A stretch of DNA of 64,000 bases from Blastomonas sp. (GTDB taxonomy: Bacteria; Pseudomonadota; Alphaproteobacteria; Sphingomonadales; Sphingomonadaceae): NCBI RefSeq assembly GCF_030373265.1, contig NZ_JAUCZC010000016.1:1-64000 (forward strand), given 5' to 3'. The notes under the pieces are model-generated. The model was not told where the DNA came from. It searched no databases and saw only the letters and a list, made by a program, of their open reading frames with translations. Of the stretch, positions 1-64,000 are shown in pieces. Numbering within the stretch: position 1 is the stretch's first letter; every line of letters begins with the position of its first letter. The position numbers and the translations under genes were made by a program.

Positions 1-142
1 CAGCAAGACTTGTAATTCATTTTTTTTGGCGTCACTATCTGCCGCTCGCAAAAGCGCGGCGCTGCCGTTAAGGCGTAGGCCCATGGCCGACCACCCACCC
101 CGATCTGCTCTCGATAAAAAGGCGCAAGGCAAGACGCCCAAA

Positions 143-877
143 ATGCGTGTTGACCAATTGCTGGTCGAGCGCGGACTGGTGGAAAGCCGCGCGCGGGCGC
201 AGGCGCTGATTCTCGCCGGGCTGGTGTTCGCCGGAGAGCGAAAGGTCGCCAAGGCGGGCGAAACGCTGCCGGCAGATGCGCCGCTGGATGTGCGCGGGCG
301 CGACCATCCCTGGGTGTCACGCGGCGGAATCAAGCTGGCGCATGCGCTCGATCATTTCGGGATCGACGTTACGGACATGACCGCGATCGATGTCGGCTCG
401 TCCACCGGCGGTTTCACCGACGTGCTGCTGACGCGCGGCGCGGGCCATGTCTTCGCGGTGGACAGCGGAACCAACCAGCTGGCGTGGAAGCTGCGGCAGG
501 ATCCGCGCGTCACGGTGCACGAACAGACCAGCGCGCGCATCCTGACCGACGCGCATATCACGCAGGCCATAGATATCGTGGTGTGCGATGCCAGCTTCAT
601 CGCGCTCGACAAGGTGCTGCCGGTGCCGATGGCGTTTGCAAAGCCCGGCGCTTGGCTGGCCGCGTTGATCAAGCCGCAGTTCGAGGTCGGTCGCGACCAG
701 ATCGGCAAGGGCGGGGTGGTCCGTGATCCCGCGCTGCATTCGGCGGTGTGCGATCGGGTCATGCAGTGGCTCGAAAGCATCGACTGGCCCGTTACCGGCC
801 TGACTCAAAGCCCGATTACCGGTCCCAGCGGCAATGTCGAATTTCTGGTCGTCGCGCAAAAGGGGCGCAGCTGCTGA
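143..877 (+). CDS. tlyA: TlyA family rRNA (cytidine-2'-O)-methyltransferase / hemolysin A family
   Basis: N-terminal S4-like MRVDQLLVERGLVESRARAQALILAGLV followed by FtsJ-like AIDVGSSTGGFTDVLL; upstream in-frame starts at 83 and 26 also possible. Confidence 0.88.
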   Translation: MRVDQLLVERGLVESRARAQALILAGLVFAGERKVAKAGETLPADAPLDVRGRDHPWVSRGGIKLAHALDHFGIDVTDMTAIDVGSSTGGFTDVLLTRGAGHVFAVDSGTNQLAWKLRQDPRVTVHEQTSARILTDAHITQAIDIVVCDASFIALDKVLPVPMAFAKPGAWLAALIKPQFEVGRDQIGKGGVVRDPALHSAVCDRVMQWLESIDWPVTGLTQSPITGPSGNVEFLVVAQKGRSC

Positions 878-983
878 CCCGAAGCGGTACGATTTTCCAT
901 GCTAAACCCCGCTGGCGCGGCTCGAACGAATCCGATATGCGAGTGCAGTCAAGTGCCCGGAAATGGCTGGAGAATTCGCGTCG

Positions 984-1553
984 ATGAATGAAATCGCTTC
1001 GCCCATGCAGCTTCGTCTCAGCTTTCTGCGCTGGGCCTTGTTGTTCGTTCCGCTGGTCGTTCTGCTCGGCTTCGGTGTCAGCGATTTTTCCGGATCGGGG
1101 GAGGATAACCGCTGGTTCCAGGCGCTTCAGAAGCCCGATGCGCAGCCGCCGGGCTGGGCATTCGGCGCAGCCTGGTCGGTCCTGTATGTCATGATGGGTC
1201 TGGCGGTCACCGTTGTGGTCACCGCGCGCGGGGCGCGGCTGCGCGGTGTCGCGGTGCTGCTGTTCTTTATCCAGCTCGCGCTCAATCTGTCCTGGCCGAT
1301 CGTGTTCTTCGCGATGCACCAGGTCACGCTGGCATTCTATTTGCTGGTCGCAGTGTTCGGCGCTGCGTTCATCACCACCATCGTGTTTGGCCGCGTCAGG
1401 TCGCTCGCGGCGTGGCTGATGGTGCCATATCTGGCATGGCTGTGTTTTGCAGCGGTGCTGAACAAGCAGATCGATACGCTGAACCCCAATGCCGAAACTC
1501 TGGTGGTCCCGCGCGACGCCCAGCGCATTCAGCTCGCCCCGCCTGCGCCCTGA
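984..1553 (+). CDS. TspO/MBR family tryptophan-rich sensory protein
   Basis: WFQALQKPDAQPPGWAFGAAWSVLYVMMG motif and five hydrophobic segments; upstream start at 963 possible. Confidence 0.85.
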   Translation: MNEIASPMQLRLSFLRWALLFVPLVVLLGFGVSDFSGSGEDNRWFQALQKPDAQPPGWAFGAAWSVLYVMMGLAVTVVVTARGARLRGVAVLLFFIQLALNLSWPIVFFAMHQVTLAFYLLVAVFGAAFITTIVFGRVRSLAAWLMVPYLAWLCFAAVLNKQIDTLNPNAETLVVPRDAQRIQLAPPAP

Positions 1554-1637
1554 TCACGGCAATAGCGCTTGCGGTTGGTGGCCGTGCAACCCACATGCTA
1601 TGGCATCACAATTAGCATCAGGCGCCCAGCGCCTGAG

Positions 1638-1919
1638 ATGGAGATACTGATGCAGAACAAATCCGAATTTGGCGGCGACTTCGCAAAGTTCATCAATGGC
1701 CTGGCCGGAACCGTGGCCGGGATGAGCCGTGAAGCTGGCGAGAGCGCGCGCGAGCGGACCCGCGAATGGATTGCGGGAATGGATTTCGTCAGCCGCGAGG
1801 AGTTCGATGCGGTAAAGGAAATGGCCAGCAAAGCGCGCGAAGAGAGCGAAACGCTCAAGGCGCGGCTGGAGGCTCTGGAAGCCAAGTTGGCTGGCCAGAG
1901 CGCAGGCCCTGCGGCCTGA
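1638..1919 (+). CDS. UbiK/BMFP (YqiC-like) family accessory factor
   Basis: Small protein with C-terminal coiled coil FVSREEFDAVKEMASKAREESETLKARLEALEAKL typical of BMFP/UbiK; start approximate. Confidence 0.65.
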   Translation: MEILMQNKSEFGGDFAKFINGLAGTVAGMSREAGESARERTREWIAGMDFVSREEFDAVKEMASKAREESETLKARLEALEAKLAGQSAGPAA

Positions 1920-2060
1920 GCCTGGCTTAACCGTTCGTTATCCACAGTTTTTGAACAGACTTCGCCACATCACGCGCTCCGACGGTGTGCGTAGCCATTG
2001 CGTGCAACGGCGCATGGCGGCAATTTGAAGCCGCGCCACCGGGCGCGAAAGGAAATTCAT

Positions 2061-2564
2061 TTGAACGAACAGCAGCTTGATCTGGACCGGGAGGAAGCAG
2101 CTCCGGTGGACATGCTCGCCGCGCTGTTCGAGGCGCGCGGCTGGCCGTGCGAGATGGTGGGCGAGGACGAGCTGCTGACCGAGGTCAAGGGCAGCTGGAC
2201 CAGCTATCAGCTGCGCGCGATCTGGCGGCATGAGGACAATGTCTTGCAATTGCTGGCGATGCCCGACATTCGCGTCCCCGACGACAAGTTTGCGGTCATC
2301 TGTGAGGCGTTGGCGCTGATCAACGAGCAGCTGTGGCTGGGGCATTTCGATATCTGGTCGAACAGCGGCGTGGTGCTGTATCGCAACGGCATGATGCTGG
2401 GCAGCGACGCGATGCTGGGGCTCGACCAGGCGCAGCTCGCGGTCGAGGCCGCGATCGACGAATGCGACCGTTTCTATCCAGTGTTCCAGTTCATCCTGTG
2501 GGGCGACAAGACCCCGCAGGAAGCGTTGGCAGCAGCGCTGATCGATACGCAGGGCGAGGCTTGA
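2061..2564 (+). CDS. YbjN domain-containing protein
   Basis: ALFEARGWPCEMVGEDELLTEVKGSWTSYQLRAIWRHEDNVLQLLAMPDI resembles the YbjN family; TTG start inferred, longer ORF starts at 1998. Confidence 0.7.
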   Translation: MNEQQLDLDREEAAPVDMLAALFEARGWPCEMVGEDELLTEVKGSWTSYQLRAIWRHEDNVLQLLAMPDIRVPDDKFAVICEALALINEQLWLGHFDIWSNSGVVLYRNGMMLGSDAMLGLDQAQLAVEAAIDECDRFYPVFQFILWGDKTPQEALAAALIDTQGEA

Positions 2565-2595
2565 GGTTTTAGCGGCATAGCCACCTCAGCCGCGT

Positions 2596-2661
2596 TCCCG
2601 AGCGAAGTCGAGGGACGCGATCGTAACCGTTGGCGCGCACGTCCCTCGACTTCGCTCGGGA
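2596..2661. repeat. Inverted repeat, 22-bp arms TCCCGAGCGAAGTCGAGGGACG / CGTCCCTCGACTTCGCTCGGGA
   Basis: Arms at 2596-2617 and 2640-2661 are perfect reverse complements; same 22-mer recurs at 60104-60125 and 60206-60227. Confidence 0.95.
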
Positions 2662-2676
2662 CAAACGGAGGTTTTC

Positions 2677-3480
2677 GTGTCGGGCATATTCCCCCAATCG
2701 CTGCTGGTCATCGGCTCGGGCAACATGGCTGGCGCGATGCTGCGGGGATGGTTTGCGCGCGGACTTGAGCCGGCCACCGTCACCGTCGTCGATCCATCAC
2801 CGCGGGATCTTCCAGAAGGCGTGCGCCACCTCACCACGATCGATTCGAGCATCGCTGCCCCCGAATGGCTGTTGCTGGGCATCAAGCCGCAGATGCTGGC
2901 CGATGTCGCGCCGAAGCTGGCGTCGCTCGATCTGTCAGGAGCCCTGCTGGTGTCGATGCTGGCAGGGGTTGAGATCACGGGGCTCCGCAAGGCGGTGCCG
3001 GGTGCGCGTACCATCGCGCGGATCATGCCGAACATGGCGATCGGGATCGGCCAGTCGGTTACCGCGCTGTACGCCGAACCATTGGAGCCTGCCGAGCATC
3101 GGCGGCTCGAATCCTTGTTCGCGATGCTGGGCACCGCCGAATGGCTGACCGATGAATCGCAGATGCATCTGGTGACCGCGCTGAGTGGCTCCGGCCCGGC
3201 CTATCTGTTCCGTTTCATCGATGCGCTTAGCAAAGGCGCAGTTGCGATGGGCATGCCTGCCGATCAGGCCGCACGTTTTGCGCTCGGCATGGTGCGGGGA
3301 TCGGCGGACCTCGCGCAGCAGTCGCCCGAAACGCCGGCGCAGCTTGCCGAGCGAGTCGCCAGCCCCGGCGGCACCACCCGCGCCGCGCTCAACGTGTTCG
3401 ACGCCGATGATGCACTCGACAGGCTGGTGGCCGACGCGATGGCGGCGGCTGCCCGGCGCAGCGTCGAACTGGGTCAGTAG
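2677..3480 (+). CDS. proC: Pyrroline-5-carboxylate reductase
   Basis: LLVIGSGNMAGAMLRGW and C-terminal ALSGSGPAYLFRFIDAL...VASPGGTTRAALNVFD; GTG start preceded by GGAGG. Confidence 0.93.
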   Translation: MSGIFPQSLLVIGSGNMAGAMLRGWFARGLEPATVTVVDPSPRDLPEGVRHLTTIDSSIAAPEWLLLGIKPQMLADVAPKLASLDLSGALLVSMLAGVEITGLRKAVPGARTIARIMPNMAIGIGQSVTALYAEPLEPAEHRRLESLFAMLGTAEWLTDESQMHLVTALSGSGPAYLFRFIDALSKGAVAMGMPADQAARFALGMVRGSADLAQQSPETPAQLAERVASPGGTTRAALNVFDADDALDRLVADAMAAAARRSVELGQ

Positions 3481-3989
3481 CTTCCCGGCTGCGCGCGATA
3501 CCAGACCATCGCATCAGCCTGGGTTGCCAGCACGAACGGCGCCTTGCCCTCGATATAATCTACAGATCCCGTCACAAGCTGTTGCTTGAGCGCTGAATAT
3601 CGCTCGGCGATATCCGGATGCGCGCGCAGGAAATCGCGGAACGCCAGATGCCGTTCTATGTCCGGGGAGTCTGCTGCAAAGCTGTGCAGATGATGAGTGC
3701 GGCGGCCTGCGGCGTCATCCTTGCGGAAATAGCGCCGGCCCTCGATGCCGTATTCGCCCATCGCCTCATAGCCCAGCCTGACCAGCGCCGGGGCGGCGGC
3801 ATCGAGCGCCTCCACTGACGGCGCCACCGCCAGCATGTCGATCACCGGCTTGGCGTGGATGCCGGGAATGGATGTGCTGCCGATATGGTGGAGCGTGATG
3901 AGGTGTGGGCCCATGGCGGAACGGATGGCCTTGCGTTCCGCCCGAGAGTCATCGGTCCATAAAGGGTTATGGGCAACTATTTCGACCAT
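3474..3989 (-). CDS. GrpB family protein (nucleotidyltransferase-like)
   Basis: HHIGSTSIPGIHAKPVIDMLAV motif characteristic of GrpB. Confidence 0.85.
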   Translation of the reverse strand: MVEIVAHNPLWTDDSRAERKAIRSAMGPHLITLHHIGSTSIPGIHAKPVIDMLAVAPSVEALDAAAPALVRLGYEAMGEYGIEGRRYFRKDDAAGRRTHHLHSFAADSPDIERHLAFRDFLRAHPDIAERYSALKQQLVTGSVDYIEGKAPFVLATQADAMVWYRAQPGSY

Positions 3990-4008
3990 GGCTCAACTGC
4001 TGGCGGGG

Positions 4009-4878
4009 TCAATCGCAGGGCAGCTCGTAGAATGTGCTGATCTTTTCCCAGGCCTCGTCGGCGGTTTCAACGAAATGGAACAGACCTAGATTGCTAGGCG
4101 AGATCACGCCTTCCTCGGCCAGTGCCTCGAAATTGACCACACGGTTCCAGAATTCGCGGCCGAACAGCATGATCGGAATGGCCTCCATCTTGCCGGTCTG
4201 GATCAGCGTGAGCAGTTCGAAGAACTCGTCGAACGTGCCGAACCCGCCGGGGAACACCGCCACCGCGCGGGCGCGCAGCAGAAAGTGCATCTTGCGCAGC
4301 GCGAAATAGTGGAACTGGAACGACAAATGCGGGGTCACATAGCGGTTGGGCGCCTGTTCGTGCGGCAGCACGATGTTGAGGCCGACAGAATCCATGCCGA
4401 CATCGGCAGCGCCGCGGTTGGCGGCTTCCATGATCGACGGGCCGCCGCCCGAGCAGACGACGAACTGGCGCTTGCCGTCCTCTTCCACGCCGCATTCGCT
4501 GGCGAGCTGGGCCAGCCGGCGCGCCTCGTCATAATATTTGGCCTTGGCGACCAGCCTTTCGGCCACCGTTTTCTCCTCCGGCGTCCGTGCGGCTTCGACC
4601 AGCCCTTCGGTTTTGTCGGGCGAGGGGATGCGCGCCGAGCCGTAGATCACCAATGTCGATCCGATGCCGGCTTCTTCCAGCAGCATCTCGGTCTTGAGCA
4701 GTTCGAGCTGAAAGCGCACCGGGCGCAGTTCCTGCCGCAGCAGGAAGTCGGTGTCGCCAAAGGCCAGCCGATAGGCCGGGTCCTGGGTCTGGGGGGTATC
4801 GTGGACCGCAGCTTCGGCGGTACGGGCGTCTTCGGCAGCTTGGCGAAAACGCGGCTCGGTCAGGTCTTTTTTGGTCAT
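4009..4878 (-). CDS. LOG family / TIGR00730 Rossmann-fold protein
   Basis: VVCSGGGPSIMEAANRGAADVG and AVFPGGFGTFDEFFELLTLIQTGK (PGGxGTxxE motif). Confidence 0.9.
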   Translation of the reverse strand: MTKKDLTEPRFRQAAEDARTAEAAVHDTPQTQDPAYRLAFGDTDFLLRQELRPVRFQLELLKTEMLLEEAGIGSTLVIYGSARIPSPDKTEGLVEAARTPEEKTVAERLVAKAKYYDEARRLAQLASECGVEEDGKRQFVVCSGGGPSIMEAANRGAADVGMDSVGLNIVLPHEQAPNRYVTPHLSFQFHYFALRKMHFLLRARAVAVFPGGFGTFDEFFELLTLIQTGKMEAIPIMLFGREFWNRVVNFEALAEEGVISPSNLGLFHFVETADEAWEKISTFYELPCD

Positions 4879-4903
4879 CGTCCGCAATTAAGGGGCCAAG
4901 CGG

Positions 4904-5602
4904 TTATCGGCAATAGCCTTGGCCGCTCATATCGACATGCAAATGGTCACGATGCGCCGCGTTATAGTCGGGTCCCAGCACTGTGCCGAAACGCTTGCAG
5001 GCGCTGGCGTGGATAGTGCGCAGAAAGGCCCGCTCCTGGTTGCTTCCGTTCCATCCCTGCTTGACGGTTATACGGCGCCCATCGGCAAGCACGAACGCGG
5101 CGATATCGATCGCGTTGGCGTGGGCGTGCTGCGACAGCTTGACCGAGCCCGCAATGTTGCGGCAGGCATAGCTGCCCATGGTCTCGATCCTGACGAGCGG
5201 GCTTCCGAGCGTCTGCTCGGCGGCGCGCGCGATGCCGAACTGAGCCCAGCCGGCAAAGCGCTGCGCGAGTTCGCAGCGCACCGGCCCGATGTTGCTGATC
5301 GCCAGCTCGTTGGCGCCGCGTTGTGCATCGGTGAGCGATATCGTCGACAGGCGGACGCTGCCGAGCTGCGAACATCCTGCTCCGAACGTCTGGTCGGGGA
5401 CGGGGGTAAAGCGCACCTGCGCCTGGGTCAGGGCGGCGATGCACTGGCGGGTTTCGGTGCGCGATGGAGCGGGAAGCGCGGCAGGCGCGCTGGCCGTTGC
5501 AGGTCGCGACACCGGCGCACGGGACAGCACCCGCCCCTCGGGCAACACGCTGCAGCCGGAGATCAGCACCGAGAGCGCAGCGACCAGCGCCATGCGCTGC
5601 AT
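4904..5602 (-). CDS. Extensin-family protein, probable lipoprotein
   Basis: C-terminal extensin-like region (ANAIDIAAFVLADGRRITVKQGW...AHRDHLHVDM); start set at MQRMALVAALSVLISGC giving a lipobox; ORF is open to 5827. Confidence 0.8.
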   Translation of the reverse strand: MQRMALVAALSVLISGCSVLPEGRVLSRAPVSRPATASAPAALPAPSRTETRQCIAALTQAQVRFTPVPDQTFGAGCSQLGSVRLSTISLTDAQRGANELAISNIGPVRCELAQRFAGWAQFGIARAAEQTLGSPLVRIETMGSYACRNIAGSVKLSQHAHANAIDIAAFVLADGRRITVKQGWNGSNQERAFLRTIHASACKRFGTVLGPDYNAAHRDHLHVDMSGQGYCR

Positions 5603-5976
5603 TTCGGGCGAGCCGGGGCTCGCATGGAAGCGAGGATCAGCCTTGCGGGTTTCGCAGCGATGGCGCCGTACACGACTGGTCGCGGCGAGGTGGGGCTGGG
5701 CCAAGGCAGCAAAAGCGACGGCGGGCGACACGGCATCGGCAGGCATGCTGCCAGCGATATCCACAGCCGAACCCGGCAGCGGACTGGCCGCCAGAGGATT
5801 GCTGTCAGGAAGAGCGCTACGGGTCATGAGATGCTATTACGACATGAACTTTAACCCTGCCGTGCCGACTATGGTTAACGGGCGGGTAGGGATTGAAACC
5901 ATGGCATTGCGCCGGGTTGGCGAGAGGTTTAGCCAGAAGCCAGGCTGTGTTCTGCCTGCAATCACAAAGGCCTGCA

Positions 5977-6582
5977 ATGTTGCGCATCCTGAAAAACCCC
6001 CGTCTCATCTGGCTTGTCCTGGCGATACCCGGGATTGCCATGGTGGCCGGATTCGTCCGCGATCCGGTGACGGCGTTCGACCTTATCCATCCCAGCGGCG
6101 AGTATTCGGTGCGTCTGATGATTGTAGCGATGATGATATCGCCGCTGCGGGCTGTTCTGGGTCGGCGAAGCTGGCTCGATTGGCTGCTGGCGCACCGCCG
6201 CGCTCTGGGTGTTGCCGCCTTTGGGTATGGGGCGCTGCATCTGGCGTTCTATCTCTACGACATGGGCGACTGGGGCATGATCGCCGAAGAGGCAGTGATC
6301 TTCAGCATCTGGACGGGCTATGCCGCGATGCTGATCTTTGCGGCCATGGCGGCGACGAGCAATGCTGCCTCGCAGCGTATGCTCAAGGCCAATTGGAAAC
6401 GGCTGCAACGGCTGGTTTATCCCGCTGCGGTTCTGATTGCGCTGCACTGGCTTTATGTCGATGGGGAATGGGAGGCCATGCTAGCCCATTTTGTTCCACT
6501 GCTCGTCCTGGAAATCATTCGAGTGGTCCTTATGTTAAAGCGGCGTTCAGCGCGACGTGCCAAACACGCGATGGTCAATTGA
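5977..6582 (+). CDS. Ferric reductase-like transmembrane protein (MsrQ/YedZ-like)
   Basis: Multi-TM protein with PSGEYSVRLMIVAMMISPLRAVLGRRSWLDWLLAHRRALGVAAFGYGALHLAFYL. Confidence 0.75.
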   Translation: MLRILKNPRLIWLVLAIPGIAMVAGFVRDPVTAFDLIHPSGEYSVRLMIVAMMISPLRAVLGRRSWLDWLLAHRRALGVAAFGYGALHLAFYLYDMGDWGMIAEEAVIFSIWTGYAAMLIFAAMAATSNAASQRMLKANWKRLQRLVYPAAVLIALHWLYVDGEWEAMLAHFVPLLVLEIIRVVLMLKRRSARRAKHAMVN

Positions 6583-6598
6583 AGAAGAGGGTTTCACG

Positions 6599-6910
6599 AT
6601 GAAGTTTGGTCAAGCAATGCTGGCTGTGGCCGCGGCGACAGCGATGCAGTTTTCCGCTAGCCCGGCAGCGTTTGCCACGGGTAAGATGAAGTGCGACGCC
6701 GGCCCACAGTCAGGCTGGAAGAGCCGCACGGATCTCGAGTCTAAGCTCAAGAAAGACGGCTGGACGGTCAAGAAGTCCAAGGTCGATGGCGGCTGCTACG
6801 AAGTGTATGGCGTCACCCCCGAGGGCCAGAACGTCGAGGCCTATTTCCATCCGGTGACCATGGAAAAGCTGCTGGTGTCCCAGCGCGGCAAGGTAATTTT
6901 CAAGAAGTAA
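6599..6910 (+). CDS. PepSY domain-containing secreted protein
   Basis: Signal peptide plus LESKLKKDGWTVKKSKVDGGCYEVYGVTPEGQNVEAYFHPVTMEKL. Confidence 0.75.
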   Translation: MKFGQAMLAVAAATAMQFSASPAAFATGKMKCDAGPQSGWKSRTDLESKLKKDGWTVKKSKVDGGCYEVYGVTPEGQNVEAYFHPVTMEKLLVSQRGKVIFKK

Positions 6911-6917
6911 TTGGCGC

Positions 6918-6947
6918 GCCGTCCGTTGCATTGTTGCACCGGACGGC
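6918..6947 (+). terminator. Hairpin downstream of the PepSY gene (possible terminator)
   Basis: GCCGTCCG...CGGACGGC 8-bp stem 8 nt after stop codon; no clear U-tract. Confidence 0.45.
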
Positions 6948-6999
6948 GACCATTTGTACCCGTCCGCCGATTGGTGATTGCGCAAAACGCAAAACACCC

Positions 7000-7060
7000 T
7001 TAGGGCCGTCGACGGGCCACGCGGTCCCAACGCCGCGCGTGCTCTCTGTAAGGAGAGACT
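7000..7060 (+). promoter_or_regulatory. Candidate serC leader RNA with SD-sequestering hairpin
   Basis: Hairpin GGGCC-acgc-GGTCC followed by CTCTC-tgtaag-GAGAG containing the AGGAG Shine-Dalgarno immediately before serC ATG (7064); the alphaproteobacterial serC RNA motif is recalled, not searched. Confidence 0.4.
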
Positions 7061-7063
7061 GAC

Positions 7064-8221
7064 ATGACTGATACCGTTGGCGCGAGCACTGCCGTGCTCG
7101 CCAAAAAACCTGCTACTCTGCCTGCTCGGCCGTATTTTTCTTCCGGCCCCTGCGCCAAGCCTCCGGGCTGGACGCCACAGGCGCTCTCCACCGAATCACT
7201 CGGCCGCTCGCATCGGTCCAAGATCGGCAAGGCGCGGCTGCAGTATTGCATCGACCTGATGCGCGAACTGCTCAAGCTCCCCGAAACCCATCGTATCGGT
7301 ATCGTTCCGGGATCGGACACCGGTGCGTTTGAAATGGCGATGTGGACGATGCTCGGCGCGCGTCCGGTTACCGCAATGGCTTGGGAAAGCTTCGGCGAAG
7401 GCTGGGTCACCGATGCGGTAAAACAGCTCAAGCTCGATCCCACCATTGTGCGCGCGGACTACGGCCATGTGCCCGATCTGGCGGCGGTCGACTGGTCCAG
7501 CGATGTGCTGTTCACCTGGAACGGCACCACCTCTGGCGCACGCGTCCCCAATGGCGACTGGATCGCCGATGACCGCGAAGGCCTGAGCTTCGCCGATGCC
7601 ACCAGCGCGGTGTTCGCCTATGACATCCCTTGGGACAAGATCGACGTTGCCACCTTCAGCTGGCAGAAAGTACTCGGCGGCGAAGGCGCGCACGGCGTGC
7701 TGATCCTCGGCCCTCGCGCGGTCGAACGGCTCGAGACCTATACGCCTGAATGGCCGCTGCCCAAGGTGTTCCGCCTGGTTTCCAAGGGCAAGCTTGCCGA
7801 AGGCGTGTTCAAGGGCGAGACCATCAACACCCCTTCGATGCTTGCAGTCGAAGACGCGATCTTCGCGCTCGAATGGGGCAAGTCGGTCGGCGGTGCAGAC
7901 GGCATGATCGCGCGCAGCAACGCCAATGCGGCGGCCTTGGACGCGATCGTCCAGTCGCGGCCGTGGCTGGGTCACCTCGCGCCCGATCCGGCGACGCGTT
8001 CGACCACCAGCGTCTGCCTGACAGTCGAGGGTGCCGACGAAGCCTTTATCAAGGCGTTTGCCGGACTGCTCGAAAAGGAAGGCGCGGCCTTCGATATTGC
8101 GGGCTATCGCGATGCCCCTCCTGGGCTTCGCATCTGGTGCGGCGCCACGGTCGACACCGCCGATATCGAGGCGCTCGGGCCCTGGCTCGACTGGGCCTAC
8201 GCCGAGCTGACTTCCAAATAA
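7064..8221 (+). CDS. serC: Phosphoserine transaminase
   Basis: PYFSSGPCAKPPGW, TSAVFAYDIPWDKIDVATFSWQKVLGGEGAHG; followed by serA. Confidence 0.93.
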   Translation: MTDTVGASTAVLAKKPATLPARPYFSSGPCAKPPGWTPQALSTESLGRSHRSKIGKARLQYCIDLMRELLKLPETHRIGIVPGSDTGAFEMAMWTMLGARPVTAMAWESFGEGWVTDAVKQLKLDPTIVRADYGHVPDLAAVDWSSDVLFTWNGTTSGARVPNGDWIADDREGLSFADATSAVFAYDIPWDKIDVATFSWQKVLGGEGAHGVLILGPRAVERLETYTPEWPLPKVFRLVSKGKLAEGVFKGETINTPSMLAVEDAIFALEWGKSVGGADGMIARSNANAAALDAIVQSRPWLGHLAPDPATRSTTSVCLTVEGADEAFIKAFAGLLEKEGAAFDIAGYRDAPPGLRIWCGATVDTADIEALGPWLDWAYAELTSK

Positions 8222-8232
8222 TTGAACCGGTT

Positions 8233-8313
8233 TCCCCGCGAAGGCGGGGACCCATCTTCTGCGCGTGCACCAAGTGCGGCCGTCCGGAGATGGGCCCCTG
8301 CCTGCGCAGGGGA
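8233..8313. repeat. Intergenic palindromic element between serC and serA
   Basis: TCCCCGCGAAGGCGGGGA ... CCCCTGCCTGCGCAGGGG sub-hairpins, outer CCCATCT/AGATGGG arms. Confidence 0.8.
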
Positions 8314-8345
8314 CCGACACATCGTCCGACACAAGGAATCCCGAC

Positions 8346-9935
8346 ATGCCTAAAGTTCTCATTTCCGACAAAATGGACCCCAAAGCCGCGCAGATCTTTC
8401 GCGAGCGCGGCTGCGAAGTCGATGTCATCACCGGGCAGACGCCTGAGGAACTCGCCGGGATCATCGGCCAGTATGATGGCCTCGCCATCCGCTCCTCGAC
8501 CAAGGTGACCAAGGCGATCCTCGATGCGGCGACCAATCTCAAGGTTGTCGGTCGCGCCGGGATCGGCGTCGACAATGTCGATATCCCCGCGGCCTCGGCC
8601 AAGGGCGTTGTCGTCATGAACACCCCGTTCGGCAACTCGATCACCACCGCCGAACACGCCATCGCGCTGATGTTTGCGCTCGCCCGCCAGCTGCCCGAGG
8701 CGGACGCCTCGACCCAGGCCGGCAAGTGGGAAAAGAACCGCTTCATGGGCGTCGAGCTCACTGCCAAGACGCTGGGTCTGATCGGCGCGGGCAATATCGG
8801 CTCGATCGTCGCGGATCGCGCCCTGGGCCTCAAGATGAAGGTCGTTGCATTCGATCCCTTCCTGACGCCTGAGCGCGCGGTGGAGCTGGGGATCGAGAAG
8901 GTCACGCTCGACGACCTGCTGGCGCGGGCCGATTTCATCACGCTGCACACTCCGCTCACCGACCAGACGCGCAACATCCTCAGCAAGGATGCGCTGGCCA
9001 AGACCAAGAAGGGCGTGCGCATCATCAACTGCGCACGTGGCGGTCTGATCGACGAAGCCGCGCTCAAGGACGCGCTGGATTCGGGCCAGGTCGCCGGCGC
9101 CGCGCTCGACGTGTTCGCGACCGAGCCTGCCACCGACAGCCCGCTGTTCGGCACCCCCAACTTCGTTTCGACCCCGCATCTGGGTGCATCGACCAGCGAA
9201 GCGCAGGTCAATGTCGCGATTCAGGTTGCCGAGCAGATGGCCGATTATCTGGTCAAGGGCGGCGTCACCAATGCGCTCAACATGCCCAGCCTGTCGGCCG
9301 AACAGGCGCCCAAGCTGCGCCCCTATATGGCGCTGGCTACCAATCTGGGCCTGCTCGTGGGGCAGCTGGAGAGCGACCGCGTCAAGAGCATCGCGATCGA
9401 AGTGGAGGGCGCTGCCGCCGAACTCGACATGAGGCCGATCACCGCTGCGGTGCTCGCCGGCTTCATGCGCGCGTTCAGCAGCTCGGTGAACATGGTCAAC
9501 GCACCGTTCCTCGCCAAGGATCGCGGGCTCGACGTGCGCGAAGTGCGCCATGACCGCGAGGGCGATTATCACACGCTCGTGCGCGTCTCCGTCGAAACCG
9601 AAGAGGGCGAACGTTCGGTTGCGGGCACGCTGTTCGGCAATGCTACGCCGCGTCTCGTCGAGATCTACGGCATCAAGATCGAGGCCGATCTGGCCGGGCA
9701 CATGCTGTACATCGTCAACCGCGATGAGCCGGGCTTCATCGGACGGCTGGGTTCGACCCTGGGCGAGGCGAATGTCAACATCGCGACCTTCCACCTGGGC
9801 CGCCGTGAGTCGCGTGGCGGAGGTGAGGCCGTTCTGCTGCTGTCGCTCGATGGCGCGCCTGCCGAACCCGTGCTGTGGAAACTGTGCCAGCTCGCTGGCG
9901 TGAAAACGGTCAAGAGCCTGCGCTTCGACGGATGA
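8346..9935 (+). CDS. serA: Phosphoglycerate dehydrogenase
   Basis: GRAGIGVDNVDIPAASAKGVVVMNTP, INCARGGLIDEAALKDAL; C-terminal ACT region. Confidence 0.95.
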   Translation: MPKVLISDKMDPKAAQIFRERGCEVDVITGQTPEELAGIIGQYDGLAIRSSTKVTKAILDAATNLKVVGRAGIGVDNVDIPAASAKGVVVMNTPFGNSITTAEHAIALMFALARQLPEADASTQAGKWEKNRFMGVELTAKTLGLIGAGNIGSIVADRALGLKMKVVAFDPFLTPERAVELGIEKVTLDDLLARADFITLHTPLTDQTRNILSKDALAKTKKGVRIINCARGGLIDEAALKDALDSGQVAGAALDVFATEPATDSPLFGTPNFVSTPHLGASTSEAQVNVAIQVAEQMADYLVKGGVTNALNMPSLSAEQAPKLRPYMALATNLGLLVGQLESDRVKSIAIEVEGAAAELDMRPITAAVLAGFMRAFSSSVNMVNAPFLAKDRGLDVREVRHDREGDYHTLVRVSVETEEGERSVAGTLFGNATPRLVEIYGIKIEADLAGHMLYIVNRDEPGFIGRLGSTLGEANVNIATFHLGRRESRGGGEAVLLLSLDGAPAEPVLWKLCQLAGVKTVKSLRFDG

Positions 9936-10007
9936 TCGCAGGATCGTGCTCCTGCCTCGGGCTTCGGCCGGGGGCAGGGGTGGCCGGCGGTATGCCCGCC
10001 GGGCTGC

Positions 10008-10469
10008 TTACCGGCCGCGGCGGCTCGGGGAGATGCCCGGTCGATAGGTGTTTTGCATCGGTCTGAACCGCGTGAAGACATGGTTTTCGAGCGGCTTATT
10101 GACCTGGCTGTCCCAGCTGGACCCGTTGAATGCCAGGTTTTCGATCGCCTTTGTGTCGATGCGCAAATCCGATGTGAGCTGCGCACCGAACTGGCCGTTG
10201 CGCACCCAGCGGACCTCGGCCTCAAACCGGCCAAGTCCCGGCCGGTCGATGTCTATGACATCGCCCTGGGTGAGCATGGCGGTGCAGCGGCCGCCCAGGC
10301 CGCCTGACGATATATCCCGAATGACGGCGTCGGCGCTGCCGAAGCGTTCGTGAAAAATGGTGACCTTCATCAAACGGTGCACACGCGCTTCGCGCTCGGG
10401 CATGGCTCCGGCATCCGCATCTGTCTGCGATACGCCCGTTTCTGGCAGCCCTTTTTTTCCGAACGACAT
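10008..10469 (-). CDS. PilZ domain-containing protein
   Basis: IRDISSGGLGGRCTAMLTQGDVIDIDRPGLGRFEAEVRWVRNGQFGAQL typical of PilZ; ORF open to 10508. Confidence 0.75.
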   Translation of the reverse strand: MSFGKKGLPETGVSQTDADAGAMPEREARVHRLMKVTIFHERFGSADAVIRDISSGGLGGRCTAMLTQGDVIDIDRPGLGRFEAEVRWVRNGQFGAQLTSDLRIDTKAIENLAFNGSSWDSQVNKPLENHVFTRFRPMQNTYRPGISPSRRGR

Positions 10470-10551
10470 AGCGGTTTCATCCTCGTCGAACCGAGGATTA
10501 GCCACCAACCCTTAAATTGCGGTAAAATAGGGCTAAGCAGATCCGACGAGG

Positions 10552-11034
10552 TCAGGCATTGCCGATTTTGTCGAGGTAACTGTCGAACTGCGTTTCGCCC
10601 ATGCGGGTAAGCGAGACCCGGGTCCGCCTGCGATCCGATCGATCGGGCACCATTTCGGCATAGCCTTTTTCGCGGAGCTGATGGATCAGGCGCAAAGCGG
10701 TACTTTCCGGTGCATCGCACATCAGACAAAGGTCGCTCATCGAAAGTTGCGTGCCGTTGCGCTTGGCCGCAAGCAGCGCCACGAGCATGTCCCAGCTTGG
10801 ATTGCGCAGCTTCAGCCCTGAAAAGCAAGAAGAACGCAACCGGCTGGCTTGCTGTTCCTGCAGGATGAGGCGCGTCTTGGCGTCGCCCTCAAGTAATCTG
10901 GCGTCCGGCTGCGGGCCATCTGTTCGGGTCGGTCGGCTCCACGCGGAGGTCGAGCGCGAAGTATCTCTGGCTAACGATTTCACGTGCTTTCCCCTGTGCA
11001 AAGTCGCGCGACCGTGTGCCCTCTGTCTGCCCAT
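10552..11034 (-). CDS. MarR-family / winged-helix transcriptional regulator
   Basis: STALRLIHQLREKGYAEMVPDRSDRRRTRVSLTRMGE wing motif; start codon uncertain. Confidence 0.75.
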   Translation of the reverse strand: MGRQRAHGRATLHRGKHVKSLARDTSRSTSAWSRPTRTDGPQPDARLLEGDAKTRLILQEQQASRLRSSCFSGLKLRNPSWDMLVALLAAKRNGTQLSMSDLCLMCDAPESTALRLIHQLREKGYAEMVPDRSDRRRTRVSLTRMGETQFDSYLDKIGNA

Positions 11035-11308
11035 TTGACGTGCGTTATTACTTGCCGGGCACCGACGGCTTATTCGATAGTTATGTTTTGCAGTATCTTT
11101 AAGGACTTACTACCCCGACTTTTAGGGGGGTGCGAAGTTTTATCGCTGTAAATCAAGCACCGGCCCGCGGCTTTTCCCGACAAGTTGGCAGGCGCGCTGC
11201 AACCGGTGTGCCCAGGGCAAGTCTGGAGCCCAGAGATGATTGCACCAGATGCGATCGGCGGTAAAAGGCGGGCGGGGCCAAACCGGCCCGCGACCATGGG
11301 ATGCCGAT

Positions 11309-12196
11309 ATGCCTTTGACTGCCGATCTGCCGATGCGCTCGTGGTTGTTCGCACCGGGCGATAGCGAGAAAAAGATGGCCAAGGCGGCACAATCCGCTGC
11401 CGACATCGCGCTGTTCGACCTCGAGGATGCGGTCGCAACCGAGAACAAGCCGCTGGCAAGGCAGTTGGTTCAGGCCATGCTCGCCGACCAGACGGATGGG
11501 CGCGATCGGCTTTGGGTTCGGGTCAACCCGCTTGATGGTCCTTATACGCTGGCGGATCTCGCCGCCGTCATGCCCGCGCGGCCAGGCGGAATCATGCTGC
11601 CCAAGGCGAATGGACGCCGCGATGTCGAGGTGCTCGACCATTATCTCTCTGCGCTCGAGGTCGCCAACGGCATCGAGCAGGGATCGACGCCGGTGATCGC
11701 TCTGGTGACCGAGACCGCGGAATCGATGTTCCACACCGGCGGCTACAAGGGTGCAGCGCGGCTTGTCGCAATGAGCTGGGGGGGCGAGGACCTGGCAGAC
11801 TCGATCGGAGCGAGTTCGAACCGCAACGCTGACGGGAGCTTCGGGTTTACCTACGAGCTTGCGCGCAGCCTGTGCCTGCTGGGCGCGGCCAGCGCAGGTG
11901 TGGCCGCGATCGAAACCATCCAGGCTGATTTCCGGGATCTGGACGGGTTGAAGGCGCGTGCGGAGAAGGTGCGCCGTGACGGGTTTCGCGGCATGTTGGC
12001 GATCCATCCCGCACAGGTCGATGTGATCAATGCCGCGTTCACGCCGAGCGCAGAGGAACTGGCGCACGCACAGATGATCGTCGACCTGTTCGCCGCCAAC
12101 CCCGGCGTCGGTACGATCGGCTATCAGGGCGGCATGCTCGATCGTCCCCATCTGTCGCGCGCGCAGCAGCTGTTGCGGCAGCAGGGGCAGGTTTGA
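11309..12196 (+). CDS. HpcH/HpaI aldolase / citrate lyase beta-like CoA ester lyase
   Basis: RSWLFAPGDSEKKMAKAAQSAADIALFDLEDAV, ILPKANG-like IMLPKANGRRDVE, MLAIHPAQVDVINAAF. Confidence 0.85.
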   Translation: MPLTADLPMRSWLFAPGDSEKKMAKAAQSAADIALFDLEDAVATENKPLARQLVQAMLADQTDGRDRLWVRVNPLDGPYTLADLAAVMPARPGGIMLPKANGRRDVEVLDHYLSALEVANGIEQGSTPVIALVTETAESMFHTGGYKGAARLVAMSWGGEDLADSIGASSNRNADGSFGFTYELARSLCLLGAASAGVAAIETIQADFRDLDGLKARAEKVRRDGFRGMLAIHPAQVDVINAAFTPSAEELAHAQMIVDLFAANPGVGTIGYQGGMLDRPHLSRAQQLLRQQGQV

Positions 12197-12240
12197 GGAA
12201 AGTAACATACAGCAAGTTGAACTGCGGGGTGTGAGCACCC

Positions 12241-12268
12241 CTTGCGTTGCAAAGATGCAACACTATGT
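12241..12268 (+). promoter_or_regulatory. Candidate sigma-32 (RpoH) heat-shock promoter of clpB
   Basis: CTTG (12241-12244) - 18 nt - CTATGT (12263-12268), 39 bp upstream of clpB ATG. Confidence 0.55.
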
Positions 12269-12306
12269 GAGTTCTGCAAGGGCACAGATAGGGCGGAGAC
12301 ACTCCC

Positions 12307-14886
<2,580 letters not shown>

Positions 14887-14891
14887 ACTGC

Positions 14892-15019
14892 CTCTCCCCT
14901 CCCGCAAGCGGGAGGGGAGAGGCTCAGCTTGCTGAGCCGGGGTGGGCAGGGGGCACAATGGTCTGATCAGGCCCACCCCGCCCTGCGGGCACCCCTCCCG
15001 CTTGCGGGAGGGGAGAGGG
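14892..15019. repeat. Palindromic intergenic repeat (CTCCC-rich family), possible bidirectional terminator
   Basis: CTCTCCCCTCCCGC-aa-GCGGGAGGGGAGAG ... ccctcccgcttgcgggagggg; lies between convergent clpB and DUF2891 genes. Confidence 0.85.
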
Positions 15020-15030
15020 TGTGCGCTGAC

Positions 15031-16158
15031 TTACCGCGCCGCAATCCCCCGCTTGGTCGTCAGATAGGTCGCGAAACTGCCCAGCCAGTGGCTGCCTTCG
15101 TAATTGTCGGCGCTGACCGCTGCCAGCCCGCTGGTGGCGTGCGCCTTCGACGCCGCCAGCAGCGCGGGGATGCGTGCATCGCCCTCGGGCAGCGCGCTGG
15201 CGATGCCCTCCATCGCCCAAGCGCGCGACAGGTTGACCCCATCGAGGTGGACCAACTTGCCATCGGTGGGATCGCGGACCTCGCCGGGCGTCAGCCAGTC
15301 CGCCGAACCATCCGCGGGGATCTGCGGCAGGAACTTCGCCAGCCACGCGGCATAGTCCGCCTGCGGCATCACCCGGCGCATCAGATCTGCCTCCATCAGG
15401 CAGGGCGAAAGGAAATCCTCGCCCGAAGGTTCATAGGCGAGCGGGCAATTGACGTCCGCGCGATGGAACTCCAGCGACTTGTCAACCAGCGCCTGTTCGA
15501 ACGCGCTATTGCCCGCCTGCCGCGCATAATCGATCATCAGACCAAACGCGAAGGCGCTCTGGTTGTGCGTGCCCAGCCGGATCGGATAGGCCAGCTTGGG
15601 CAGCCATTCCTGCGTCTCGGTGACAATCCGTTCCTCGAGCGGGCGCAACGTTTCGCGCCAGGCTTTCAGTTTCGGATCATCGCTTTCGTCAAGCTCGGCG
15701 ACCAGCTGCAGCAGCCAGGCGGTGCCATAGGGCCGCTCGAACCCCTTGCGGCCCTCACCATCGAGATAGGCGAGTTCGAGCGCGATGTTGTCCTGAGTGA
15801 AGCTGCGGTCAAGCGCCGCGAGGATCGCGGGCTTCATCGGCGAGGCAGGGTCGGTCTTGAGGATGCGGACCAACAACCAATGGCCGTGGACCGAGCTGTG
15901 CCAATCGAAACAGCCGTAGAACGCGGGGGTCAGCCGGCTGGGCGTGCGCGCATCGGCGGCGTCGTTGAGCACGTGCGAAATCTTGTTGGGGTACTCTTTG
16001 TGCACGCAGCTCAGCGCCAGCCGGGCGAAGCGATCATTTACCGCGTCTGGCCGTGCTTCGGGAATGGCAGCGACGGGTTCATCGACCGTGGTGTCGGCCG
16101 GTCCGCAGGCCGACAGCGTCAGCAGGCCTGCAAACGCAAGGCCAGTCAGCTTGTTCAA
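15031..16158 (-). CDS. DUF2891 family protein, predicted lipoprotein
   Basis: ALSCVHKEYPNKISH...PAFYGCFDWHSSVHGHWLLVRIL; TTG start gives LNKLTGLAFAGLLTLSAC lipobox; ORF open to 16281. Confidence 0.8.
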   Translation of the reverse strand: MNKLTGLAFAGLLTLSACGPADTTVDEPVAAIPEARPDAVNDRFARLALSCVHKEYPNKISHVLNDAADARTPSRLTPAFYGCFDWHSSVHGHWLLVRILKTDPASPMKPAILAALDRSFTQDNIALELAYLDGEGRKGFERPYGTAWLLQLVAELDESDDPKLKAWRETLRPLEERIVTETQEWLPKLAYPIRLGTHNQSAFAFGLMIDYARQAGNSAFEQALVDKSLEFHRADVNCPLAYEPSGEDFLSPCLMEADLMRRVMPQADYAAWLAKFLPQIPADGSADWLTPGEVRDPTDGKLVHLDGVNLSRAWAMEGIASALPEGDARIPALLAASKAHATSGLAAVSADNYEGSHWLGSFATYLTTKRGIAAR

Positions 16159-16302
16159 AATGTGTTCCTTTGGTGTGTTTGGCGGCGAATACACACCAGA
16201 AGCCACGCCAAGGCAAGAAGTGCGATCAACGCAGCGCGAGGGTTGCGCGCGATGCATTTCCGGTCTTGCGGCAGTGCACAATAGCTGTCACATCTTCTGG
16301 CA

Positions 16303-17730
16303 ATGACAGGGGACACACCGCACTTTGACGAGATGCTTCGGGCCGATGGTTCGGTGCGTGAACCTTATGACGAATTCTGCGCCTGGTACACCAGCCAGGA
16401 CGCGAGCAGGTTGCGCACCAAGGCGCGCGATGCGGAGAACTTCTTCCGCCGTACCGGCATCACCTTCGCGGTCTATGGCGAGGAAGAAGCCAGCGAGCGC
16501 CTGATTCCCTTCGATATCGTGCCGCGCATCATTTCGGGCCGCGAATGGGCACGGCTCAGCCGCGGGATCGAGCAGCGCGTCCGCGCGATCAACGCGTTTC
16601 TCTACGACATCTATCACCGGCAGGAGATTCTGCGCGCAGGGCGTATTCCGATCGACCTGATCGCCAAGAACGATGCCTATCTGCCGCAGATGATCGGCAT
16701 GGATCCGCCCGGCGGCATCTACACCCACATCATCGGCGTCGACATCGTGCGCACCGGCCCGAACCAGTTCTATGTGCTCGAAGACAATGCCCGCACGCCG
16801 TCGGGCGTGTCGTACATGCTCGAAAACCGCGAGACGATGCTGCACATGTTCCCGGAATTGTTCCGCAAGAACAAGGTGCGCGAGGTTTCCGATTATCCGC
16901 GCAAGCTGCGTCGCTCGCTCGCTGCCAGCGCGCCGCGTGCGTGCAATGGCCAGCCCGAGATCGCGGTGCTGACGCCGGGCATCCACAACAGCGCCTATTT
17001 CGAGCACAGCTTCCTCGCCGACCAGATGGGCGCGGAACTGGTCGAGGGGCATGATCTGCGCGTCATCGACGGACGCGTCGCGATGCGCACCACGCGCGGC
17101 TATCGCGCCATCGACGTGCTCTATCGCCGGGTCGACGACGATTATCTCGATCCGCTGACCTTCCGTCCGGAATCGGCGTTGGGCGTGCCAGGGATCATGG
17201 ACGTCTATCGCGCCGGCGGCATCACCATCGCCAACGCACCGGGCACCGGCATCTCGGACGACAAGGCATTGTACAGCTACATGCCCGAGATCATCGAGTT
17301 CTATACCGGCGAAAAGGCGATCCTCGAAAACGTGCCGACCTGGCGCTGCTCGGAAGCCGATTCGCTGGCCTATGTGCTCGAGCATCTGAGCGAACTGGTG
17401 GTCAAGGAAGTGCACGGATCTGGCGGCTACGGCATGCTCGTCGGCCCCGCTGCCAACCGCCGCGAACTCGCTGCCTTCCGCGACAAATTGAAGGCACGGC
17501 CGGGCAACTATATCGCGCAGCCGACGCTGGCGCTGTCCACGGTGCCGATCATGACCCGCCAGGGTCTTGCGCCTCGGCATGTCGATCTTCGGCCGTTCGT
17601 GCTGGTATCTCCCAAGGGCATCGATATCACGCCTGGCGGGCTGACCCGAGTGGCGCTGAAAAAGGGGTCGCTCGTCGTCAATTCCAGCCAGGGTGGCGGC
17701 ACCAAGGACAGTTGGGTGCTCGACGAATGA
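16303..17730 (+). CDS. Circularly permuted type 2 ATP-grasp protein
   Basis: DAYLPQMIGMDPPGGIYTHIIGVDIVRTGPNQFYVLEDNARTPSGVSYMLENR; followed by alpha-E and transglutaminase genes. Confidence 0.92.
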   Translation: MTGDTPHFDEMLRADGSVREPYDEFCAWYTSQDASRLRTKARDAENFFRRTGITFAVYGEEEASERLIPFDIVPRIISGREWARLSRGIEQRVRAINAFLYDIYHRQEILRAGRIPIDLIAKNDAYLPQMIGMDPPGGIYTHIIGVDIVRTGPNQFYVLEDNARTPSGVSYMLENRETMLHMFPELFRKNKVREVSDYPRKLRRSLAASAPRACNGQPEIAVLTPGIHNSAYFEHSFLADQMGAELVEGHDLRVIDGRVAMRTTRGYRAIDVLYRRVDDDYLDPLTFRPESALGVPGIMDVYRAGGITIANAPGTGISDDKALYSYMPEIIEFYTGEKAILENVPTWRCSEADSLAYVLEHLSELVVKEVHGSGGYGMLVGPAANRRELAAFRDKLKARPGNYIAQPTLALSTVPIMTRQGLAPRHVDLRPFVLVSPKGIDITPGGLTRVALKKGSLVVNSSQGGGTKDSWVLDE

Positions 17731-17761
17731 TGTACGCTGTTGACGCTGAAGGAGCCCGCTG

Positions 17762-18703
17762 ATGCTGGGCAAGACCGCAGGCGGCCTGTTCTGGATGCAG
17801 CGCTATCTCGAGCGCAGCGAGAACATTGCGCGGCTGGTCGATGCGGGCTTCCGCATCGCGTTGACCCGGTCGGAAGCGGCCGAGGACGAATGGGGATCAG
17901 TGCTGACCACCGCGGGCGTGCGCCGGGCCTATGCCCAGCGTTACGAAAAGGTCGAAGGCTCCAGCGTCATCAACTTCCTGCTGCGCGACAAGACGAACCC
18001 CAACAGCGTGCTTTCGGTCATAGAAAGCGCGCGCAACAATGCACGTCTGGTGCGCACCGCGCTGACCCGCGAGGTGTGGGAGGCCACCAACGAATGCTGG
18101 ATGACGCTCAAGGAAGCGCTGCGCACCCAGATATCCGATAACGACCTGCCCGATGTGCTCAGTCTCATCCGCCAGCAAAGCGCGCTGGTGCGCGGCGCCC
18201 AGAGCGGCACGATGATGCGCAACGACATCTATTTCTTCGCGCAGCTCGGCGCCTTTGTCGAACGCTCGGACAGCACCGCGCGCATTCTCGACGTCAAATA
18301 TTACGTGCTGCTGCCCTCCTTGTCCTATGTCGGGTCCAGCCTCGACAACGTGCAATGGGAAACGATCCTGCGGTCGGTTTCGGCCTATCGCGCGTTTCGC
18401 TGGCTCAACCCGGGCGAAACCAACCCGCGCAATATCGCCCAGTTCATGATACTCGATCAGGTGATGCCGCGTTCGCTGGCTTTTTGCGCAGGCCGCATGG
18501 CGGGCGCGCTCGAGGCGATCGCGCGCGAATATGGCGGCAGCGGCAGCAGTCTGGAACTCGCCTCGGCCTTGCGGCGGGATCTGGAGACGGCCAATATCGA
18601 CATGATCGTCGACAATGGCCTGCACCAGTTCATTCAGGATTTCATCAAGCGCAACAACGCCATTTCCGCGCAGATCGAGCAGGAATTCCGCTTCTATCTG
18701 TAA
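17762..18703 (+). CDS. Alpha-E domain-containing protein
   Basis: LGKTAGGLFWMQRYLERSENIARLVDAGFRIAL is the characteristic alpha-E N-terminus. Confidence 0.92.
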   Translation: MLGKTAGGLFWMQRYLERSENIARLVDAGFRIALTRSEAAEDEWGSVLTTAGVRRAYAQRYEKVEGSSVINFLLRDKTNPNSVLSVIESARNNARLVRTALTREVWEATNECWMTLKEALRTQISDNDLPDVLSLIRQQSALVRGAQSGTMMRNDIYFFAQLGAFVERSDSTARILDVKYYVLLPSLSYVGSSLDNVQWETILRSVSAYRAFRWLNPGETNPRNIAQFMILDQVMPRSLAFCAGRMAGALEAIAREYGGSGSSLELASALRRDLETANIDMIVDNGLHQFIQDFIKRNNAISAQIEQEFRFYL

Positions 18704-18746
18704 GGGCCCGCGCCGGGTCGGATATTAATAGAGTTACGGGTCACTC

Positions 18747-19643
18747 ATGCGTCTGCATATCGTTCACCGCACATCCTATCATTATGACACGCCGATGCCC
18801 TATGCACTGCAGCGGCTGCGGATGATCCCCAAGGACTCCGCCGGACAGCGCGTGGTCAGCTGGAAGACCGAGGTCGATGGCGGGTCGAAGCAAGTCGAAT
18901 ACGTCGATCATCACAACAATCATGTCGAACTGTTCAGCTTCGATCCCGATCAGCACGAGGTCGTGATCCATTGCGAGGGCGAAGTCGAGACCAGCGATCA
19001 CGCCGGAATGGTCGGCCAGCATGGCGGTTCTGCACCGCTTTGGTATTTCTGTCGCGAGACGCCGTTCACCCGGCCCGGCCCCGGCATCCGCAAGCTGCTG
19101 CGTCAATTCGATGATCCCGGCACGGCCGATGGTGACGCCGTGCGCCTGCACAGGCTGTCAGAACTGGTGCGCGGCGCGGTGGGCTATGAGGTCGGCCAGA
19201 CCGGGGCCACCACGACGGCGGAAGAGGCGTTGAGCGCCGGCCATGGCGTCTGTCAGGACCATGCGCATCTGTTCATCACGCTCGCGCGCTTGTTGGGCTA
19301 TCCCGCTCGCTATGTCAGCGGCTATCTGCTGATGAACGACCGGGTCGATCAGGATGCCGGGCACGGCTGGGCAGAGGTGCATGTCGCCGGGCTGGGCTGG
19401 GTCGGCTTCGACATTTCCAACGGCTATTCCCCCGATGAGCGGTACGTCCGCGTCGCCACTGGGCTCGATTACCGCGAGGCGGCGCCGATCGGCGGCATCA
19501 CCTTCGGCAAGAGCAACGAGGCGATGAGCGTCACGCTGCAGGTCCAGCAACTGCAGGTCCAGTCCCAGTCCCAATCGCAGGGCCAGTCCCAATCTCAGGG
19601 CCAGTCACAATCCCAGGGGCAATCGCAGACCCAGCAGCAGTAG
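18747..19643 (+). CDS. Transglutaminase-like cysteine protease family protein with Q/S-rich C-terminal tail
   Basis: GHGVCQDHAHLFITLARLLGYPARYVSGYL, AGHGWAEVHVAGLGWVGFDISNGY (Cys-His-Asp core). Confidence 0.92.
   Translation: MRLHIVHRTSYHYDTPMPYALQRLRMIPKDSAGQRVVSWKTEVDGGSKQVEYVDHHNNHVELFSFDPDQHEVVIHCEGEVETSDHAGMVGQHGGSAPLWYFCRETPFTRPGPGIRKLLRQFDDPGTADGDAVRLHRLSELVRGAVGYEVGQTGATTTAEEALSAGHGVCQDHAHLFITLARLLGYPARYVSGYLLMNDRVDQDAGHGWAEVHVAGLGWVGFDISNGYSPDERYVRVATGLDYREAAPIGGITFGKSNEAMSVTLQVQQLQVQSQSQSQGQSQSQGQSQSQGQSQTQQQ
19566..19619 (+). repeat. Imperfect 18-bp tandem repeat encoding (QSQSQG)n
   Basis: cag-tcc-caa-tcg-cag-ggc / cag-tcc-caa-tct-cag-ggc / cag-tca-caa-tcc-cag-ggg. Confidence 0.9.
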
Positions 19644-19746
19644 CGGTTTTCCACATGCAAAAAGCGGCAAGTGGCATTCAAGCTTGACCCTGTGAAGTGC
19701 ATGACCACTTATGGCAGTCATGCGAATAAAGGGGGAGGACGCTCCT

Positions 19747-20478
19747 ATGACATATTGCGTCGGGATGCGACTGGACAAGGGGCTGGTGTTCATGTCGGAC
19801 ACGCGCACCAACTCTGGTGTCGATAACATCAGCGTTTTCAAGAAGATGTTCACTTGGGAAAAGCCGGGTGACCGCTACATCACGGTGATGACCGCGGGCA
19901 ACCTTGCCACCACGCAGGGCGTGATCAGCGTGCTCGAGGAGCGCACCAAGGTGCCGCATGAGCGCAAGCCTTCGATCATGGAAGCGCCGACGATGTTCCA
20001 GGTCGCACGGCTGATCGGCGAAGCGCTGCGCGACGAGATTGCGCGGACACGTGCGATCGCCGGAGAAAGCGCGTCATCCTCTTTCGGCGCATCGATGATC
20101 GTCGGTGGCCAGATCAAGGGCATGGATCCCAAATTGTTCCTGATCTATCCCGAAGGCAACTTCATCGAGGCGGGCGACGACACGCCGTTCTTCCAGATCG
20201 GTGAAACCAAATACGGACGGCCCATCCTGGTGCGCGCCTATGATCGCGACATGTCGTTCAACGATGCGATCAAGCTGCTGATGGTGTCGTTCGACTCGAC
20301 GATCAAGGCCAACCTCTCGGTCGATCTGCCGCTTGATTTGCAGATCTACGCCTCGAACAGCTTCGCCGGGCGCAACCGCCGCATTCTGGGCAGCGATCCT
20401 TATTACAACCTGATCGCCGATCAGTGGAGCGACGCCCTCAAGAACGCTTTTCACTCGCTGCCCGATTATACCGGGTGA
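19747..20478 (+). CDS. Proteasome-type protease (Anbu family)
   Basis: MTYCVGMRLDKGLVFMSDTRTNSGVDNISVFKKMFTWEKPGDRYITVMTAGNLATTQG; Anbu-like and located beside alpha-E/transglutaminase genes. Confidence 0.9.
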   Translation: MTYCVGMRLDKGLVFMSDTRTNSGVDNISVFKKMFTWEKPGDRYITVMTAGNLATTQGVISVLEERTKVPHERKPSIMEAPTMFQVARLIGEALRDEIARTRAIAGESASSSFGASMIVGGQIKGMDPKLFLIYPEGNFIEAGDDTPFFQIGETKYGRPILVRAYDRDMSFNDAIKLLMVSFDSTIKANLSVDLPLDLQIYASNSFAGRNRRILGSDPYYNLIADQWSDALKNAFHSLPDYTG

Positions 20479-20519
20479 TCCTGCTTGCGTGCGGGGGCCG
20501 GGCCCCCTAATTCTGGGAA

Positions 20520-21923
20520 ATGACCAACAAAGCACGCAACATTCTCGTTTTTCTGGGCCTCACCACCGCCATCGTCGGCGGCGCAGGCTGGTATTTTCTG
20601 AGTGGCGACACCGCCGAGCTCGATATTGCCGAGGTGTCCGGGCCCTCGCCGACGATCCTGCCCCCTCGCAAGGAAACCTTCCCGACGATCAATGTCGCCG
20701 ATGTCAAAGTCTGGGCGGCCGACGAAGCGCCCAAGGCGGCCGCGGGGCTTTCCGTCGTGCGGTTTGCAGAGGGTCTCGACCACCCGCGTTCGATGCTGGT
20801 GCTGCCCAATGGCGATGTGCTGGTCGCCGAAACCAACAGTCCGCCGCGCGAGAACAAGGGCGTCGAGGGTTTTGTCATGCGGATGCTGATGAACAAGGCG
20901 GGCGCAGGCGTGCCGTCTGCCAACCGCGTCTCCGTGCTGCGCGATGCCGATGGCGATGGCAAGGCGGAGAGCAAGTCGGTCCTGCTCGAAGGGCTGAACT
21001 CGCCTTATGGCATGGCGCTGGTGGGTGAAACTTTGTACGTCGCCAACACCGATGCGGTGATGGCCTATGCGTTCACCCCCGGCCAGACCAAGATCACTGG
21101 AAATGGCCGCAAGATCATCGATCTGCCTGCGTCCAAGCCCAACAACCACTGGACGCGCAATCTGCTCGCCAGCGGTGACGGCACAAAGCTGTATGTCGCG
21201 ATCGGTTCTGCCACCAACATCGCCGAAAAGGGCTTGCCCGCCGAGAAGGGCCGCGCGCGGATCATCGAGATCGATTTGGCGACCGGCGAGAAGCGCGACT
21301 TTGCGGTCGGTCTGCGCAACCCGGTCGGCATGGCATGGGAGCCCGGTTCGCAAGCTTTGTGGACGGTGGTCAACGAACGCGACATGCTGGGCTCCGATCT
21401 GGTGCCAGATTATCTCACCCGGGTGGAAGCCGGGATGCACTTTGGCTGGCCGTGGAACTATTGGGGCGGCTACGAGGATTTCCGCGTTGAGCCGCGCCGC
21501 CAGGATCTGCGCGAATACACCCGCCGGCCCGATTATGCGCTGGGCAGCCACGTTGCGCCGCTGGGGCTGACGTTCGCCGGCAACGCGGCCCTGGGCGGCA
21601 ATTTTGCGAGCGGCGCGTTCGTTGCTCTGCACGGATCGTGGAACCGCAAGCCCGCCTCGGGCTACAAAGTGGTGTTCGTTCCGTTCGGCGAGGGCGGACG
21701 CCCGGCGGTTACCCGCAACGCCGAGGGCAAGGTTACCGGCGGCCTGCCGGTCGATGTGCTCACAGGGTTTCTGACGGCTAATGGATCCGCCAAGGGACGC
21801 CCCACCGATGTGACGGTGGACTCGCGAGGCGGTCTGCTCGTCACCGACGACGTTGCCGGGATCATCTGGCGGGTGAGCAACCCAAGCATGCGGCCTCGTC
21901 CCACCGAAACCGCGGCGCGCTGA
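20520..21923 (+). CDS. PQQ-dependent sugar (sorbosone/glucose) dehydrogenase family protein
   Basis: FAEGLDHPRSMLVLPNGDVLVAETN, GLRNPVGMAWEPGSQALWTVVNERDMLGSDLVPDYLT, HGSWNRKP. Confidence 0.85.
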   Translation: MTNKARNILVFLGLTTAIVGGAGWYFLSGDTAELDIAEVSGPSPTILPPRKETFPTINVADVKVWAADEAPKAAAGLSVVRFAEGLDHPRSMLVLPNGDVLVAETNSPPRENKGVEGFVMRMLMNKAGAGVPSANRVSVLRDADGDGKAESKSVLLEGLNSPYGMALVGETLYVANTDAVMAYAFTPGQTKITGNGRKIIDLPASKPNNHWTRNLLASGDGTKLYVAIGSATNIAEKGLPAEKGRARIIEIDLATGEKRDFAVGLRNPVGMAWEPGSQALWTVVNERDMLGSDLVPDYLTRVEAGMHFGWPWNYWGGYEDFRVEPRRQDLREYTRRPDYALGSHVAPLGLTFAGNAALGGNFASGAFVALHGSWNRKPASGYKVVFVPFGEGGRPAVTRNAEGKVTGGLPVDVLTGFLTANGSAKGRPTDVTVDSRGGLLVTDDVAGIIWRVSNPSMRPRPTETAAR

Positions 21924-21970
21924 ACCCGCCGCGGCAGGAACCGTCCACGGGTGTCATGCGTAGATATGAC

Positions 21971-22207
21971 ATGAGCAAAGACACCAAAAAAACACCGCCC
22001 GCGCTCGATCAGACAGACCTGTCCGAAAAAGCGCTCAACCTTAAACAGGAAGGCGCGTCGGACGCGGATGCGGAATACCTCCAGCATCAGACCGATACCG
22101 CTGGCGAGGGACGGATCAGCGGAGACAGCGATCATAATCCGCCGATGGGAGCCCTGGATGCCGAGGGCCACCGCCCCGTCCTGGAACGTTCCAGAAAGGT
22201 GCGGTGA
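21971..22207 (+). CDS. Small hydrophilic hypothetical protein
   Basis: 79-codon ORF with ATG, 6 nt upstream of HPF/RaiA gene on the same strand. Confidence 0.55.
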   Translation: MSKDTKKTPPALDQTDLSEKALNLKQEGASDADAEYLQHQTDTAGEGRISGDSDHNPPMGALDAEGHRPVLERSRKVR

Positions 22208-22213
22208 ACGATT

Positions 22214-22528
22214 ATGCTGATCCAATTCAACACCGATAACCGCATCACCGGCGATGAAGCGCTCGCCACCGAAGCCGAGGACATCGTCAAGTCCAGGCTG
22301 AACCGCTTTTCGAGCCGATTGACGCGCGTGGAAGTTCACCTGGCCGACGTGAATGGCCCGCGTGGCGGCAGCGACGATATCGAGTGCACGCTCGAAGCCA
22401 GGCCGGAGGGCGGCAAGCCGCTCACGGTCAAGGGCAATGGCGGCCAGACCGACGCAGCCTTGCGCGATGCGGCCGACAAGATGCAGGCCCTGCTGGAAAC
22501 CCATTTCGGCAAGCTGAGGCCGTACTGA
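22214..22528 (+). CDS. HPF/RaiA-like ribosome-associated protein
   Basis: VKSRLNRFSSRLTRVEVHLADVNGPRGGSDDIECTLEARPEGGKPLTV resembles the HPF/RaiA domain. Confidence 0.7.
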   Translation: MLIQFNTDNRITGDEALATEAEDIVKSRLNRFSSRLTRVEVHLADVNGPRGGSDDIECTLEARPEGGKPLTVKGNGGQTDAALRDAADKMQALLETHFGKLRPY

Positions 22529-22563
22529 CTTCAAGCCCAGCCTGATCGGCTGGCTATTGCGAA

Positions 22564-22597
22564 AAAGGGCGCTGTCACGGCAATGACAGCGCCCTTT
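22564..22597. terminator. Strong bidirectional terminator hairpin
   Basis: Perfect 14-bp stem AAAGGGCGCTGTCA-cggcaa-TGACAGCGCCCTTT followed by gttgttt; lies between convergent genes. Confidence 0.85.
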
Positions 22598-22625
22598 GTT
22601 GTTTGTGGCCAGCGCCGCAACGCGA

Positions 22626-24824
22626 TTACCAGATGCGGATACGCTTTTCCGGCGGCAAATACAGCGCGTCGCCCGGCTGAACGTTGAACGCTTCATACCA
22701 CTCGTCGAAATTGCGGACCGTGCCGTTGGCGCGATAGTTGGCCGGCGAGTGAGAATCGGTCTGGAGCTGCTGGCGCAAATACTCCTCGCGCGACTTGTTG
22801 CGCCACACCTGCGCCCACGCCATGAAGAAGCGCTGATCGCCGGTCAGCCCGTCGATCACCTTGTCTTCCTTGCCATCGAGATGGATCTTGTAGGCACGGT
22901 ATGCCATCGACAGACCGCCGACATCGCCGATGTTCTCGCCCAGCGTCAGCGCACCGTTGACGCAGGTCTTGCCATCGTCGAGCGGGCACAGTTCGCTGTA
23001 TTGCGCCACCAGGGCGTTGGTCAGTTTCTTGAAGTTGGCTTGGTCTTCTGCGGTCCACCAGTCGCGCAGCACGCCGTCGCCATCCGACTTGGACCCCTGA
23101 TCGTCGAAACCATGGCCCATTTCATGGCCGATGACACCGCCGATCGCGCCATAATTGACCGCAGGGTCCGCCGACAGGTTGAAGAACGGCGGCTGCAGGA
23201 TTGCAGCGGGGAATACGATCTCGTTGCGCGGCGGCGAATAATAGGCGTTCACCGTCTGGGGCAGCATGAACCATTCGGTCTTGTCGATCGGCTTGCCCAG
23301 CTTCGAGATGTTGTCGTTATAGCCCCATTTGGTCGCGGCCATGACGTTATCCAGCGCCTTGCCGGGGGCCACGGCCAGGGTGTCATAGGTCTCGAACTTC
23401 TCGGTATAGCCGATCTTAGGGGTGAACTTGGCCAGCTTGTCACGCGCCTCGACCTTGGTGGCCTCTCCCATCCAGTCGATCTCGACCAGATTCGCCGCCA
23501 TTGCCTTGCGCAGGTTTCCGACCAGCTCGTCCATCGCCGCCTTGTTATCGGACGGGAAATATCGGTCGGCGTAGATCTTGCCGACGATCTCGCCCATCGT
23601 GCCTTCGACGGCAGCGACGCCGCGCTGCCAGCGCTCGCGCTGCGTCTGCTGGCCGCCCAGAACCTTGCCATAAAAGGCGAAGTTGGCATCATCGATGTCC
23701 GAAGGCAGCACGCTGGCGTTGGCAGTGAGGAAGCCTGCAGTCAGCCATGCCTGCCAGGCTTCGACAGGCGCGGTGTTGGCCAGCCGGAACAGCCCGGGAA
23801 TGCCGCTGCCAAGCTTGGCCGCCTGCTCGGGCGTCAGCTTTTCCGCTGCCAGTTCCTCGGCCGTGGGGGTGAGCTGACGGACCACGAACTCCTGCTGCCC
23901 GTCGACGCCGATGGCCTGCATGAAGGTTTCGACCGGGAAACCGTCGCCCAGTGCCACCATCTCCGCCTTGGAGAGCTTGTTGTAGGTGAGGTTGCGGTTG
24001 CGGCCGATGGCGCGATCCCAATGTTCGGTCGCGATCGCCTTTTCCAGATCATACACTGTTTGCGCGGTCGCCGCAGGGTCCGCATATCCGGCCTTGCCCA
24101 TCAGGAAGGTCAGATACTCCAAATAGGCTGTGCGGATCTTCAGGTTCGCCTCGCTGTCGACCAGATAATAATCGCGGTCGGGCAACCCCAGCCCCGCCTG
24201 CGTCACCTGGAAGATGTACTTGTCGGTCTCCTTGGAATCGATGTCGACAAAGCCGGCGACGGGGCTGCGGAAACCGGGCGTGCCGAACAGCTTGGCCAGA
24301 TCTTCGCGGGTCTTGGCCGCCTTGATGGTGTCGAGATAGGGCTGGGCAGGGGCCAGGCCTGCCGCGTCGATCGCGGCCGTGTCCAGATAGGCGTTGTAGA
24401 ACGCGGCCACCTTGCCCGCGCCGGTCCCGGCATCGGGCTTGGTCGCGGCGAGTTCGTCGATGATCTTGCGGACGCGCTGCTCGGACTTTTCTGCCAGCAG
24501 AGTGAAGGCACCGTAACGGGCCCGGTCGGCCGGGATCTCAAAGGTGTCGAGCCACTTGCCGTTGACGTGGGCGTAGAAGTCGTCGCCCGGCTTGACTGCG
24601 GGGTTCATGACCGTGGTGTCGATACCCCAGTTGCCCCAATAATCGCGCGCGGTGGTGGTGATGCCTTCGGCATCGGCAGCGCCGGTTGCCGCAGTGGTGC
24701 CGGGAGCCTCGCCCTCGATCAGCATGTCGATGTCAGGGCCGTTGGCATCGGGCTTGTGCGCGTAGGCAGGTGCGGCCGTCAGCGCGACAAGCGCTGCCGA
24801 TGCCAGCAGAATCGATTTTACCAT
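22626..24824 (-). CDS. M13 family metallopeptidase (PepO/neprilysin-like)
   Basis: VIGHEMGHGFDDQGSKSDGDG (HExxH), ENIGDVGGLSMAYRAY, signal peptide. Confidence 0.93.
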   Translation of the reverse strand: MVKSILLASAALVALTAAPAYAHKPDANGPDIDMLIEGEAPGTTAATGAADAEGITTTARDYWGNWGIDTTVMNPAVKPGDDFYAHVNGKWLDTFEIPADRARYGAFTLLAEKSEQRVRKIIDELAATKPDAGTGAGKVAAFYNAYLDTAAIDAAGLAPAQPYLDTIKAAKTREDLAKLFGTPGFRSPVAGFVDIDSKETDKYIFQVTQAGLGLPDRDYYLVDSEANLKIRTAYLEYLTFLMGKAGYADPAATAQTVYDLEKAIATEHWDRAIGRNRNLTYNKLSKAEMVALGDGFPVETFMQAIGVDGQQEFVVRQLTPTAEELAAEKLTPEQAAKLGSGIPGLFRLANTAPVEAWQAWLTAGFLTANASVLPSDIDDANFAFYGKVLGGQQTQRERWQRGVAAVEGTMGEIVGKIYADRYFPSDNKAAMDELVGNLRKAMAANLVEIDWMGEATKVEARDKLAKFTPKIGYTEKFETYDTLAVAPGKALDNVMAATKWGYNDNISKLGKPIDKTEWFMLPQTVNAYYSPPRNEIVFPAAILQPPFFNLSADPAVNYGAIGGVIGHEMGHGFDDQGSKSDGDGVLRDWWTAEDQANFKKLTNALVAQYSELCPLDDGKTCVNGALTLGENIGDVGGLSMAYRAYKIHLDGKEDKVIDGLTGDQRFFMAWAQVWRNKSREEYLRQQLQTDSHSPANYRANGTVRNFDEWYEAFNVQPGDALYLPPEKRIRIW

Positions 24825-25005
24825 ATTCAGTTCCCCAGATGTCGGTTGAGCCCGCAGAATGCGGGCGGCCGCAACACGCGCTCCGGGGCGCGGTTCGCGG
24901 CGATGGGGTCAGCTTAGGTAACCACCTGCAGACGGGCAAAGCTTTTCGGCAGGCGGCTGGGCACAATCGACCAACGTCGGCTGGCGGCCGCCGGCCGAAG
25001 ATCGA

Positions 25006-26652
25006 TCAGGCGGGATCGGCGATCGTTCGGCGCCCCGGCCGAACACTGAGGCTGGTCGTGCCTGCCAATGCTGGATCCCGCTCGCGGATCGTGCGCAATT
25101 TGTGCCAGTGCGCGGTGGCGCTGTCCTTGGTCAGGTTCAGCGTCATATAGCCGCGCGCGCTGGTGTCGGCCCATTTGAGCTGCGGATTGGCACGAACCAG
25201 CGCCCCTGCGACATCCGTGGGCGCAATCGTCGGGGCATAGGCCTCGAAGCCGGGCGAACTGATCGAGTGGCCGGCAAATTCCACGCCCGCTGGCTTGCCG
25301 CCGGCATCGAGGTCGAAACCCCAAGCGTTGTGGCTGTCGCCAGACAGCACGACCAGATCGGCGTCTGCGGCTTGCGCGGATTTCAGCAAGGCCTCGCGCT
25401 GCACCGGATAGCCGTCCCAAGCGTCCATGTTCAACGGCAGCCCGGCCTTGCTTGCGGCAAGCCCCGCGGCCGAGCGGGTCCGCACGATCTGTGGCGCATC
25501 CTTGGGCACCCAGTCGGCCGTCTCCAGCGGCAGCTTGAGCGACCCCATGACGCATTGCTGCGCCCACACCTGCCAGCGCGTTCCCGATGCCTTCGATGCC
25601 CTGAACTGGTCACCCAGCCAGCGCGCCTGGTCATCGCCCAGCATCCGGCGCGATGGGTCCATCCAGGTTTCGTTGCGGAACTTGGCCAGTGCTGCGGCCA
25701 GGTCGCCGCCGCCCGAAAAGGCTTCCGCCAGCTCGGCGGGCTTGTCGCGTCCCGACAGCCGGCTCTCGGTGCGGAACAGTGTGGCCAGATCGCCGATCTG
25801 ATAGCTGCGCCACAGCGTGTCGGACGGCGCCAGATCGGCGACCGGCATCCACTCGCGATAGACCTGTTCGGCGATGCGGCGGCGAACCATATAATCGCCC
25901 TCGGTCTCGCTCTGGTGATTCTGCGCACCGTCCCGATAGGCGTCGTTGGCGATCTCGTGGTCGTCCCACATCGCGATCATCGGCACCACCTGATGCAGCC
26001 GCTGGAGGTCGGCATCGAGCCGGTAGCTGGCATAGCGCAGCCGGTAATCGGCCAAGGTCACCATCTCGTGATCGGGCTGGACGCTGCGGCCGGGCAGGGC
26101 CTGCGTGCGGGTGGGGTACACGTCGAGACCATATTCATAGACGTAATCGCCGGTGTGCACCGCCAAGTCGATATCGTTGCGGGCCGCGGCATGGGCATAG
26201 CCGTTGAACCACCCGAACGGCAGGTTGGAGCAGGAAAAGACGCCGATGTTGAACGCGGCGGTGTCTCCCACCGGCAGGGTGCGGGTGCGCCCGACCGGGG
26301 ATGTGCTGCCGTCCGGCGCCACGAAGCGGTAAAAATACCAGCGGTCAGGGCTCAATCCCGAGACGGTGAGCTTGGCGATATGATCGCGTGCGCCGCTTGC
26401 GGTGACCGATCCTCCGCCGACGACCTTCGCGAAATCGGGGGAGGGGGAAAGCTCCGCGGTCAGCCGGGTATCGCCATCGGCGACATAGCGTGTCCACAGC
26501 AACACGGAGTCGCCCGCAGGCTCGCCGCTCGCGACGCCATGGGTGAAGCCTCGACCGGCAAACAGCGCCTGCGCCGCGCCCGGGATGGACAGTGCGGCCA
26601 GACCGAAGGTCCCGGCCTTGATCAGCAGTCTGCGGTCGATCGTCATTGTCAT
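25006..26652 (-). CDS. phoD: PhoD-type alkaline phosphatase family protein, probable Tat substrate
   Basis: TIDRRLLIKAGTFGLAALSIPGAAQA leader, THGVASGEPAGDSVLLWTRY, AMWDDHEIANDAYRDGAQNH, VVLSGDSHNAWGF. Confidence 0.88.
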   Translation of the reverse strand: MTMTIDRRLLIKAGTFGLAALSIPGAAQALFAGRGFTHGVASGEPAGDSVLLWTRYVADGDTRLTAELSPSPDFAKVVGGGSVTASGARDHIAKLTVSGLSPDRWYFYRFVAPDGSTSPVGRTRTLPVGDTAAFNIGVFSCSNLPFGWFNGYAHAAARNDIDLAVHTGDYVYEYGLDVYPTRTQALPGRSVQPDHEMVTLADYRLRYASYRLDADLQRLHQVVPMIAMWDDHEIANDAYRDGAQNHQSETEGDYMVRRRIAEQVYREWMPVADLAPSDTLWRSYQIGDLATLFRTESRLSGRDKPAELAEAFSGGGDLAAALAKFRNETWMDPSRRMLGDDQARWLGDQFRASKASGTRWQVWAQQCVMGSLKLPLETADWVPKDAPQIVRTRSAAGLAASKAGLPLNMDAWDGYPVQREALLKSAQAADADLVVLSGDSHNAWGFDLDAGGKPAGVEFAGHSISSPGFEAYAPTIAPTDVAGALVRANPQLKWADTSARGYMTLNLTKDSATAHWHKLRTIRERDPALAGTTSLSVRPGRRTIADPA

Positions 26653-26731
26653 GGCAAGGCTTCCCCCCGGGTAATGATCTGGCCGCGAGCTACGGCGCAT
26701 GTGCCTGATGATCACGTCCCGTGTCGTGCGT

Positions 26732-26794
26732 GTGACAATCGTTCAACATTTCTAAGATTACAAAAATATGACACAAAAACGTATTTTATATGAC
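26732..26794 (-). promoter_or_regulatory. Candidate Pho-box array upstream of phoD
   Basis: On minus strand: GTCAT(26790-26794), GTCAT(26768-26772), GTAAT(26757-26761), GTTGA(26743-26747), GTCAC(26732-26736); spacings 22, 11, 14, 11; classic TGTCATA-TTTT-TGTAATC and TGTTGAA-CGAT-TGTCACA. Confidence 0.6.
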
Positions 26795-26862
26795 ATTGGT
26801 GTTGCACCGGATGTCACAAAGGCATAGCCTGCTGCTTGTCACACGATGAAAGGATTGATGAC

Positions 26863-27273
26863 ATGAACACCAAAGTTATCGCATTCGCGGCGCTGGCCGC
26901 CCTCGGAATGGCTGCCCCTGGCTTTGCCCAGCCTGTGCAGAACCGGGCGGCGGCGACTGAAATCGGATATGACGCAGGCTCGCTTGGCTACGCCGCGATG
27001 CTGCAGGGCAATTATCCGGCCGCTCTGGAACAGATGCACGCCGCAGAGAAACAGGTTTCCCCCGCCGCCCGTCGTGATCCCGCCCGGTTGATCAATATGG
27101 GGCTGGCGTACGCCAAGCTGGGCGACGTCGGATCGGCGCGCCAGCATTATCAGGCGGCGATCGATACCCCGGTGTCGTTCGACATCGTCCTGTCCGATGG
27201 GCGGGTGATGGACAGCCGCGTTGCCGCGCGCCATGCCCTGCGCCGCCTCGATCAGGGCTATGCCAGCCGCTGA
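26863..27273 (+). CDS. Secreted tetratricopeptide-repeat-like protein
   Basis: Signal peptide; SLGYAAMLQGNYPAALEQMHAAEKQV...LINMGLAYAKLGDVGSARQHYQAAID (TPR-like). Confidence 0.7.
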   Translation: MNTKVIAFAALAALGMAAPGFAQPVQNRAAATEIGYDAGSLGYAAMLQGNYPAALEQMHAAEKQVSPAARRDPARLINMGLAYAKLGDVGSARQHYQAAIDTPVSFDIVLSDGRVMDSRVAARHALRRLDQGYASR

Positions 27274-27538
27274 TCGCCACGATCGCCTTCCGTATTGAAC
27301 GCGATGCCCGGTCGAATCCGTTTCGGCCGGGCTTTTGCATGGCCAGTCGGACAGATTGTTGCAAAATGATCACCTTCTGAGTCAATCGTGACCGCAAACA
27401 GACGTCGACTGCCGTGCTCCAGGCTGGCATCGACCCCCGACTGCTGCTGCAGTACCCGGAAAATAACGCAATAATTCCAGTCGCCTAGCCTGGAATGCGG
27501 TCCGGTTGACGCTGGATTGTCATATAAGACTCCAAATC

Positions 27539-27565
27539 GTCACATTCCTGTCGCTGCGCTGTCAC
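27539..27565 (+). promoter_or_regulatory. Candidate Pho-box triple upstream of lipoprotein/TBDR pair
   Basis: GTCAC(27539-27543), GTCGC(27550-27554), GTCAC(27561-27565), exact 11-nt spacing; contains CTGTCGC-TGCG-CTGTCAC. Confidence 0.6.
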
Positions 27566-27702
27566 TGAAATAGCGCCGCAGCTTCATCATGCCTGCCTAT
27601 CTGCCCTCTCGAACGGCGTTCCAGGGGGTGGAATCAGCTCATCTCCGCTTCGTTCCTGAAAAGCCGACAGCCCAGCCTGTCCAGATTTGCGGAGAATCAA
27701 AG

Positions 27703-29271
27703 ATGCTTAATGCACGTGTTCGTACGGTCCTGATGGCTTCGGCCGCGGCCCTAGTAGTAACCGCCTGCGGTGCAGATGATATTGCTTCGCCTGGCGAAGG
27801 CGTGATTGTTATTCCTGCCCCCACGCCGGCACCGGCTCCCACGCCAACGCCGACCCCGACCCCGACTCCGCCCAGCTTGGCCACTCCGGCAGCATCCTGC
27901 CCGTCTGCGATTTACACCGATCGCGGCACGATTTCGGGGCCGACCGGCACGTACCGCAACTGCGAGTTCCCCAGCCGTTTCACCAGCAACACCCAGGTGG
28001 CCCGCGTCCCCGGCGTCATCTATTCGATGGGTGGCCGCGTTGACGTCGGCACCGATCAGGGTCCGACGAGCACGGGCACGAATGTCATCCTGACCGTCGA
28101 TCCTGGCGTCGTGGTGTTTGCGAGCGGCGCCTCGTTCCTGGCGGTCAATCGCGGCAACCAGATCGATGCAGTGGGCACGGCGGCCCAGCCGATTATTTTC
28201 ACCGGACGCCAGAACGTGACCGGCGCAGCCACCGATGCAACCTCGCAGCTGTGGGGCGGCATCGTCCTCCTTGGCCGCGCGCCCATCACCGACTGCCTGG
28301 CTTCGGGTGCGACCCCGGGAACCGCCGCGTGCGAGCGTGACACCGAAGGCACCAGCAACGCGCTGTATGGCGGTGCATCGCCGACCGACAGCAGCGGTCG
28401 CATGCGCTATGTTCAGATCCGCTATTCGGGCTTTGTGCTCGAGCGCAACAGCGAGCTTCAGGGTCTTACCCCCTCGGGCACCGGATCGGGCACCGAACTG
28501 CAGTATATCCAGGTCCACAACAGCTCGGATGACGGCATCGAAATCTTCGGTGGCCGCGGTAACGCCAAGCACCTCGTCATCACCGGCGCGGAAGATGACA
28601 GCCTTGATACCGATGTCGGCTACAAGGGCTTCATCCAATATGTCCTCGCTATCCAGCGCTCGGACATCGGCGATTCGATCCTCGAAATCGACTCGGACAA
28701 TGCGAACGATGGTCAGACGCCGCGTCAGAACGTCCGGCTGTCCAACTTCACCTTCGTCAAGAACGGCGACAATCGCGCCGGCAACAACGGAACGGCCATC
28801 CTGCTTCGCGGCGGTGCCGACTATTCGTTCTTCAATGGCGTGATGGTCAGCCCCAACCTTCCGTGCTTCGCGGTCAGCCGGCCTCAGACGGCAGCCACTG
28901 CGGCCGATGCCTCGATCGACGAAGCGGGCGCTCCCGTCTTCCGTTCGGTGCAGTTCCAGTGCCCTTCGGGCAACGCCTTCAGCGGTCGTAACGGCGTCAC
29001 CAACGAGCAGGTCGCTTCGCTGTTCAACGCTGGCACCAACGTCAGCTCGACCTTCTCGCCGACTCTGTCCGCGATTTATATCAACGGCTCTGCAGAAACC
29101 GCCATCCCGGCATTCGATGCTTCGACGATCAATTCGTTCTTCGAGCGCACGAACTATATCGGTGCGGTCCGTGATGCGAATGACCGGTGGTTTGCCGGAT
29201 GGACCTGCAACTCCAACTTCGCCAACTTCGGGTCCAGCAGCGGCAGCTGCACCTCTATCCCCGTGATCTGA
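27703..29271 (+). CDS. Large lipoprotein with Pro/Thr linker, hypothetical
   Basis: MLNARVRTVLMASAAALVVTACG lipobox; PAPTPAPAPTPTPTPTPTPP linker; long Ser/Thr/Gly/Asn-rich body; directly upstream of a TonB receptor. Confidence 0.8.
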   Translation: MLNARVRTVLMASAAALVVTACGADDIASPGEGVIVIPAPTPAPAPTPTPTPTPTPPSLATPAASCPSAIYTDRGTISGPTGTYRNCEFPSRFTSNTQVARVPGVIYSMGGRVDVGTDQGPTSTGTNVILTVDPGVVVFASGASFLAVNRGNQIDAVGTAAQPIIFTGRQNVTGAATDATSQLWGGIVLLGRAPITDCLASGATPGTAACERDTEGTSNALYGGASPTDSSGRMRYVQIRYSGFVLERNSELQGLTPSGTGSGTELQYIQVHNSSDDGIEIFGGRGNAKHLVITGAEDDSLDTDVGYKGFIQYVLAIQRSDIGDSILEIDSDNANDGQTPRQNVRLSNFTFVKNGDNRAGNNGTAILLRGGADYSFFNGVMVSPNLPCFAVSRPQTAATAADASIDEAGAPVFRSVQFQCPSGNAFSGRNGVTNEQVASLFNAGTNVSSTFSPTLSAIYINGSAETAIPAFDASTINSFFERTNYIGAVRDANDRWFAGWTCNSNFANFGSSSGSCTSIPVI

Positions 29272-29284
29272 ACAAACTGAATAA

Positions 29285-29308
29285 GGGTCGAGCCATCCGG
29301 CTCGACCC
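29285..29308 (+). other. Perfect 10-bp intercistronic hairpin between lipoprotein and TBDR genes
   Basis: GGGTCGAGCC-atcc-GGCTCGACCC. Confidence 0.85.
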
Positions 29309-29327
29309 CCATACTATGGGGGTTATT

Positions 29328-32060
29328 ATGCGAATGCCGCTATCCTTTGCGGGCGCACTCTTGCTGAGCACAGCGCTTGTTGCTCCTTCCAGCGCCTGGG
29401 CGCAATCGTCTGACGGGCAGGCTGGTGGTGGCACCGTCAGCCAGAATGCGCAGGCTGGCGGCACCGTCGTCCCGGACGCGCAGGCTGAACCGGACCTCGG
29501 CGCAGAAGAGGAAGTCGATGTTTCCGGTCCCGGTGCTGGCGGGCAGGAGATCGTCGTCCGCGGCCGGTTCATTCCGAATACCCTCAGGGCGAATACCGAG
29601 GTCGTATCGGTGCTGTCCTCGGCGGATATTGCGCGTACCGGCGAAGGCGACATCGCGGGCGCGCTCGAGCGCGTCACCGGTCTCAGCGTCGTCGGCAACG
29701 GTTTCGTCTACGTCCGCGGTTTGGGCGACCGCTATTCGCTGGCTCTGCTCAACGGCTCGCCGCTGCCCAGCCCCGAGCCGCTCAAGCGCGTGGTTCCGCT
29801 CGACATTTTCCCGACGAGCGTGATCGCATCGTCGGTGGTTCAGAAGACGTTTTCGGCGAGTTATCCCGGTGAATTCGGCGGCGGTGCGATCAATCTGACC
29901 ACCATCGCTACTCCCGCAGAACCGTTTCTCAACGTGTCGTTCAGCACGGGTGGGGATACGGAAACCACGGGACAGCTTGGCTACACCTATTTCGGGTCGC
30001 GCACCGACTGGACGGGGTTCGACAATGGAACCCGTGACATTCCCCCGCTGTTGAGCGCGGCGCTGAACAGCGGCCGCCCCATCCTGCCGGGCGCGGACTT
30101 CACGCTCGACGATCTGAAGGCCATCCAGCTTCAGCTTGTCAATGCGCCGACCACCGTCCTGCAACGCAACAACAACATTCCGGTGAACTGGTCCGCGGGC
30201 TTTTCCGGCGGGACCACCATTCCGATTGGCGATACCCAACTGGGCCTGATCGCTTCGGCCAATATCAGCAACAAGTGGCTGACCCGTCAAACGCTCCAGC
30301 AGTCTGCAAGCACGCTCGACCTTTCGGGTACGCCGGCCTCCGACTTTACCCGCGTCATCACCGACAACCGCATCATCGTCAGCGGATTGCTGGGCGCGGC
30401 GCTTGAGTTCGGCGAGCACAAGCTGCGCTGGACCAACCTGTATATCCGCGACACTCTGAAGCAGGGGCGGTTGGGCGTCGGCACCAACATCAACACCTTC
30501 CAGACCGAGTTGCTCGAGCAGGACACCGCCTGGTTCGAGCGCCAGCTGATCAATTCCCAGCTCGTCGGCGAATTCAAGTTCGACGCCTTTTCGGTCAACA
30601 CCCGCGGCGGATATGCCAACTCGCAGCGCGAAGCGCCCTACGAGCGCAGCTTCACGTATGTTCGGTCGACCGTTGATGATCCGAACAATCCCCTGAGCCG
30701 GAAATTCATCAACGACCTCGGGGGGTCTTCCCAGGGCGTAGCTTCGCTGGCGTTCAGCGACCTGAATGAAGATCTCTGGTTCGGCAGTATCGATCTGGGC
30801 TATGAAGTGACCCCCGATATCACGGCGTCGATCGGATATGCCTATACGGACGCATCCCGCAGTGCCGTGCGCAGAGCCTTTCTCTATCGCGCGCCCGGTC
30901 TGCCGATCCCCGTCCAGCAGTTGCGGCCCGATTTCCTGCTGTCCGATGCAAGCGTCCAGTTGTACGACATCTTCCTGATCGAAACGTCGGCGCAGGACGG
31001 CACGGCAGCGTTCCAGGCCGACCTGACGACTCACGCCGGATATTTCCAGCTTCAGGTCAATATGGCCGAAGGATTGAGCCTCAACGCCGGCGTGCGCTAT
31101 GAGGACGCGGAACTGACAGTGGTACCGGTCGATTTGTTCGACAGCGGTGCATCGGCCATCGTCGCGACCAACCTCAACAACGACTACTTCTTGCCCACTG
31201 CAACCCTGACCTGGGAATTCCTTCCCGACATGCAGCTGCGCTTCAACGTGTCGAGCACGATCGCCCGGCCCCAGTTCCGCGAGTTGATCGCGCAGGTCTT
31301 CCAGGACACGGACAGCAACCGCGTGTTCCGTGGCAACCCATCGCTACAGGATAGCCGCCTGATCAATGCCGAGGCACGCTACGAGTGGTATTTCGACCGC
31401 GATCAGCGTTTCTCGGCAGCCGGTTTCTTCAAATCGATCGACAATCCGATCGAAACCTTCACCTCGAATTCGGACAACGTCGTCAACTCCAGTTTTGCCA
31501 ACGCTCCCAAGGCAACGCTGTATGGTGCCGAGGTCGAAGCGATAAAGTATTTCGACATGGCCAACTGGATCGATGGTGATTTTTTCACCTCGCGCCGGCT
31601 GCTGCTTCTGGCAAACTACACCTTCACGCAGTCTGAACTGAAAGTGCGGCCCGGTGATGTGACGGTGGTGAACGGGTTGAGCTCTGCAGCCTCGAATTTC
31701 TTCATCGATGGGGCGCCCTTGACCGGACAGTCGGATCACATCGTCAACCTGCAGATCGGCCTCGAGGATACCGAGCGGCTGTCCCAGCAGACGCTGCTGT
31801 TCATCTACAACAGCGATCGTGTGACCAGCCGCGGCCCTTCCGGTCAGCCGGACATCTTCGAGAAACCCGGGCTTCGTCTCGACTTTGTCGCAAGGCAGGG
31901 CATCCGACTGGGCGGATTGGACGCCGAGCTGAAATTCGAGGCGCGCAACATTACGCGCACCAAGTACCAGGAACTTCAGCGGGTTGGCGACAATCGCATT
32001 TTCTACAACCGCTATGATCTTGGCGCAGCTTTCAGCATTGGTTTGTCCGCCAATTTCTGA
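29328..32060 (+). CDS. TonB-dependent receptor
   Basis: Plug-domain motifs SADIARTGEGDIAGALERVTGLSVVGNGFVYVRGLGDRYSLALLNGSPLPSPEPLKRVVPLDIFP; beta-barrel C-terminus ending in SIGLSANF. Confidence 0.93.
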   Translation: MRMPLSFAGALLLSTALVAPSSAWAQSSDGQAGGGTVSQNAQAGGTVVPDAQAEPDLGAEEEVDVSGPGAGGQEIVVRGRFIPNTLRANTEVVSVLSSADIARTGEGDIAGALERVTGLSVVGNGFVYVRGLGDRYSLALLNGSPLPSPEPLKRVVPLDIFPTSVIASSVVQKTFSASYPGEFGGGAINLTTIATPAEPFLNVSFSTGGDTETTGQLGYTYFGSRTDWTGFDNGTRDIPPLLSAALNSGRPILPGADFTLDDLKAIQLQLVNAPTTVLQRNNNIPVNWSAGFSGGTTIPIGDTQLGLIASANISNKWLTRQTLQQSASTLDLSGTPASDFTRVITDNRIIVSGLLGAALEFGEHKLRWTNLYIRDTLKQGRLGVGTNINTFQTELLEQDTAWFERQLINSQLVGEFKFDAFSVNTRGGYANSQREAPYERSFTYVRSTVDDPNNPLSRKFINDLGGSSQGVASLAFSDLNEDLWFGSIDLGYEVTPDITASIGYAYTDASRSAVRRAFLYRAPGLPIPVQQLRPDFLLSDASVQLYDIFLIETSAQDGTAAFQADLTTHAGYFQLQVNMAEGLSLNAGVRYEDAELTVVPVDLFDSGASAIVATNLNNDYFLPTATLTWEFLPDMQLRFNVSSTIARPQFRELIAQVFQDTDSNRVFRGNPSLQDSRLINAEARYEWYFDRDQRFSAAGFFKSIDNPIETFTSNSDNVVNSSFANAPKATLYGAEVEAIKYFDMANWIDGDFFTSRRLLLLANYTFTQSELKVRPGDVTVVNGLSSAASNFFIDGAPLTGQSDHIVNLQIGLEDTERLSQQTLLFIYNSDRVTSRGPSGQPDIFEKPGLRLDFVARQGIRLGGLDAELKFEARNITRTKYQELQRVGDNRIFYNRYDLGAAFSIGLSANF

Positions 32061-32090
32061 CGCGTCAGCGCGGTTTCAACGCGACCATAA

Positions 32091-32125
32091 GGGGGGCGGG
32101 CGACAAGCCTGCCCCCTACTTGTTT
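32091..32125 (+). terminator. Putative terminator after TonB-dependent receptor gene
   Basis: GGGGGCGGGC-gacaa-GCCTGCCCCC (one mismatch) followed by tacttgttt. Confidence 0.7.
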
Positions 32126-32166
32126 GCGCTTCAGATGCGCGCCGACGCATTTGCGTTCAAATATCT

Positions 32167-32193
32167 GTCACAAACTGGTAATCCAACCGTCAT
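32167..32193 (+). promoter_or_regulatory. Candidate Pho-box triple upstream of gspC
   Basis: GTCAC(32167-32171), GTAAT(32178-32182), GTCAT(32189-32193), exact 11-nt spacing, 60 bp upstream of gspC GTG. Confidence 0.6.
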
Positions 32194-32252
32194 TCACTGC
32201 GCCTAGCAGCGAGTGAGGGCCAAGGGGATCGGCCTGCAAAGGGGAGTGATTC

Positions 32253-33149
32253 GTGGCATCAGCGGCCCATAACGGCGCGCAGACAGGCCTTGGCGCTTCA
32301 CTCTCCCGATTCCGGTCGGCAAGGTTTGAAGGGCGGGGCGGCAGTGTCGCTCGGTTTCTGCCGGTCGGCCTGTATGGCTGGCTGCGGGCTCTGCTTGTGC
32401 TGGCGCTGGTCATCCAGCTTGCCCGGCTGATCTGGACAATTGTCACCCCGATTTCCCCTTTGGGCGACTGGCAGGCGCGCACCGCAAACGTCATGTCCGC
32501 TCCCTCGCGCGCAGCGCTCTTCGCCAGTTTTGACGGGTTCGATCGCGCCGCCGCAACGGGCGATGCCAGCGCGGCGGTCACCTCGCTCGATCTTACGCTC
32601 TACGGGCTGCGGATGAACGAGGCTTCGGGCGGCGGCTCTGCGATCATAGCCGGATCCGACGGGGTGCAGCGCAGCTATTCGGTTGGCGAGGAAGTCGCCT
32701 CCGGGGTCAAGCTGGTTGAGGTGCTGTTCGATCATGTCGTGCTCGAGCGCGGCGGATCGCGCGAAAGCCTGTTCATCGATCAGTCGGTTCCCGCCGAGAC
32801 GGTGGGCGATACCGCCGCTGCCCCGGTATCCGGAGCGCCGCAGCTGCCGGTAGCCCAAGCAGGGCCGCTTACGTCAGACGCGATCACCGCAGGCATTGGC
32901 TTTGCACCGCGCTCCGAAAACGGCCGCGTCAGCGGTTTCGCCGTCACCCCCAAGGCCGATGGTGCGGTGTTTGCGCAGGCCGGGTTCAAACCCGGTGATA
33001 TCGTCGTGGAAATCAACGGCCGCAAGGTCAGCTCCGCCCAGGATGGCGCGGCGCTGGCAGGGCAGCTTCGCCCTGGTGCCCGCATTTCGCTGCTCGTCGA
33101 GCGCGGCACAGAAACCCTTCCCATCGCGCTGATCATTCCGGAACCATGA
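32253..33149 (+). CDS. gspC: Type II secretion system protein GspC
   Basis: Single N-terminal TM, LYGLRMNEASGGGSAIIAGSDGVQRSYSVGEEV HR domain, PDZ domain; overlaps gspD by ATGA. Confidence 0.88.
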   Translation: MASAAHNGAQTGLGASLSRFRSARFEGRGGSVARFLPVGLYGWLRALLVLALVIQLARLIWTIVTPISPLGDWQARTANVMSAPSRAALFASFDGFDRAAATGDASAAVTSLDLTLYGLRMNEASGGGSAIIAGSDGVQRSYSVGEEVASGVKLVEVLFDHVVLERGGSRESLFIDQSVPAETVGDTAAAPVSGAPQLPVAQAGPLTSDAITAGIGFAPRSENGRVSGFAVTPKADGAVFAQAGFKPGDIVVEINGRKVSSAQDGAALAGQLRPGARISLLVERGTETLPIALIIPEP

Positions 33150-35338
33150 AAAAACACATCTCAACCCTGGCGCTGTGCGCCGCGCTCGTGCTGTCGTCGC
33201 CCTTGGCCGCGCAGCACAGCCTGAATGTCCGCGATGCCGATGTCCGCGCCTTTATCGAGGACGCGGCGACGGTCACCGGACGCACCTTCATCATCGACGG
33301 CCGTGTGCAGGGCAAGGTTTCGGTGGTCACCGATCGGCCCTTGAGCCGCAGTGAATATTTCGAGGTGTTCCTTTCCACCTTGCGCGCCAACGGGCTGATC
33401 GCGGTGCCGACCGCCAACGGTGCGTACCGCGTTCAGCCGACCGATGGCGCGGCCTCGGCACCAGGCCGGGTGGGCAGCCGCGGTGGGCAGAACGAGTTCG
33501 TCACCGAAGTCTTCCGCCTGCGCGCGATCGACGCGAGCACGGCGGTCGAGACGCTGCGTCCTCTGGTTAGCCGCGAAGGCTCGATCACCGCGAACCGCAG
33601 CGGCAACAGCCTGGTCGTCGCCGATTATGCCGACAACATCCGCCGTATCCGCGCGCTGATCGGCCAGATCGACCGTGACAATGCGACCACCCAGGTGATC
33701 ACGCTCAACCATGCCGGCGCGCGAGAAATCGCGATGACGCTGCAGCAGCTCAGCCCGGCACCGGGCGGCGGCGCAGAAGGCGGCGGGGGCGCGCCTCTGG
33801 TGTCGGTCGTCGCAGTGGACAGCAGCAACTCGGTCGCGTTGCGCGGCGATGCGCCAACGGTAGCGCGGCTCACCGCGATCGCCCGAGAGCTGGATGCACG
33901 CGCCGCCAATGGCAGCGAAATCCGCGTAATCTGGCTCGATTATGCCGATGCCCAACAGCTGGTGCCGGTGCTGCAGATGATGGCCGGCAGCCAGGGCGGG
34001 GGCGGCATGCAGCCGCTGTCGGCGGCGGTCGCAGCGCCCGCAGCCAATGGCGCGGCGACCGGCGGAGCATCGGCTCCGGTCGGTGGCGCGGTGGCGCTGT
34101 CGAACGGGCGCGGCCAGGCGATCATCACCCGCTATGAGGGCGCCAATGCGGTGATCATCTCGGCACCGGTGGATGTCCAGCGCTCGCTGGCCGAACTGGT
34201 ACGCCAGCTCGATATCCGCCAGGAACAGGTTCTGGTCGAGGCGATCATCGTCGAGATTTCGGACCGGGTGGCGCGCGAGCTCGGCGTCCAGTTCCTCATC
34301 GGCGGCAAGGACATCCCGTTCCTCGTCACGCCGTTCTCCAACGTCACGCCCAACATTCTGGATATTGCAGGCGGCCTGCTTGCCAATGACCTGGATGAAA
34401 CGACCACCGTGATCAACGGCAACACCGTGACCACCAGCACCAACAGCGCGGTGGGCGATTTCCTCCGTCAGAACGCAGCCAACCGCATCTTGGGCGCGCG
34501 CGGCGGCTATACCGGTTTTGCCGCCGATATCGGCAACAACCGCGTGCTGGGCGCGATCATCAACGCGGTGCAGGAAGACAGCGATTCGAACATCCTGTCG
34601 ACGCCGTCGCTGACCGTGAACGACAACGTCCAGGGTTCGATCCTGTTCGGTCAGGAAATCCCGGTCAGCACCGGCGAGGCGCTGTCGAACAATTTCGACA
34701 ACGCCTTCCGCACCATCCAGCGCCAGAATGTCGGCATCGAGCTCGAAGTGAAGCCGCAGATCAATGCCGGCAACCAGGTCAAGCTTCAGATCCGGCAGGA
34801 GGTCAGTTCGATCGTCGGTCCGGTGAGCGATGATTTCAACGAACTGATCATCAACAAGCGCGAAGTCGAAACCACGGTCACCGTCAAGGACCGCGAGATT
34901 ATCGCTCTGGGCGGACTGCTCGACGACAATGAACGCCGCACGATCCAGAAGATTCCGTTCCTGGGCGATATTCCGATCATCGGTGAACTGTTCAAGTCGC
35001 GTGGCAAGGAACGCACCAAGACCAACCTGATGGTGTTCATCCGCCCAACGATCCTGCGCACCGCAGAAGATGCGCAGGCAATCGCTGCGCGGCGTTACAA
35101 TTATGTGCGCGCGGCGCAGATCGAGTTTAACCCCAAAAGCGAACCCTCGCTCGACGCGATTGTGCGCGATTATATGGGGGCAAACATTCCGGTCGCTCCG
35201 CCTGCAGGGCCGAACGATCTGGTCGTATCGCCGCGCGCGATGCCGAACAGCGCGCCGCTCGACAGCATGACACTGCCGCCGAGCCAGCCTGCGCAGCGAT
35301 CAGGCCAGATGCCGCCCTTGCCGGGAGAACAGCCATGA
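33146..35338 (+). CDS. gspD: Type II secretion system secretin GspD
   Basis: N0/N1 domains, VLVEAIIVEISD, SNILSTPSLTVNDN, GIELEVKPQIN secretin motifs. Confidence 0.95.
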   Translation: MKKHISTLALCAALVLSSPLAAQHSLNVRDADVRAFIEDAATVTGRTFIIDGRVQGKVSVVTDRPLSRSEYFEVFLSTLRANGLIAVPTANGAYRVQPTDGAASAPGRVGSRGGQNEFVTEVFRLRAIDASTAVETLRPLVSREGSITANRSGNSLVVADYADNIRRIRALIGQIDRDNATTQVITLNHAGAREIAMTLQQLSPAPGGGAEGGGGAPLVSVVAVDSSNSVALRGDAPTVARLTAIARELDARAANGSEIRVIWLDYADAQQLVPVLQMMAGSQGGGGMQPLSAAVAAPAANGAATGGASAPVGGAVALSNGRGQAIITRYEGANAVIISAPVDVQRSLAELVRQLDIRQEQVLVEAIIVEISDRVARELGVQFLIGGKDIPFLVTPFSNVTPNILDIAGGLLANDLDETTTVINGNTVTTSTNSAVGDFLRQNAANRILGARGGYTGFAADIGNNRVLGAIINAVQEDSDSNILSTPSLTVNDNVQGSILFGQEIPVSTGEALSNNFDNAFRTIQRQNVGIELEVKPQINAGNQVKLQIRQEVSSIVGPVSDDFNELIINKREVETTVTVKDREIIALGGLLDDNERRTIQKIPFLGDIPIIGELFKSRGKERTKTNLMVFIRPTILRTAEDAQAIAARRYNYVRAAQIEFNPKSEPSLDAIVRDYMGANIPVAPPAGPNDLVVSPRAMPNSAPLDSMTLPPSQPAQRSGQMPPLPGEQP

Positions 35339-36924
35339 AGATCCGCAAAGGCGACGCTCCCATGGAAGAGGCCGCTAGCGAAGGGCCCGGCTCTGCGCTC
35401 GACCTGTCGGTTGATCGCACCCTGTCGCGGATGATGCTCGACATCCCCTATGGCTTTGCCCGCGACAATGGCGTGGTGATGCTGGGCGAGGCCGAGGGGC
35501 GGCTCAAGGTCGCTTTGCGCGAAGGCGCGGACCCGATCACTTTGCTCGAGGTGCGGCGCTATCTCGCGATGCCGTTCGATGTCGAGATCGCCCCGGTGGC
35601 GCAGTTCGAACGCTATCTGTCGGATCATTATGCGGTCGAGGGCAATGCAGCGGCGATGGCGAGCTCGATGAACATCGATGGCGGCGATCTCGAGATGCTG
35701 GCAAGCGACCTGCCCAGCGCCGAGGATCTGCTCGACAGCGCCGATGATGCGCCCGCGATCCGGCTGATCAACGGCGTGATCGCCGAGGCCGCGCGCCAGG
35801 GCGTGTCTGACATCCATATCGAGCCTTATGAAACCGGGCTGGTCATCCGCATGCGCATGGATGGCGTGCTGCAGGAAAAGCTGCGGATGCCGCCCAATGT
35901 CGCGCCGGTGATCGTCAGCCGGATCAAGGTGATGGCGCGGCTCGACATCGCCGAGCGCCGCGTGCCGCAGGATGGCCGCATCGGTCTGACGATCGGCGGC
36001 AAATTGCTCGACGTCCGCGTCTCGACCTTGCCCAGTCGCGCGGGCGAGCGCGTCGTTCTGCGCCTGCTCGACAAGGAAAACGCCAATATGGATCTGGGGC
36101 TGCTGGGCATGAGTCCGCGCACCCACAAGATCCTCGCCGAGGCGCTGTCCGAACCCAATGGCATCGTGCTGGTCACCGGTCCCACTGGATCGGGCAAGAC
36201 GACGACGCTCTATTCGTGCCTCAAGCAATTGAACGATGGCTCGCGCAACATGCTGACCGTCGAGGACCCGGTCGAATATGCGATCGAAGGCGTCGGCCAG
36301 ACCCAGGTCAATCCCAAGGTCGGGCTCACCTTTGCCGCAGGGCTGCGCGCGATCCTGCGCCAGGATCCCGACGTGGTGATGATCGGCGAAATCCGCGATC
36401 ACGAGACCGCCGAGATCGCGGTGCAGGCTTCGCTGACCGGACATCTGGTGCTCTCGACCGTCCACACCAACGATGCGATCGGCGCGATCACCCGGATGCG
36501 CGACATGAAGATCGAGCCGTTCCTGCTCGCCTCGACCTTGCGTGCGGTCGTTGCGCAGCGGCTGGTGCGGCGGCTGTGCCCCGACTGCCGCGAGCCGGTG
36601 CAGGCCGATGGCTCGCTCGCCTCGCTGCTCGGCTTCGACAAGGGCACCGTGGTCTATCGCCCGGTCGGCTGCGATTCGTGCAACCACACCGGCTTCCAGG
36701 GACGCATCGGCGTGTTCGAGGCGGTGCGCGTCGACGAAACGATCCGCCGGCTGATAAACGACGGCGGCGACGAGGCGATCATCTCGCGGCATGCCTTCCT
36801 CAACGCGCCCAACCTCGGCTCGGCGGCGCGCGAACTCGTCCGCACCGGGCAGACCACCGCGGAAGAGGCGATCCGGATTTCAAGGCGCGAGGCTGAACCG
36901 GTGCCCGAAACGGCCAATGGCTGA
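35335..36924 (+). CDS. gspE: Type II secretion system ATPase GspE
   Basis: GPTGSGKTTTLYSCL Walker A, tetracysteine CPDCREP...CDSCNHTGFQGR. Confidence 0.96.
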   Translation: MKIRKGDAPMEEAASEGPGSALDLSVDRTLSRMMLDIPYGFARDNGVVMLGEAEGRLKVALREGADPITLLEVRRYLAMPFDVEIAPVAQFERYLSDHYAVEGNAAAMASSMNIDGGDLEMLASDLPSAEDLLDSADDAPAIRLINGVIAEAARQGVSDIHIEPYETGLVIRMRMDGVLQEKLRMPPNVAPVIVSRIKVMARLDIAERRVPQDGRIGLTIGGKLLDVRVSTLPSRAGERVVLRLLDKENANMDLGLLGMSPRTHKILAEALSEPNGIVLVTGPTGSGKTTTLYSCLKQLNDGSRNMLTVEDPVEYAIEGVGQTQVNPKVGLTFAAGLRAILRQDPDVVMIGEIRDHETAEIAVQASLTGHLVLSTVHTNDAIGAITRMRDMKIEPFLLASTLRAVVAQRLVRRLCPDCREPVQADGSLASLLGFDKGTVVYRPVGCDSCNHTGFQGRIGVFEAVRVDETIRRLINDGGDEAIISRHAFLNAPNLGSAARELVRTGQTTAEEAIRISRREAEPVPETANG

Positions 36925-38122
36925 CTTTGCCTATAAGGTGATCGATGCGGCCGGGCGCGAACGGCAGGGGCGGATTAGCGCGCCTTCCGATGCGCAGGCG
37001 CGCGCAGCGTTGATCCGCAAGGCGTTCCACATCGTCACCGTATCGCCAGCGCCGCCGCGCAAAGCGTTGCTGTCGCAGCGCACCGCGCGATTGAGCCCCA
37101 AGCAGCTCACCCTGTTCACCCGGCAGATGTCGTCGCTGATGTCCGTCAGCCCGCTCGAGGAAGCGCTGCGCACGATCAGCCGCCAGACCGAAAAGGCCAA
37201 CGCCCGCGATGTGCTGATCAACGTTCACGCAGGCGTGATGGAGGGCCAGTCGCTTGCTGAATCGATGGCGCGCGAGGCACGCAGCTTTCCGCCGCTGTAT
37301 CGCGCAATGATCAGCGCGGGCGAAAGCTCGGGCTCGCTGCCGGTGATCACCGAGCGGCTGGCGGCCTTGCTCGAGCAGCAGGCCGAGGTGCGCGGCAAGA
37401 TCATCGGGGCGCTGGCCTATCCGATCATCCTGACGCTGGTCGCCTTCGGCGTGGTCGCAGGCCTGATGATCTCGGTGGTCCCGCGGGTGGTCGAGCAGTT
37501 CGACAATGCCCAGACCCAGCTGCCGCTGATCACGCGGATCGTCATCGGGCTTTCCGATTTTCTCAGTACCTGGTGGTGGGCGCTTGCCATCGCGCTGGTG
37601 CTGGCGGGCATCGCCTTCTGGCGCGCGATGAAGGTGCCCAAATTCAAATACCGCTTCGACGGCATGCTGCTCAGGCTGCCGCTGATCGGACGGCTGATCC
37701 GCGACCTGAACGCGGCCAAGCTGGCGCGCACGCTGGCCACGATGGTGCACAGCCGCCTGCCGCTGCTCGAGGGCATGAAGCTGACCACCCGCACCGTGCG
37801 CAATGCGGTGCTGCGCGAGGCGCTCGAAGAAGCGGTCGAATCGATCCGTTCGGGCGGGTCCTTGTCGGGCGCGCTCCGCAATGCGGGGACGTTTCCGCCG
37901 CTTCTGGTGTATCTTGTTGCCAGCGGCGAAAGCGCCGGCCAGCTCGACACGATGCTCGAGCGCGCCGCCGAGTATCTGGAGCGCGAGTTCCAGAATTTCA
38001 CCTCCACCGCGATGGCGCTGCTCGAGCCGGCGATCATCGTGGTGATGGGCGGGGTGGTCGCACTGATCATCCTGTCGATCCTGCTGCCGATTCTGCAGCT
38101 TCAGAACCTGACTGGCTTATGA
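36917..38122 (+). CDS. gspF: Type II secretion system inner membrane protein GspF
   Basis: LFTRQMSSLMSVSPLEEALRTIS, two T2SSF repeats. Confidence 0.95.
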   Translation: MADFAYKVIDAAGRERQGRISAPSDAQARAALIRKAFHIVTVSPAPPRKALLSQRTARLSPKQLTLFTRQMSSLMSVSPLEEALRTISRQTEKANARDVLINVHAGVMEGQSLAESMAREARSFPPLYRAMISAGESSGSLPVITERLAALLEQQAEVRGKIIGALAYPIILTLVAFGVVAGLMISVVPRVVEQFDNAQTQLPLITRIVIGLSDFLSTWWWALAIALVLAGIAFWRAMKVPKFKYRFDGMLLRLPLIGRLIRDLNAAKLARTLATMVHSRLPLLEGMKLTTRTVRNAVLREALEEAVESIRSGGSLSGALRNAGTFPPLLVYLVASGESAGQLDTMLERAAEYLEREFQNFTSTAMALLEPAIIVVMGGVVALIILSILLPILQLQNLTGL

Positions 38123-38130
38123 GGAATATC

Positions 38131-38601
38131 ATGTTGAACTTTCGATCCGCGCTGCTGAAGCGCCTCTCGCCCAAGGCACGCAAGCGTGCCAATGGCTTCA
38201 CCCTCGTCGAACTGATGGTGGTGATCTTCATCATCGGTCTGCTCGCGACCGTGGTCGTGATCAATGTGCTGCCCAGCCAGGACCGCGCGATGACCGAAAA
38301 GGCGCGCAGCGACATTGCGACCTTGAGCCAGGCGCTCGAGATGTACCGGCTCGACAATCTTGCCTATCCGGGGTCGGCAGAGGGCTTGAACGCGCTGATG
38401 ACCCCACCTCCCACGCTGACGCAGCCCGGCCGCTATCGCAGCGGTGGCTATATCAAGCAGCTGCCGCAGGATCCGTGGGGCCGCCCGTACCAGTACACCA
38501 GCCCCGGCACCACCGGCGCGTTCGACCTCTATTCGCTGGGCGCCGACGGCGCACCGGGCGGCGAGAACGAGAATGCGGATATCACCGCCAATGGGGGGTG
38601 A
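38131..38601 (+). CDS. gspG: Major pseudopilin GspG
   Basis: ANG|FTLVELMVVIFIIGLLATVVV prepilin motif and DPWGRPYQYTSPG...DLYSLGADG. Confidence 0.96.
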   Translation: MLNFRSALLKRLSPKARKRANGFTLVELMVVIFIIGLLATVVVINVLPSQDRAMTEKARSDIATLSQALEMYRLDNLAYPGSAEGLNALMTPPPTLTQPGRYRSGGYIKQLPQDPWGRPYQYTSPGTTGAFDLYSLGADGAPGGENENADITANGG

Positions 38602-38608
38602 GACGCTT

Positions 38609-38769
38609 AAATCCTCCCCCAGCTTGCTGGGGGAGGGGGACCGTTCGCGCAGCGAATGGTGGAGGGGAAGCGGGATCGTACCGATGAAAAAGACGTGCGC
38701 CTCGCTTCCCCTCCACCCCGCCGCTGCGCGGCGCAGTCCCCCACCCCGAGACAAGCTCGGGGAGGATTT
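38609..38769. repeat. Palindromic CTCCCC-rich repeat element at gspG/gspH junction
   Basis: Terminal inverted repeats AAATCCTCCCCCAGCT / AGCTCGGGGAGGATTT (15/16 complementary); related to element at 40460-40598. Confidence 0.85.
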
Positions 38770-39256
38770 GAGCAACGGCTTCACGCTGATCGAACTGATG
38801 GTGGTGCTGTTCATCGTCGGGCTGGTCGCGGGCGCTGTGATGCTGTCCATCCCTGGCGACAGCTCGGCGCTTTCCGAAGATGCCGATCGCTTTGCCGCCC
38901 GCGTCGCCGCAGCGCGCGACGAGGCGGTGGTGAGCGCGCGGCCGATCGCGGTGTGGATCGCGCCATCGGGCTACGGCTTCGATGCGCGGCAGGACCGGCA
39001 ATGGGTTCCCTTGAACGCGCGGACGCTGGCCAACCGGGACTGGAAGCCGGGGACTATCGCCCGGATCGAAGGCGAGGCTGCACAATCCGTTGAACCGCCG
39101 GGCACCGATCCTGCCGCTGCAGCACCGACACGCGCGCGCTTCTGGTTCGACAGCACCGGACTGCCCAATGCGCCGGTGACGGTGTTGCTGTCGCGCGGCG
39201 CCAACAGCGACCGGATCATCATCAGCGCCACGGGGGAGGTGGGCCGCCCCCGGTGA
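38684..39256 (+). CDS. gspH: Pseudopilin GspH
   Basis: LSNG|FTLIELMVVLFIVGLVAGAVMLSIP prepilin motif; start is either ATG 38684 inside the repeat or TTG 38768 at its edge. Confidence 0.85.
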   Translation: MKKTCASLPLHPAAARRSPPPRDKLGEDLSNGFTLIELMVVLFIVGLVAGAVMLSIPGDSSALSEDADRFAARVAAARDEAVVSARPIAVWIAPSGYGFDARQDRQWVPLNARTLANRDWKPGTIARIEGEAAQSVEPPGTDPAAAAPTRARFWFDSTGLPNAPVTVLLSRGANSDRIIISATGEVGRPR

Positions 39257-39270
39257 GCGTCCCCGCTCGG

Positions 39271-40437
39271 TTACCGCCAGCGCAGATTGCCGCGCGTCAG
39301 CTGGTCGAGCTTGGTCACCCCCATCAGCTTCATGCCGCGCTCGATTTCCCCGCGCAGGTTGGCCAAAGTCCGCTCGACCCCGCGCTGGCCCCCGGCGGCG
39401 AGCGCGTAGAGATACAGACGCCCGCCCGAACACGCCTTGGCGCCGACGCTGAGCGCTTTCAGCACATGCGTGCCCCGCGTGATGCCGCCATCGCAGATCA
39501 CCTCGATCCTGTCGCCGACCGCATCGACGATCTCGGCGAGCTGGTCGAACGGTGCGCGGCTGCCGTCGAGCTGCCGTCCGCCATGGTTCGACACCATGAT
39601 CGCGGTCGCGCCGATCGCGACCGCGCGGCGCGCATCCTCGACGCTCATGATCCCTTTCAGGCAGAACGGGCCGTCCCACGCCTTGCGGATCTCCTCGGCC
39701 ATCGCCCAGTCCATCTGCTGGTCGAGCATGGTGTTGAAATAGTCCGCCACCGAAATCGCCGCGTTGGTGCCCGCCGCGATATGGCTTTCCAGATTGGGCA
39801 GCGAGAAGCGCTCGCGGCCCATGTAATTGAACGACCAGCCGGGATGGGTAGCAAAGCTCATCGCCGATCCCGGGGTGAGCCGCGGCGGAGAGGTGAAGCC
39901 GGTGTGCAAACACCGCTCGCGCTTGCCCGAGACGATGGTATCGACCGTCAGCGCCAGCGCATCGAACTTCGCGTCCTTGGCCGCCTGGATCAGCGCGGCG
40001 TTCAAGCCCTTGTCCTTGTGGACATAGAGCTGGAACAGTTTGGGGCTGGCGATGCTGTCGCCGATCTCGGCAAGGCTGACCGTGGCGAGCGAGGAGATGC
40101 CGAAGAAGGTGTTGAACTTTTCCGCCGCCGCACCGACCGCCTTCTCGCCGCGCCAATGGAACAGCCGCTGCAAGGCTGTCGGTGACAGGAACAACGGCAT
40201 ATCGATCTTGCGGCCCATCAGCGTGGTCGTCATGTCGATATCTGCGACCCCTGCGAGCACATTGGGGACGAGGTCGCACTCTTCATACGCCGTGGTGTTG
40301 CGGTTGCGGGTCACCTCGTCATCGGCAGCGCCATCGATATAGTGGAACACCGGATAGGGCAGCTTCTTGCGTGCCAGCTCGCGAAAGTCATCGACCGTGT
40401 GGCAATCGGCCAGCCGCCGGACCGGAAAACGTCGCAT
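39271..40437 (-). CDS. FMN-dependent alpha-hydroxy-acid oxidase (L-lactate dehydrogenase LldD-like)
   Basis: LFLSPTALQRLFHWRGEKA, IMVSNHGGRQLDGSRAPFDQLAEIVDAVGDRIEVICDGGITRGTHVLKAL. Confidence 0.93.
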   Translation of the reverse strand: MRRFPVRRLADCHTVDDFRELARKKLPYPVFHYIDGAADDEVTRNRNTTAYEECDLVPNVLAGVADIDMTTTLMGRKIDMPLFLSPTALQRLFHWRGEKAVGAAAEKFNTFFGISSLATVSLAEIGDSIASPKLFQLYVHKDKGLNAALIQAAKDAKFDALALTVDTIVSGKRERCLHTGFTSPPRLTPGSAMSFATHPGWSFNYMGRERFSLPNLESHIAAGTNAAISVADYFNTMLDQQMDWAMAEEIRKAWDGPFCLKGIMSVEDARRAVAIGATAIMVSNHGGRQLDGSRAPFDQLAEIVDAVGDRIEVICDGGITRGTHVLKALSVGAKACSGGRLYLYALAAGGQRGVERTLANLRGEIERGMKLMGVTKLDQLTRGNLRWR

Positions 40438-40459
40438 AGATTTCTGCCCCCAACTGTCG

Positions 40460-40598
40460 GATCCTCCCCGGAACGGGGAGGGGGACCGCGAAGCGGTGGA
40501 GGGGCAGCCGAATTGCGCATCCCATCGGACACATCATCCGGACGCTTCCCCTCCGTCTCGCCTGCGGCGAGCCACCTCCCCTAAAGGGAGAGGAGTTT
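40460..40598. repeat. Palindromic CTCCCC-rich repeat element upstream of lldD-like gene
   Basis: GATCCTCCCCGGAACGGGGAGGGGGACCGCGAAGCGGTGGAGGGG ... CGCTTCCCCTCCGTCTCGCCTGCGGCGAGCCACCTCCCC; shared blocks with 38609-38769. Confidence 0.8.
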
Positions 40599-40606
40599 GA
40601 AGCAAG

Positions 40607-41134
40607 TCACTTCATGCTCGAAGGCTCGGGTGCGGACGGATACTTGCAGCCGCGCTGATGGCCGATCCCCTTGAGGAAGCTGCGCCGCACGACGCCCGCA
40701 TAAACCGCGGCGTTATAACGGCGCTCCTGTGCCGCCGCTCCCGAGATTTCGCGAATGACCCGGCGGAAGGGGATGATCGAATTGACGATCAGACCGCCGA
40801 CCCTGCCGGCTGTATCCTTGCGCTTGTCATCGCGGGTCTGCTCATAGCGCACGTCGAGGTCTTCGCCGAGCACTGCGTCCATGTCACCGATCGCGCTGCG
40901 GATCTGAGCGCACGTCTTGATCCCGACCAGCGAATAGGGCTTGTCCTGAATGGCGATCAGATTTTGCGGGATGTCCTTCTTGTCGATCCCGATATCCTCG
41001 ACCGGCTGGGTGACGACATCTTCGGCCACCTGCTCGGTCGAGCGCGGTCCATTCGACCCTGGGTTCTGCGCGGCGGCGGGAAGTGCACTCGCGGCAAAGG
41101 CAAGGCTGGCGAGAACGGTGGCGGTGCGGTGCAT
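40607..41134 (-). CDS. Conserved secreted hypothetical protein
   Basis: Signal peptide MHRTATVLASLAFAASALPAAAQN; no recognised domain. Confidence 0.65.
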   Translation of the reverse strand: MHRTATVLASLAFAASALPAAAQNPGSNGPRSTEQVAEDVVTQPVEDIGIDKKDIPQNLIAIQDKPYSLVGIKTCAQIRSAIGDMDAVLGEDLDVRYEQTRDDKRKDTAGRVGGLIVNSIIPFRRVIREISGAAAQERRYNAAVYAGVVRRSFLKGIGHQRGCKYPSAPEPSSMK

Positions 41135-41211
41135 GATGGTTTCCCCGGTTATGGCGTCAGTTAAGCGCCTTTGTTGCGCTTACGCACGACTGTGCCAAAC
41201 GATGCGTCCGA

Positions 41212-42099
41212 TCACAAACGTGTCGCGCTGAAAGTATCGCATTGCGCCGGGTCGCCGGTGCTCAACCCCTTCTTCAACCACGCCATGCGCTGGGCAGAGG
41301 TGCCATGGGTGAAGCTTTCGGGGACCGGCCTGCGGCCTGCAGCCTTTTGCAGCGTATCATCTCCGATGGCGCTGGCGGCGGTCAGGCCCTCCTCGATATC
41401 GCCCGGTTCCATGCGGTTCTTGTTGCGCGCCGCCCAGACCCCGGCATAGCAATCCGCCTCAAGCTCCATCCGCACCTGCAACTGGTTGCCTTCGGCCTGG
41501 CTGGCGGTGCTTTGCGCGCGGCGCACATTGGCAGAGCGCCCCGTGATCGTCTGGATATGGTGGCCGACCTCGTGCGCGATGACATAAGCCTGAGCGAAAT
41601 CGCCTGCGGCGCCGAAGCGCGTGGCGAGTTCGTCGAAGAAGCTGGTGTCGAGATAAATTCCGTTATCGGCGGGGCAGTAGAACGGCCCCATCGCGCTTTG
41701 TGCCGCGCCGCATCCCGACTGGCCATTGCGGTCATAGAAAGTCAGGGTGGCAGGCTGATAGGCCTGACCCTGTTCCTGGAACAGCGCCCCCCAGGTGTCT
41801 TCGGTGCTGGCAAGCACCTGGCAGCTGAACTTGCTTTTCTCATCGACCGCGCAGCTTTGCGCCGCGTTCTGGCCGCCGGCTGCCCCAGGTCCTTGAGTCT
41901 GCACCGGCGCACCACCGGTCATCCCGCCCCCCTGGATCAGTTCCATCGGATTGATGCCGAAAACCAAGGCTGCGATGCCCAGGATAAGGATGGTGCCGAT
42001 CCCCATCTTGCCGCCGCCGATCGGCAGGCGAGAGCCGCCGCCCCTGCCGCCGCGCTGATCCGAAACATTGTCTGAGGTGCGATAGTCGTCGAGCTTCAT
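41212..42099 (-). CDS. Neutral zinc metallopeptidase (YpfJ family)
   Basis: MKLDDYRTSDNVSDQRG N-terminus, AYVIAHEVGHHIQTITG (HEVGH), DCYAGVWA. Confidence 0.92.
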   Translation of the reverse strand: MKLDDYRTSDNVSDQRGGRGGGSRLPIGGGKMGIGTILILGIAALVFGINPMELIQGGGMTGGAPVQTQGPGAAGGQNAAQSCAVDEKSKFSCQVLASTEDTWGALFQEQGQAYQPATLTFYDRNGQSGCGAAQSAMGPFYCPADNGIYLDTSFFDELATRFGAAGDFAQAYVIAHEVGHHIQTITGRSANVRRAQSTASQAEGNQLQVRMELEADCYAGVWAARNKNRMEPGDIEEGLTAASAIGDDTLQKAAGRRPVPESFTHGTSAQRMAWLKKGLSTGDPAQCDTFSATRL

Positions 42100-42252
42100 G
42101 CGCTGCGTCATCCCTGTAGCGAACAGTGCCTGTCTACCACCGGCAGCGTGCGATGGGCATCACCCATTTTTGCAGCAATTGCGTTATTGTGCGCTGCGGC
42201 ATAGAGTCACGTCCAAAGCGTGCAATGGCACGCCAACAGACGAGGACGTAAC

Positions 42253-43407
42253 ATGCCGGGCTCTCAAGATGCGCTGGATACCCAGTCCGCAGCCGTTCCG
42301 CTGCCGGAAACCGTGGCCTTGGTGCTGCAGGGCGGCGGCGCGCTCGGTTCCTATCAGGCAGGCGTGTTCAGCGAACTCGTGCGACAGAACGTGCGGATCG
42401 ACTGGGTCGCCGGGATATCGATCGGTGCGATCAACTCGGCGATTATTGCCGGCAACGAGCCCGATATGGCCTGCACACGGCTGCGCGAATTCTGGGAGCT
42501 GGTGACGTCGGGCACCGTCGATTTCATGCTCGGCGATGCGGACTACTGGCGCGAGGTGAACCACTATGCCGGAGCGGCGATGGCCGCGACGGTCGGCGTT
42601 CCGGGCTTCTATCGCCCGCATCTGCTGCCGCCCTTCTTCGCCTGGCCGGGCACGCCCGCGGCGGTCAGCATGTACGATACCACCCCGATGATCGAGACGC
42701 TCAACCGCTTCATCGACTGGGACCGCCTGAACAACGGCCCGATGCGGTTTTCGGTCGGCGCGGTGAACGTGGAATCGGGCAATTTCTATTACTTCGACAC
42801 GCAGGACCCCCACGGCCCGCAGGTTATCGACGCGCGCCATATCATGGCCTCGGGCGCGCTGCCTCCCGGGTTTGCGCCGATAGAAATCAACGGCAAGCAT
42901 TACTGGGACGGCGGCCTCGTCAGCAACACGCCGCTGGCCTATGTGCTCGACAACCAGACCAGCGATATGCTGGCCTTCCAGGTCGATCTGTTCCCGGCAC
43001 GTGGCGAGCTTCCCACCAAGTTTGCCGATGTGATGAGCCGCGAAAAGGACATCCGCTATTCCAGCCGCACCCGGCAGGTGACCGATTATTATCTCAAGCT
43101 GCGCAAGGAGCACGAGGCGCTGCGCAACGTTCTGGCGATGCTGCCGCCAGACATGCGGACCGACCCCGATGTCGAGCGCATGCGCGCACTGGTGGAGGAC
43201 AATGCAGTCAACATCGTCCACCTGATCTACAATGTACAAAGATGGGAAAGCGGGATGCGCGATTTCGAGTTTTCGCGCGCCACCATGGACATGCACTGGG
43301 ACCAGGGCATCGAGGCGGTGCAGGCGGTGATGAAACGCGGCGACCTGCTGGCGCAGAACATCATGAACGGCAAGACGGCCGCCTTCGATCTGGCGCCGCA
43401 CAGCTGA
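42253..43407 (+). CDS. Patatin-like phospholipase family protein
   Basis: LVLQGGGALGSYQAGV oxyanion motif, GISIGAINSAII nucleophile elbow, WDGGLVSNTPL. Confidence 0.92.
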   Translation: MPGSQDALDTQSAAVPLPETVALVLQGGGALGSYQAGVFSELVRQNVRIDWVAGISIGAINSAIIAGNEPDMACTRLREFWELVTSGTVDFMLGDADYWREVNHYAGAAMAATVGVPGFYRPHLLPPFFAWPGTPAAVSMYDTTPMIETLNRFIDWDRLNNGPMRFSVGAVNVESGNFYYFDTQDPHGPQVIDARHIMASGALPPGFAPIEINGKHYWDGGLVSNTPLAYVLDNQTSDMLAFQVDLFPARGELPTKFADVMSREKDIRYSSRTRQVTDYYLKLRKEHEALRNVLAMLPPDMRTDPDVERMRALVEDNAVNIVHLIYNVQRWESGMRDFEFSRATMDMHWDQGIEAVQAVMKRGDLLAQNIMNGKTAAFDLAPHS

Positions 43408-43441
43408 TCAGGCTGGCCACCACGAGGCACGGAGAGTGAGC

Positions 43442-44032
43442 ATGGTTTTGGGGATCCGAGCAGGGCTGGTGCTTGCCGCTGCGGCACTGGGCACGGTGGC
43501 CACCGCGCAGGGCTGGCAGGATACCATCACTGCCAGCGATGCAGAGCGGCTCAAGCAGCGCGACACCGCGTTCGCCGCGGCGCTGGCCGAGGTGCGCGCG
43601 TCCGAATATGCTGGCGAACTCGCCAAGGACGGTTTGCTCTACGATCCGAAAAAGCGTCTCGAGACGCCGCTGCCCCCCGAGGGACGCTATCGGTGCGCCA
43701 CCCACAAATTGGGCGGGAAATATCTGGCGTTCATCGCCTATCCCGATTTTGTCTGTGCGGTTTACGGCAGCGGGGCGACCCGGCAGTTCGTCAAGCTCAC
43801 CGGCTCGCAGCGCCCGGTTGGTTTCATTCACGCCGATAGTAAGCGCGGAGGGGTGTTCCTGGGTTCGCTGATGCTGGGCGATGACGAGACCCTGGTGCCG
43901 TATGGGCAGGACAAGGAGCGTGACATGGCCGGCACCGTCGAGCGCATCGGCGAGGACCGCTGGCGGATCGTGTTTCCCAACCCTTATTATGAATCGACGC
44001 TCGACATCATCGATCTCCGCCCACTGAAGTGA
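43442..44032 (+). CDS. Secreted protein, possibly DUF4893 family
   Basis: Signal peptide; WQDTITASDAERLKQRDTAFAAALAEVRAS...YRCATHKLGG; family by recall only. Confidence 0.6.
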   Translation: MVLGIRAGLVLAAAALGTVATAQGWQDTITASDAERLKQRDTAFAAALAEVRASEYAGELAKDGLLYDPKKRLETPLPPEGRYRCATHKLGGKYLAFIAYPDFVCAVYGSGATRQFVKLTGSQRPVGFIHADSKRGGVFLGSLMLGDDETLVPYGQDKERDMAGTVERIGEDRWRIVFPNPYYESTLDIIDLRPLK

Positions 44033-44058
44033 GGCGCGACGGGTGAGGTGCGCATCTT

Positions 44059-44143
44059 CGTCATCCCCCGGGCACGCCGGGGGGCCCGCTTGCGCGCAAC
44101 CCCGGCCACAACGAGCGGTATTCCCGCGGACGCGGAAATGACG
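44059..44143. repeat. Palindromic intergenic repeat (REP-like)
   Basis: CGTCATCCCCCGGGCACGCCGGGGG ... TATTCCCGCGGACGCGGAAATGACG. Confidence 0.7.
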
Positions 44144-44215
44144 GTCCAAATTCGATTGGCGTAATGCGATCAAGGCGTTAGCCTGCGGCTCAAACATATG
44201 TCTGGGGAGACACTT

Positions 44216-45556
44216 ATGCCGGTCGCATCGTTTGTAACGCGCGCGTTTGCCGCATCCGTTCTGGCGCTGGCAGCCGCCATGCCCGCGCAGGCGCAGGACA
44301 CCATCCGCGCCGATATCGCTGCGGACATGCCCGGCCTGATGGAAATCTATCGCGATCTGCACGCCAATCCGGAGCTGAGCTTTCAGGAGGTCAAGACCGC
44401 AGCCAAGCTTGCCGCCGAGGCGCGCAGCCTGGGCTTTGAGGTGACCGAAGGCGTCGGCAGGACCGGCGTGGTCGCGGTGATGAAGAACGGTCCCGGTCCG
44501 GTGGTGATGCTTCGCGCCGACATGGATGGGCTGCCCGTGGTCGAGCAGACCGGGCTTCCCTTTGCCAGCAAGGTGCGCGCGATGAGCCCCGCGGGGATTG
44601 AGACCGGGGTGATGCACGCCTGCGGGCATGACACGCATATGACCGGCTGGGTCGCCACCGCGCGGCAGTTGGTCAAGCGCAAGGCCGAATGGTCGGGCAC
44701 CTTGGTGATGATCCTGCAGCCAGCCGAAGAGATCGGCTCGGGCGCGCTGGCGATGCTCGAGGATGGGCTCTACACGCGCTTTCCCAAGCCCGAATACGTG
44801 CTCGGCTTCCATGATGCCGCGCAGGCACCCGCCGGTTTCATCGGCTACACCCCCGGTTTCGCGCTCGCCAATGTCGACAGCGTCGATATCAAGGTGAAAG
44901 GGCTGGGAGGGCACGGTGCCTATCCACAATCGACCAAGGACCCGATCGTGCTCGGCGCGCGGATCGTCACCACGCTGCAGACTTTGATCAGCCGTGAGCT
45001 TGATCCGCAGGATGCCGCGGTGGTCACCGTCGGCAGTTTCCAGGCGGGGGCCAAGCACAACATCATCTCCGACGAGGCGAAGCTGCTGCTGACGGTGCGC
45101 AGCTATTCGGACGAGACGCGCGAGAAAATCCTCAACGGCATCAAGCGCGTGGCCAAAGGCGAGGCGATTGCCGCGGGCATGCCCGAAGACCGGATGCCCG
45201 AGGTGACGATGAGCGACACCTTCACGCCTGCGGTCTACAACAGCCCGGATTTCACCCGCGAGACCGCCGAGATGCTCAAGGCCCGGTTCGGCGAGCAGCG
45301 GGTCGCGCAGGTGCCGCCGTCGATGGGTGGCGAGGATTTCAGCCGCTTCTACCGCGCCGATCCCGACAACATCACCAGCCTGATCTTTTGGGTCGGCGGG
45401 GTGCCGCTGGCCGAATACAACAAGGCCAAGAAGGAGGGCGCCGAAATGCCCTCGCTGCACAGCCCGTTCTGGGCACCCGAGGCCGATACCGTGATCGCCA
45501 CAGCCGCCGAGGCGATGACCGCGATGACGCTCAAGCTGATGGCGAAGTCGCCCTGA
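44216..45556 (+). CDS. M20-family amidohydrolase, secreted
   Basis: Signal peptide; MEIYRDLHANPELSFQE, LRADMDGLPVVEQTGLPFAS, HACGHDTHMTGW, MGGEDFSRFY. Confidence 0.92.
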   Translation: MPVASFVTRAFAASVLALAAAMPAQAQDTIRADIAADMPGLMEIYRDLHANPELSFQEVKTAAKLAAEARSLGFEVTEGVGRTGVVAVMKNGPGPVVMLRADMDGLPVVEQTGLPFASKVRAMSPAGIETGVMHACGHDTHMTGWVATARQLVKRKAEWSGTLVMILQPAEEIGSGALAMLEDGLYTRFPKPEYVLGFHDAAQAPAGFIGYTPGFALANVDSVDIKVKGLGGHGAYPQSTKDPIVLGARIVTTLQTLISRELDPQDAAVVTVGSFQAGAKHNIISDEAKLLLTVRSYSDETREKILNGIKRVAKGEAIAAGMPEDRMPEVTMSDTFTPAVYNSPDFTRETAEMLKARFGEQRVAQVPPSMGGEDFSRFYRADPDNITSLIFWVGGVPLAEYNKAKKEGAEMPSLHSPFWAPEADTVIATAAEAMTAMTLKLMAKSP

Positions 45557-45568
45557 AAAAGCCGGGCG

Positions 45569-46387
45569 TCAGATCAGCTGCGGCTGGCGCTCGGTAGCCC
45601 GGCTGCCGACGCCGGGGAGGTTGAGCGCCGAGACCATTTCGCGCAGTTCCTGCCGGGCGATGATGTGGCTGGTGCCGAGATCGGCGAGATGGCCCTTGTC
45701 GAGCAAGGTCAGCCCCGAGGGGAACAGTTCGCGATAGACAACGCGCTCTGACAGTCCCTGGACATAGCGGAAGCCGACGCGCTTGGAGAGTTCGGCGAGC
45801 GCGGCATCGAGCCTGCGCTTGTTGCGGGCATCGGTCTGCTGGGTGCGGTTGCGCAGCACCACCCAGTCGATCTCGATCCCGTCGGTCTTGGCGCGCGCCT
45901 TGCGTGCCTCCCAGATCAGTTCGGCATAGAAGCTCAGGCGGCGGACCTTGAAGTTTTCCGGATCGACCTGGCCGATCAGATCGAAATCGACGAAGCTGTC
46001 GTTGAGTGGGGTGACCAAGGTATCGGCGCGGGTGGCGACGAAACGCGCGAACTTGTCATCACGGCCCGGCGTATCATAGACCAGAAAGTCGCAGTCCTCG
46101 CTCATCTTGACGACCATCTGCTCGAGCCGAGCCTGGCTTTCTTCCTGATACACTTCGAACCGGGGGGTCGGCAGGGTGATGCCGCGCCGTTCCTGTGTTG
46201 CCACACGGTTTTCCAGATAGCGGTGCAATGTGCGCTGGCGCGGATCGAGATCGATCGCGCCGACGCGAAAGCCGAGATACGACAGAGCCACCGCGACATG
46301 GACCGCGCTGGTGGATTTGCCGGTGCCGCCCTTCTCGTTGGCAAACACGATATGGTGCGGGGACGCCTTGCGCGTCGTCATGTCCAT
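45569..46387 (-). CDS. mipZ: Division-plane positioning ATPase MipZ
   Basis: [50 protein letters not shown] (ParA/MinD-like deviant Walker A). Confidence 0.9.
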
Positions 46388-46500
46388 GGTTTTCAGCCCC
46401 TTCCAGCAGGCCGACGAATGTGCCAGTGCTGCCTAGTGAATCGCGTGCGGGCACGACCCGTACCCCATTGCGGCAGTTCCCTATCGGAGGCTTTACCAAG

Positions 46501-47346
46501 GTGCAAATCATACGTCGGCTAGACAGGTTGAGGTCTGCGGTTTCGCTGCTGAGGCGGCAGGGCGGCGAGGTGGCTCTGGTGCCCACCATGGGGGCGCTGC
46601 ACAGCGGGCACATGCAGCTTGTCCGAGAGGCCCGGCAGCGCGCCGACCATGTGGTCGCGTCGATTTTCGTCAACCCCAAGCAGTTCGGCGCAAACGAGGA
46701 TCTGGACGCCTATCCGCGACAGGAAGACGCGGACGCTGCAATGCTCAGCGAGGCTGGCGTGGCAATCCTGTGGGCACCCGATGTCGATCAGGTCTATCCG
46801 GCAGGCTTTGCTACCAACGTCAGCGTCACCGGGGTCAGCGAGGGCCTGTGCGGTGCGGCGCGGCCCGGTCATTTCGATGGCGTCGCGACCGTCGTTGCCA
46901 AGCTTTTCAACCAGGTTCAGCCCGATATGGCGCTGTTCGGCGAGAAGGATTACCAGCAGCTCGCCGTCATCCGCGCGATGGCGCGAGATTTGAACTTCGG
47001 GCTCGACATTATCGGTGTGCCGACGGTGCGCGATGTCGATGGGCTGGCGCTGTCATCGCGCAACGCCTATCTGAGCGCCGAGCAGCGCGCTGCCGCCGCG
47101 ATGCTGCCACGCGCGATGCAGGCGGGGATCGCGGTGATCGAGGCGGGTGGTCCGGTGAGGGAGGCAACCAGCGGCATCGAGCAGGCGCTGCTGGCAGCCG
47201 GGTTCGGCTCGGTCGATTATGTCACGCTGGCCGATGCGGCGACGCTTGAGCGGATGGACGCTGCCGACCGTCCGGCGCGGCTGCTGGTCGCAGCGCGCAT
47301 CGGCGGAACTCGGCTGATCGATAATATGCCCGTAAACGCAAGCTAA
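46501..47346 (+). CDS. panC: Pantothenate synthetase
   Basis: [57 protein letters not shown] start. Confidence 0.95.
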
Positions 47347-47452
47347 TGTAAAACTTCTGGCATGGTTACTGCCGAATTAACCTTTTCTTCACCACATTTT
47401 CCCAAGCTCGCCCCTGTCGGATCAACCGGCCATGCAAAGAGGGGCATGAGTG

Positions 47453-47749
47453 ATGGCTAACAGTCTGAAGTCCGCGACGTTTCTGATGGAGAGCAAGCTC
47501 GCTGCGGCAGCGCGCGGCGACATCAACGCCTATTTCGATCTGGGAGTGGCATTTTCCACCGGGGGACACGGCGTGAATGTCGATCTGATCGAAGCGCACA
47601 AATGGTTCAACCTCGCCGCGGTCAAGGGGCATGAGGAAAGCCAGCTGTGCCGCGCGGAAATCTCCGAGGAAATGACCGCACGCCAGATCGCCGAAGCCCA
47701 GCGCGAAGCCCGCGCCTGGCTCCAGCAGATCGCAGCGCGCGCCGCCTGA
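47453..47749 (+). CDS. Sel1-repeat-like small protein
   Basis: AARGDINAYFDLGVAFSTGGHGVNVDLIEAHKWFNLAAVKGHEES. Confidence 0.7.
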   Translation: MANSLKSATFLMESKLAAAARGDINAYFDLGVAFSTGGHGVNVDLIEAHKWFNLAAVKGHEESQLCRAEISEEMTARQIAEAQREARAWLQQIAARAA

Positions 47750-47752
47750 GTC

Positions 47753-49813
47753 TTACTGCGCTGCCGGTTTGCGGTAGCGTTCGAACCAGGCGATGATCGC
47801 CGACGCCTTGGCCGCGCTTTGCGAAGGCCGCGCCGCGATGCCGCCATGGCTGGCGCCTGGAACCTTGACCAAAGCCGTCGGCACGCCGACCAGCTTGAGC
47901 GCGGTATAGTACTGCTCGGATTCGCTGACCGGGGTGCGATAATCCTCGCTGCCGACCACCACCAAAGTCGGCGTCTTCACATTGCCGACCAGCGACAGCG
48001 GCGAGCGCGCCCAATAGCTCGCCTGATCCTCCCACGGCATTTTCCCGAACCAGTATTTCGCGAAGAACGCCGGGCCATCGGCGGTCAGCGCCTGGCTGGT
48101 CCAGTTGATCACCGGCTTTTGCGTCGCGGCCGCCTTGAAGCGGTCGGTCTTGCCGACGATCCAGCTGGTCAGCACGCCTCCACCCGATCCACCAGTGACG
48201 AACAGCTGCTCGGGATCAGCCACACCGTCGGCAATCGCCTTGTCGACCATCGCGATCAGATCGTCATAGTCGTTGCCCGGATAGGCATGGTGGATAAGGT
48301 TTGCGAACTCAGCACCGTAACTGGTTGATCCGCGAGGGTTCACTGACAGCACCGCATAGCCCGATGCGGCATAGAGCTGGTTGTCGGTCGAAAAATGGGG
48401 GCCATAAGCGGCAAACGGTCCGCCATGGATTTCGAGCACCAAAGGCACCCGCATGCCAGGCACGTGACCCGGCGGCAGCGTCAGCCAGCCTTCGACTTCC
48501 CGGCCATCGAAGGTCGAGGCGGTGGTCATCTTGCGCACCTCGCCGAGCCGCTTGCTCGCCATCAGCGACTGGTTGAACCGTGTCAGCGTGCGGGTCTTGC
48601 CGCCGCTCGCCAGCATGACATCGGCAGGTTTGGTGGCATTGCCGCCCGAATAGGCGATCGCACCGTTTCTTGCGATGCTGAACGATCCGCCCGCATAGGG
48701 CCGGTCGAGCGCCGGGCCGGTCAGGCCGCGCACGATCTCGCGCACCGATCCATCCATGCCGATCCGCGCGACGAGGGTTTCGCCATGGTCGTCATATTGC
48801 GCGATCAGTGCCTGGCCATCGGGTGCCCACACCAGGGTGTCGATGCTGCGGTCGAGCGCGGGCGCGACCGCGCGTTTGCCCGATCCGTCGCGGTTCATCA
48901 CATAGGCCTGGGCGTTGTGATAGCCGAGCAGCTGGTCGTCGAAGCCGAGATAAGCGATCCTGCTGCCATCGGGCGATACCACCGGCGATGCGTCGGGCCC
49001 ATCGCGGTCGGTGAGCGCGGTGATGGCACCGGTGGCGATGTCGAGCGCGTAAATCTCTGCATCGACCGGATCGTTTTCCCAGTCGGGCGAGCGGTTGCCC
49101 GAGAAGTACAGCGTCTGCCCGTCGCGGCTCCAGGTCAGCCCGCCCCCGTCATGATACTCGCCGAAGCTGAGCTGGCGCGGTGCGCCGCCGGTCGCGGGGA
49201 CGACGAAGATCTTGTCGAAGCCGGGCTTGATATAGCCCGCGCCATCGGCACGATAGGAGAGCAGGTCATAGGTTTCGAGCGGCGCTGCCCAGGTCGCTCC
49301 CTCGGGCTTGTCGGGCGCCTTGCCCAGCTTCGGGCCTTCGGCGGGCACGAACATGGTGTAGGCTATCTGATTGCCATCAGGGGACCAGGCGATGTTGCCC
49401 GGGCTTTGCGGCAGACCCGTGATCCGCACGGCTTCGCCCGAGGCCATCCAGCGCACGAACAATTGCGGCGCACCGCCTTCTGCCGTCGAGACATAAGCAA
49501 GGCGCTTGCCGTCGGGCGACCATCGCGGCTGGCTGTGGCTGCCGGGCCCTGCGGCAACCGGGGTCAGCTCGCCGGTGGCAGTATCCACCAGCCAGATCGA
49601 CGAGACCGCCTTGTCCGCCATGATGTCGTTGGCGCGTCGGACGAACGCGATCTTGCCGCTATCGGGTGCGATCTGCGGATCAGCGGCAACCTCGAGCGAG
49701 AACAGGTCCTGGCCGGTCAGCCTGCTGTCGGGCGCAGTCTGCGCGACCTGTGCCATGAGGGCGGTGGGGCTGGCGAAGGCAAGCAACAGGGCGGCAAGAC
49801 GAAGGGTGCGCAT
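47753..49813 (-). CDS. S9 family peptidase (dipeptidyl aminopeptidase/acylaminoacyl peptidase-like)
   Basis: TolB-like propeller repeats; LFVTGGSGGGVLTSWIVG nucleophile, VPGASHGG. Confidence 0.92.
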   Translation of the reverse strand: MRTLRLAALLLAFASPTALMAQVAQTAPDSRLTGQDLFSLEVAADPQIAPDSGKIAFVRRANDIMADKAVSSIWLVDTATGELTPVAAGPGSHSQPRWSPDGKRLAYVSTAEGGAPQLFVRWMASGEAVRITGLPQSPGNIAWSPDGNQIAYTMFVPAEGPKLGKAPDKPEGATWAAPLETYDLLSYRADGAGYIKPGFDKIFVVPATGGAPRQLSFGEYHDGGGLTWSRDGQTLYFSGNRSPDWENDPVDAEIYALDIATGAITALTDRDGPDASPVVSPDGSRIAYLGFDDQLLGYHNAQAYVMNRDGSGKRAVAPALDRSIDTLVWAPDGQALIAQYDDHGETLVARIGMDGSVREIVRGLTGPALDRPYAGGSFSIARNGAIAYSGGNATKPADVMLASGGKTRTLTRFNQSLMASKRLGEVRKMTTASTFDGREVEGWLTLPPGHVPGMRVPLVLEIHGGPFAAYGPHFSTDNQLYAASGYAVLSVNPRGSTSYGAEFANLIHHAYPGNDYDDLIAMVDKAIADGVADPEQLFVTGGSGGGVLTSWIVGKTDRFKAAATQKPVINWTSQALTADGPAFFAKYWFGKMPWEDQASYWARSPLSLVGNVKTPTLVVVGSEDYRTPVSESEQYYTALKLVGVPTALVKVPGASHGGIAARPSQSAAKASAIIAWFERYRKPAAQ

Positions 49814-49893
49814 GGGGCGAAGGCTTTCTGCAGGAAGGTCAGGAGCTTAGGCAGGTGTTGCTGGTGCGATGGTGCGCTGCCCGCGCGCCAGCG

Positions 49894-51042
49894 TCAAGCA
49901 GGAGATGGACCGCGCCGGAACGGAAGCATCTCGGTCAGCATGTCGCGGTCAGCCTCCACCGCTGCGCGCTCGCGCACGAGGAAATCACCCACAGCGCGGC
50001 GAAAGCCCGGATCGGGAATGTAATGCGCCGACCAGGTGATCTCGGGCGCATAGCCGCGCGCCATCTTGTGCCCGCCCTGCGCGCCCGCCTCGACACGGGT
50101 CAGGCCGCGTGCCAGTGCGGCGTCGATCGCCTGATAATAGCACAGCTCGAAATGCAGGAACGGCTTGTCGACGGTACAGCCCCAATAGCGGCCATAGAGC
50201 GTATCGCTGCCGATAAAGTTGAGCGCGCCGGCGATCGGGCGCCCTTCGTGCAGCGCCAGGATCAGCAAAATGCGATCGGCCATCGTCTGACCCATCAGGC
50301 TGAACGCCTCGCGGGTGAGATAGGGCTGGCCCCATTTGCGCGCGCCGGTGTCCTGATAGAAGATCCAGAAAGCGTCCCAATGCTCTTCGGTGATCATGTC
50401 CCCCGTCAGGTGGACGATTTCGACGCCCTCCTGTGCGTTGGCCCGCTCCTTGCGCAGGTCCTTGCGCTTGCGCGAGGTCAGCGAGGCCAGGAACCCCTCG
50501 AAGTCGCCATAGTCCTCATCGTGCCAGTGGAACTGGGTGTCGGCACGCAGCAGCCATCCGGCCTGTTCGAACAGCGGCAGTTGCGCAGGCTCGATAAAGG
50601 TCGCGTGGACCGAGGACAGGGCGTTCTGCTCGGCAAGGTTCTGCGCGGCGGTGAGGATCGGCAGCGACCAGACCGGATCGGCGAGCAGGATGCGTGGGCC
50701 GGTTGCCGGGGTGAACGGCACCGCGATCTGCAGCTTGGGATAATAGCTGCCGCCAGCATTTTCCCAGGCGTGCGCCCAATTGTGGTCGAAGACGTATTCG
50801 CCCTGGCTGTGGCTCTTGAGATAGGCCGGCAGCGCGGCGACCAGCGCGCCGTCCTCGCCCTTGATCGTGATCGGGGCAGGGGTCCATCCGGTGCCGCGCC
50901 CGACGCTGCCCGATTGCTCGAGCAGGCTTAAGAACGCGTGGGACACGAACGGATTGTCCGGACCTGCCAGAGCATCCCATTGACCAGCATCGAGTGCGGC
51001 GATGCTGCGGCCGACCTCTGCGGTGATCGCCCGCTCGTTCAT
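49894..51042 (-). CDS. GNAT-fold / FemAB-like (DUF482) acyltransferase
   Basis: NPFVSHAFLSLLEQSGSVGRGTGWTPAPI, YGRYWGCTVDKPFLHFELCYYQAIDAALARGLTRVEAGAQGGHKMARGY. Confidence 0.85.
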   Translation of the reverse strand: MNERAITAEVGRSIAALDAGQWDALAGPDNPFVSHAFLSLLEQSGSVGRGTGWTPAPITIKGEDGALVAALPAYLKSHSQGEYVFDHNWAHAWENAGGSYYPKLQIAVPFTPATGPRILLADPVWSLPILTAAQNLAEQNALSSVHATFIEPAQLPLFEQAGWLLRADTQFHWHDEDYGDFEGFLASLTSRKRKDLRKERANAQEGVEIVHLTGDMITEEHWDAFWIFYQDTGARKWGQPYLTREAFSLMGQTMADRILLILALHEGRPIAGALNFIGSDTLYGRYWGCTVDKPFLHFELCYYQAIDAALARGLTRVEAGAQGGHKMARGYAPEITWSAHYIPDPGFRRAVGDFLVRERAAVEADRDMLTEMLPFRRGPSPA

Positions 51043-51839
51043 GCTGGTAGCGCGGAGTCCGGCATGGCTGTCCGTTCGTAGATCGGTGCATCGGCATATG
51101 CAGCGGCGATGGCGTGCTGATCGTCGCTGCGCACGGTCCAGGTCAGCACCGGTAGCCCGCGCGCGCGCTGCGCGCCGGCGAAGCGGCTGGGCAGGTCGCG
51201 GATGTCATAGGCCAGAAAATCGGGTTTGGCCTTCCACAGGTCGCGATGGCGTTGCAGCATGCCCTTCCAGCCGCGGTTGCCTTCCTCGGTGATGACAAGC
51301 CCGCGTGTGATGTGCGGTGCCTGCCGCCGGAACCACGCCGACACGGCCGGGTGGAAGCCCATGATCGCCGCCTTGCCGCCATAGCCTTCTAGCGCGCGGC
51401 GCACCGCCAGGCACAGGGGCGCGACGTTGTCACTCTCGGTCTTGATCTCGATCAGGATCGGCGCGCGCCCGCGCACCACGCCCAGCACCGCGCCAAGCTC
51501 GGCAATCGCGCCGTTCTGACCGATCAGGCGGATCTGGGTCAACTCGGCGGCGGTCTTGCCGTCAACCCGCCCTTGCGCCAGCGTCAGCCGGCTGAGCGAG
51601 AAATCGTGGAACACCACCGCGCGGTTGTCGATGCTGCGCTGGACGTCGCATTCGATGCCATGGCCCGCCGCGATCGCTGCAGCAAAGGCGGGCAGGCCGT
51701 TCTCCAGCACCGGCCCGTCCCAGTTGCCATCATGCAGTCCGCGATGGGCGTAGGGCTGCTCTCCCAGCCAGGCGATGCGGCGGGGGTCGGGCGGCGGCGC
51801 CAGCCAGCCGTCAAGCAGGCCGAACGGCAACAATTGCAT
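51039..51839 (-). CDS. Glycerophosphodiester phosphodiesterase
   Basis: YAHRGLHDGNWDGPVLENGLPAFAAAIAAGHGIECDVQRSIDNRAVVFHDFSL. Confidence 0.92.
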   Translation of the reverse strand: MQLLPFGLLDGWLAPPPDPRRIAWLGEQPYAHRGLHDGNWDGPVLENGLPAFAAAIAAGHGIECDVQRSIDNRAVVFHDFSLSRLTLAQGRVDGKTAAELTQIRLIGQNGAIAELGAVLGVVRGRAPILIEIKTESDNVAPLCLAVRRALEGYGGKAAIMGFHPAVSAWFRRQAPHITRGLVITEEGNRGWKGMLQRHRDLWKAKPDFLAYDIRDLPSRFAGAQRARGLPVLTWTVRSDDQHAIAAAYADAPIYERTAMPDSALPA

Positions 51840-52278
51840 CGATTTCCACGGCTGCGCCCAGCGGCAGCACGGGTACGCCGACAGCGCTGCGCGCATGCTG
51901 GCCAGCGGGGCCGAAGACCTGCGCCATCAGATCGGAAGCGCCATTGGCGACCTTGGGCTGGGCGTTGAACTCGGGCGTACTCGCAATGAACGCGCCCAAT
52001 TTGACGATCCGCTCGACCCGGTCGAGCGAGCCCAGAGCTGCCTTCATCTGCGCGATCAGCATGATGCCGCATGCGCGTGCCGCGGCTTCTCCGGCTTCGA
52101 GCGAAACATTCTCCCCCAGCCGTCCGGTGACCACCTTGCCGTCGATGAACGGCAGCTGGCCCGAGATGTAGAGCAATCCATTTACTTCCACGGCGGGAAC
52201 ATAGGATGCCACGGGGGCTGCCGGCTGGGGCAGGTCCAGCCCAATTTCGGCCAGCCTTTTTTCAATGATGTCAGTCAT
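51811..52278 (-). CDS. RidA family protein (YjgF/UK114-like)
   Basis: NGLLYISGQLPFIDGKVVTGRLGENVSLEAGEAAARACG...AFIASTPEFNAQPKVANGASDLM. Confidence 0.92.
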   Translation of the reverse strand: MTDIIEKRLAEIGLDLPQPAAPVASYVPAVEVNGLLYISGQLPFIDGKVVTGRLGENVSLEAGEAAARACGIMLIAQMKAALGSLDRVERIVKLGAFIASTPEFNAQPKVANGASDLMAQVFGPAGQHARSAVGVPVLPLGAAVEIDAIVAVRPA

Positions 52279-52309
52279 ATGCGCATTCTCTCCAATGGGT
52301 GGGCCAGCG

Positions 52310-53002
52310 TCAAGCTGCCGCTGCGATGCCGGGGGCAGGGACGCCCAGCGCAAAACGTTCGAGCACCCAGTCGAGCGCTTCGTGCCAACTGTCGATCCGG
52401 GCATGGGCATGGCCGGCGCTGGCGGCACAGGCGATATGCGGAGCGAGCGCGGTCTCTCCGACCATGTGCAGCCGCCAGACCTCGGGTGCGTGCTCGGCGG
52501 CGGATTCGTGGTGCTGCGGCAGATCGTCGACGAAGATCGCGACCGAGGGGGCATGCTCATCGATGATCCGCTTCAGGGGTTCGCCCTTGGGCCCCTGGTT
52601 GCAGACGACGCGATGGTGCACGCCAAAGCGCGCCAGCTGCTCGCTGCGCGACTGCTGGCGGTGATCATTGAGGTTGGTCAGAACGACGATGTCGGCCTGT
52701 TCGCTGATCGCCTGCAGGGCCTCGATCGCGCCCGGGATCGGCATCTGGCGATGCATTTCGGTGTCGAAGAACGCATTGAGCAAAGGCCAGATATCCCCCG
52801 GTTTTACCGCTTCGCGCGTCTTGCGATCGAGCAGCGCCTTGGCGAAATCGCCGCCGGACATGTCGAACTCGATGTCATGCGCCTCGTCCAGCCATTCGCG
52901 GAACGGGGAGACCATATACAGCAGCACCTCGTCGCAATCGGTGATCAGCAGTGGGCGGGGGGCTCGGGGGGAGGGGGTCATGTCGGGTCCGTTCGGGGTC
53001 AT
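52310..53002 (-). CDS. HAD-family hydrolase-like protein
   Basis: LLITDCDEVLLYMVSPFREWLD, DIVVLTNLNDHR, SVAIFVDDLPQHHESAAEH. Confidence 0.8.
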   Translation of the reverse strand: MTPNGPDMTPSPRAPRPLLITDCDEVLLYMVSPFREWLDEAHDIEFDMSGGDFAKALLDRKTREAVKPGDIWPLLNAFFDTEMHRQMPIPGAIEALQAISEQADIVVLTNLNDHRQQSRSEQLARFGVHHRVVCNQGPKGEPLKRIIDEHAPSVAIFVDDLPQHHESAAEHAPEVWRLHMVGETALAPHIACAASAGHAHARIDSWHEALDWVLERFALGVPAPGIAAAA

Positions 53003-53304
53003 GTCTGGCGTTCAAGTTCAATGCGGGCGTTGACCAAAGCCGGCGGGCTGGTGCCGATTGCATCGGCAGCGGCAACCAGATCGGCCTCGTGCCCCTCGAG
53101 ATAGCGGACGAATTCCGCCAGAATTCTGGGGTTCGAGGCGCCCTGGCGCAGATCGTCGACGGTCATTCCGGTAAGTGACAGCAACCGGTCGGCGCGCTCA
53201 CCGTCGCCCAGCAGCCAGGATAGCGCCATCAGCGCCATCGTCGCAGGATCATTGGGCTGACCCCGGTCTGCCCTGATTGTGTCTGGCCTGATTGTGTCGG
53301 TCAC
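52999..53304 (-). CDS. DUF3572 domain-containing protein
   Basis: ALMALSWLLGDGERADRLLSLTGMTVDDLRQGASNPRILAEFVRYLEGHEADLVAAADAIG; divergent to DivK-like gene. Confidence 0.85.
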   Translation of the reverse strand: MTDTIRPDTIRADRGQPNDPATMALMALSWLLGDGERADRLLSLTGMTVDDLRQGASNPRILAEFVRYLEGHEADLVAAADAIGTSPPALVNARIELERQT

Positions 53305-53379
53305 GGCTTTGGCCTACATCCACGTTCTGGTGAATAACGTCCGGCGCCTCGCGCGTCGGCAATTTGGATAAGCGGTTCA

Positions 53380-53742
53380 GTGGCAAAAAGAGTGCTGGTT
53401 GTCGAGGACAACGACCTCAATCGCAAACTTTTCTGCGATCTCCTCACCGCGCACGGCTTTGCCGTCGAGGGGCTGGCGGATGGCCGCGAGGTTATGGAGC
53501 GTGCACGTCAGTTCGTGCCCGGATTGATTATCATGGATATCCAGTTGCCCCACATCAGCGGGCTCGAACTGATCGAGGCGATCAAGGCCGATCGCGACCT
53601 GCGGCTGATCCCGATCATGGCGGTCACCGCGTATGCGGGCAAGGGCGACGAAGACCGGATCCGCGACGCCGGCGCCGAGGGCTATGTGTCCAAGCCGGTG
53701 TCGATCGGGCCGTTCATGGCGGCGGTGAACGCGCTCGTGTAA
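53380..53742 (+). CDS. divK: Single-domain response regulator, DivK-like
   Basis: KRVLVVEDNDLNRKLFCDLL, IIMDIQLPHISGLE, MAVTAYAGKGDEDRIRDAGAEGYVSKPVS; GTG start. Confidence 0.85.
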   Translation: MAKRVLVVEDNDLNRKLFCDLLTAHGFAVEGLADGREVMERARQFVPGLIIMDIQLPHISGLELIEAIKADRDLRLIPIMAVTAYAGKGDEDRIRDAGAEGYVSKPVSIGPFMAAVNALV

Positions 53743-53770
53743 AGCGCGCTCACCGGGCCGAAGTTCAGTT

Positions 53771-55018
53771 TCAGATACGCTCGATGATGATCGCAGGGGC
53801 CATGCCGCCCGCAGCGCACATCGTAATGAGGCCATAGCGGCCACCCGAACGTTCCAACTCGTCAAGCGCGGTGCCGATCAGCATCGATCCGGTCGCGCCG
53901 ATCGGATGTCCCAGCGCCATCGCGCCGCCGTTGATGTTGACCTTTTCGCGGTCGAGATCGAGATCGCGGATGAATTTCTCCGCCACCACCGAAAACGCCT
54001 CGTTGATTTCCCACACGTCGATGTCGTCCTTGGTCAGGCCTGCGCGCTCCAACGCCTTCTTCGCCGCGGGGACGGGGGCGTTGAGCATCAGCGTTGGGTC
54101 ATCGCCCATGTTGACATAGGTGACGATGCGCGCGCGCGGCTTTAGCCCGTGCTTGTCGGCATACTCCTTCGAGGCGATCAGCACCGCTGCTGCACCATCG
54201 ACCACGCCCGAGCTGTTGCCCGCGTGGTGGACGTGCTCGATCGTCAGGTCGGGATAGCGCCGATTGATCTGCTTGCGGAAGGTCGTGCCGCCGATCTCGA
54301 AATCGGCCAGCGCGGTGAACGCGGGCTTGAGCCCGGCAAGGCTCTCGGCGGTGGTTTCGGGGCGCGGGAACTCCTCGCGGTCGAGCGCGACCGAGCCATC
54401 GGGATTGTGCACCGGCACCACCGACTTGTCGAAACGGCCCTCGGCGATCGCGCGCGCCGCACGCTGCTGGCTGACCAGAGCGAGCGCATCCAACGCTTCG
54501 CGCGAAATGCCCTCGATCGAGGCGATCGCATCGCCGCACACGCCCTGGTGCGACTGCGGGTGCAGTTCGTCGAGCGCAGGGTTGTGCGATCCCATCAGCG
54601 GCGGCGGCATGCCGGCGTTCGCTTCGGCTGCGCCCACGGTCTGGGTGTAGCTCATCATCTCGGTGCCGCCCGCGATCACGCAGTCTTCCATGCCCGACAT
54701 CACCGATGCCGTCGCCATGTTGACCGAGGTGATGCCGCCGCCGCAGAAGCGGTCGAGCGTCACGCCGCTGGCCTTGACATCATAGCCTGCCGCGAGCGCG
54801 GCCATGCGGCCAAGGTCGCCGCCCTGCTTGCCCTTCTGGGTCGAGGTCGACCACACGATATCGTCGACGGTCGCGGTGTCGAGGTGGTTGCGGTCCTTGA
54901 TCGCCTTGAGCACGGTCGCGGCAAGGTCCTGCGGATGCAGGTGCGACAGCGCGCCCTTGCCGGGCTTGCCGACCCCACGCGGGGTGCGGACAGCGTCGAT
55001 GATATAGGCGTCGGCCAT
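53771..55018 (-). CDS. Acetyl-CoA C-acetyltransferase (thiolase)
   Basis: LDRFCGGGITSVNMATASVMSGMEDCVIAGGTEMMS, NINGGAMALGHPIGATGS, MCAAGG. Confidence 0.94.
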   Translation of the reverse strand: MADAYIIDAVRTPRGVGKPGKGALSHLHPQDLAATVLKAIKDRNHLDTATVDDIVWSTSTQKGKQGGDLGRMAALAAGYDVKASGVTLDRFCGGGITSVNMATASVMSGMEDCVIAGGTEMMSYTQTVGAAEANAGMPPPLMGSHNPALDELHPQSHQGVCGDAIASIEGISREALDALALVSQQRAARAIAEGRFDKSVVPVHNPDGSVALDREEFPRPETTAESLAGLKPAFTALADFEIGGTTFRKQINRRYPDLTIEHVHHAGNSSGVVDGAAAVLIASKEYADKHGLKPRARIVTYVNMGDDPTLMLNAPVPAAKKALERAGLTKDDIDVWEINEAFSVVAEKFIRDLDLDREKVNINGGAMALGHPIGATGSMLIGTALDELERSGGRYGLITMCAAGGMAPAIIIERI

Positions 55019-55086
55019 GCAGGTATCCTCTCGGGCTTCGTTGGTTTAACCGATCAGTTAAACCATCCCCGGGACGCCAGCAAGCG

Positions 55087-56943
55087 TCAATTCAGCGCTT
55101 CGAGCTTCTCGTTGTTTTCAAGCCACGTCGCCTCGGCTGCGGCAAGCTCGTCGCCCAGCCGCGCGCGCTGGCGGGCCAGTTCGCTCATCGTCAGCTTGGC
55201 GTGCTCGGGCTTGGCCGAAGAAGGGTCGAACATCGCGCGGTCGAGGTCGGAACACTGCGCCTGAAGTTCGGCGACGGCCTTTTCGGCTGCCTTGACCTTG
55301 TTCTCGACCTTGCGGACCTGATCGCGGTGGAAGGCGTCGGCCTTCTTGTCCTTCTTGGACATCTTGGGCTTGGGCTCGCCCTTGGGCTGGTTGATGCCCA
55401 GCACGAAGTCCATGTAATCGCGCATCGAGCCGTTGTATTCGGTCGCGGTGCCGGCATCGACCAGCACCAGCCGGTCGGCGGTCAGCTCGACCATGTGGCG
55501 GTCATGGCTGATCAGGATCACCGCGCCGTCATATTCGTTGAGCGCCTGCACCAAAGCCTCGCGCGCATCGACATCCAAGTGGTTGGTCGGTTCGTCGAGG
55601 ATCAGCAGGTGCGGGGCATCGCGGGTGATCAGCGCCAGCGCCAGCCGCGCGCGCTCGCCGCCCGACAGGGTGCCGACGCTCGACATCGCGCGGTTGCCCG
55701 AGAAGCCGAAGCGGCCGAGTTGCGCGCGCACGGCTGCAGGCGTCTTGCCCTTCATCGCGCGGGTCATCTGTTCGAGCGGGGTGCTGTCGCTTTCGAGTTC
55801 TTCGACCTGATACTGGGTAAAATAGCCGATCTGCATCTTGCCCGCGGTATCCATCGCACCTTCGAGCGGCGGCAGCTGGGCTGCGAGCAGCCGTGCGAGC
55901 GTGGTCTTGCCGTTGCCGTTGCGCCCCAAGAGCGCGATCCGGTCGTCGGGATCGATCCGCAGGTTCAGCCGCCGCAGGATCGGCGTGTCCGCGCTATAGC
56001 CGACCGCGGCCAGATCGAGCGTGATCAGCGGGGGCTTGAGCTCGGAAGGGCTGGGGAAGTCGAAGGTCAGGCTCGGATCTTCCATCAGCGCGGTGATCGG
56101 CTGCATCTTGGCGAGCATCTTGGCGCGTGACTGCGCCTGCTTGGCGGTCGAGGCGCGGGCGCTGTTGCGCGCGACGTAATCCTGCAACTTGGCGCGCTGG
56201 GCATCCTGCGACAGCTTGGCGGCGGCGAGCTGCGCGGCGCGTTCGGCGCGCTGGCGCTCGAAGCTGTCATAGCCGCCGGGATAGAGCGTCACCTTGCCGC
56301 CCTGCAGGTGCAGGATGTGGTCGACGACGTTGTTGAGCAAATCGCGCTCGTGGCTGATGACGATCAGCGTGGCGGGGTACGCCTTGAGGAAGTTTTCGAG
56401 CCACAAGGTCGCTTCGAGATCGAGGTGGTTCGAGGGCTCGTCGAGCAGCAGCACGTCGGGCTGCGAGAACAGCAGCGCACCCAAAGCGACGCGCATCTTC
56501 CAGCCGCCCGAAAAGCTGTCGAGCGGGCGGTTCTGCATCTCGTCGTCGAAGCCGAGGCCGGTGAGAATGATCGCCGCGCGCGAAGGCGCGCTATAGGCAT
56601 CGATCGCGAGCAACCGATCATGGACATCGCCCAGCCGGTCGGGATCGGTGCAGGTTTCGGCCTCTTCGAGCAGGCTGGTGCGCTCGACATCGGCGGCGAG
56701 CACGGTCTCGAGCGGGGTCATCGCGCCGTGCGGGGCTTCCTGTGCGATATAGCCCAGTTTGGCGAGGCGTGGCATGTCGATCTCGCCGTCATCGGGCTCG
56801 AGTTCGCCGATCATCACCTTCATCAGCGTGGACTTGCCCGCGCCGTTGCGCCCGATCAGGCCGATACGGCCGCCAGGGGGAATGGACGCGGTTGCGCCGT
56901 CGAGGATCGTGCGGCCACCCAGCCGGACGGTGATGTTGTTCAT
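55087..56943 (-). CDS. ABC-F family ATP-binding protein
   Basis: Two ABC cassettes (GRNGAGKST, GRNGNGKTT; LSGGERARLALALI; LDEPTNHLDVDAREAL) with C-terminal coiled coil. Confidence 0.94.
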   Translation of the reverse strand: MNNITVRLGGRTILDGATASIPPGGRIGLIGRNGAGKSTLMKVMIGELEPDDGEIDMPRLAKLGYIAQEAPHGAMTPLETVLAADVERTSLLEEAETCTDPDRLGDVHDRLLAIDAYSAPSRAAIILTGLGFDDEMQNRPLDSFSGGWKMRVALGALLFSQPDVLLLDEPSNHLDLEATLWLENFLKAYPATLIVISHERDLLNNVVDHILHLQGGKVTLYPGGYDSFERQRAERAAQLAAAKLSQDAQRAKLQDYVARNSARASTAKQAQSRAKMLAKMQPITALMEDPSLTFDFPSPSELKPPLITLDLAAVGYSADTPILRRLNLRIDPDDRIALLGRNGNGKTTLARLLAAQLPPLEGAMDTAGKMQIGYFTQYQVEELESDSTPLEQMTRAMKGKTPAAVRAQLGRFGFSGNRAMSSVGTLSGGERARLALALITRDAPHLLILDEPTNHLDVDAREALVQALNEYDGAVILISHDRHMVELTADRLVLVDAGTATEYNGSMRDYMDFVLGINQPKGEPKPKMSKKDKKADAFHRDQVRKVENKVKAAEKAVAELQAQCSDLDRAMFDPSSAKPEHAKLTMSELARQRARLGDELAAAEATWLENNEKLEALN

Positions 56944-57230
56944 TGCGAGCATGCACGCGCGCCTATCAGGGCGCGGCGCATTAGCCAAGCGGGGCGTTGC
57001 TGCGATGCAGCGAAAACGTTGCCAAAACCCCTATCAGCTTGCGCGCGGATGAACGCTCGGCCCCATCTGATACACTTTGCGACACTTTTGCCGGTGATCC
57101 GGCATAGCTGTGCGACATTGGACTCCTAAAACGGTTCTCAAGGAAGTCGTTCCGGTCCCCAATTTCCCCCTTTGCAGCGGGGCTGGGGCGACTTCCTCCG
57201 ATTTGGAAACGAACCACAAAGGAATACCCC

Positions 57231-57842
57231 ATGAAGAAGACCCTTATAGCAGGTGCCGCTCTCGCCGCGATGCTCACTGGCAGCATGGCCATTGCCCAGC
57301 CGGGCGGCGGCAAGATGCGCGGCCCGGATGCCAATCAGGACGGCGTGATCACCGAAGCCGAGGTCCGCGGCCATGCGCGCGAGCGCTTTGCCAAGATGGA
57401 CGTCAACAACGACGGCAAGATCGACAAGGCCGACCGTGAAGCCCGTCAGGCCGAGCGCTTCAAGAAGCTCGACACCGACGGAAACGGTCAGATCAGCCAG
57501 GCCGAAATGACCGCAGCGCGCGAAGCCCGTGAAGCCAAGCGCGGTGAGCGCATGGCGCAGCGTGGCACCGAGGCCAAGCCGGGCGAGACGCGCGGTGGAC
57601 CCGGCGGCAAATGGCGCGGCAAGCGCGGCGGTGGCGGCGAAGGCATGCAGCGCGGCATGATGCGGATGGACACCAACAAGGACGGCGCGATCTCGCTGGC
57701 CGAGTTCGAAGCCGCCGCAGTCGAGCGCTTCAAGCGCCAGGACACCAACAACGACGGCCAGGTGACCAAGGCCGAACGCGACGCTGCGCGCGAAGCGATG
57801 AAGCAGCGCTGGCAGGAAAAGCGCGCTGCTCCCGAGGGCTGA
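57231..57842 (+). CDS. Secreted EF-hand calcium-binding protein with five EF-hand loops
   Basis: Signal peptide plus DANQDGVITEAE, DVNNDGKIDKAD, DTDGNGQISQAE, DTNKDGAISLAE, DTNNDGQVTKAE. Confidence 0.9.
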   Translation: MKKTLIAGAALAAMLTGSMAIAQPGGGKMRGPDANQDGVITEAEVRGHARERFAKMDVNNDGKIDKADREARQAERFKKLDTDGNGQISQAEMTAAREAREAKRGERMAQRGTEAKPGETRGGPGGKWRGKRGGGGEGMQRGMMRMDTNKDGAISLAEFEAAAVERFKRQDTNNDGQVTKAERDAAREAMKQRWQEKRAAPEG

Positions 57843-57939
57843 TCCAGCCTTGATCCGACCTTCCGGCCCCGGTGCAGGTTCCCCGCTGCACCGGGGCCGG
57901 TTGCCTTTGCCCCCCGCAACCGGCACATGCTGAATTGAT

Positions 57940-58674
57940 ATGAACGAACCCGTCCACATCCTGCTCGTCGATGACGAACCGTCTTTGCGCGAACCTCTGG
58001 CCGAATATCTCGTCGGGCAGGGCTTCGACGTGACCGAGGCAGGTGATGCCGCCAGGGCGCGGACGTTGATGCGCGACCAGCGCTTTTCCATCCTGCTGCT
58101 CGATATCATGATGCCCGGCGAGGATGGCCTGAGCCTGTGCCGCCATGTCGCGGCGCAATCCGAAATTCCGGTCATCCTGCTCACCGCGAAGGGCGAGGCG
58201 ATGGACCGGATCATCGGATTGGAAATCGGCGCGGATGACTATGTCGTCAAACCCTTCGACCCGCGCGAACTGGTGGCGCGGATCAAGACCGTGCTGCGCC
58301 GCGCTTCGCGGTCCCCGCAAGCGCTCGAGGAAGACGTGCAGGGCTTCGAGTTCGACGGCTGGACGCTCGACACCGTCAAGCGCCGCCTGATCGATCCCGA
58401 TGGCGCGCTCGTCCCGATCTCCACCGCCGAATTCAAGCTGCTCCAGGTGTTCGCCGAACATGCAGGGCACGTGCTCAACCGCGACCAGTTGCTCGATCTC
58501 GCGCATGGCCGCGAGGCGCATCTGTTCGATCGTGCGATTGACAACCAGATCAGCCGTCTGCGCAAGAAGGTCGAGGTCGACAACCGCAGTCCCAAGCTGA
58601 TCAAGACCGTATGGGGCGGCGGCTACACGCTCGCCGCCAAGGTGCGCCGTCTGGCCAGCCCCGATACGCCATGA
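57940..58674 (+). CDS. OmpR-family response regulator
   Basis: ILLVDDEPSLREPLAEYL, LLLDIMMPGEDGL, winged-helix LLDLAHGREAHLFDRAIDNQISRLRKKVE. Confidence 0.94.
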   Translation: MNEPVHILLVDDEPSLREPLAEYLVGQGFDVTEAGDAARARTLMRDQRFSILLLDIMMPGEDGLSLCRHVAAQSEIPVILLTAKGEAMDRIIGLEIGADDYVVKPFDPRELVARIKTVLRRASRSPQALEEDVQGFEFDGWTLDTVKRRLIDPDGALVPISTAEFKLLQVFAEHAGHVLNRDQLLDLAHGREAHLFDRAIDNQISRLRKKVEVDNRSPKLIKTVWGGGYTLAAKVRRLASPDTP

Positions 58675-60092
58675 CCATTGTAAAGCGGCCGAGTTTGAAG
58701 AGCCTGTGGCCGTCCAGCCTGGCCGGCCGCCTGCTCGTGACCATCGCGCTCGCGCTGCTGGTCGGGCAGTTGCTCAACGGCGTGCTGCTGGTGCGCGCGC
58801 AGCGAGCGCAGGCGATGGACCGGGTTGCGGCCGAGGCTGCGGTCCGGCTGATCGCAGCGACCGACCGGATCGAGGCGGGTCGCCCGCTGCGCGAGCGAAG
58901 GCTCGGGCGGATGAACCGCGCGCCCGGGCTCAGGCTGCGCCGCACCGACCTGACACCCGCCAACCCGCTCAAGCCGGGAATGCGGGCGTTGCCTCAACTT
59001 GAGGAACGACTCGACGCGATCCTGCCGAGCTATGGCGTGGAGTATCGCCAGATCGATGCCGCCGCCATGGCGGCCCCGCCACGGCCGCAGCGGATGGCGC
59101 GGCTGTCGGCGGAAATTGGCGGGCGCGGAGACGCGGAAATCCGCCAATTGGCGCTGATCGCGATCGAGCGCCCGGACGGCCAATGGCTGAGCGTCGGGGT
59201 CCCCGTGCCCGAGGCGTCGAGCCGCGTCGGCGCGACGATCATCTTTCAAACGGTGGTGCTGTATCTGGTGATGCTGGTGCCTTTGGTGTGGCTGACCCGA
59301 CGGATCGCCCGGTCGATGGGGGCATTGCGCGATGGCGTCGCGCAGTTCGAGCAGACCCAGCAGGCGCAGCCGATCGAGCCCTCGGGCCCCAGCGACCTTG
59401 CCGACCTGACGCGATCATTCAACGCGATGAGCGCGCGGATCGCCGCGATGCTCAACGAGAAGGACGTGATGCTCGGCGCGATCGGGCATGATCTCAAGAC
59501 GCCGCTTGCAGCCTTGCGGGTCCGCGTAGAATCGGTGCCCGACGACCGCCAGCGCGGACGCATGGTCGCGAGCATCGACGATATCACCCGCACGCTCGAC
59601 GACATCCTGTCGCTGGCGCGGATCGGACGCACCGGCGAGGCGCCCGAGCCGGTCAATCTGGGCGCCTTGGTCGAGATGATCGCCGACGAATATCGCGATC
59701 TGGGGCAGGACGTCGAACTGGCCGATTGCGAGCGGATTGTCGCGCCGCTGCAGCTCACCTGGATCCGCCGCGCGTTGCGCAACGTCATCGGCAACGCTGT
59801 GCGCTATGGGACGCGCGCGCGGATCAGCGTTGCGCGGCAGGCGTCGTCTGTTTCGATCACGATCGACGACGACGGGCCTGGCATCGCCGACGACCAGATC
59901 GAACGGATGTTCGAACCTTTCACCCGGTTGGAAGCCTCGCGCAACATGGCGACCGGCGGCACGGGTCTGGGCCTGACGCTCGCCCGCGCGGTCGCGCACC
60001 AGCATGGCGGTACGCTGACGGTGCAGAACCGGCGCGGTGCGGACGGTGCGGTCGAAGGGCTGCGCGCGGTGCTGACGCTGCCGGTGGGGTGA
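58671..60092 (+). CDS. Sensor histidine kinase with HAMP domain
   Basis: AIGHDLKTPLAALRVRVESV H-box, NAVRYG N-box, DDGPGIADDQIERMFEPF, GTGLGLTLARAVA; ATGA overlap with regulator. Confidence 0.94.
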   Translation: MTIVKRPSLKSLWPSSLAGRLLVTIALALLVGQLLNGVLLVRAQRAQAMDRVAAEAAVRLIAATDRIEAGRPLRERRLGRMNRAPGLRLRRTDLTPANPLKPGMRALPQLEERLDAILPSYGVEYRQIDAAAMAAPPRPQRMARLSAEIGGRGDAEIRQLALIAIERPDGQWLSVGVPVPEASSRVGATIIFQTVVLYLVMLVPLVWLTRRIARSMGALRDGVAQFEQTQQAQPIEPSGPSDLADLTRSFNAMSARIAAMLNEKDVMLGAIGHDLKTPLAALRVRVESVPDDRQRGRMVASIDDITRTLDDILSLARIGRTGEAPEPVNLGALVEMIADEYRDLGQDVELADCERIVAPLQLTWIRRALRNVIGNAVRYGTRARISVARQASSVSITIDDDGPGIADDQIERMFEPFTRLEASRNMATGGTGLGLTLARAVAHQHGGTLTVQNRRGADGAVEGLRAVLTLPVG

Positions 60093-60103
60093 GGCGTTGT
60101 GGA

Positions 60104-60227
60104 CGTCCCTCGACTTCGCTCGGGATAGGCGGGGTGGGGGTGTTTGGCATTTTGATGGCTAGCCTGTACGTACTATACCTGTCCGCTAAAGCCCCCCTCC
60201 CGTGTTCCCGAGCGAAGTCGAGGGACG
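60104..60227. repeat. Inverted repeat with 22-bp arms, same 22-mer as at 2596-2661 but in opposite polarity
   Basis: CGTCCCTCGACTTCGCTCGGGA at 60104-60125 and TCCCGAGCGAAGTCGAGGGACG at 60206-60227. Confidence 0.95.
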
Positions 60228-60304
60228 TTGCGCCTCCCGTGCCTGATTGACCCCAGTCCGCAACACCGCTTCCCCTCGACCCAACCACCCGCTAATGCTC
60301 GGGC

Positions 60305-61318
60305 ATGACGCACACCACTCCCCCCACCGCCTATCCCGCAACCCGCCTGCGCCGCACCCGTGCGACCCGCTGGAGCAGGGAGATGGTCCGCGAAAACAGC
60401 CTGACGCCCGCCAACCTGATCTGGCCGTTGTTCGTGACCGAAGGCGAGGGCGTCGAGGAGCCGATCGGCTCGCTTCCCGGCGTGTCGCGCTGGTCGGTCG
60501 ATGGCATCGTTGCTCGTGCCAAGGAGGCCGCAGAGCTTGGCATCGCGTGCATCGCGCTGTTTCCCAACACCCAGGCCGATCGCCGCAGCCAGGATGGCGC
60601 CGAAGCGCTCAACCCCGACAATCTGATGTGCCGCGCGATCCGCGCGATCAAGGCCGAGCTTGGCGACCGGATCGGGGTGCTCACCGATGTCGCGCTCGAC
60701 CCCTACACCGCGCACGGCCAGGACGGGCTGATCGACGATGAAGGCTATGTGCTCAACGACGCCACGGTCGAGGTGCTGGTCGGCCAGGCGCTCAACCAGG
60801 CGGCGGCGGGCGCGGACATCATCGCGCCATCGGACATGATGGATGGCCGCATCGGCGCGATCCGCGCGGCGCTTGAGGCGCACGGGCACCACAACGTCCA
60901 GATCATGAGCTATGCTGCGAAGTACGCCAGCGCGTTCTACGGCCCGTTCCGCGATGCGGTCGGCTCGTCAGGCCTGCTCAAAGGCGACAAGAAGAGCTAT
61001 CAGATGGACCCGGCCAATGCCGACGAGGCGCTGCGCGAAGTCGCGATGGACATCGCCGAGGGCGCCGACAGCGTGATGGTCAAGCCTGGCATGCCCTATC
61101 TCGATATCGCGGCCAAGGTGAAGCAGACCTTCGGGCTGCCCACCTACGCCTATATGGTCTCGGGCGAATATGCGATGATCGAGGCGATGGCGGCGGCAGG
61201 CGCGGGCGACCGCGACGCGGTGGTGCTCGAAAGCCTGCTCGCTTTCCGCCGCGCCGGGTGCAGCGGCATCCTCACCTATCACGCGCTCCACGCCGCCAAG
61301 CTGCTGGCGAAAGGCTGA
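60305..61318 (+). CDS. hemB: Delta-aminolevulinic acid dehydratase (porphobilinogen synthase)
   Basis: LIWPLFVTEGEGVEEPIGSLPGVSRWSVDGI, DVALDPYTAHGQDGLID, APSDMMDGRIGAIRAAL, VKPGMPYLDIAAKVK. Confidence 0.97.
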   Translation: MTHTTPPTAYPATRLRRTRATRWSREMVRENSLTPANLIWPLFVTEGEGVEEPIGSLPGVSRWSVDGIVARAKEAAELGIACIALFPNTQADRRSQDGAEALNPDNLMCRAIRAIKAELGDRIGVLTDVALDPYTAHGQDGLIDDEGYVLNDATVEVLVGQALNQAAAGADIIAPSDMMDGRIGAIRAALEAHGHHNVQIMSYAAKYASAFYGPFRDAVGSSGLLKGDKKSYQMDPANADEALREVAMDIAEGADSVMVKPGMPYLDIAAKVKQTFGLPTYAYMVSGEYAMIEAMAAAGAGDRDAVVLESLLAFRRAGCSGILTYHALHAAKLLAKG

Positions 61319-61322
61319 CATC

Positions 61323-61880
61323 ATGCAGGACGTCTCGATCATCAGCCTGCACGGCAAGACCCCGCGCATCCATGACAGCGCGTTCATCGCGCCGGGATGC
61401 CGCATCATCGGCGATGTCGAGATCGGCGCCGATGCCAGCATCTGGTACAACTGCGTGATCCGCGCCGACGTCAACCGCATCGTCATCGGCGCGCGCACCA
61501 ATGTGCAGGATGGCAGCATCATCCATTGCGACAGCCCGCGCCCGGGCCTGGAAGACGGTTATCCCACGCTGATCGGTGACGATGTGCTGATCGGCCATCT
61601 GGCGATGGTGCACGGCTGCGTGCTTGAAGACCGCGCGTTCGTCGGGCTGGGCTCGATCGTGATGGACGGGTGCCGTATCGGCAGCGATGCGATGCTGGCC
61701 GCCGGTGCGATGCTGACGCCGGGCAAATCGATCCCCGGCGGCCAGCTCTGGAGCGGTCGTCCTGCTCAGTTCATGCGCGATCTGCCCGAACCTGCGATCG
61801 CCGGAATGCGCGTGGGAGTTGCGCACTATGTCGAGAACGCGCGCGCCCACAAGGCGGCGCTTGACGGTTCTGTCACCTGA
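61323..61880 (+). CDS. Gamma-carbonic anhydrase family protein
   Basis: Left-handed beta-helix hexapeptides; SIWYNCVIRADVNRIVIGARTNVQDGSIIHCD, GDDVLIGHLAMVHGC. Confidence 0.92.
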   Translation: MQDVSIISLHGKTPRIHDSAFIAPGCRIIGDVEIGADASIWYNCVIRADVNRIVIGARTNVQDGSIIHCDSPRPGLEDGYPTLIGDDVLIGHLAMVHGCVLEDRAFVGLGSIVMDGCRIGSDAMLAAGAMLTPGKSIPGGQLWSGRPAQFMRDLPEPAIAGMRVGVAHYVENARAHKAALDGSVT

Positions 61881-61894
61881 TCCAGGCTCAGATC

Positions 61895-62401
61895 GTGGGG
61901 GTATGGCTGATCGATCACCTTCCGTGGATGTGCGCGCTGGTCGCGACGCTGGTCGCGCTTGCGCTGCTGCGCCGTCTGCACCTGACCCAGCACGAGAACT
62001 GGGCGCTGCATCAGGATCGCAACCGGGTCAGCCTGTCGCTCGATCTGGCCCACAGCGTGGGCAGAATGGGCATCTGGCAGTTTGAGCGATCGGACGCGTC
62101 GCTGGTCTGGTCGGACGAGGTGTTCGTCATCCATCATCGCGACCGTCGCCGCGGTCAGCCCGGGCTGGACGAGGCGATCTCCTATTATCATCCCGACGAT
62201 CGCCTGAAGGTTGCCGATGCGGTGCAGCGCTCGCTCGACCATGGCGAGGACTATGACCTGCGCGCGCGGATCATCACCGATCGGGGCGAGGTGCGCGAGG
62301 TCATGTCGCGTGGAACCTGTCGCTTTGGTCGAGACGGCACGACCATAGGCCTGCTCGGTTTCGTCATCGACCTGACATCCGGCCCGGTCGGGCAAGCCTG
62401 A
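61895..62401 (+). CDS. Membrane-anchored PAS-domain protein
   Basis: N-terminal TM (LPWMCALVATLVALALL) and VGRMGIWQFERSDASLVWSDEVFVIHHRD...YYHPDDRLKVADAVQRSLDHGEDYDLRARIITDRGEVREV PAS fold. Confidence 0.75.
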   Translation: MGVWLIDHLPWMCALVATLVALALLRRLHLTQHENWALHQDRNRVSLSLDLAHSVGRMGIWQFERSDASLVWSDEVFVIHHRDRRRGQPGLDEAISYYHPDDRLKVADAVQRSLDHGEDYDLRARIITDRGEVREVMSRGTCRFGRDGTTIGLLGFVIDLTSGPVGQA

Positions 62402-62408
62402 TTGCGCG

Positions 62409-62666
62409 TCAGCCTGTTCTGTAATTGCGCGGCGGAACGAACCGTTCGCCGCGCGCCCGCGCCTGCATAGCCTCATCCGCGATCGCGGTCTTGCGTTCGA
62501 CAGCGGCGATCCGCGTCGCCTTCCGCCGGGTCAACCCACCGCTTTCCTCGGTCAACGCCATCGCCACCTTGCGGATCTGGTCGCCGCGCGTGCCGATGAC
62601 CAACGCCAGAAAGACCGAGGCAAGCGAGATCGAGAGGAATGAAATGAACACACTGTCTGGTGACAT
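62409..62666 (-). CDS. Small single-TM hypothetical protein
   Basis: MSPDSVFISFLSISLASVFLALVIGTRGDQIRKVAMALTEESGG. Confidence 0.6.
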   Translation of the reverse strand: MSPDSVFISFLSISLASVFLALVIGTRGDQIRKVAMALTEESGGLTRRKATRIAAVERKTAIADEAMQARARGERFVPPRNYRTG

Positions 62667-62836
62667 GCTGACCCCCTTTTGCGAACAACTACAACAAGAT
62701 GTGCGCATTGCTGGTTAAGCGCGGCTTGGCAGCAGGGGTTAACAGGTCGTTGACGACAGATTTATCTTCTCTTTACCTCTCGCGCACGCCGCGCTGCTGG
62801 AATATCGATCGATCCGTCACGCAACGAAAGTCCGCC

Positions 62837-63199
62837 ATGCCCAGCCAGATCGCGCCCACCGTCCTGCTGCTCGCCATATCCAACATCTTCATGACCACCG
62901 CCTGGTACTGGCACCTGAAAGGTGGACCAGAGGCTGCGGCGGCCCGGCCGATTTTCTGGGTGATCGCGATCAGCTGGGGAATCGCGCTGGTCGAATATTG
63001 CTTTGCCGTGCCCGCCAACCGCATTGGCTTTGCCCATGGCTGGACTCCGGGCCAGCTCAAGATCGTGCAGGAGGCGCTGGCACTGACCGTGTTCGGCGTG
63101 TTCATGGTGGCGGTTCTGGGCGAGGCACTGCACTGGCGGCATTTTGCCGCGTTCGCCTGCATCATGGCCGGGGTGGGTTTCCTGTTTGTTGGGAAATAA
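62837..63199 (+). CDS. DMT-family / DUF486 membrane protein
   Basis: Four TM; LLLAISNIFMTTAWYWHLKG, ALVEYCFAVPANRIG, QEALALTVFGVFMV. Confidence 0.85.
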   Translation: MPSQIAPTVLLLAISNIFMTTAWYWHLKGGPEAAAARPIFWVIAISWGIALVEYCFAVPANRIGFAHGWTPGQLKIVQEALALTVFGVFMVAVLGEALHWRHFAAFACIMAGVGFLFVGK

Positions 63200-63256
63200 G
63201 CCCTACAGCGCGGACATCGATGCCCGCAATTTGCTAACCTCGCGCGTGGAGTGACC

Positions 63257-64000
63257 ATGACCGACAGCTACAGCCTGACCCTGTCCTGCGCCGATCGACC
63301 CGGCATCGTTGCCGCGGTCGCCGGCTTTCTCGCCGGTCATCACGCCAATATTCTGGAATCGCAGCAGTATAACGACCGGATCGAAGACCGGTTCTTCATG
63401 CGGGTCAGTTTTGAACTGCTCGAGGGAGCCAAGCCGATCGACGATTTCCGCGATGCCTTTGCGCTCGTCGCAGGTTCGCATGGGATGGAGTGGTCGATCC
63501 GCGATACCGCCCAGCCGCGCCGCGTGCTGCTTCTGGTCTCGAAGTTCGACCACTGCCTGAGCGATCTTCTCTACCGCGCGCGCATCGGCGAGCTCAACAT
63601 GGTTGTCACCGGCATCGTCTCCAACCACCCGCGCGAGGCGATCAGCCACACCATGATCGGCGATATTCCCTATCACCATCTGCCGGTCACCGCGGCAACC
63701 AAGCCCGCTCAGGAGGCCTCCATTCGCGCGATCGTCGAGCAGACCGAAGCCGAGCTGGTGGTGCTGGCGCGCTACATGCAGATCCTGTCGGACGAGATGG
63801 CGCAATATCTCTCGGGGCGCTGCATCAACATCCACCACAGCTTTCTGCCCGGGTTCAAGGGCGCCAAGCCCTATCATCAGGCGTGGGATCGGGGCGTGAA
63901 GATCATCGGCGCAACCGCGCATTATGTGACGGGCGATCTCGACGAGGGGCCGATCATCCACCAGGATATCGAAGCCATCAGCCACAGCGACACCCCCGAT
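63257..64000 (+). CDS. purU: Formyltetrahydrofolate deformylase, truncated by window end
   Basis: [68 protein letters not shown]. Confidence 0.93.

What the first reader, a model, noticed from the sequence alone, without database searches (positions are those of the whole stretch)
25006..39256. Putative phosphate-starvation module: PhoD phosphatase, lipoprotein, TonB receptor and type II secretion, with Pho-box-like arrays at three promoters
Seen directly: three intergenic regions carry GTCAY-like half-sites at exact 11-nt steps, each oriented toward the gene it precedes: minus strand upstream of phoD (26732-26794), plus strand upstream of the lipoprotein/TBDR pair (27539, 27550, 27561), and plus strand upstream of gspC (32167, 32178, 32189). 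Established: PhoB binds tandem 7-bp direct repeats with 4-bp spacers (11-bp period, CTGTCAT-like), and a T2SS-exported lipoprotein induced by phosphate starvation (ElpS) is described in Caulobacter. Inference: these genes form one PhoB-controlled unit in which the T2SS exports the lipoprotein and/or phosphatase to the surface and the TBDR takes up a product.
Basis: partly seen in the sequence, partly recalled or inferred. Interest (0 to 1): 0.75.

Follow-up and report, generated by a model that had tools for sequence, protein, structure and literature searches.

The report
Phosphate-starvation surface-protein and secretion locus
A Blastomonas-like sphingomonad carries next to each other genes for a phosphatase, a surface lipoprotein with its outer-membrane receptor, and half of a protein-secretion machine, each behind a binding site for the phosphate-starvation regulator PhoB; this repeats a set-up known from Caulobacter, but comparison with relatives shows that many of them have a different secretion machine in its place, also under a PhoB site.

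Summary
With an untrained Pho half-site matrix, the best 3x11-bp array in the 64-kb window is at gspC, the second at elpS; phoD has a good two-unit box. Genome-wide only 8 sites have at most one mismatch; two are these, and the only perfect one is at pstS. The arrays recur upstream of elpS in 44/55 loci and, in a held-out set, upstream of gspC in 14/20, but not upstream of the TBDR (0/54, 0/20) or at other spacings. A fixed promoter geometry (half-site, 8 nt, NCTA) occurs in 44/56 elpS promoters. PhoB control of elpS-TBDR and gspCDEFGH is therefore very likely. It is not new in kind: Caulobacter ElpS and T2SS are already phosphate/PhoB-responsive. phoD is a Blastomonas-only neighbour, and in Caulobacter the T2SS only releases ElpS. 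Unexpected: of 65 genomes of the family with elpS, 26 have this T2SS and 34 a stripped VirB system (32 beside elpS), never both; the VirB operon has a near-consensus Pho box in 19/19 held-out cases.

The parts
25006..26652 (-). phoD: PhoD-like alkaline phosphatase with twin-arginine-type signal (DRRLLIK)
   Evidence: PF09423 327 bits, PF16655 87 bits; start and signal
26757..26796 (-). Pho-box array toward phoD: TTGTAAT, GTGTCAT, (AATACGT), ATGTCAT at 11-nt steps
   Evidence: top 2-unit site of the window, 17.6; conserved in B. aquatica; 4/4000 shuffles
26732..26738 (-). further TTGTCAC, out of 11-nt register (25 nt); role unclear
   Evidence: conserved in B. aquatica
26863..27273 (+). small secreted TPR protein; homologues recur beside elpS in other genera
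   Evidence: TPR_2, TPR_1; homologues in loci
27537..27565 (+). Pho-box array of elpS: TCGTCAC, CTGTCGC, CTGTCAC at 11-nt steps
27581..27601 (+). in-phase half-site GCTTCAT and -10-like CCTATC at the conserved 13-nt offset
   Evidence: offset 13 in 44 of 56 elpS promoters, 0-2 at other offsets
27602..27702 (+). elpS leader, almost identical in B. aquatica; no Rfam match and no stable fold
27703..29271 (+). elpS: lipoprotein (lipobox Cys22), right-handed beta-helix with an invariant acidic ladder (D276 D277 E280, D298 D299 D302 D304, E328)
   Evidence: AlphaFold pLDDT 88.9; alignment A1; no Pfam or NCBIfam family
29328..32060 (+). TonB-dependent receptor (TIGR01782-like), probably in one operon with elpS
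   Evidence: PF00593, PF07715; adjacent in 54 of 55 loci; no array of its own
32165..32193 (+). Pho-box array of gspC: CTGTCAC, TGGTAAT, CCGTCAT at 11-nt steps
   Evidence: best 3-unit array of the window, 23.6; conserved in B. aquatica
32202..32207 (+). -10-like CCTAGC at 13-nt offset from the last half-site
32253..33149 (+). gspC
   Evidence: PF11356 86 bits
33146..35338 (+). gspD secretin
   Evidence: PF00263 163 bits
35335..36924 (+). gspE ATPase
   Evidence: PF00437 470 bits
36917..38122 (+). gspF
   Evidence: PF00482 187 bits; start
38119..38601 (+). gspG major pseudopilin
   Evidence: GFTLVELMVV prepilin motif
38684..39256 (+). gspH (start uncertain); last gsp gene here, lldD follows on the minus strand
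   Evidence: PF12019, TIGR01708

Best explanation
This is the Blastomonas version of the Caulobacter ElpS phosphate-starvation locus. When phosphate is short, PhoR phosphorylates PhoB (gene at C11:90 kb, downstream of pstS), which binds 11-bp direct-repeat boxes that take the place of the -35 region and switches on phoD, elpS-TBDR and gspCDEFGH. ElpS, a beta-helix lipoprotein, is displayed on the outer membrane and works with its partner TonB-dependent receptor in capturing or processing a phosphorus-containing molecule; PhoD frees phosphate from phosphodiesters. The T2SS, completed by gspIJK and gspLMN encoded elsewhere without such boxes, secretes hydrolases and most likely the protease that sheds ElpS. 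Shown here by sequence: boxes, promoter geometry, gene content, conservation. Shown by others in Caulobacter: phosphate control of ElpS, PhoB control of the T2SS, T2SS-dependent release of ElpS. Inferred: PhoB binding in this species, the ElpS-TBDR partnership and its substrate, the T2SS substrates.
For: Arrays are top-ranked in window and genome, next to a perfect one at pstS. PhoB is present (TIGR02154, 333 bits). 11-bp arrays upstream of elpS in 44/55 loci against 2-6/55 at other spacings; TBDR upstream 0/54 as internal control. Held-out T2SS genomes: gspC 14/20 against 0-1/20, TBDR 0/20. Half-site to -10 offset of 13 nt in 44/56 elpS promoters. In relatives the other strong arrays near elpS sit at phoU, ppk, gspC of Brevundimonas and a VirB operon. 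elpS-TBDR adjacent in 54/55 loci; same order with gspC in Caulobacter. Caulobacter ElpS is made only at low phosphate (PMC2996285) and its T2SS is in the PhoB regulon (PMC11208175).
Against: No expression or binding data for this organism. In Caulobacter gspE and gspL mRNA rose only 1.7-fold in poor medium and the TBDR was reported constitutive (PMC2996285), so box strength may not equal strong induction. The gspC array of the window has one weak unit (GTAAT). gspIJK and gspLMN lack boxes, so only part of the machine would be induced. No direct sequence comparison with Caulobacter ElpS was possible; the Brevundimonas ElpS is 39% identical.
Confidence: 0.82

Rival explanations
1. The arrays bind another OmpR-family response regulator with an 11-bp direct-repeat site rather than PhoB.
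For: The genome has 12 Trans_reg_C proteins; two relatives have arrays before other response-regulator genes (L027, L050).
Against: The CTGTCAY consensus and 4-bp spacer are those of PhoB; the one perfect site in the genome is at pstS and other strong sites in relatives are at phoU and ppk.
Confidence: 0.08
2. Only elpS(-TBDR) and phoD are truly phosphate-regulated; the gspC array is weak in effect and the T2SS is essentially constitutive housekeeping.
For: [quoted passage not shown] two of the three gsp blocks here have no array.
Against: The gspC array is the highest-scoring of the window and an array is present in 14/20 held-out genomes; T2SS genes are listed in the Caulobacter PhoB regulon (PMC11208175).
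Confidence: 0.2
3. The arrays are chance or compositional matches.
For: Two-unit GTCA sites alone are expected dozens of times in a genome of this size.
Against: 0/4000 shuffles for elpS and gspC, no 3-unit site of 20 or more in 400 kb of background, conservation over many genera with spacing and gene-specific controls.
Confidence: 0.02

Closest known systems
Caulobacter crescentus ElpS (cc0170)-TBDR (cc0171)-gspC-N locus (PMC2996285; PhoB regulon PMC11208175)
   Same: Lipoprotein, TonB receptor and T2SS genes in the same order; phosphate or PhoB control; same arrangement already noted in Sphingomonas alaskensis.
   Different: Here a phoD and a TPR gene lie upstream, three separate Pho arrays are visible, and the T2SS is split into CDEFGH, IJK and LMN at three genome sites.
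Pseudomonas aeruginosa Hxc T2SS with LapA phosphatase (known to me; papers found not read)
   Same: T2SS deployed under phosphate limitation together with a phosphatase.
   Different: Different T2SS lineage and substrate; no ElpS or TBDR partner. Resemblance from memory, not tested.
Bacterial Pho regulon promoters (CTGTCAT-N4-CTGTCAT)
   Same: Half-site, 11-bp period, direct repeats, position upstream of a -10 element.
   Different: The -10-like element reads CCTANC at a fixed 13-nt offset.

Membership tests
PhoB (Pho box) regulon | Direct repeats of a CTGTCAT-like 7-mer with 11-bp period upstream of the gene, in its orientation | tested here: met
   phoD box shorter than claimed
PhoB (Pho box) regulon | PhoB and the Pst system present in the genome | tested here: met
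   PhoB TIGR02154 333 bits; PstS-like protein and sensor kinase at the perfect site
PhoB (Pho box) regulon | Induction at low phosphate that depends on phoB | not testable with these tools
   no expression data
ElpS (Caulobacter) family locus | Lipoprotein signal and about 50 kDa | tested here: met
   Cys22 invariant in 34 aligned sequences, 522 aa
ElpS (Caulobacter) family locus | TBDR directly downstream, T2SS next | tested here: met
   order of Caulobacter
ElpS (Caulobacter) family locus | Sequence homology to cc0170 itself | tested here: inconclusive
   only a Caulobacteraceae relative (Brevundimonas, 39%) could be compared
ElpS (Caulobacter) family locus | Surface display and T2SS-dependent release | not testable with these tools
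   experiment needed
Type II secretion system | Full set of core genes C to M | tested here: met
   CDEFGH in window, IJK on C35, L with M, N on C53
PhoD alkaline phosphatase | PhoD and PhoD_N domains above cut-off | tested here: met

The most novel reading that the evidence does not exclude
The PhoB-controlled ElpS-TBDR pair is a portable phosphorus-acquisition module that needs a dedicated envelope machine, and that machine is interchangeable: a T2SS in some lineages, and in others (Novosphingobium, Erythrobacteraceae) a stripped VirB system (VirB1, 2, 3, 4, 6, 9, 10, 11; no recognisable VirB8 in 7 of 8 and no VirD4 in 5 of 8 genomes) that took its place and came under its own Pho box. The VirB machine would then serve phosphorus acquisition, for instance by taking up DNA or exporting hydrolases, rather than conjugation.
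Probability: 0.5. Interest if true: 0.78.

Novelty: new member of a known kind. Interest (0 to 1): 0.52.

Why it matters
It carries the Caulobacter ElpS-T2SS phosphate response over to sphingomonads with a clear promoter signature, and gives a testable set of PhoB targets. The comparison raises a sharper question: why do relatives with the same ElpS-TBDR pair carry either a T2SS or a reduced VirB system, never both, each with Pho boxes? Answering it would help tell what ElpS does, which has been open since 2010, and could give a physiological role to VirB operons so far guessed to import DNA.

Tried and rejected
Sphingolipid genes as a Pho target: the strong array at C11:44866 lies between ACP-SPT genes and a membrane-protein gene but points away from ACP-SPT, so I dropped that reading. 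DUF3419 (BtaA-like) site: only 11.2 by matrix, kept as tentative. GspL looked absent with PF05134; a congener's GspL found it. First scoring of held-out VirB1 promoters failed because the query start ran through the promoter; corrected. Structured RNA in the conserved elpS leader: no Rfam family there, fold no better than shuffles. PDB relatives of ElpS by sequence: none; by fold only generic beta-helices, none with E below 0.001.

Full report
WHAT IS THERE. The window lies on contig C16 of a 3.66-Mb draft genome whose ElpS is 93% identical to that of Blastomonas aquatica. From left to right: an M13 peptidase gene and phoD (minus), a small TPR-protein gene (plus), a lipoprotein gene (here elpS), a TonB-dependent receptor gene, and gspC-D-E-F-G-H, followed by an L-lactate dehydrogenase gene on the minus strand. 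The likely true starts are phoD 26652, elpS 27703, TBDR 29328, gspF 36917, gspG 38119.

CHECK OF THE ARRAYS. The half-sites are at the stated coordinates for elpS and gspC. For phoD three good units are in register (26790, 26768, 26757), one in between is poor, and the unit at 26732 is out of register. With a Pho half-site matrix written down from the E. coli consensus before looking at scores, the two best 3-unit, 11-bp arrays of 64 kb on both strands are gspC (23.6) and elpS (19.7); the best 2-unit site is phoD (17.6). Dinucleotide shuffles reach these scores 0, 0 and 4 times in 4000. In 400 kb sampled from the same genome, one 3-unit site reaches 19 and none 20. Over the whole genome 8 sites match GTCAY-N6-GTCAY-N6-GTCAY with at most one mismatch. 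The perfect one is upstream of pstS, beside a histidine kinase gene; two are elpS and gspC; one precedes an ECF sigma-anti-sigma pair and a TBDR; one precedes a DUF3419 gene; one lies between ACP-SPT genes and a membrane-protein gene and points to the latter; two look like chance.

CONSERVATION. In B. aquatica all three arrays are conserved inside otherwise drifting intergenic sequence, and most substitutions inside them keep or improve the half-sites. In 55 loci from named genomes an array of 12 or more occurs upstream of elpS in 44, against 2-6 for periods 9, 10, 12 and 13; upstream of the TBDR in 0 of 54; upstream of gspC in 6 of 13. In 20 further genomes fetched afterwards as a test set, gspC has it in 14 of 20 (other periods 0-1), elpS in 13 of 19, TBDR in 0 of 20. 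The distance from a half-site to an NCTA element is 13 nt in 44 of 56 elpS promoters and 0-2 at any other distance; the window's elpS (TTCAT 27583, CCTATC 27596) and gspC (GTCAT 32189, CCTAGC 32202) both obey it. I read NCTA as part of the -10 element, with the Pho box in place of -35; that is inference. The genomes are related, so these counts are not independent events, but the internal controls share the same relatedness.

THE PROTEINS. PhoD has both PhoD domains and a twin-arginine-type signal. ElpS has a lipobox, no Pfam or NCBIfam family, and folds with good confidence (pLDDT 88.9) as a right-handed beta-helix with no close solved relative. An acidic ladder (D276, D277, E280, D298, D299, D302, D304, E328) is invariant in 34 sequences and several cysteines are nearly so; a metal site is a guess. 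The T2SS is complete but split: gspIJK on C35 and gspLMN on C53, neither with an array upstream. phoD lies within 10 kb of elpS only in Blastomonas.

WHAT IS KNOWN. In Caulobacter, ElpS (cc0170), a TBDR (cc0171) and gspC-N are adjacent; ElpS is made only at low phosphate; it is surface-anchored without the T2SS, and the T2SS is needed for its release, probably through a secreted protease; the same order was shown for Sphingomonas alaskensis (PMC2996285). The Caulobacter PhoB regulon includes the T2SS (PMC11208175).

WHAT LOOKS NEW. In many elpS loci without gsp genes, the other strong arrays head an operon of VirB1-like transglycosylase, VirB2, 3, 4, 6, 9, 10 and 11, divergent from elpS, with an exopolyphosphatase gene at its far end in the Novosphingobium locus L018. 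Over 151 genomes of the order, among 65 of the window's family with elpS, 34 have this VirB4 (32 of them 3.0-4.7 kb from elpS, always on the opposite strand) and none of these has gspD; 26 have gspD and none of these has this VirB4; the remaining 5 have only a divergent gspD. On an ElpS tree at least 3 switches between the two partners are needed (quick tree). Of 8 such genomes 7 lack a recognisable VirB8 and 5 lack VirD4. The same gene set was reported in two Citromicrobium genomes and guessed to import DNA, with no mention of phosphate in the passages I read (PMC3338782). I found no paper on a Pho-controlled VirB system of this kind, but the library holds open-access papers only. The co-occurrence and the boxes are shown; functional replacement of the T2SS by VirB, and its role, are inference.

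VERDICT. Observation confirmed, interpretation partly supported, kind known from Caulobacter; the alternation of secretion machines beside a shared PhoB-controlled lipoprotein-receptor pair is the part worth following.

Noticed in passing
L018:1536-9239 (also L020, L024, L027, L040, L041, L045, L049) and held-out loci L129-L148: Reduced VirB operon (VirB1, 2, 3, 4, 6, 9, 10, 11) divergent from elpS, with a near-consensus Pho box before the VirB1-like gene in 19 of 19 held-out genomes; never found in a genome of the family that has both elpS and gspD.
   Followed up: yes
L058, L059, L061, L065: In Hyphomonadaceae-like genomes elpS is double length (tandem beta-helix) and elpS-TBDR-VirB1-VirB2-VirB3-VirB4 run on one strand, with no separate array at VirB1.
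   Followed up: partly
window 32253-39256, G000:C35:23029-25126 (L098:9030-11127), G000:C53:4065-5650 (L128): The T2SS of this genome is broken into three blocks (CDEFGH, IJK, LMN); in a congener (G001) LMN also lies apart (L126). Only the first block has a Pho array.
   Followed up: yes
window 22626-24824 (-): Secreted M13 metallopeptidase gene directly downstream of phoD on the same strand in both Blastomonas genomes; a candidate for the T2SS-dependent protease that releases ElpS.
   Followed up: no
L101:6071-10558 (G000:C18): Strong Pho array (25.0) before an ECF sigma-anti-sigma pair and a TBDR with STN domain, reminiscent of phosphate-controlled cell-surface signalling such as Vre in Pseudomonas (abstract only).
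   Followed up: partly
L070:1501-1527 (G000:C11:44866-44892): Strong array (27.7) between ACP-serine palmitoyltransferase-like genes and a small membrane-protein gene; it points to the latter.
   Followed up: partly
L100:7103-7131 (G000:C10): One-mismatch array before a DUF3419 (BtaA-like) gene, which would fit betaine-lipid synthesis at low phosphate; weak by matrix (11.2).
   Followed up: partly
window 27602-27702: elpS leader of about 100 nt is nearly identical in B. aquatica; no Rfam family, no stable fold.
   Followed up: partly
window 26863-27273: Small secreted TPR protein whose homologues sit beside elpS in many genera on either strand; role unknown.
   Followed up: partly
L028:7533-8354, L051:6902-9135: In other genera elpS lies next to phoU or polyphosphate kinase genes that carry their own strong arrays.
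   Followed up: partly
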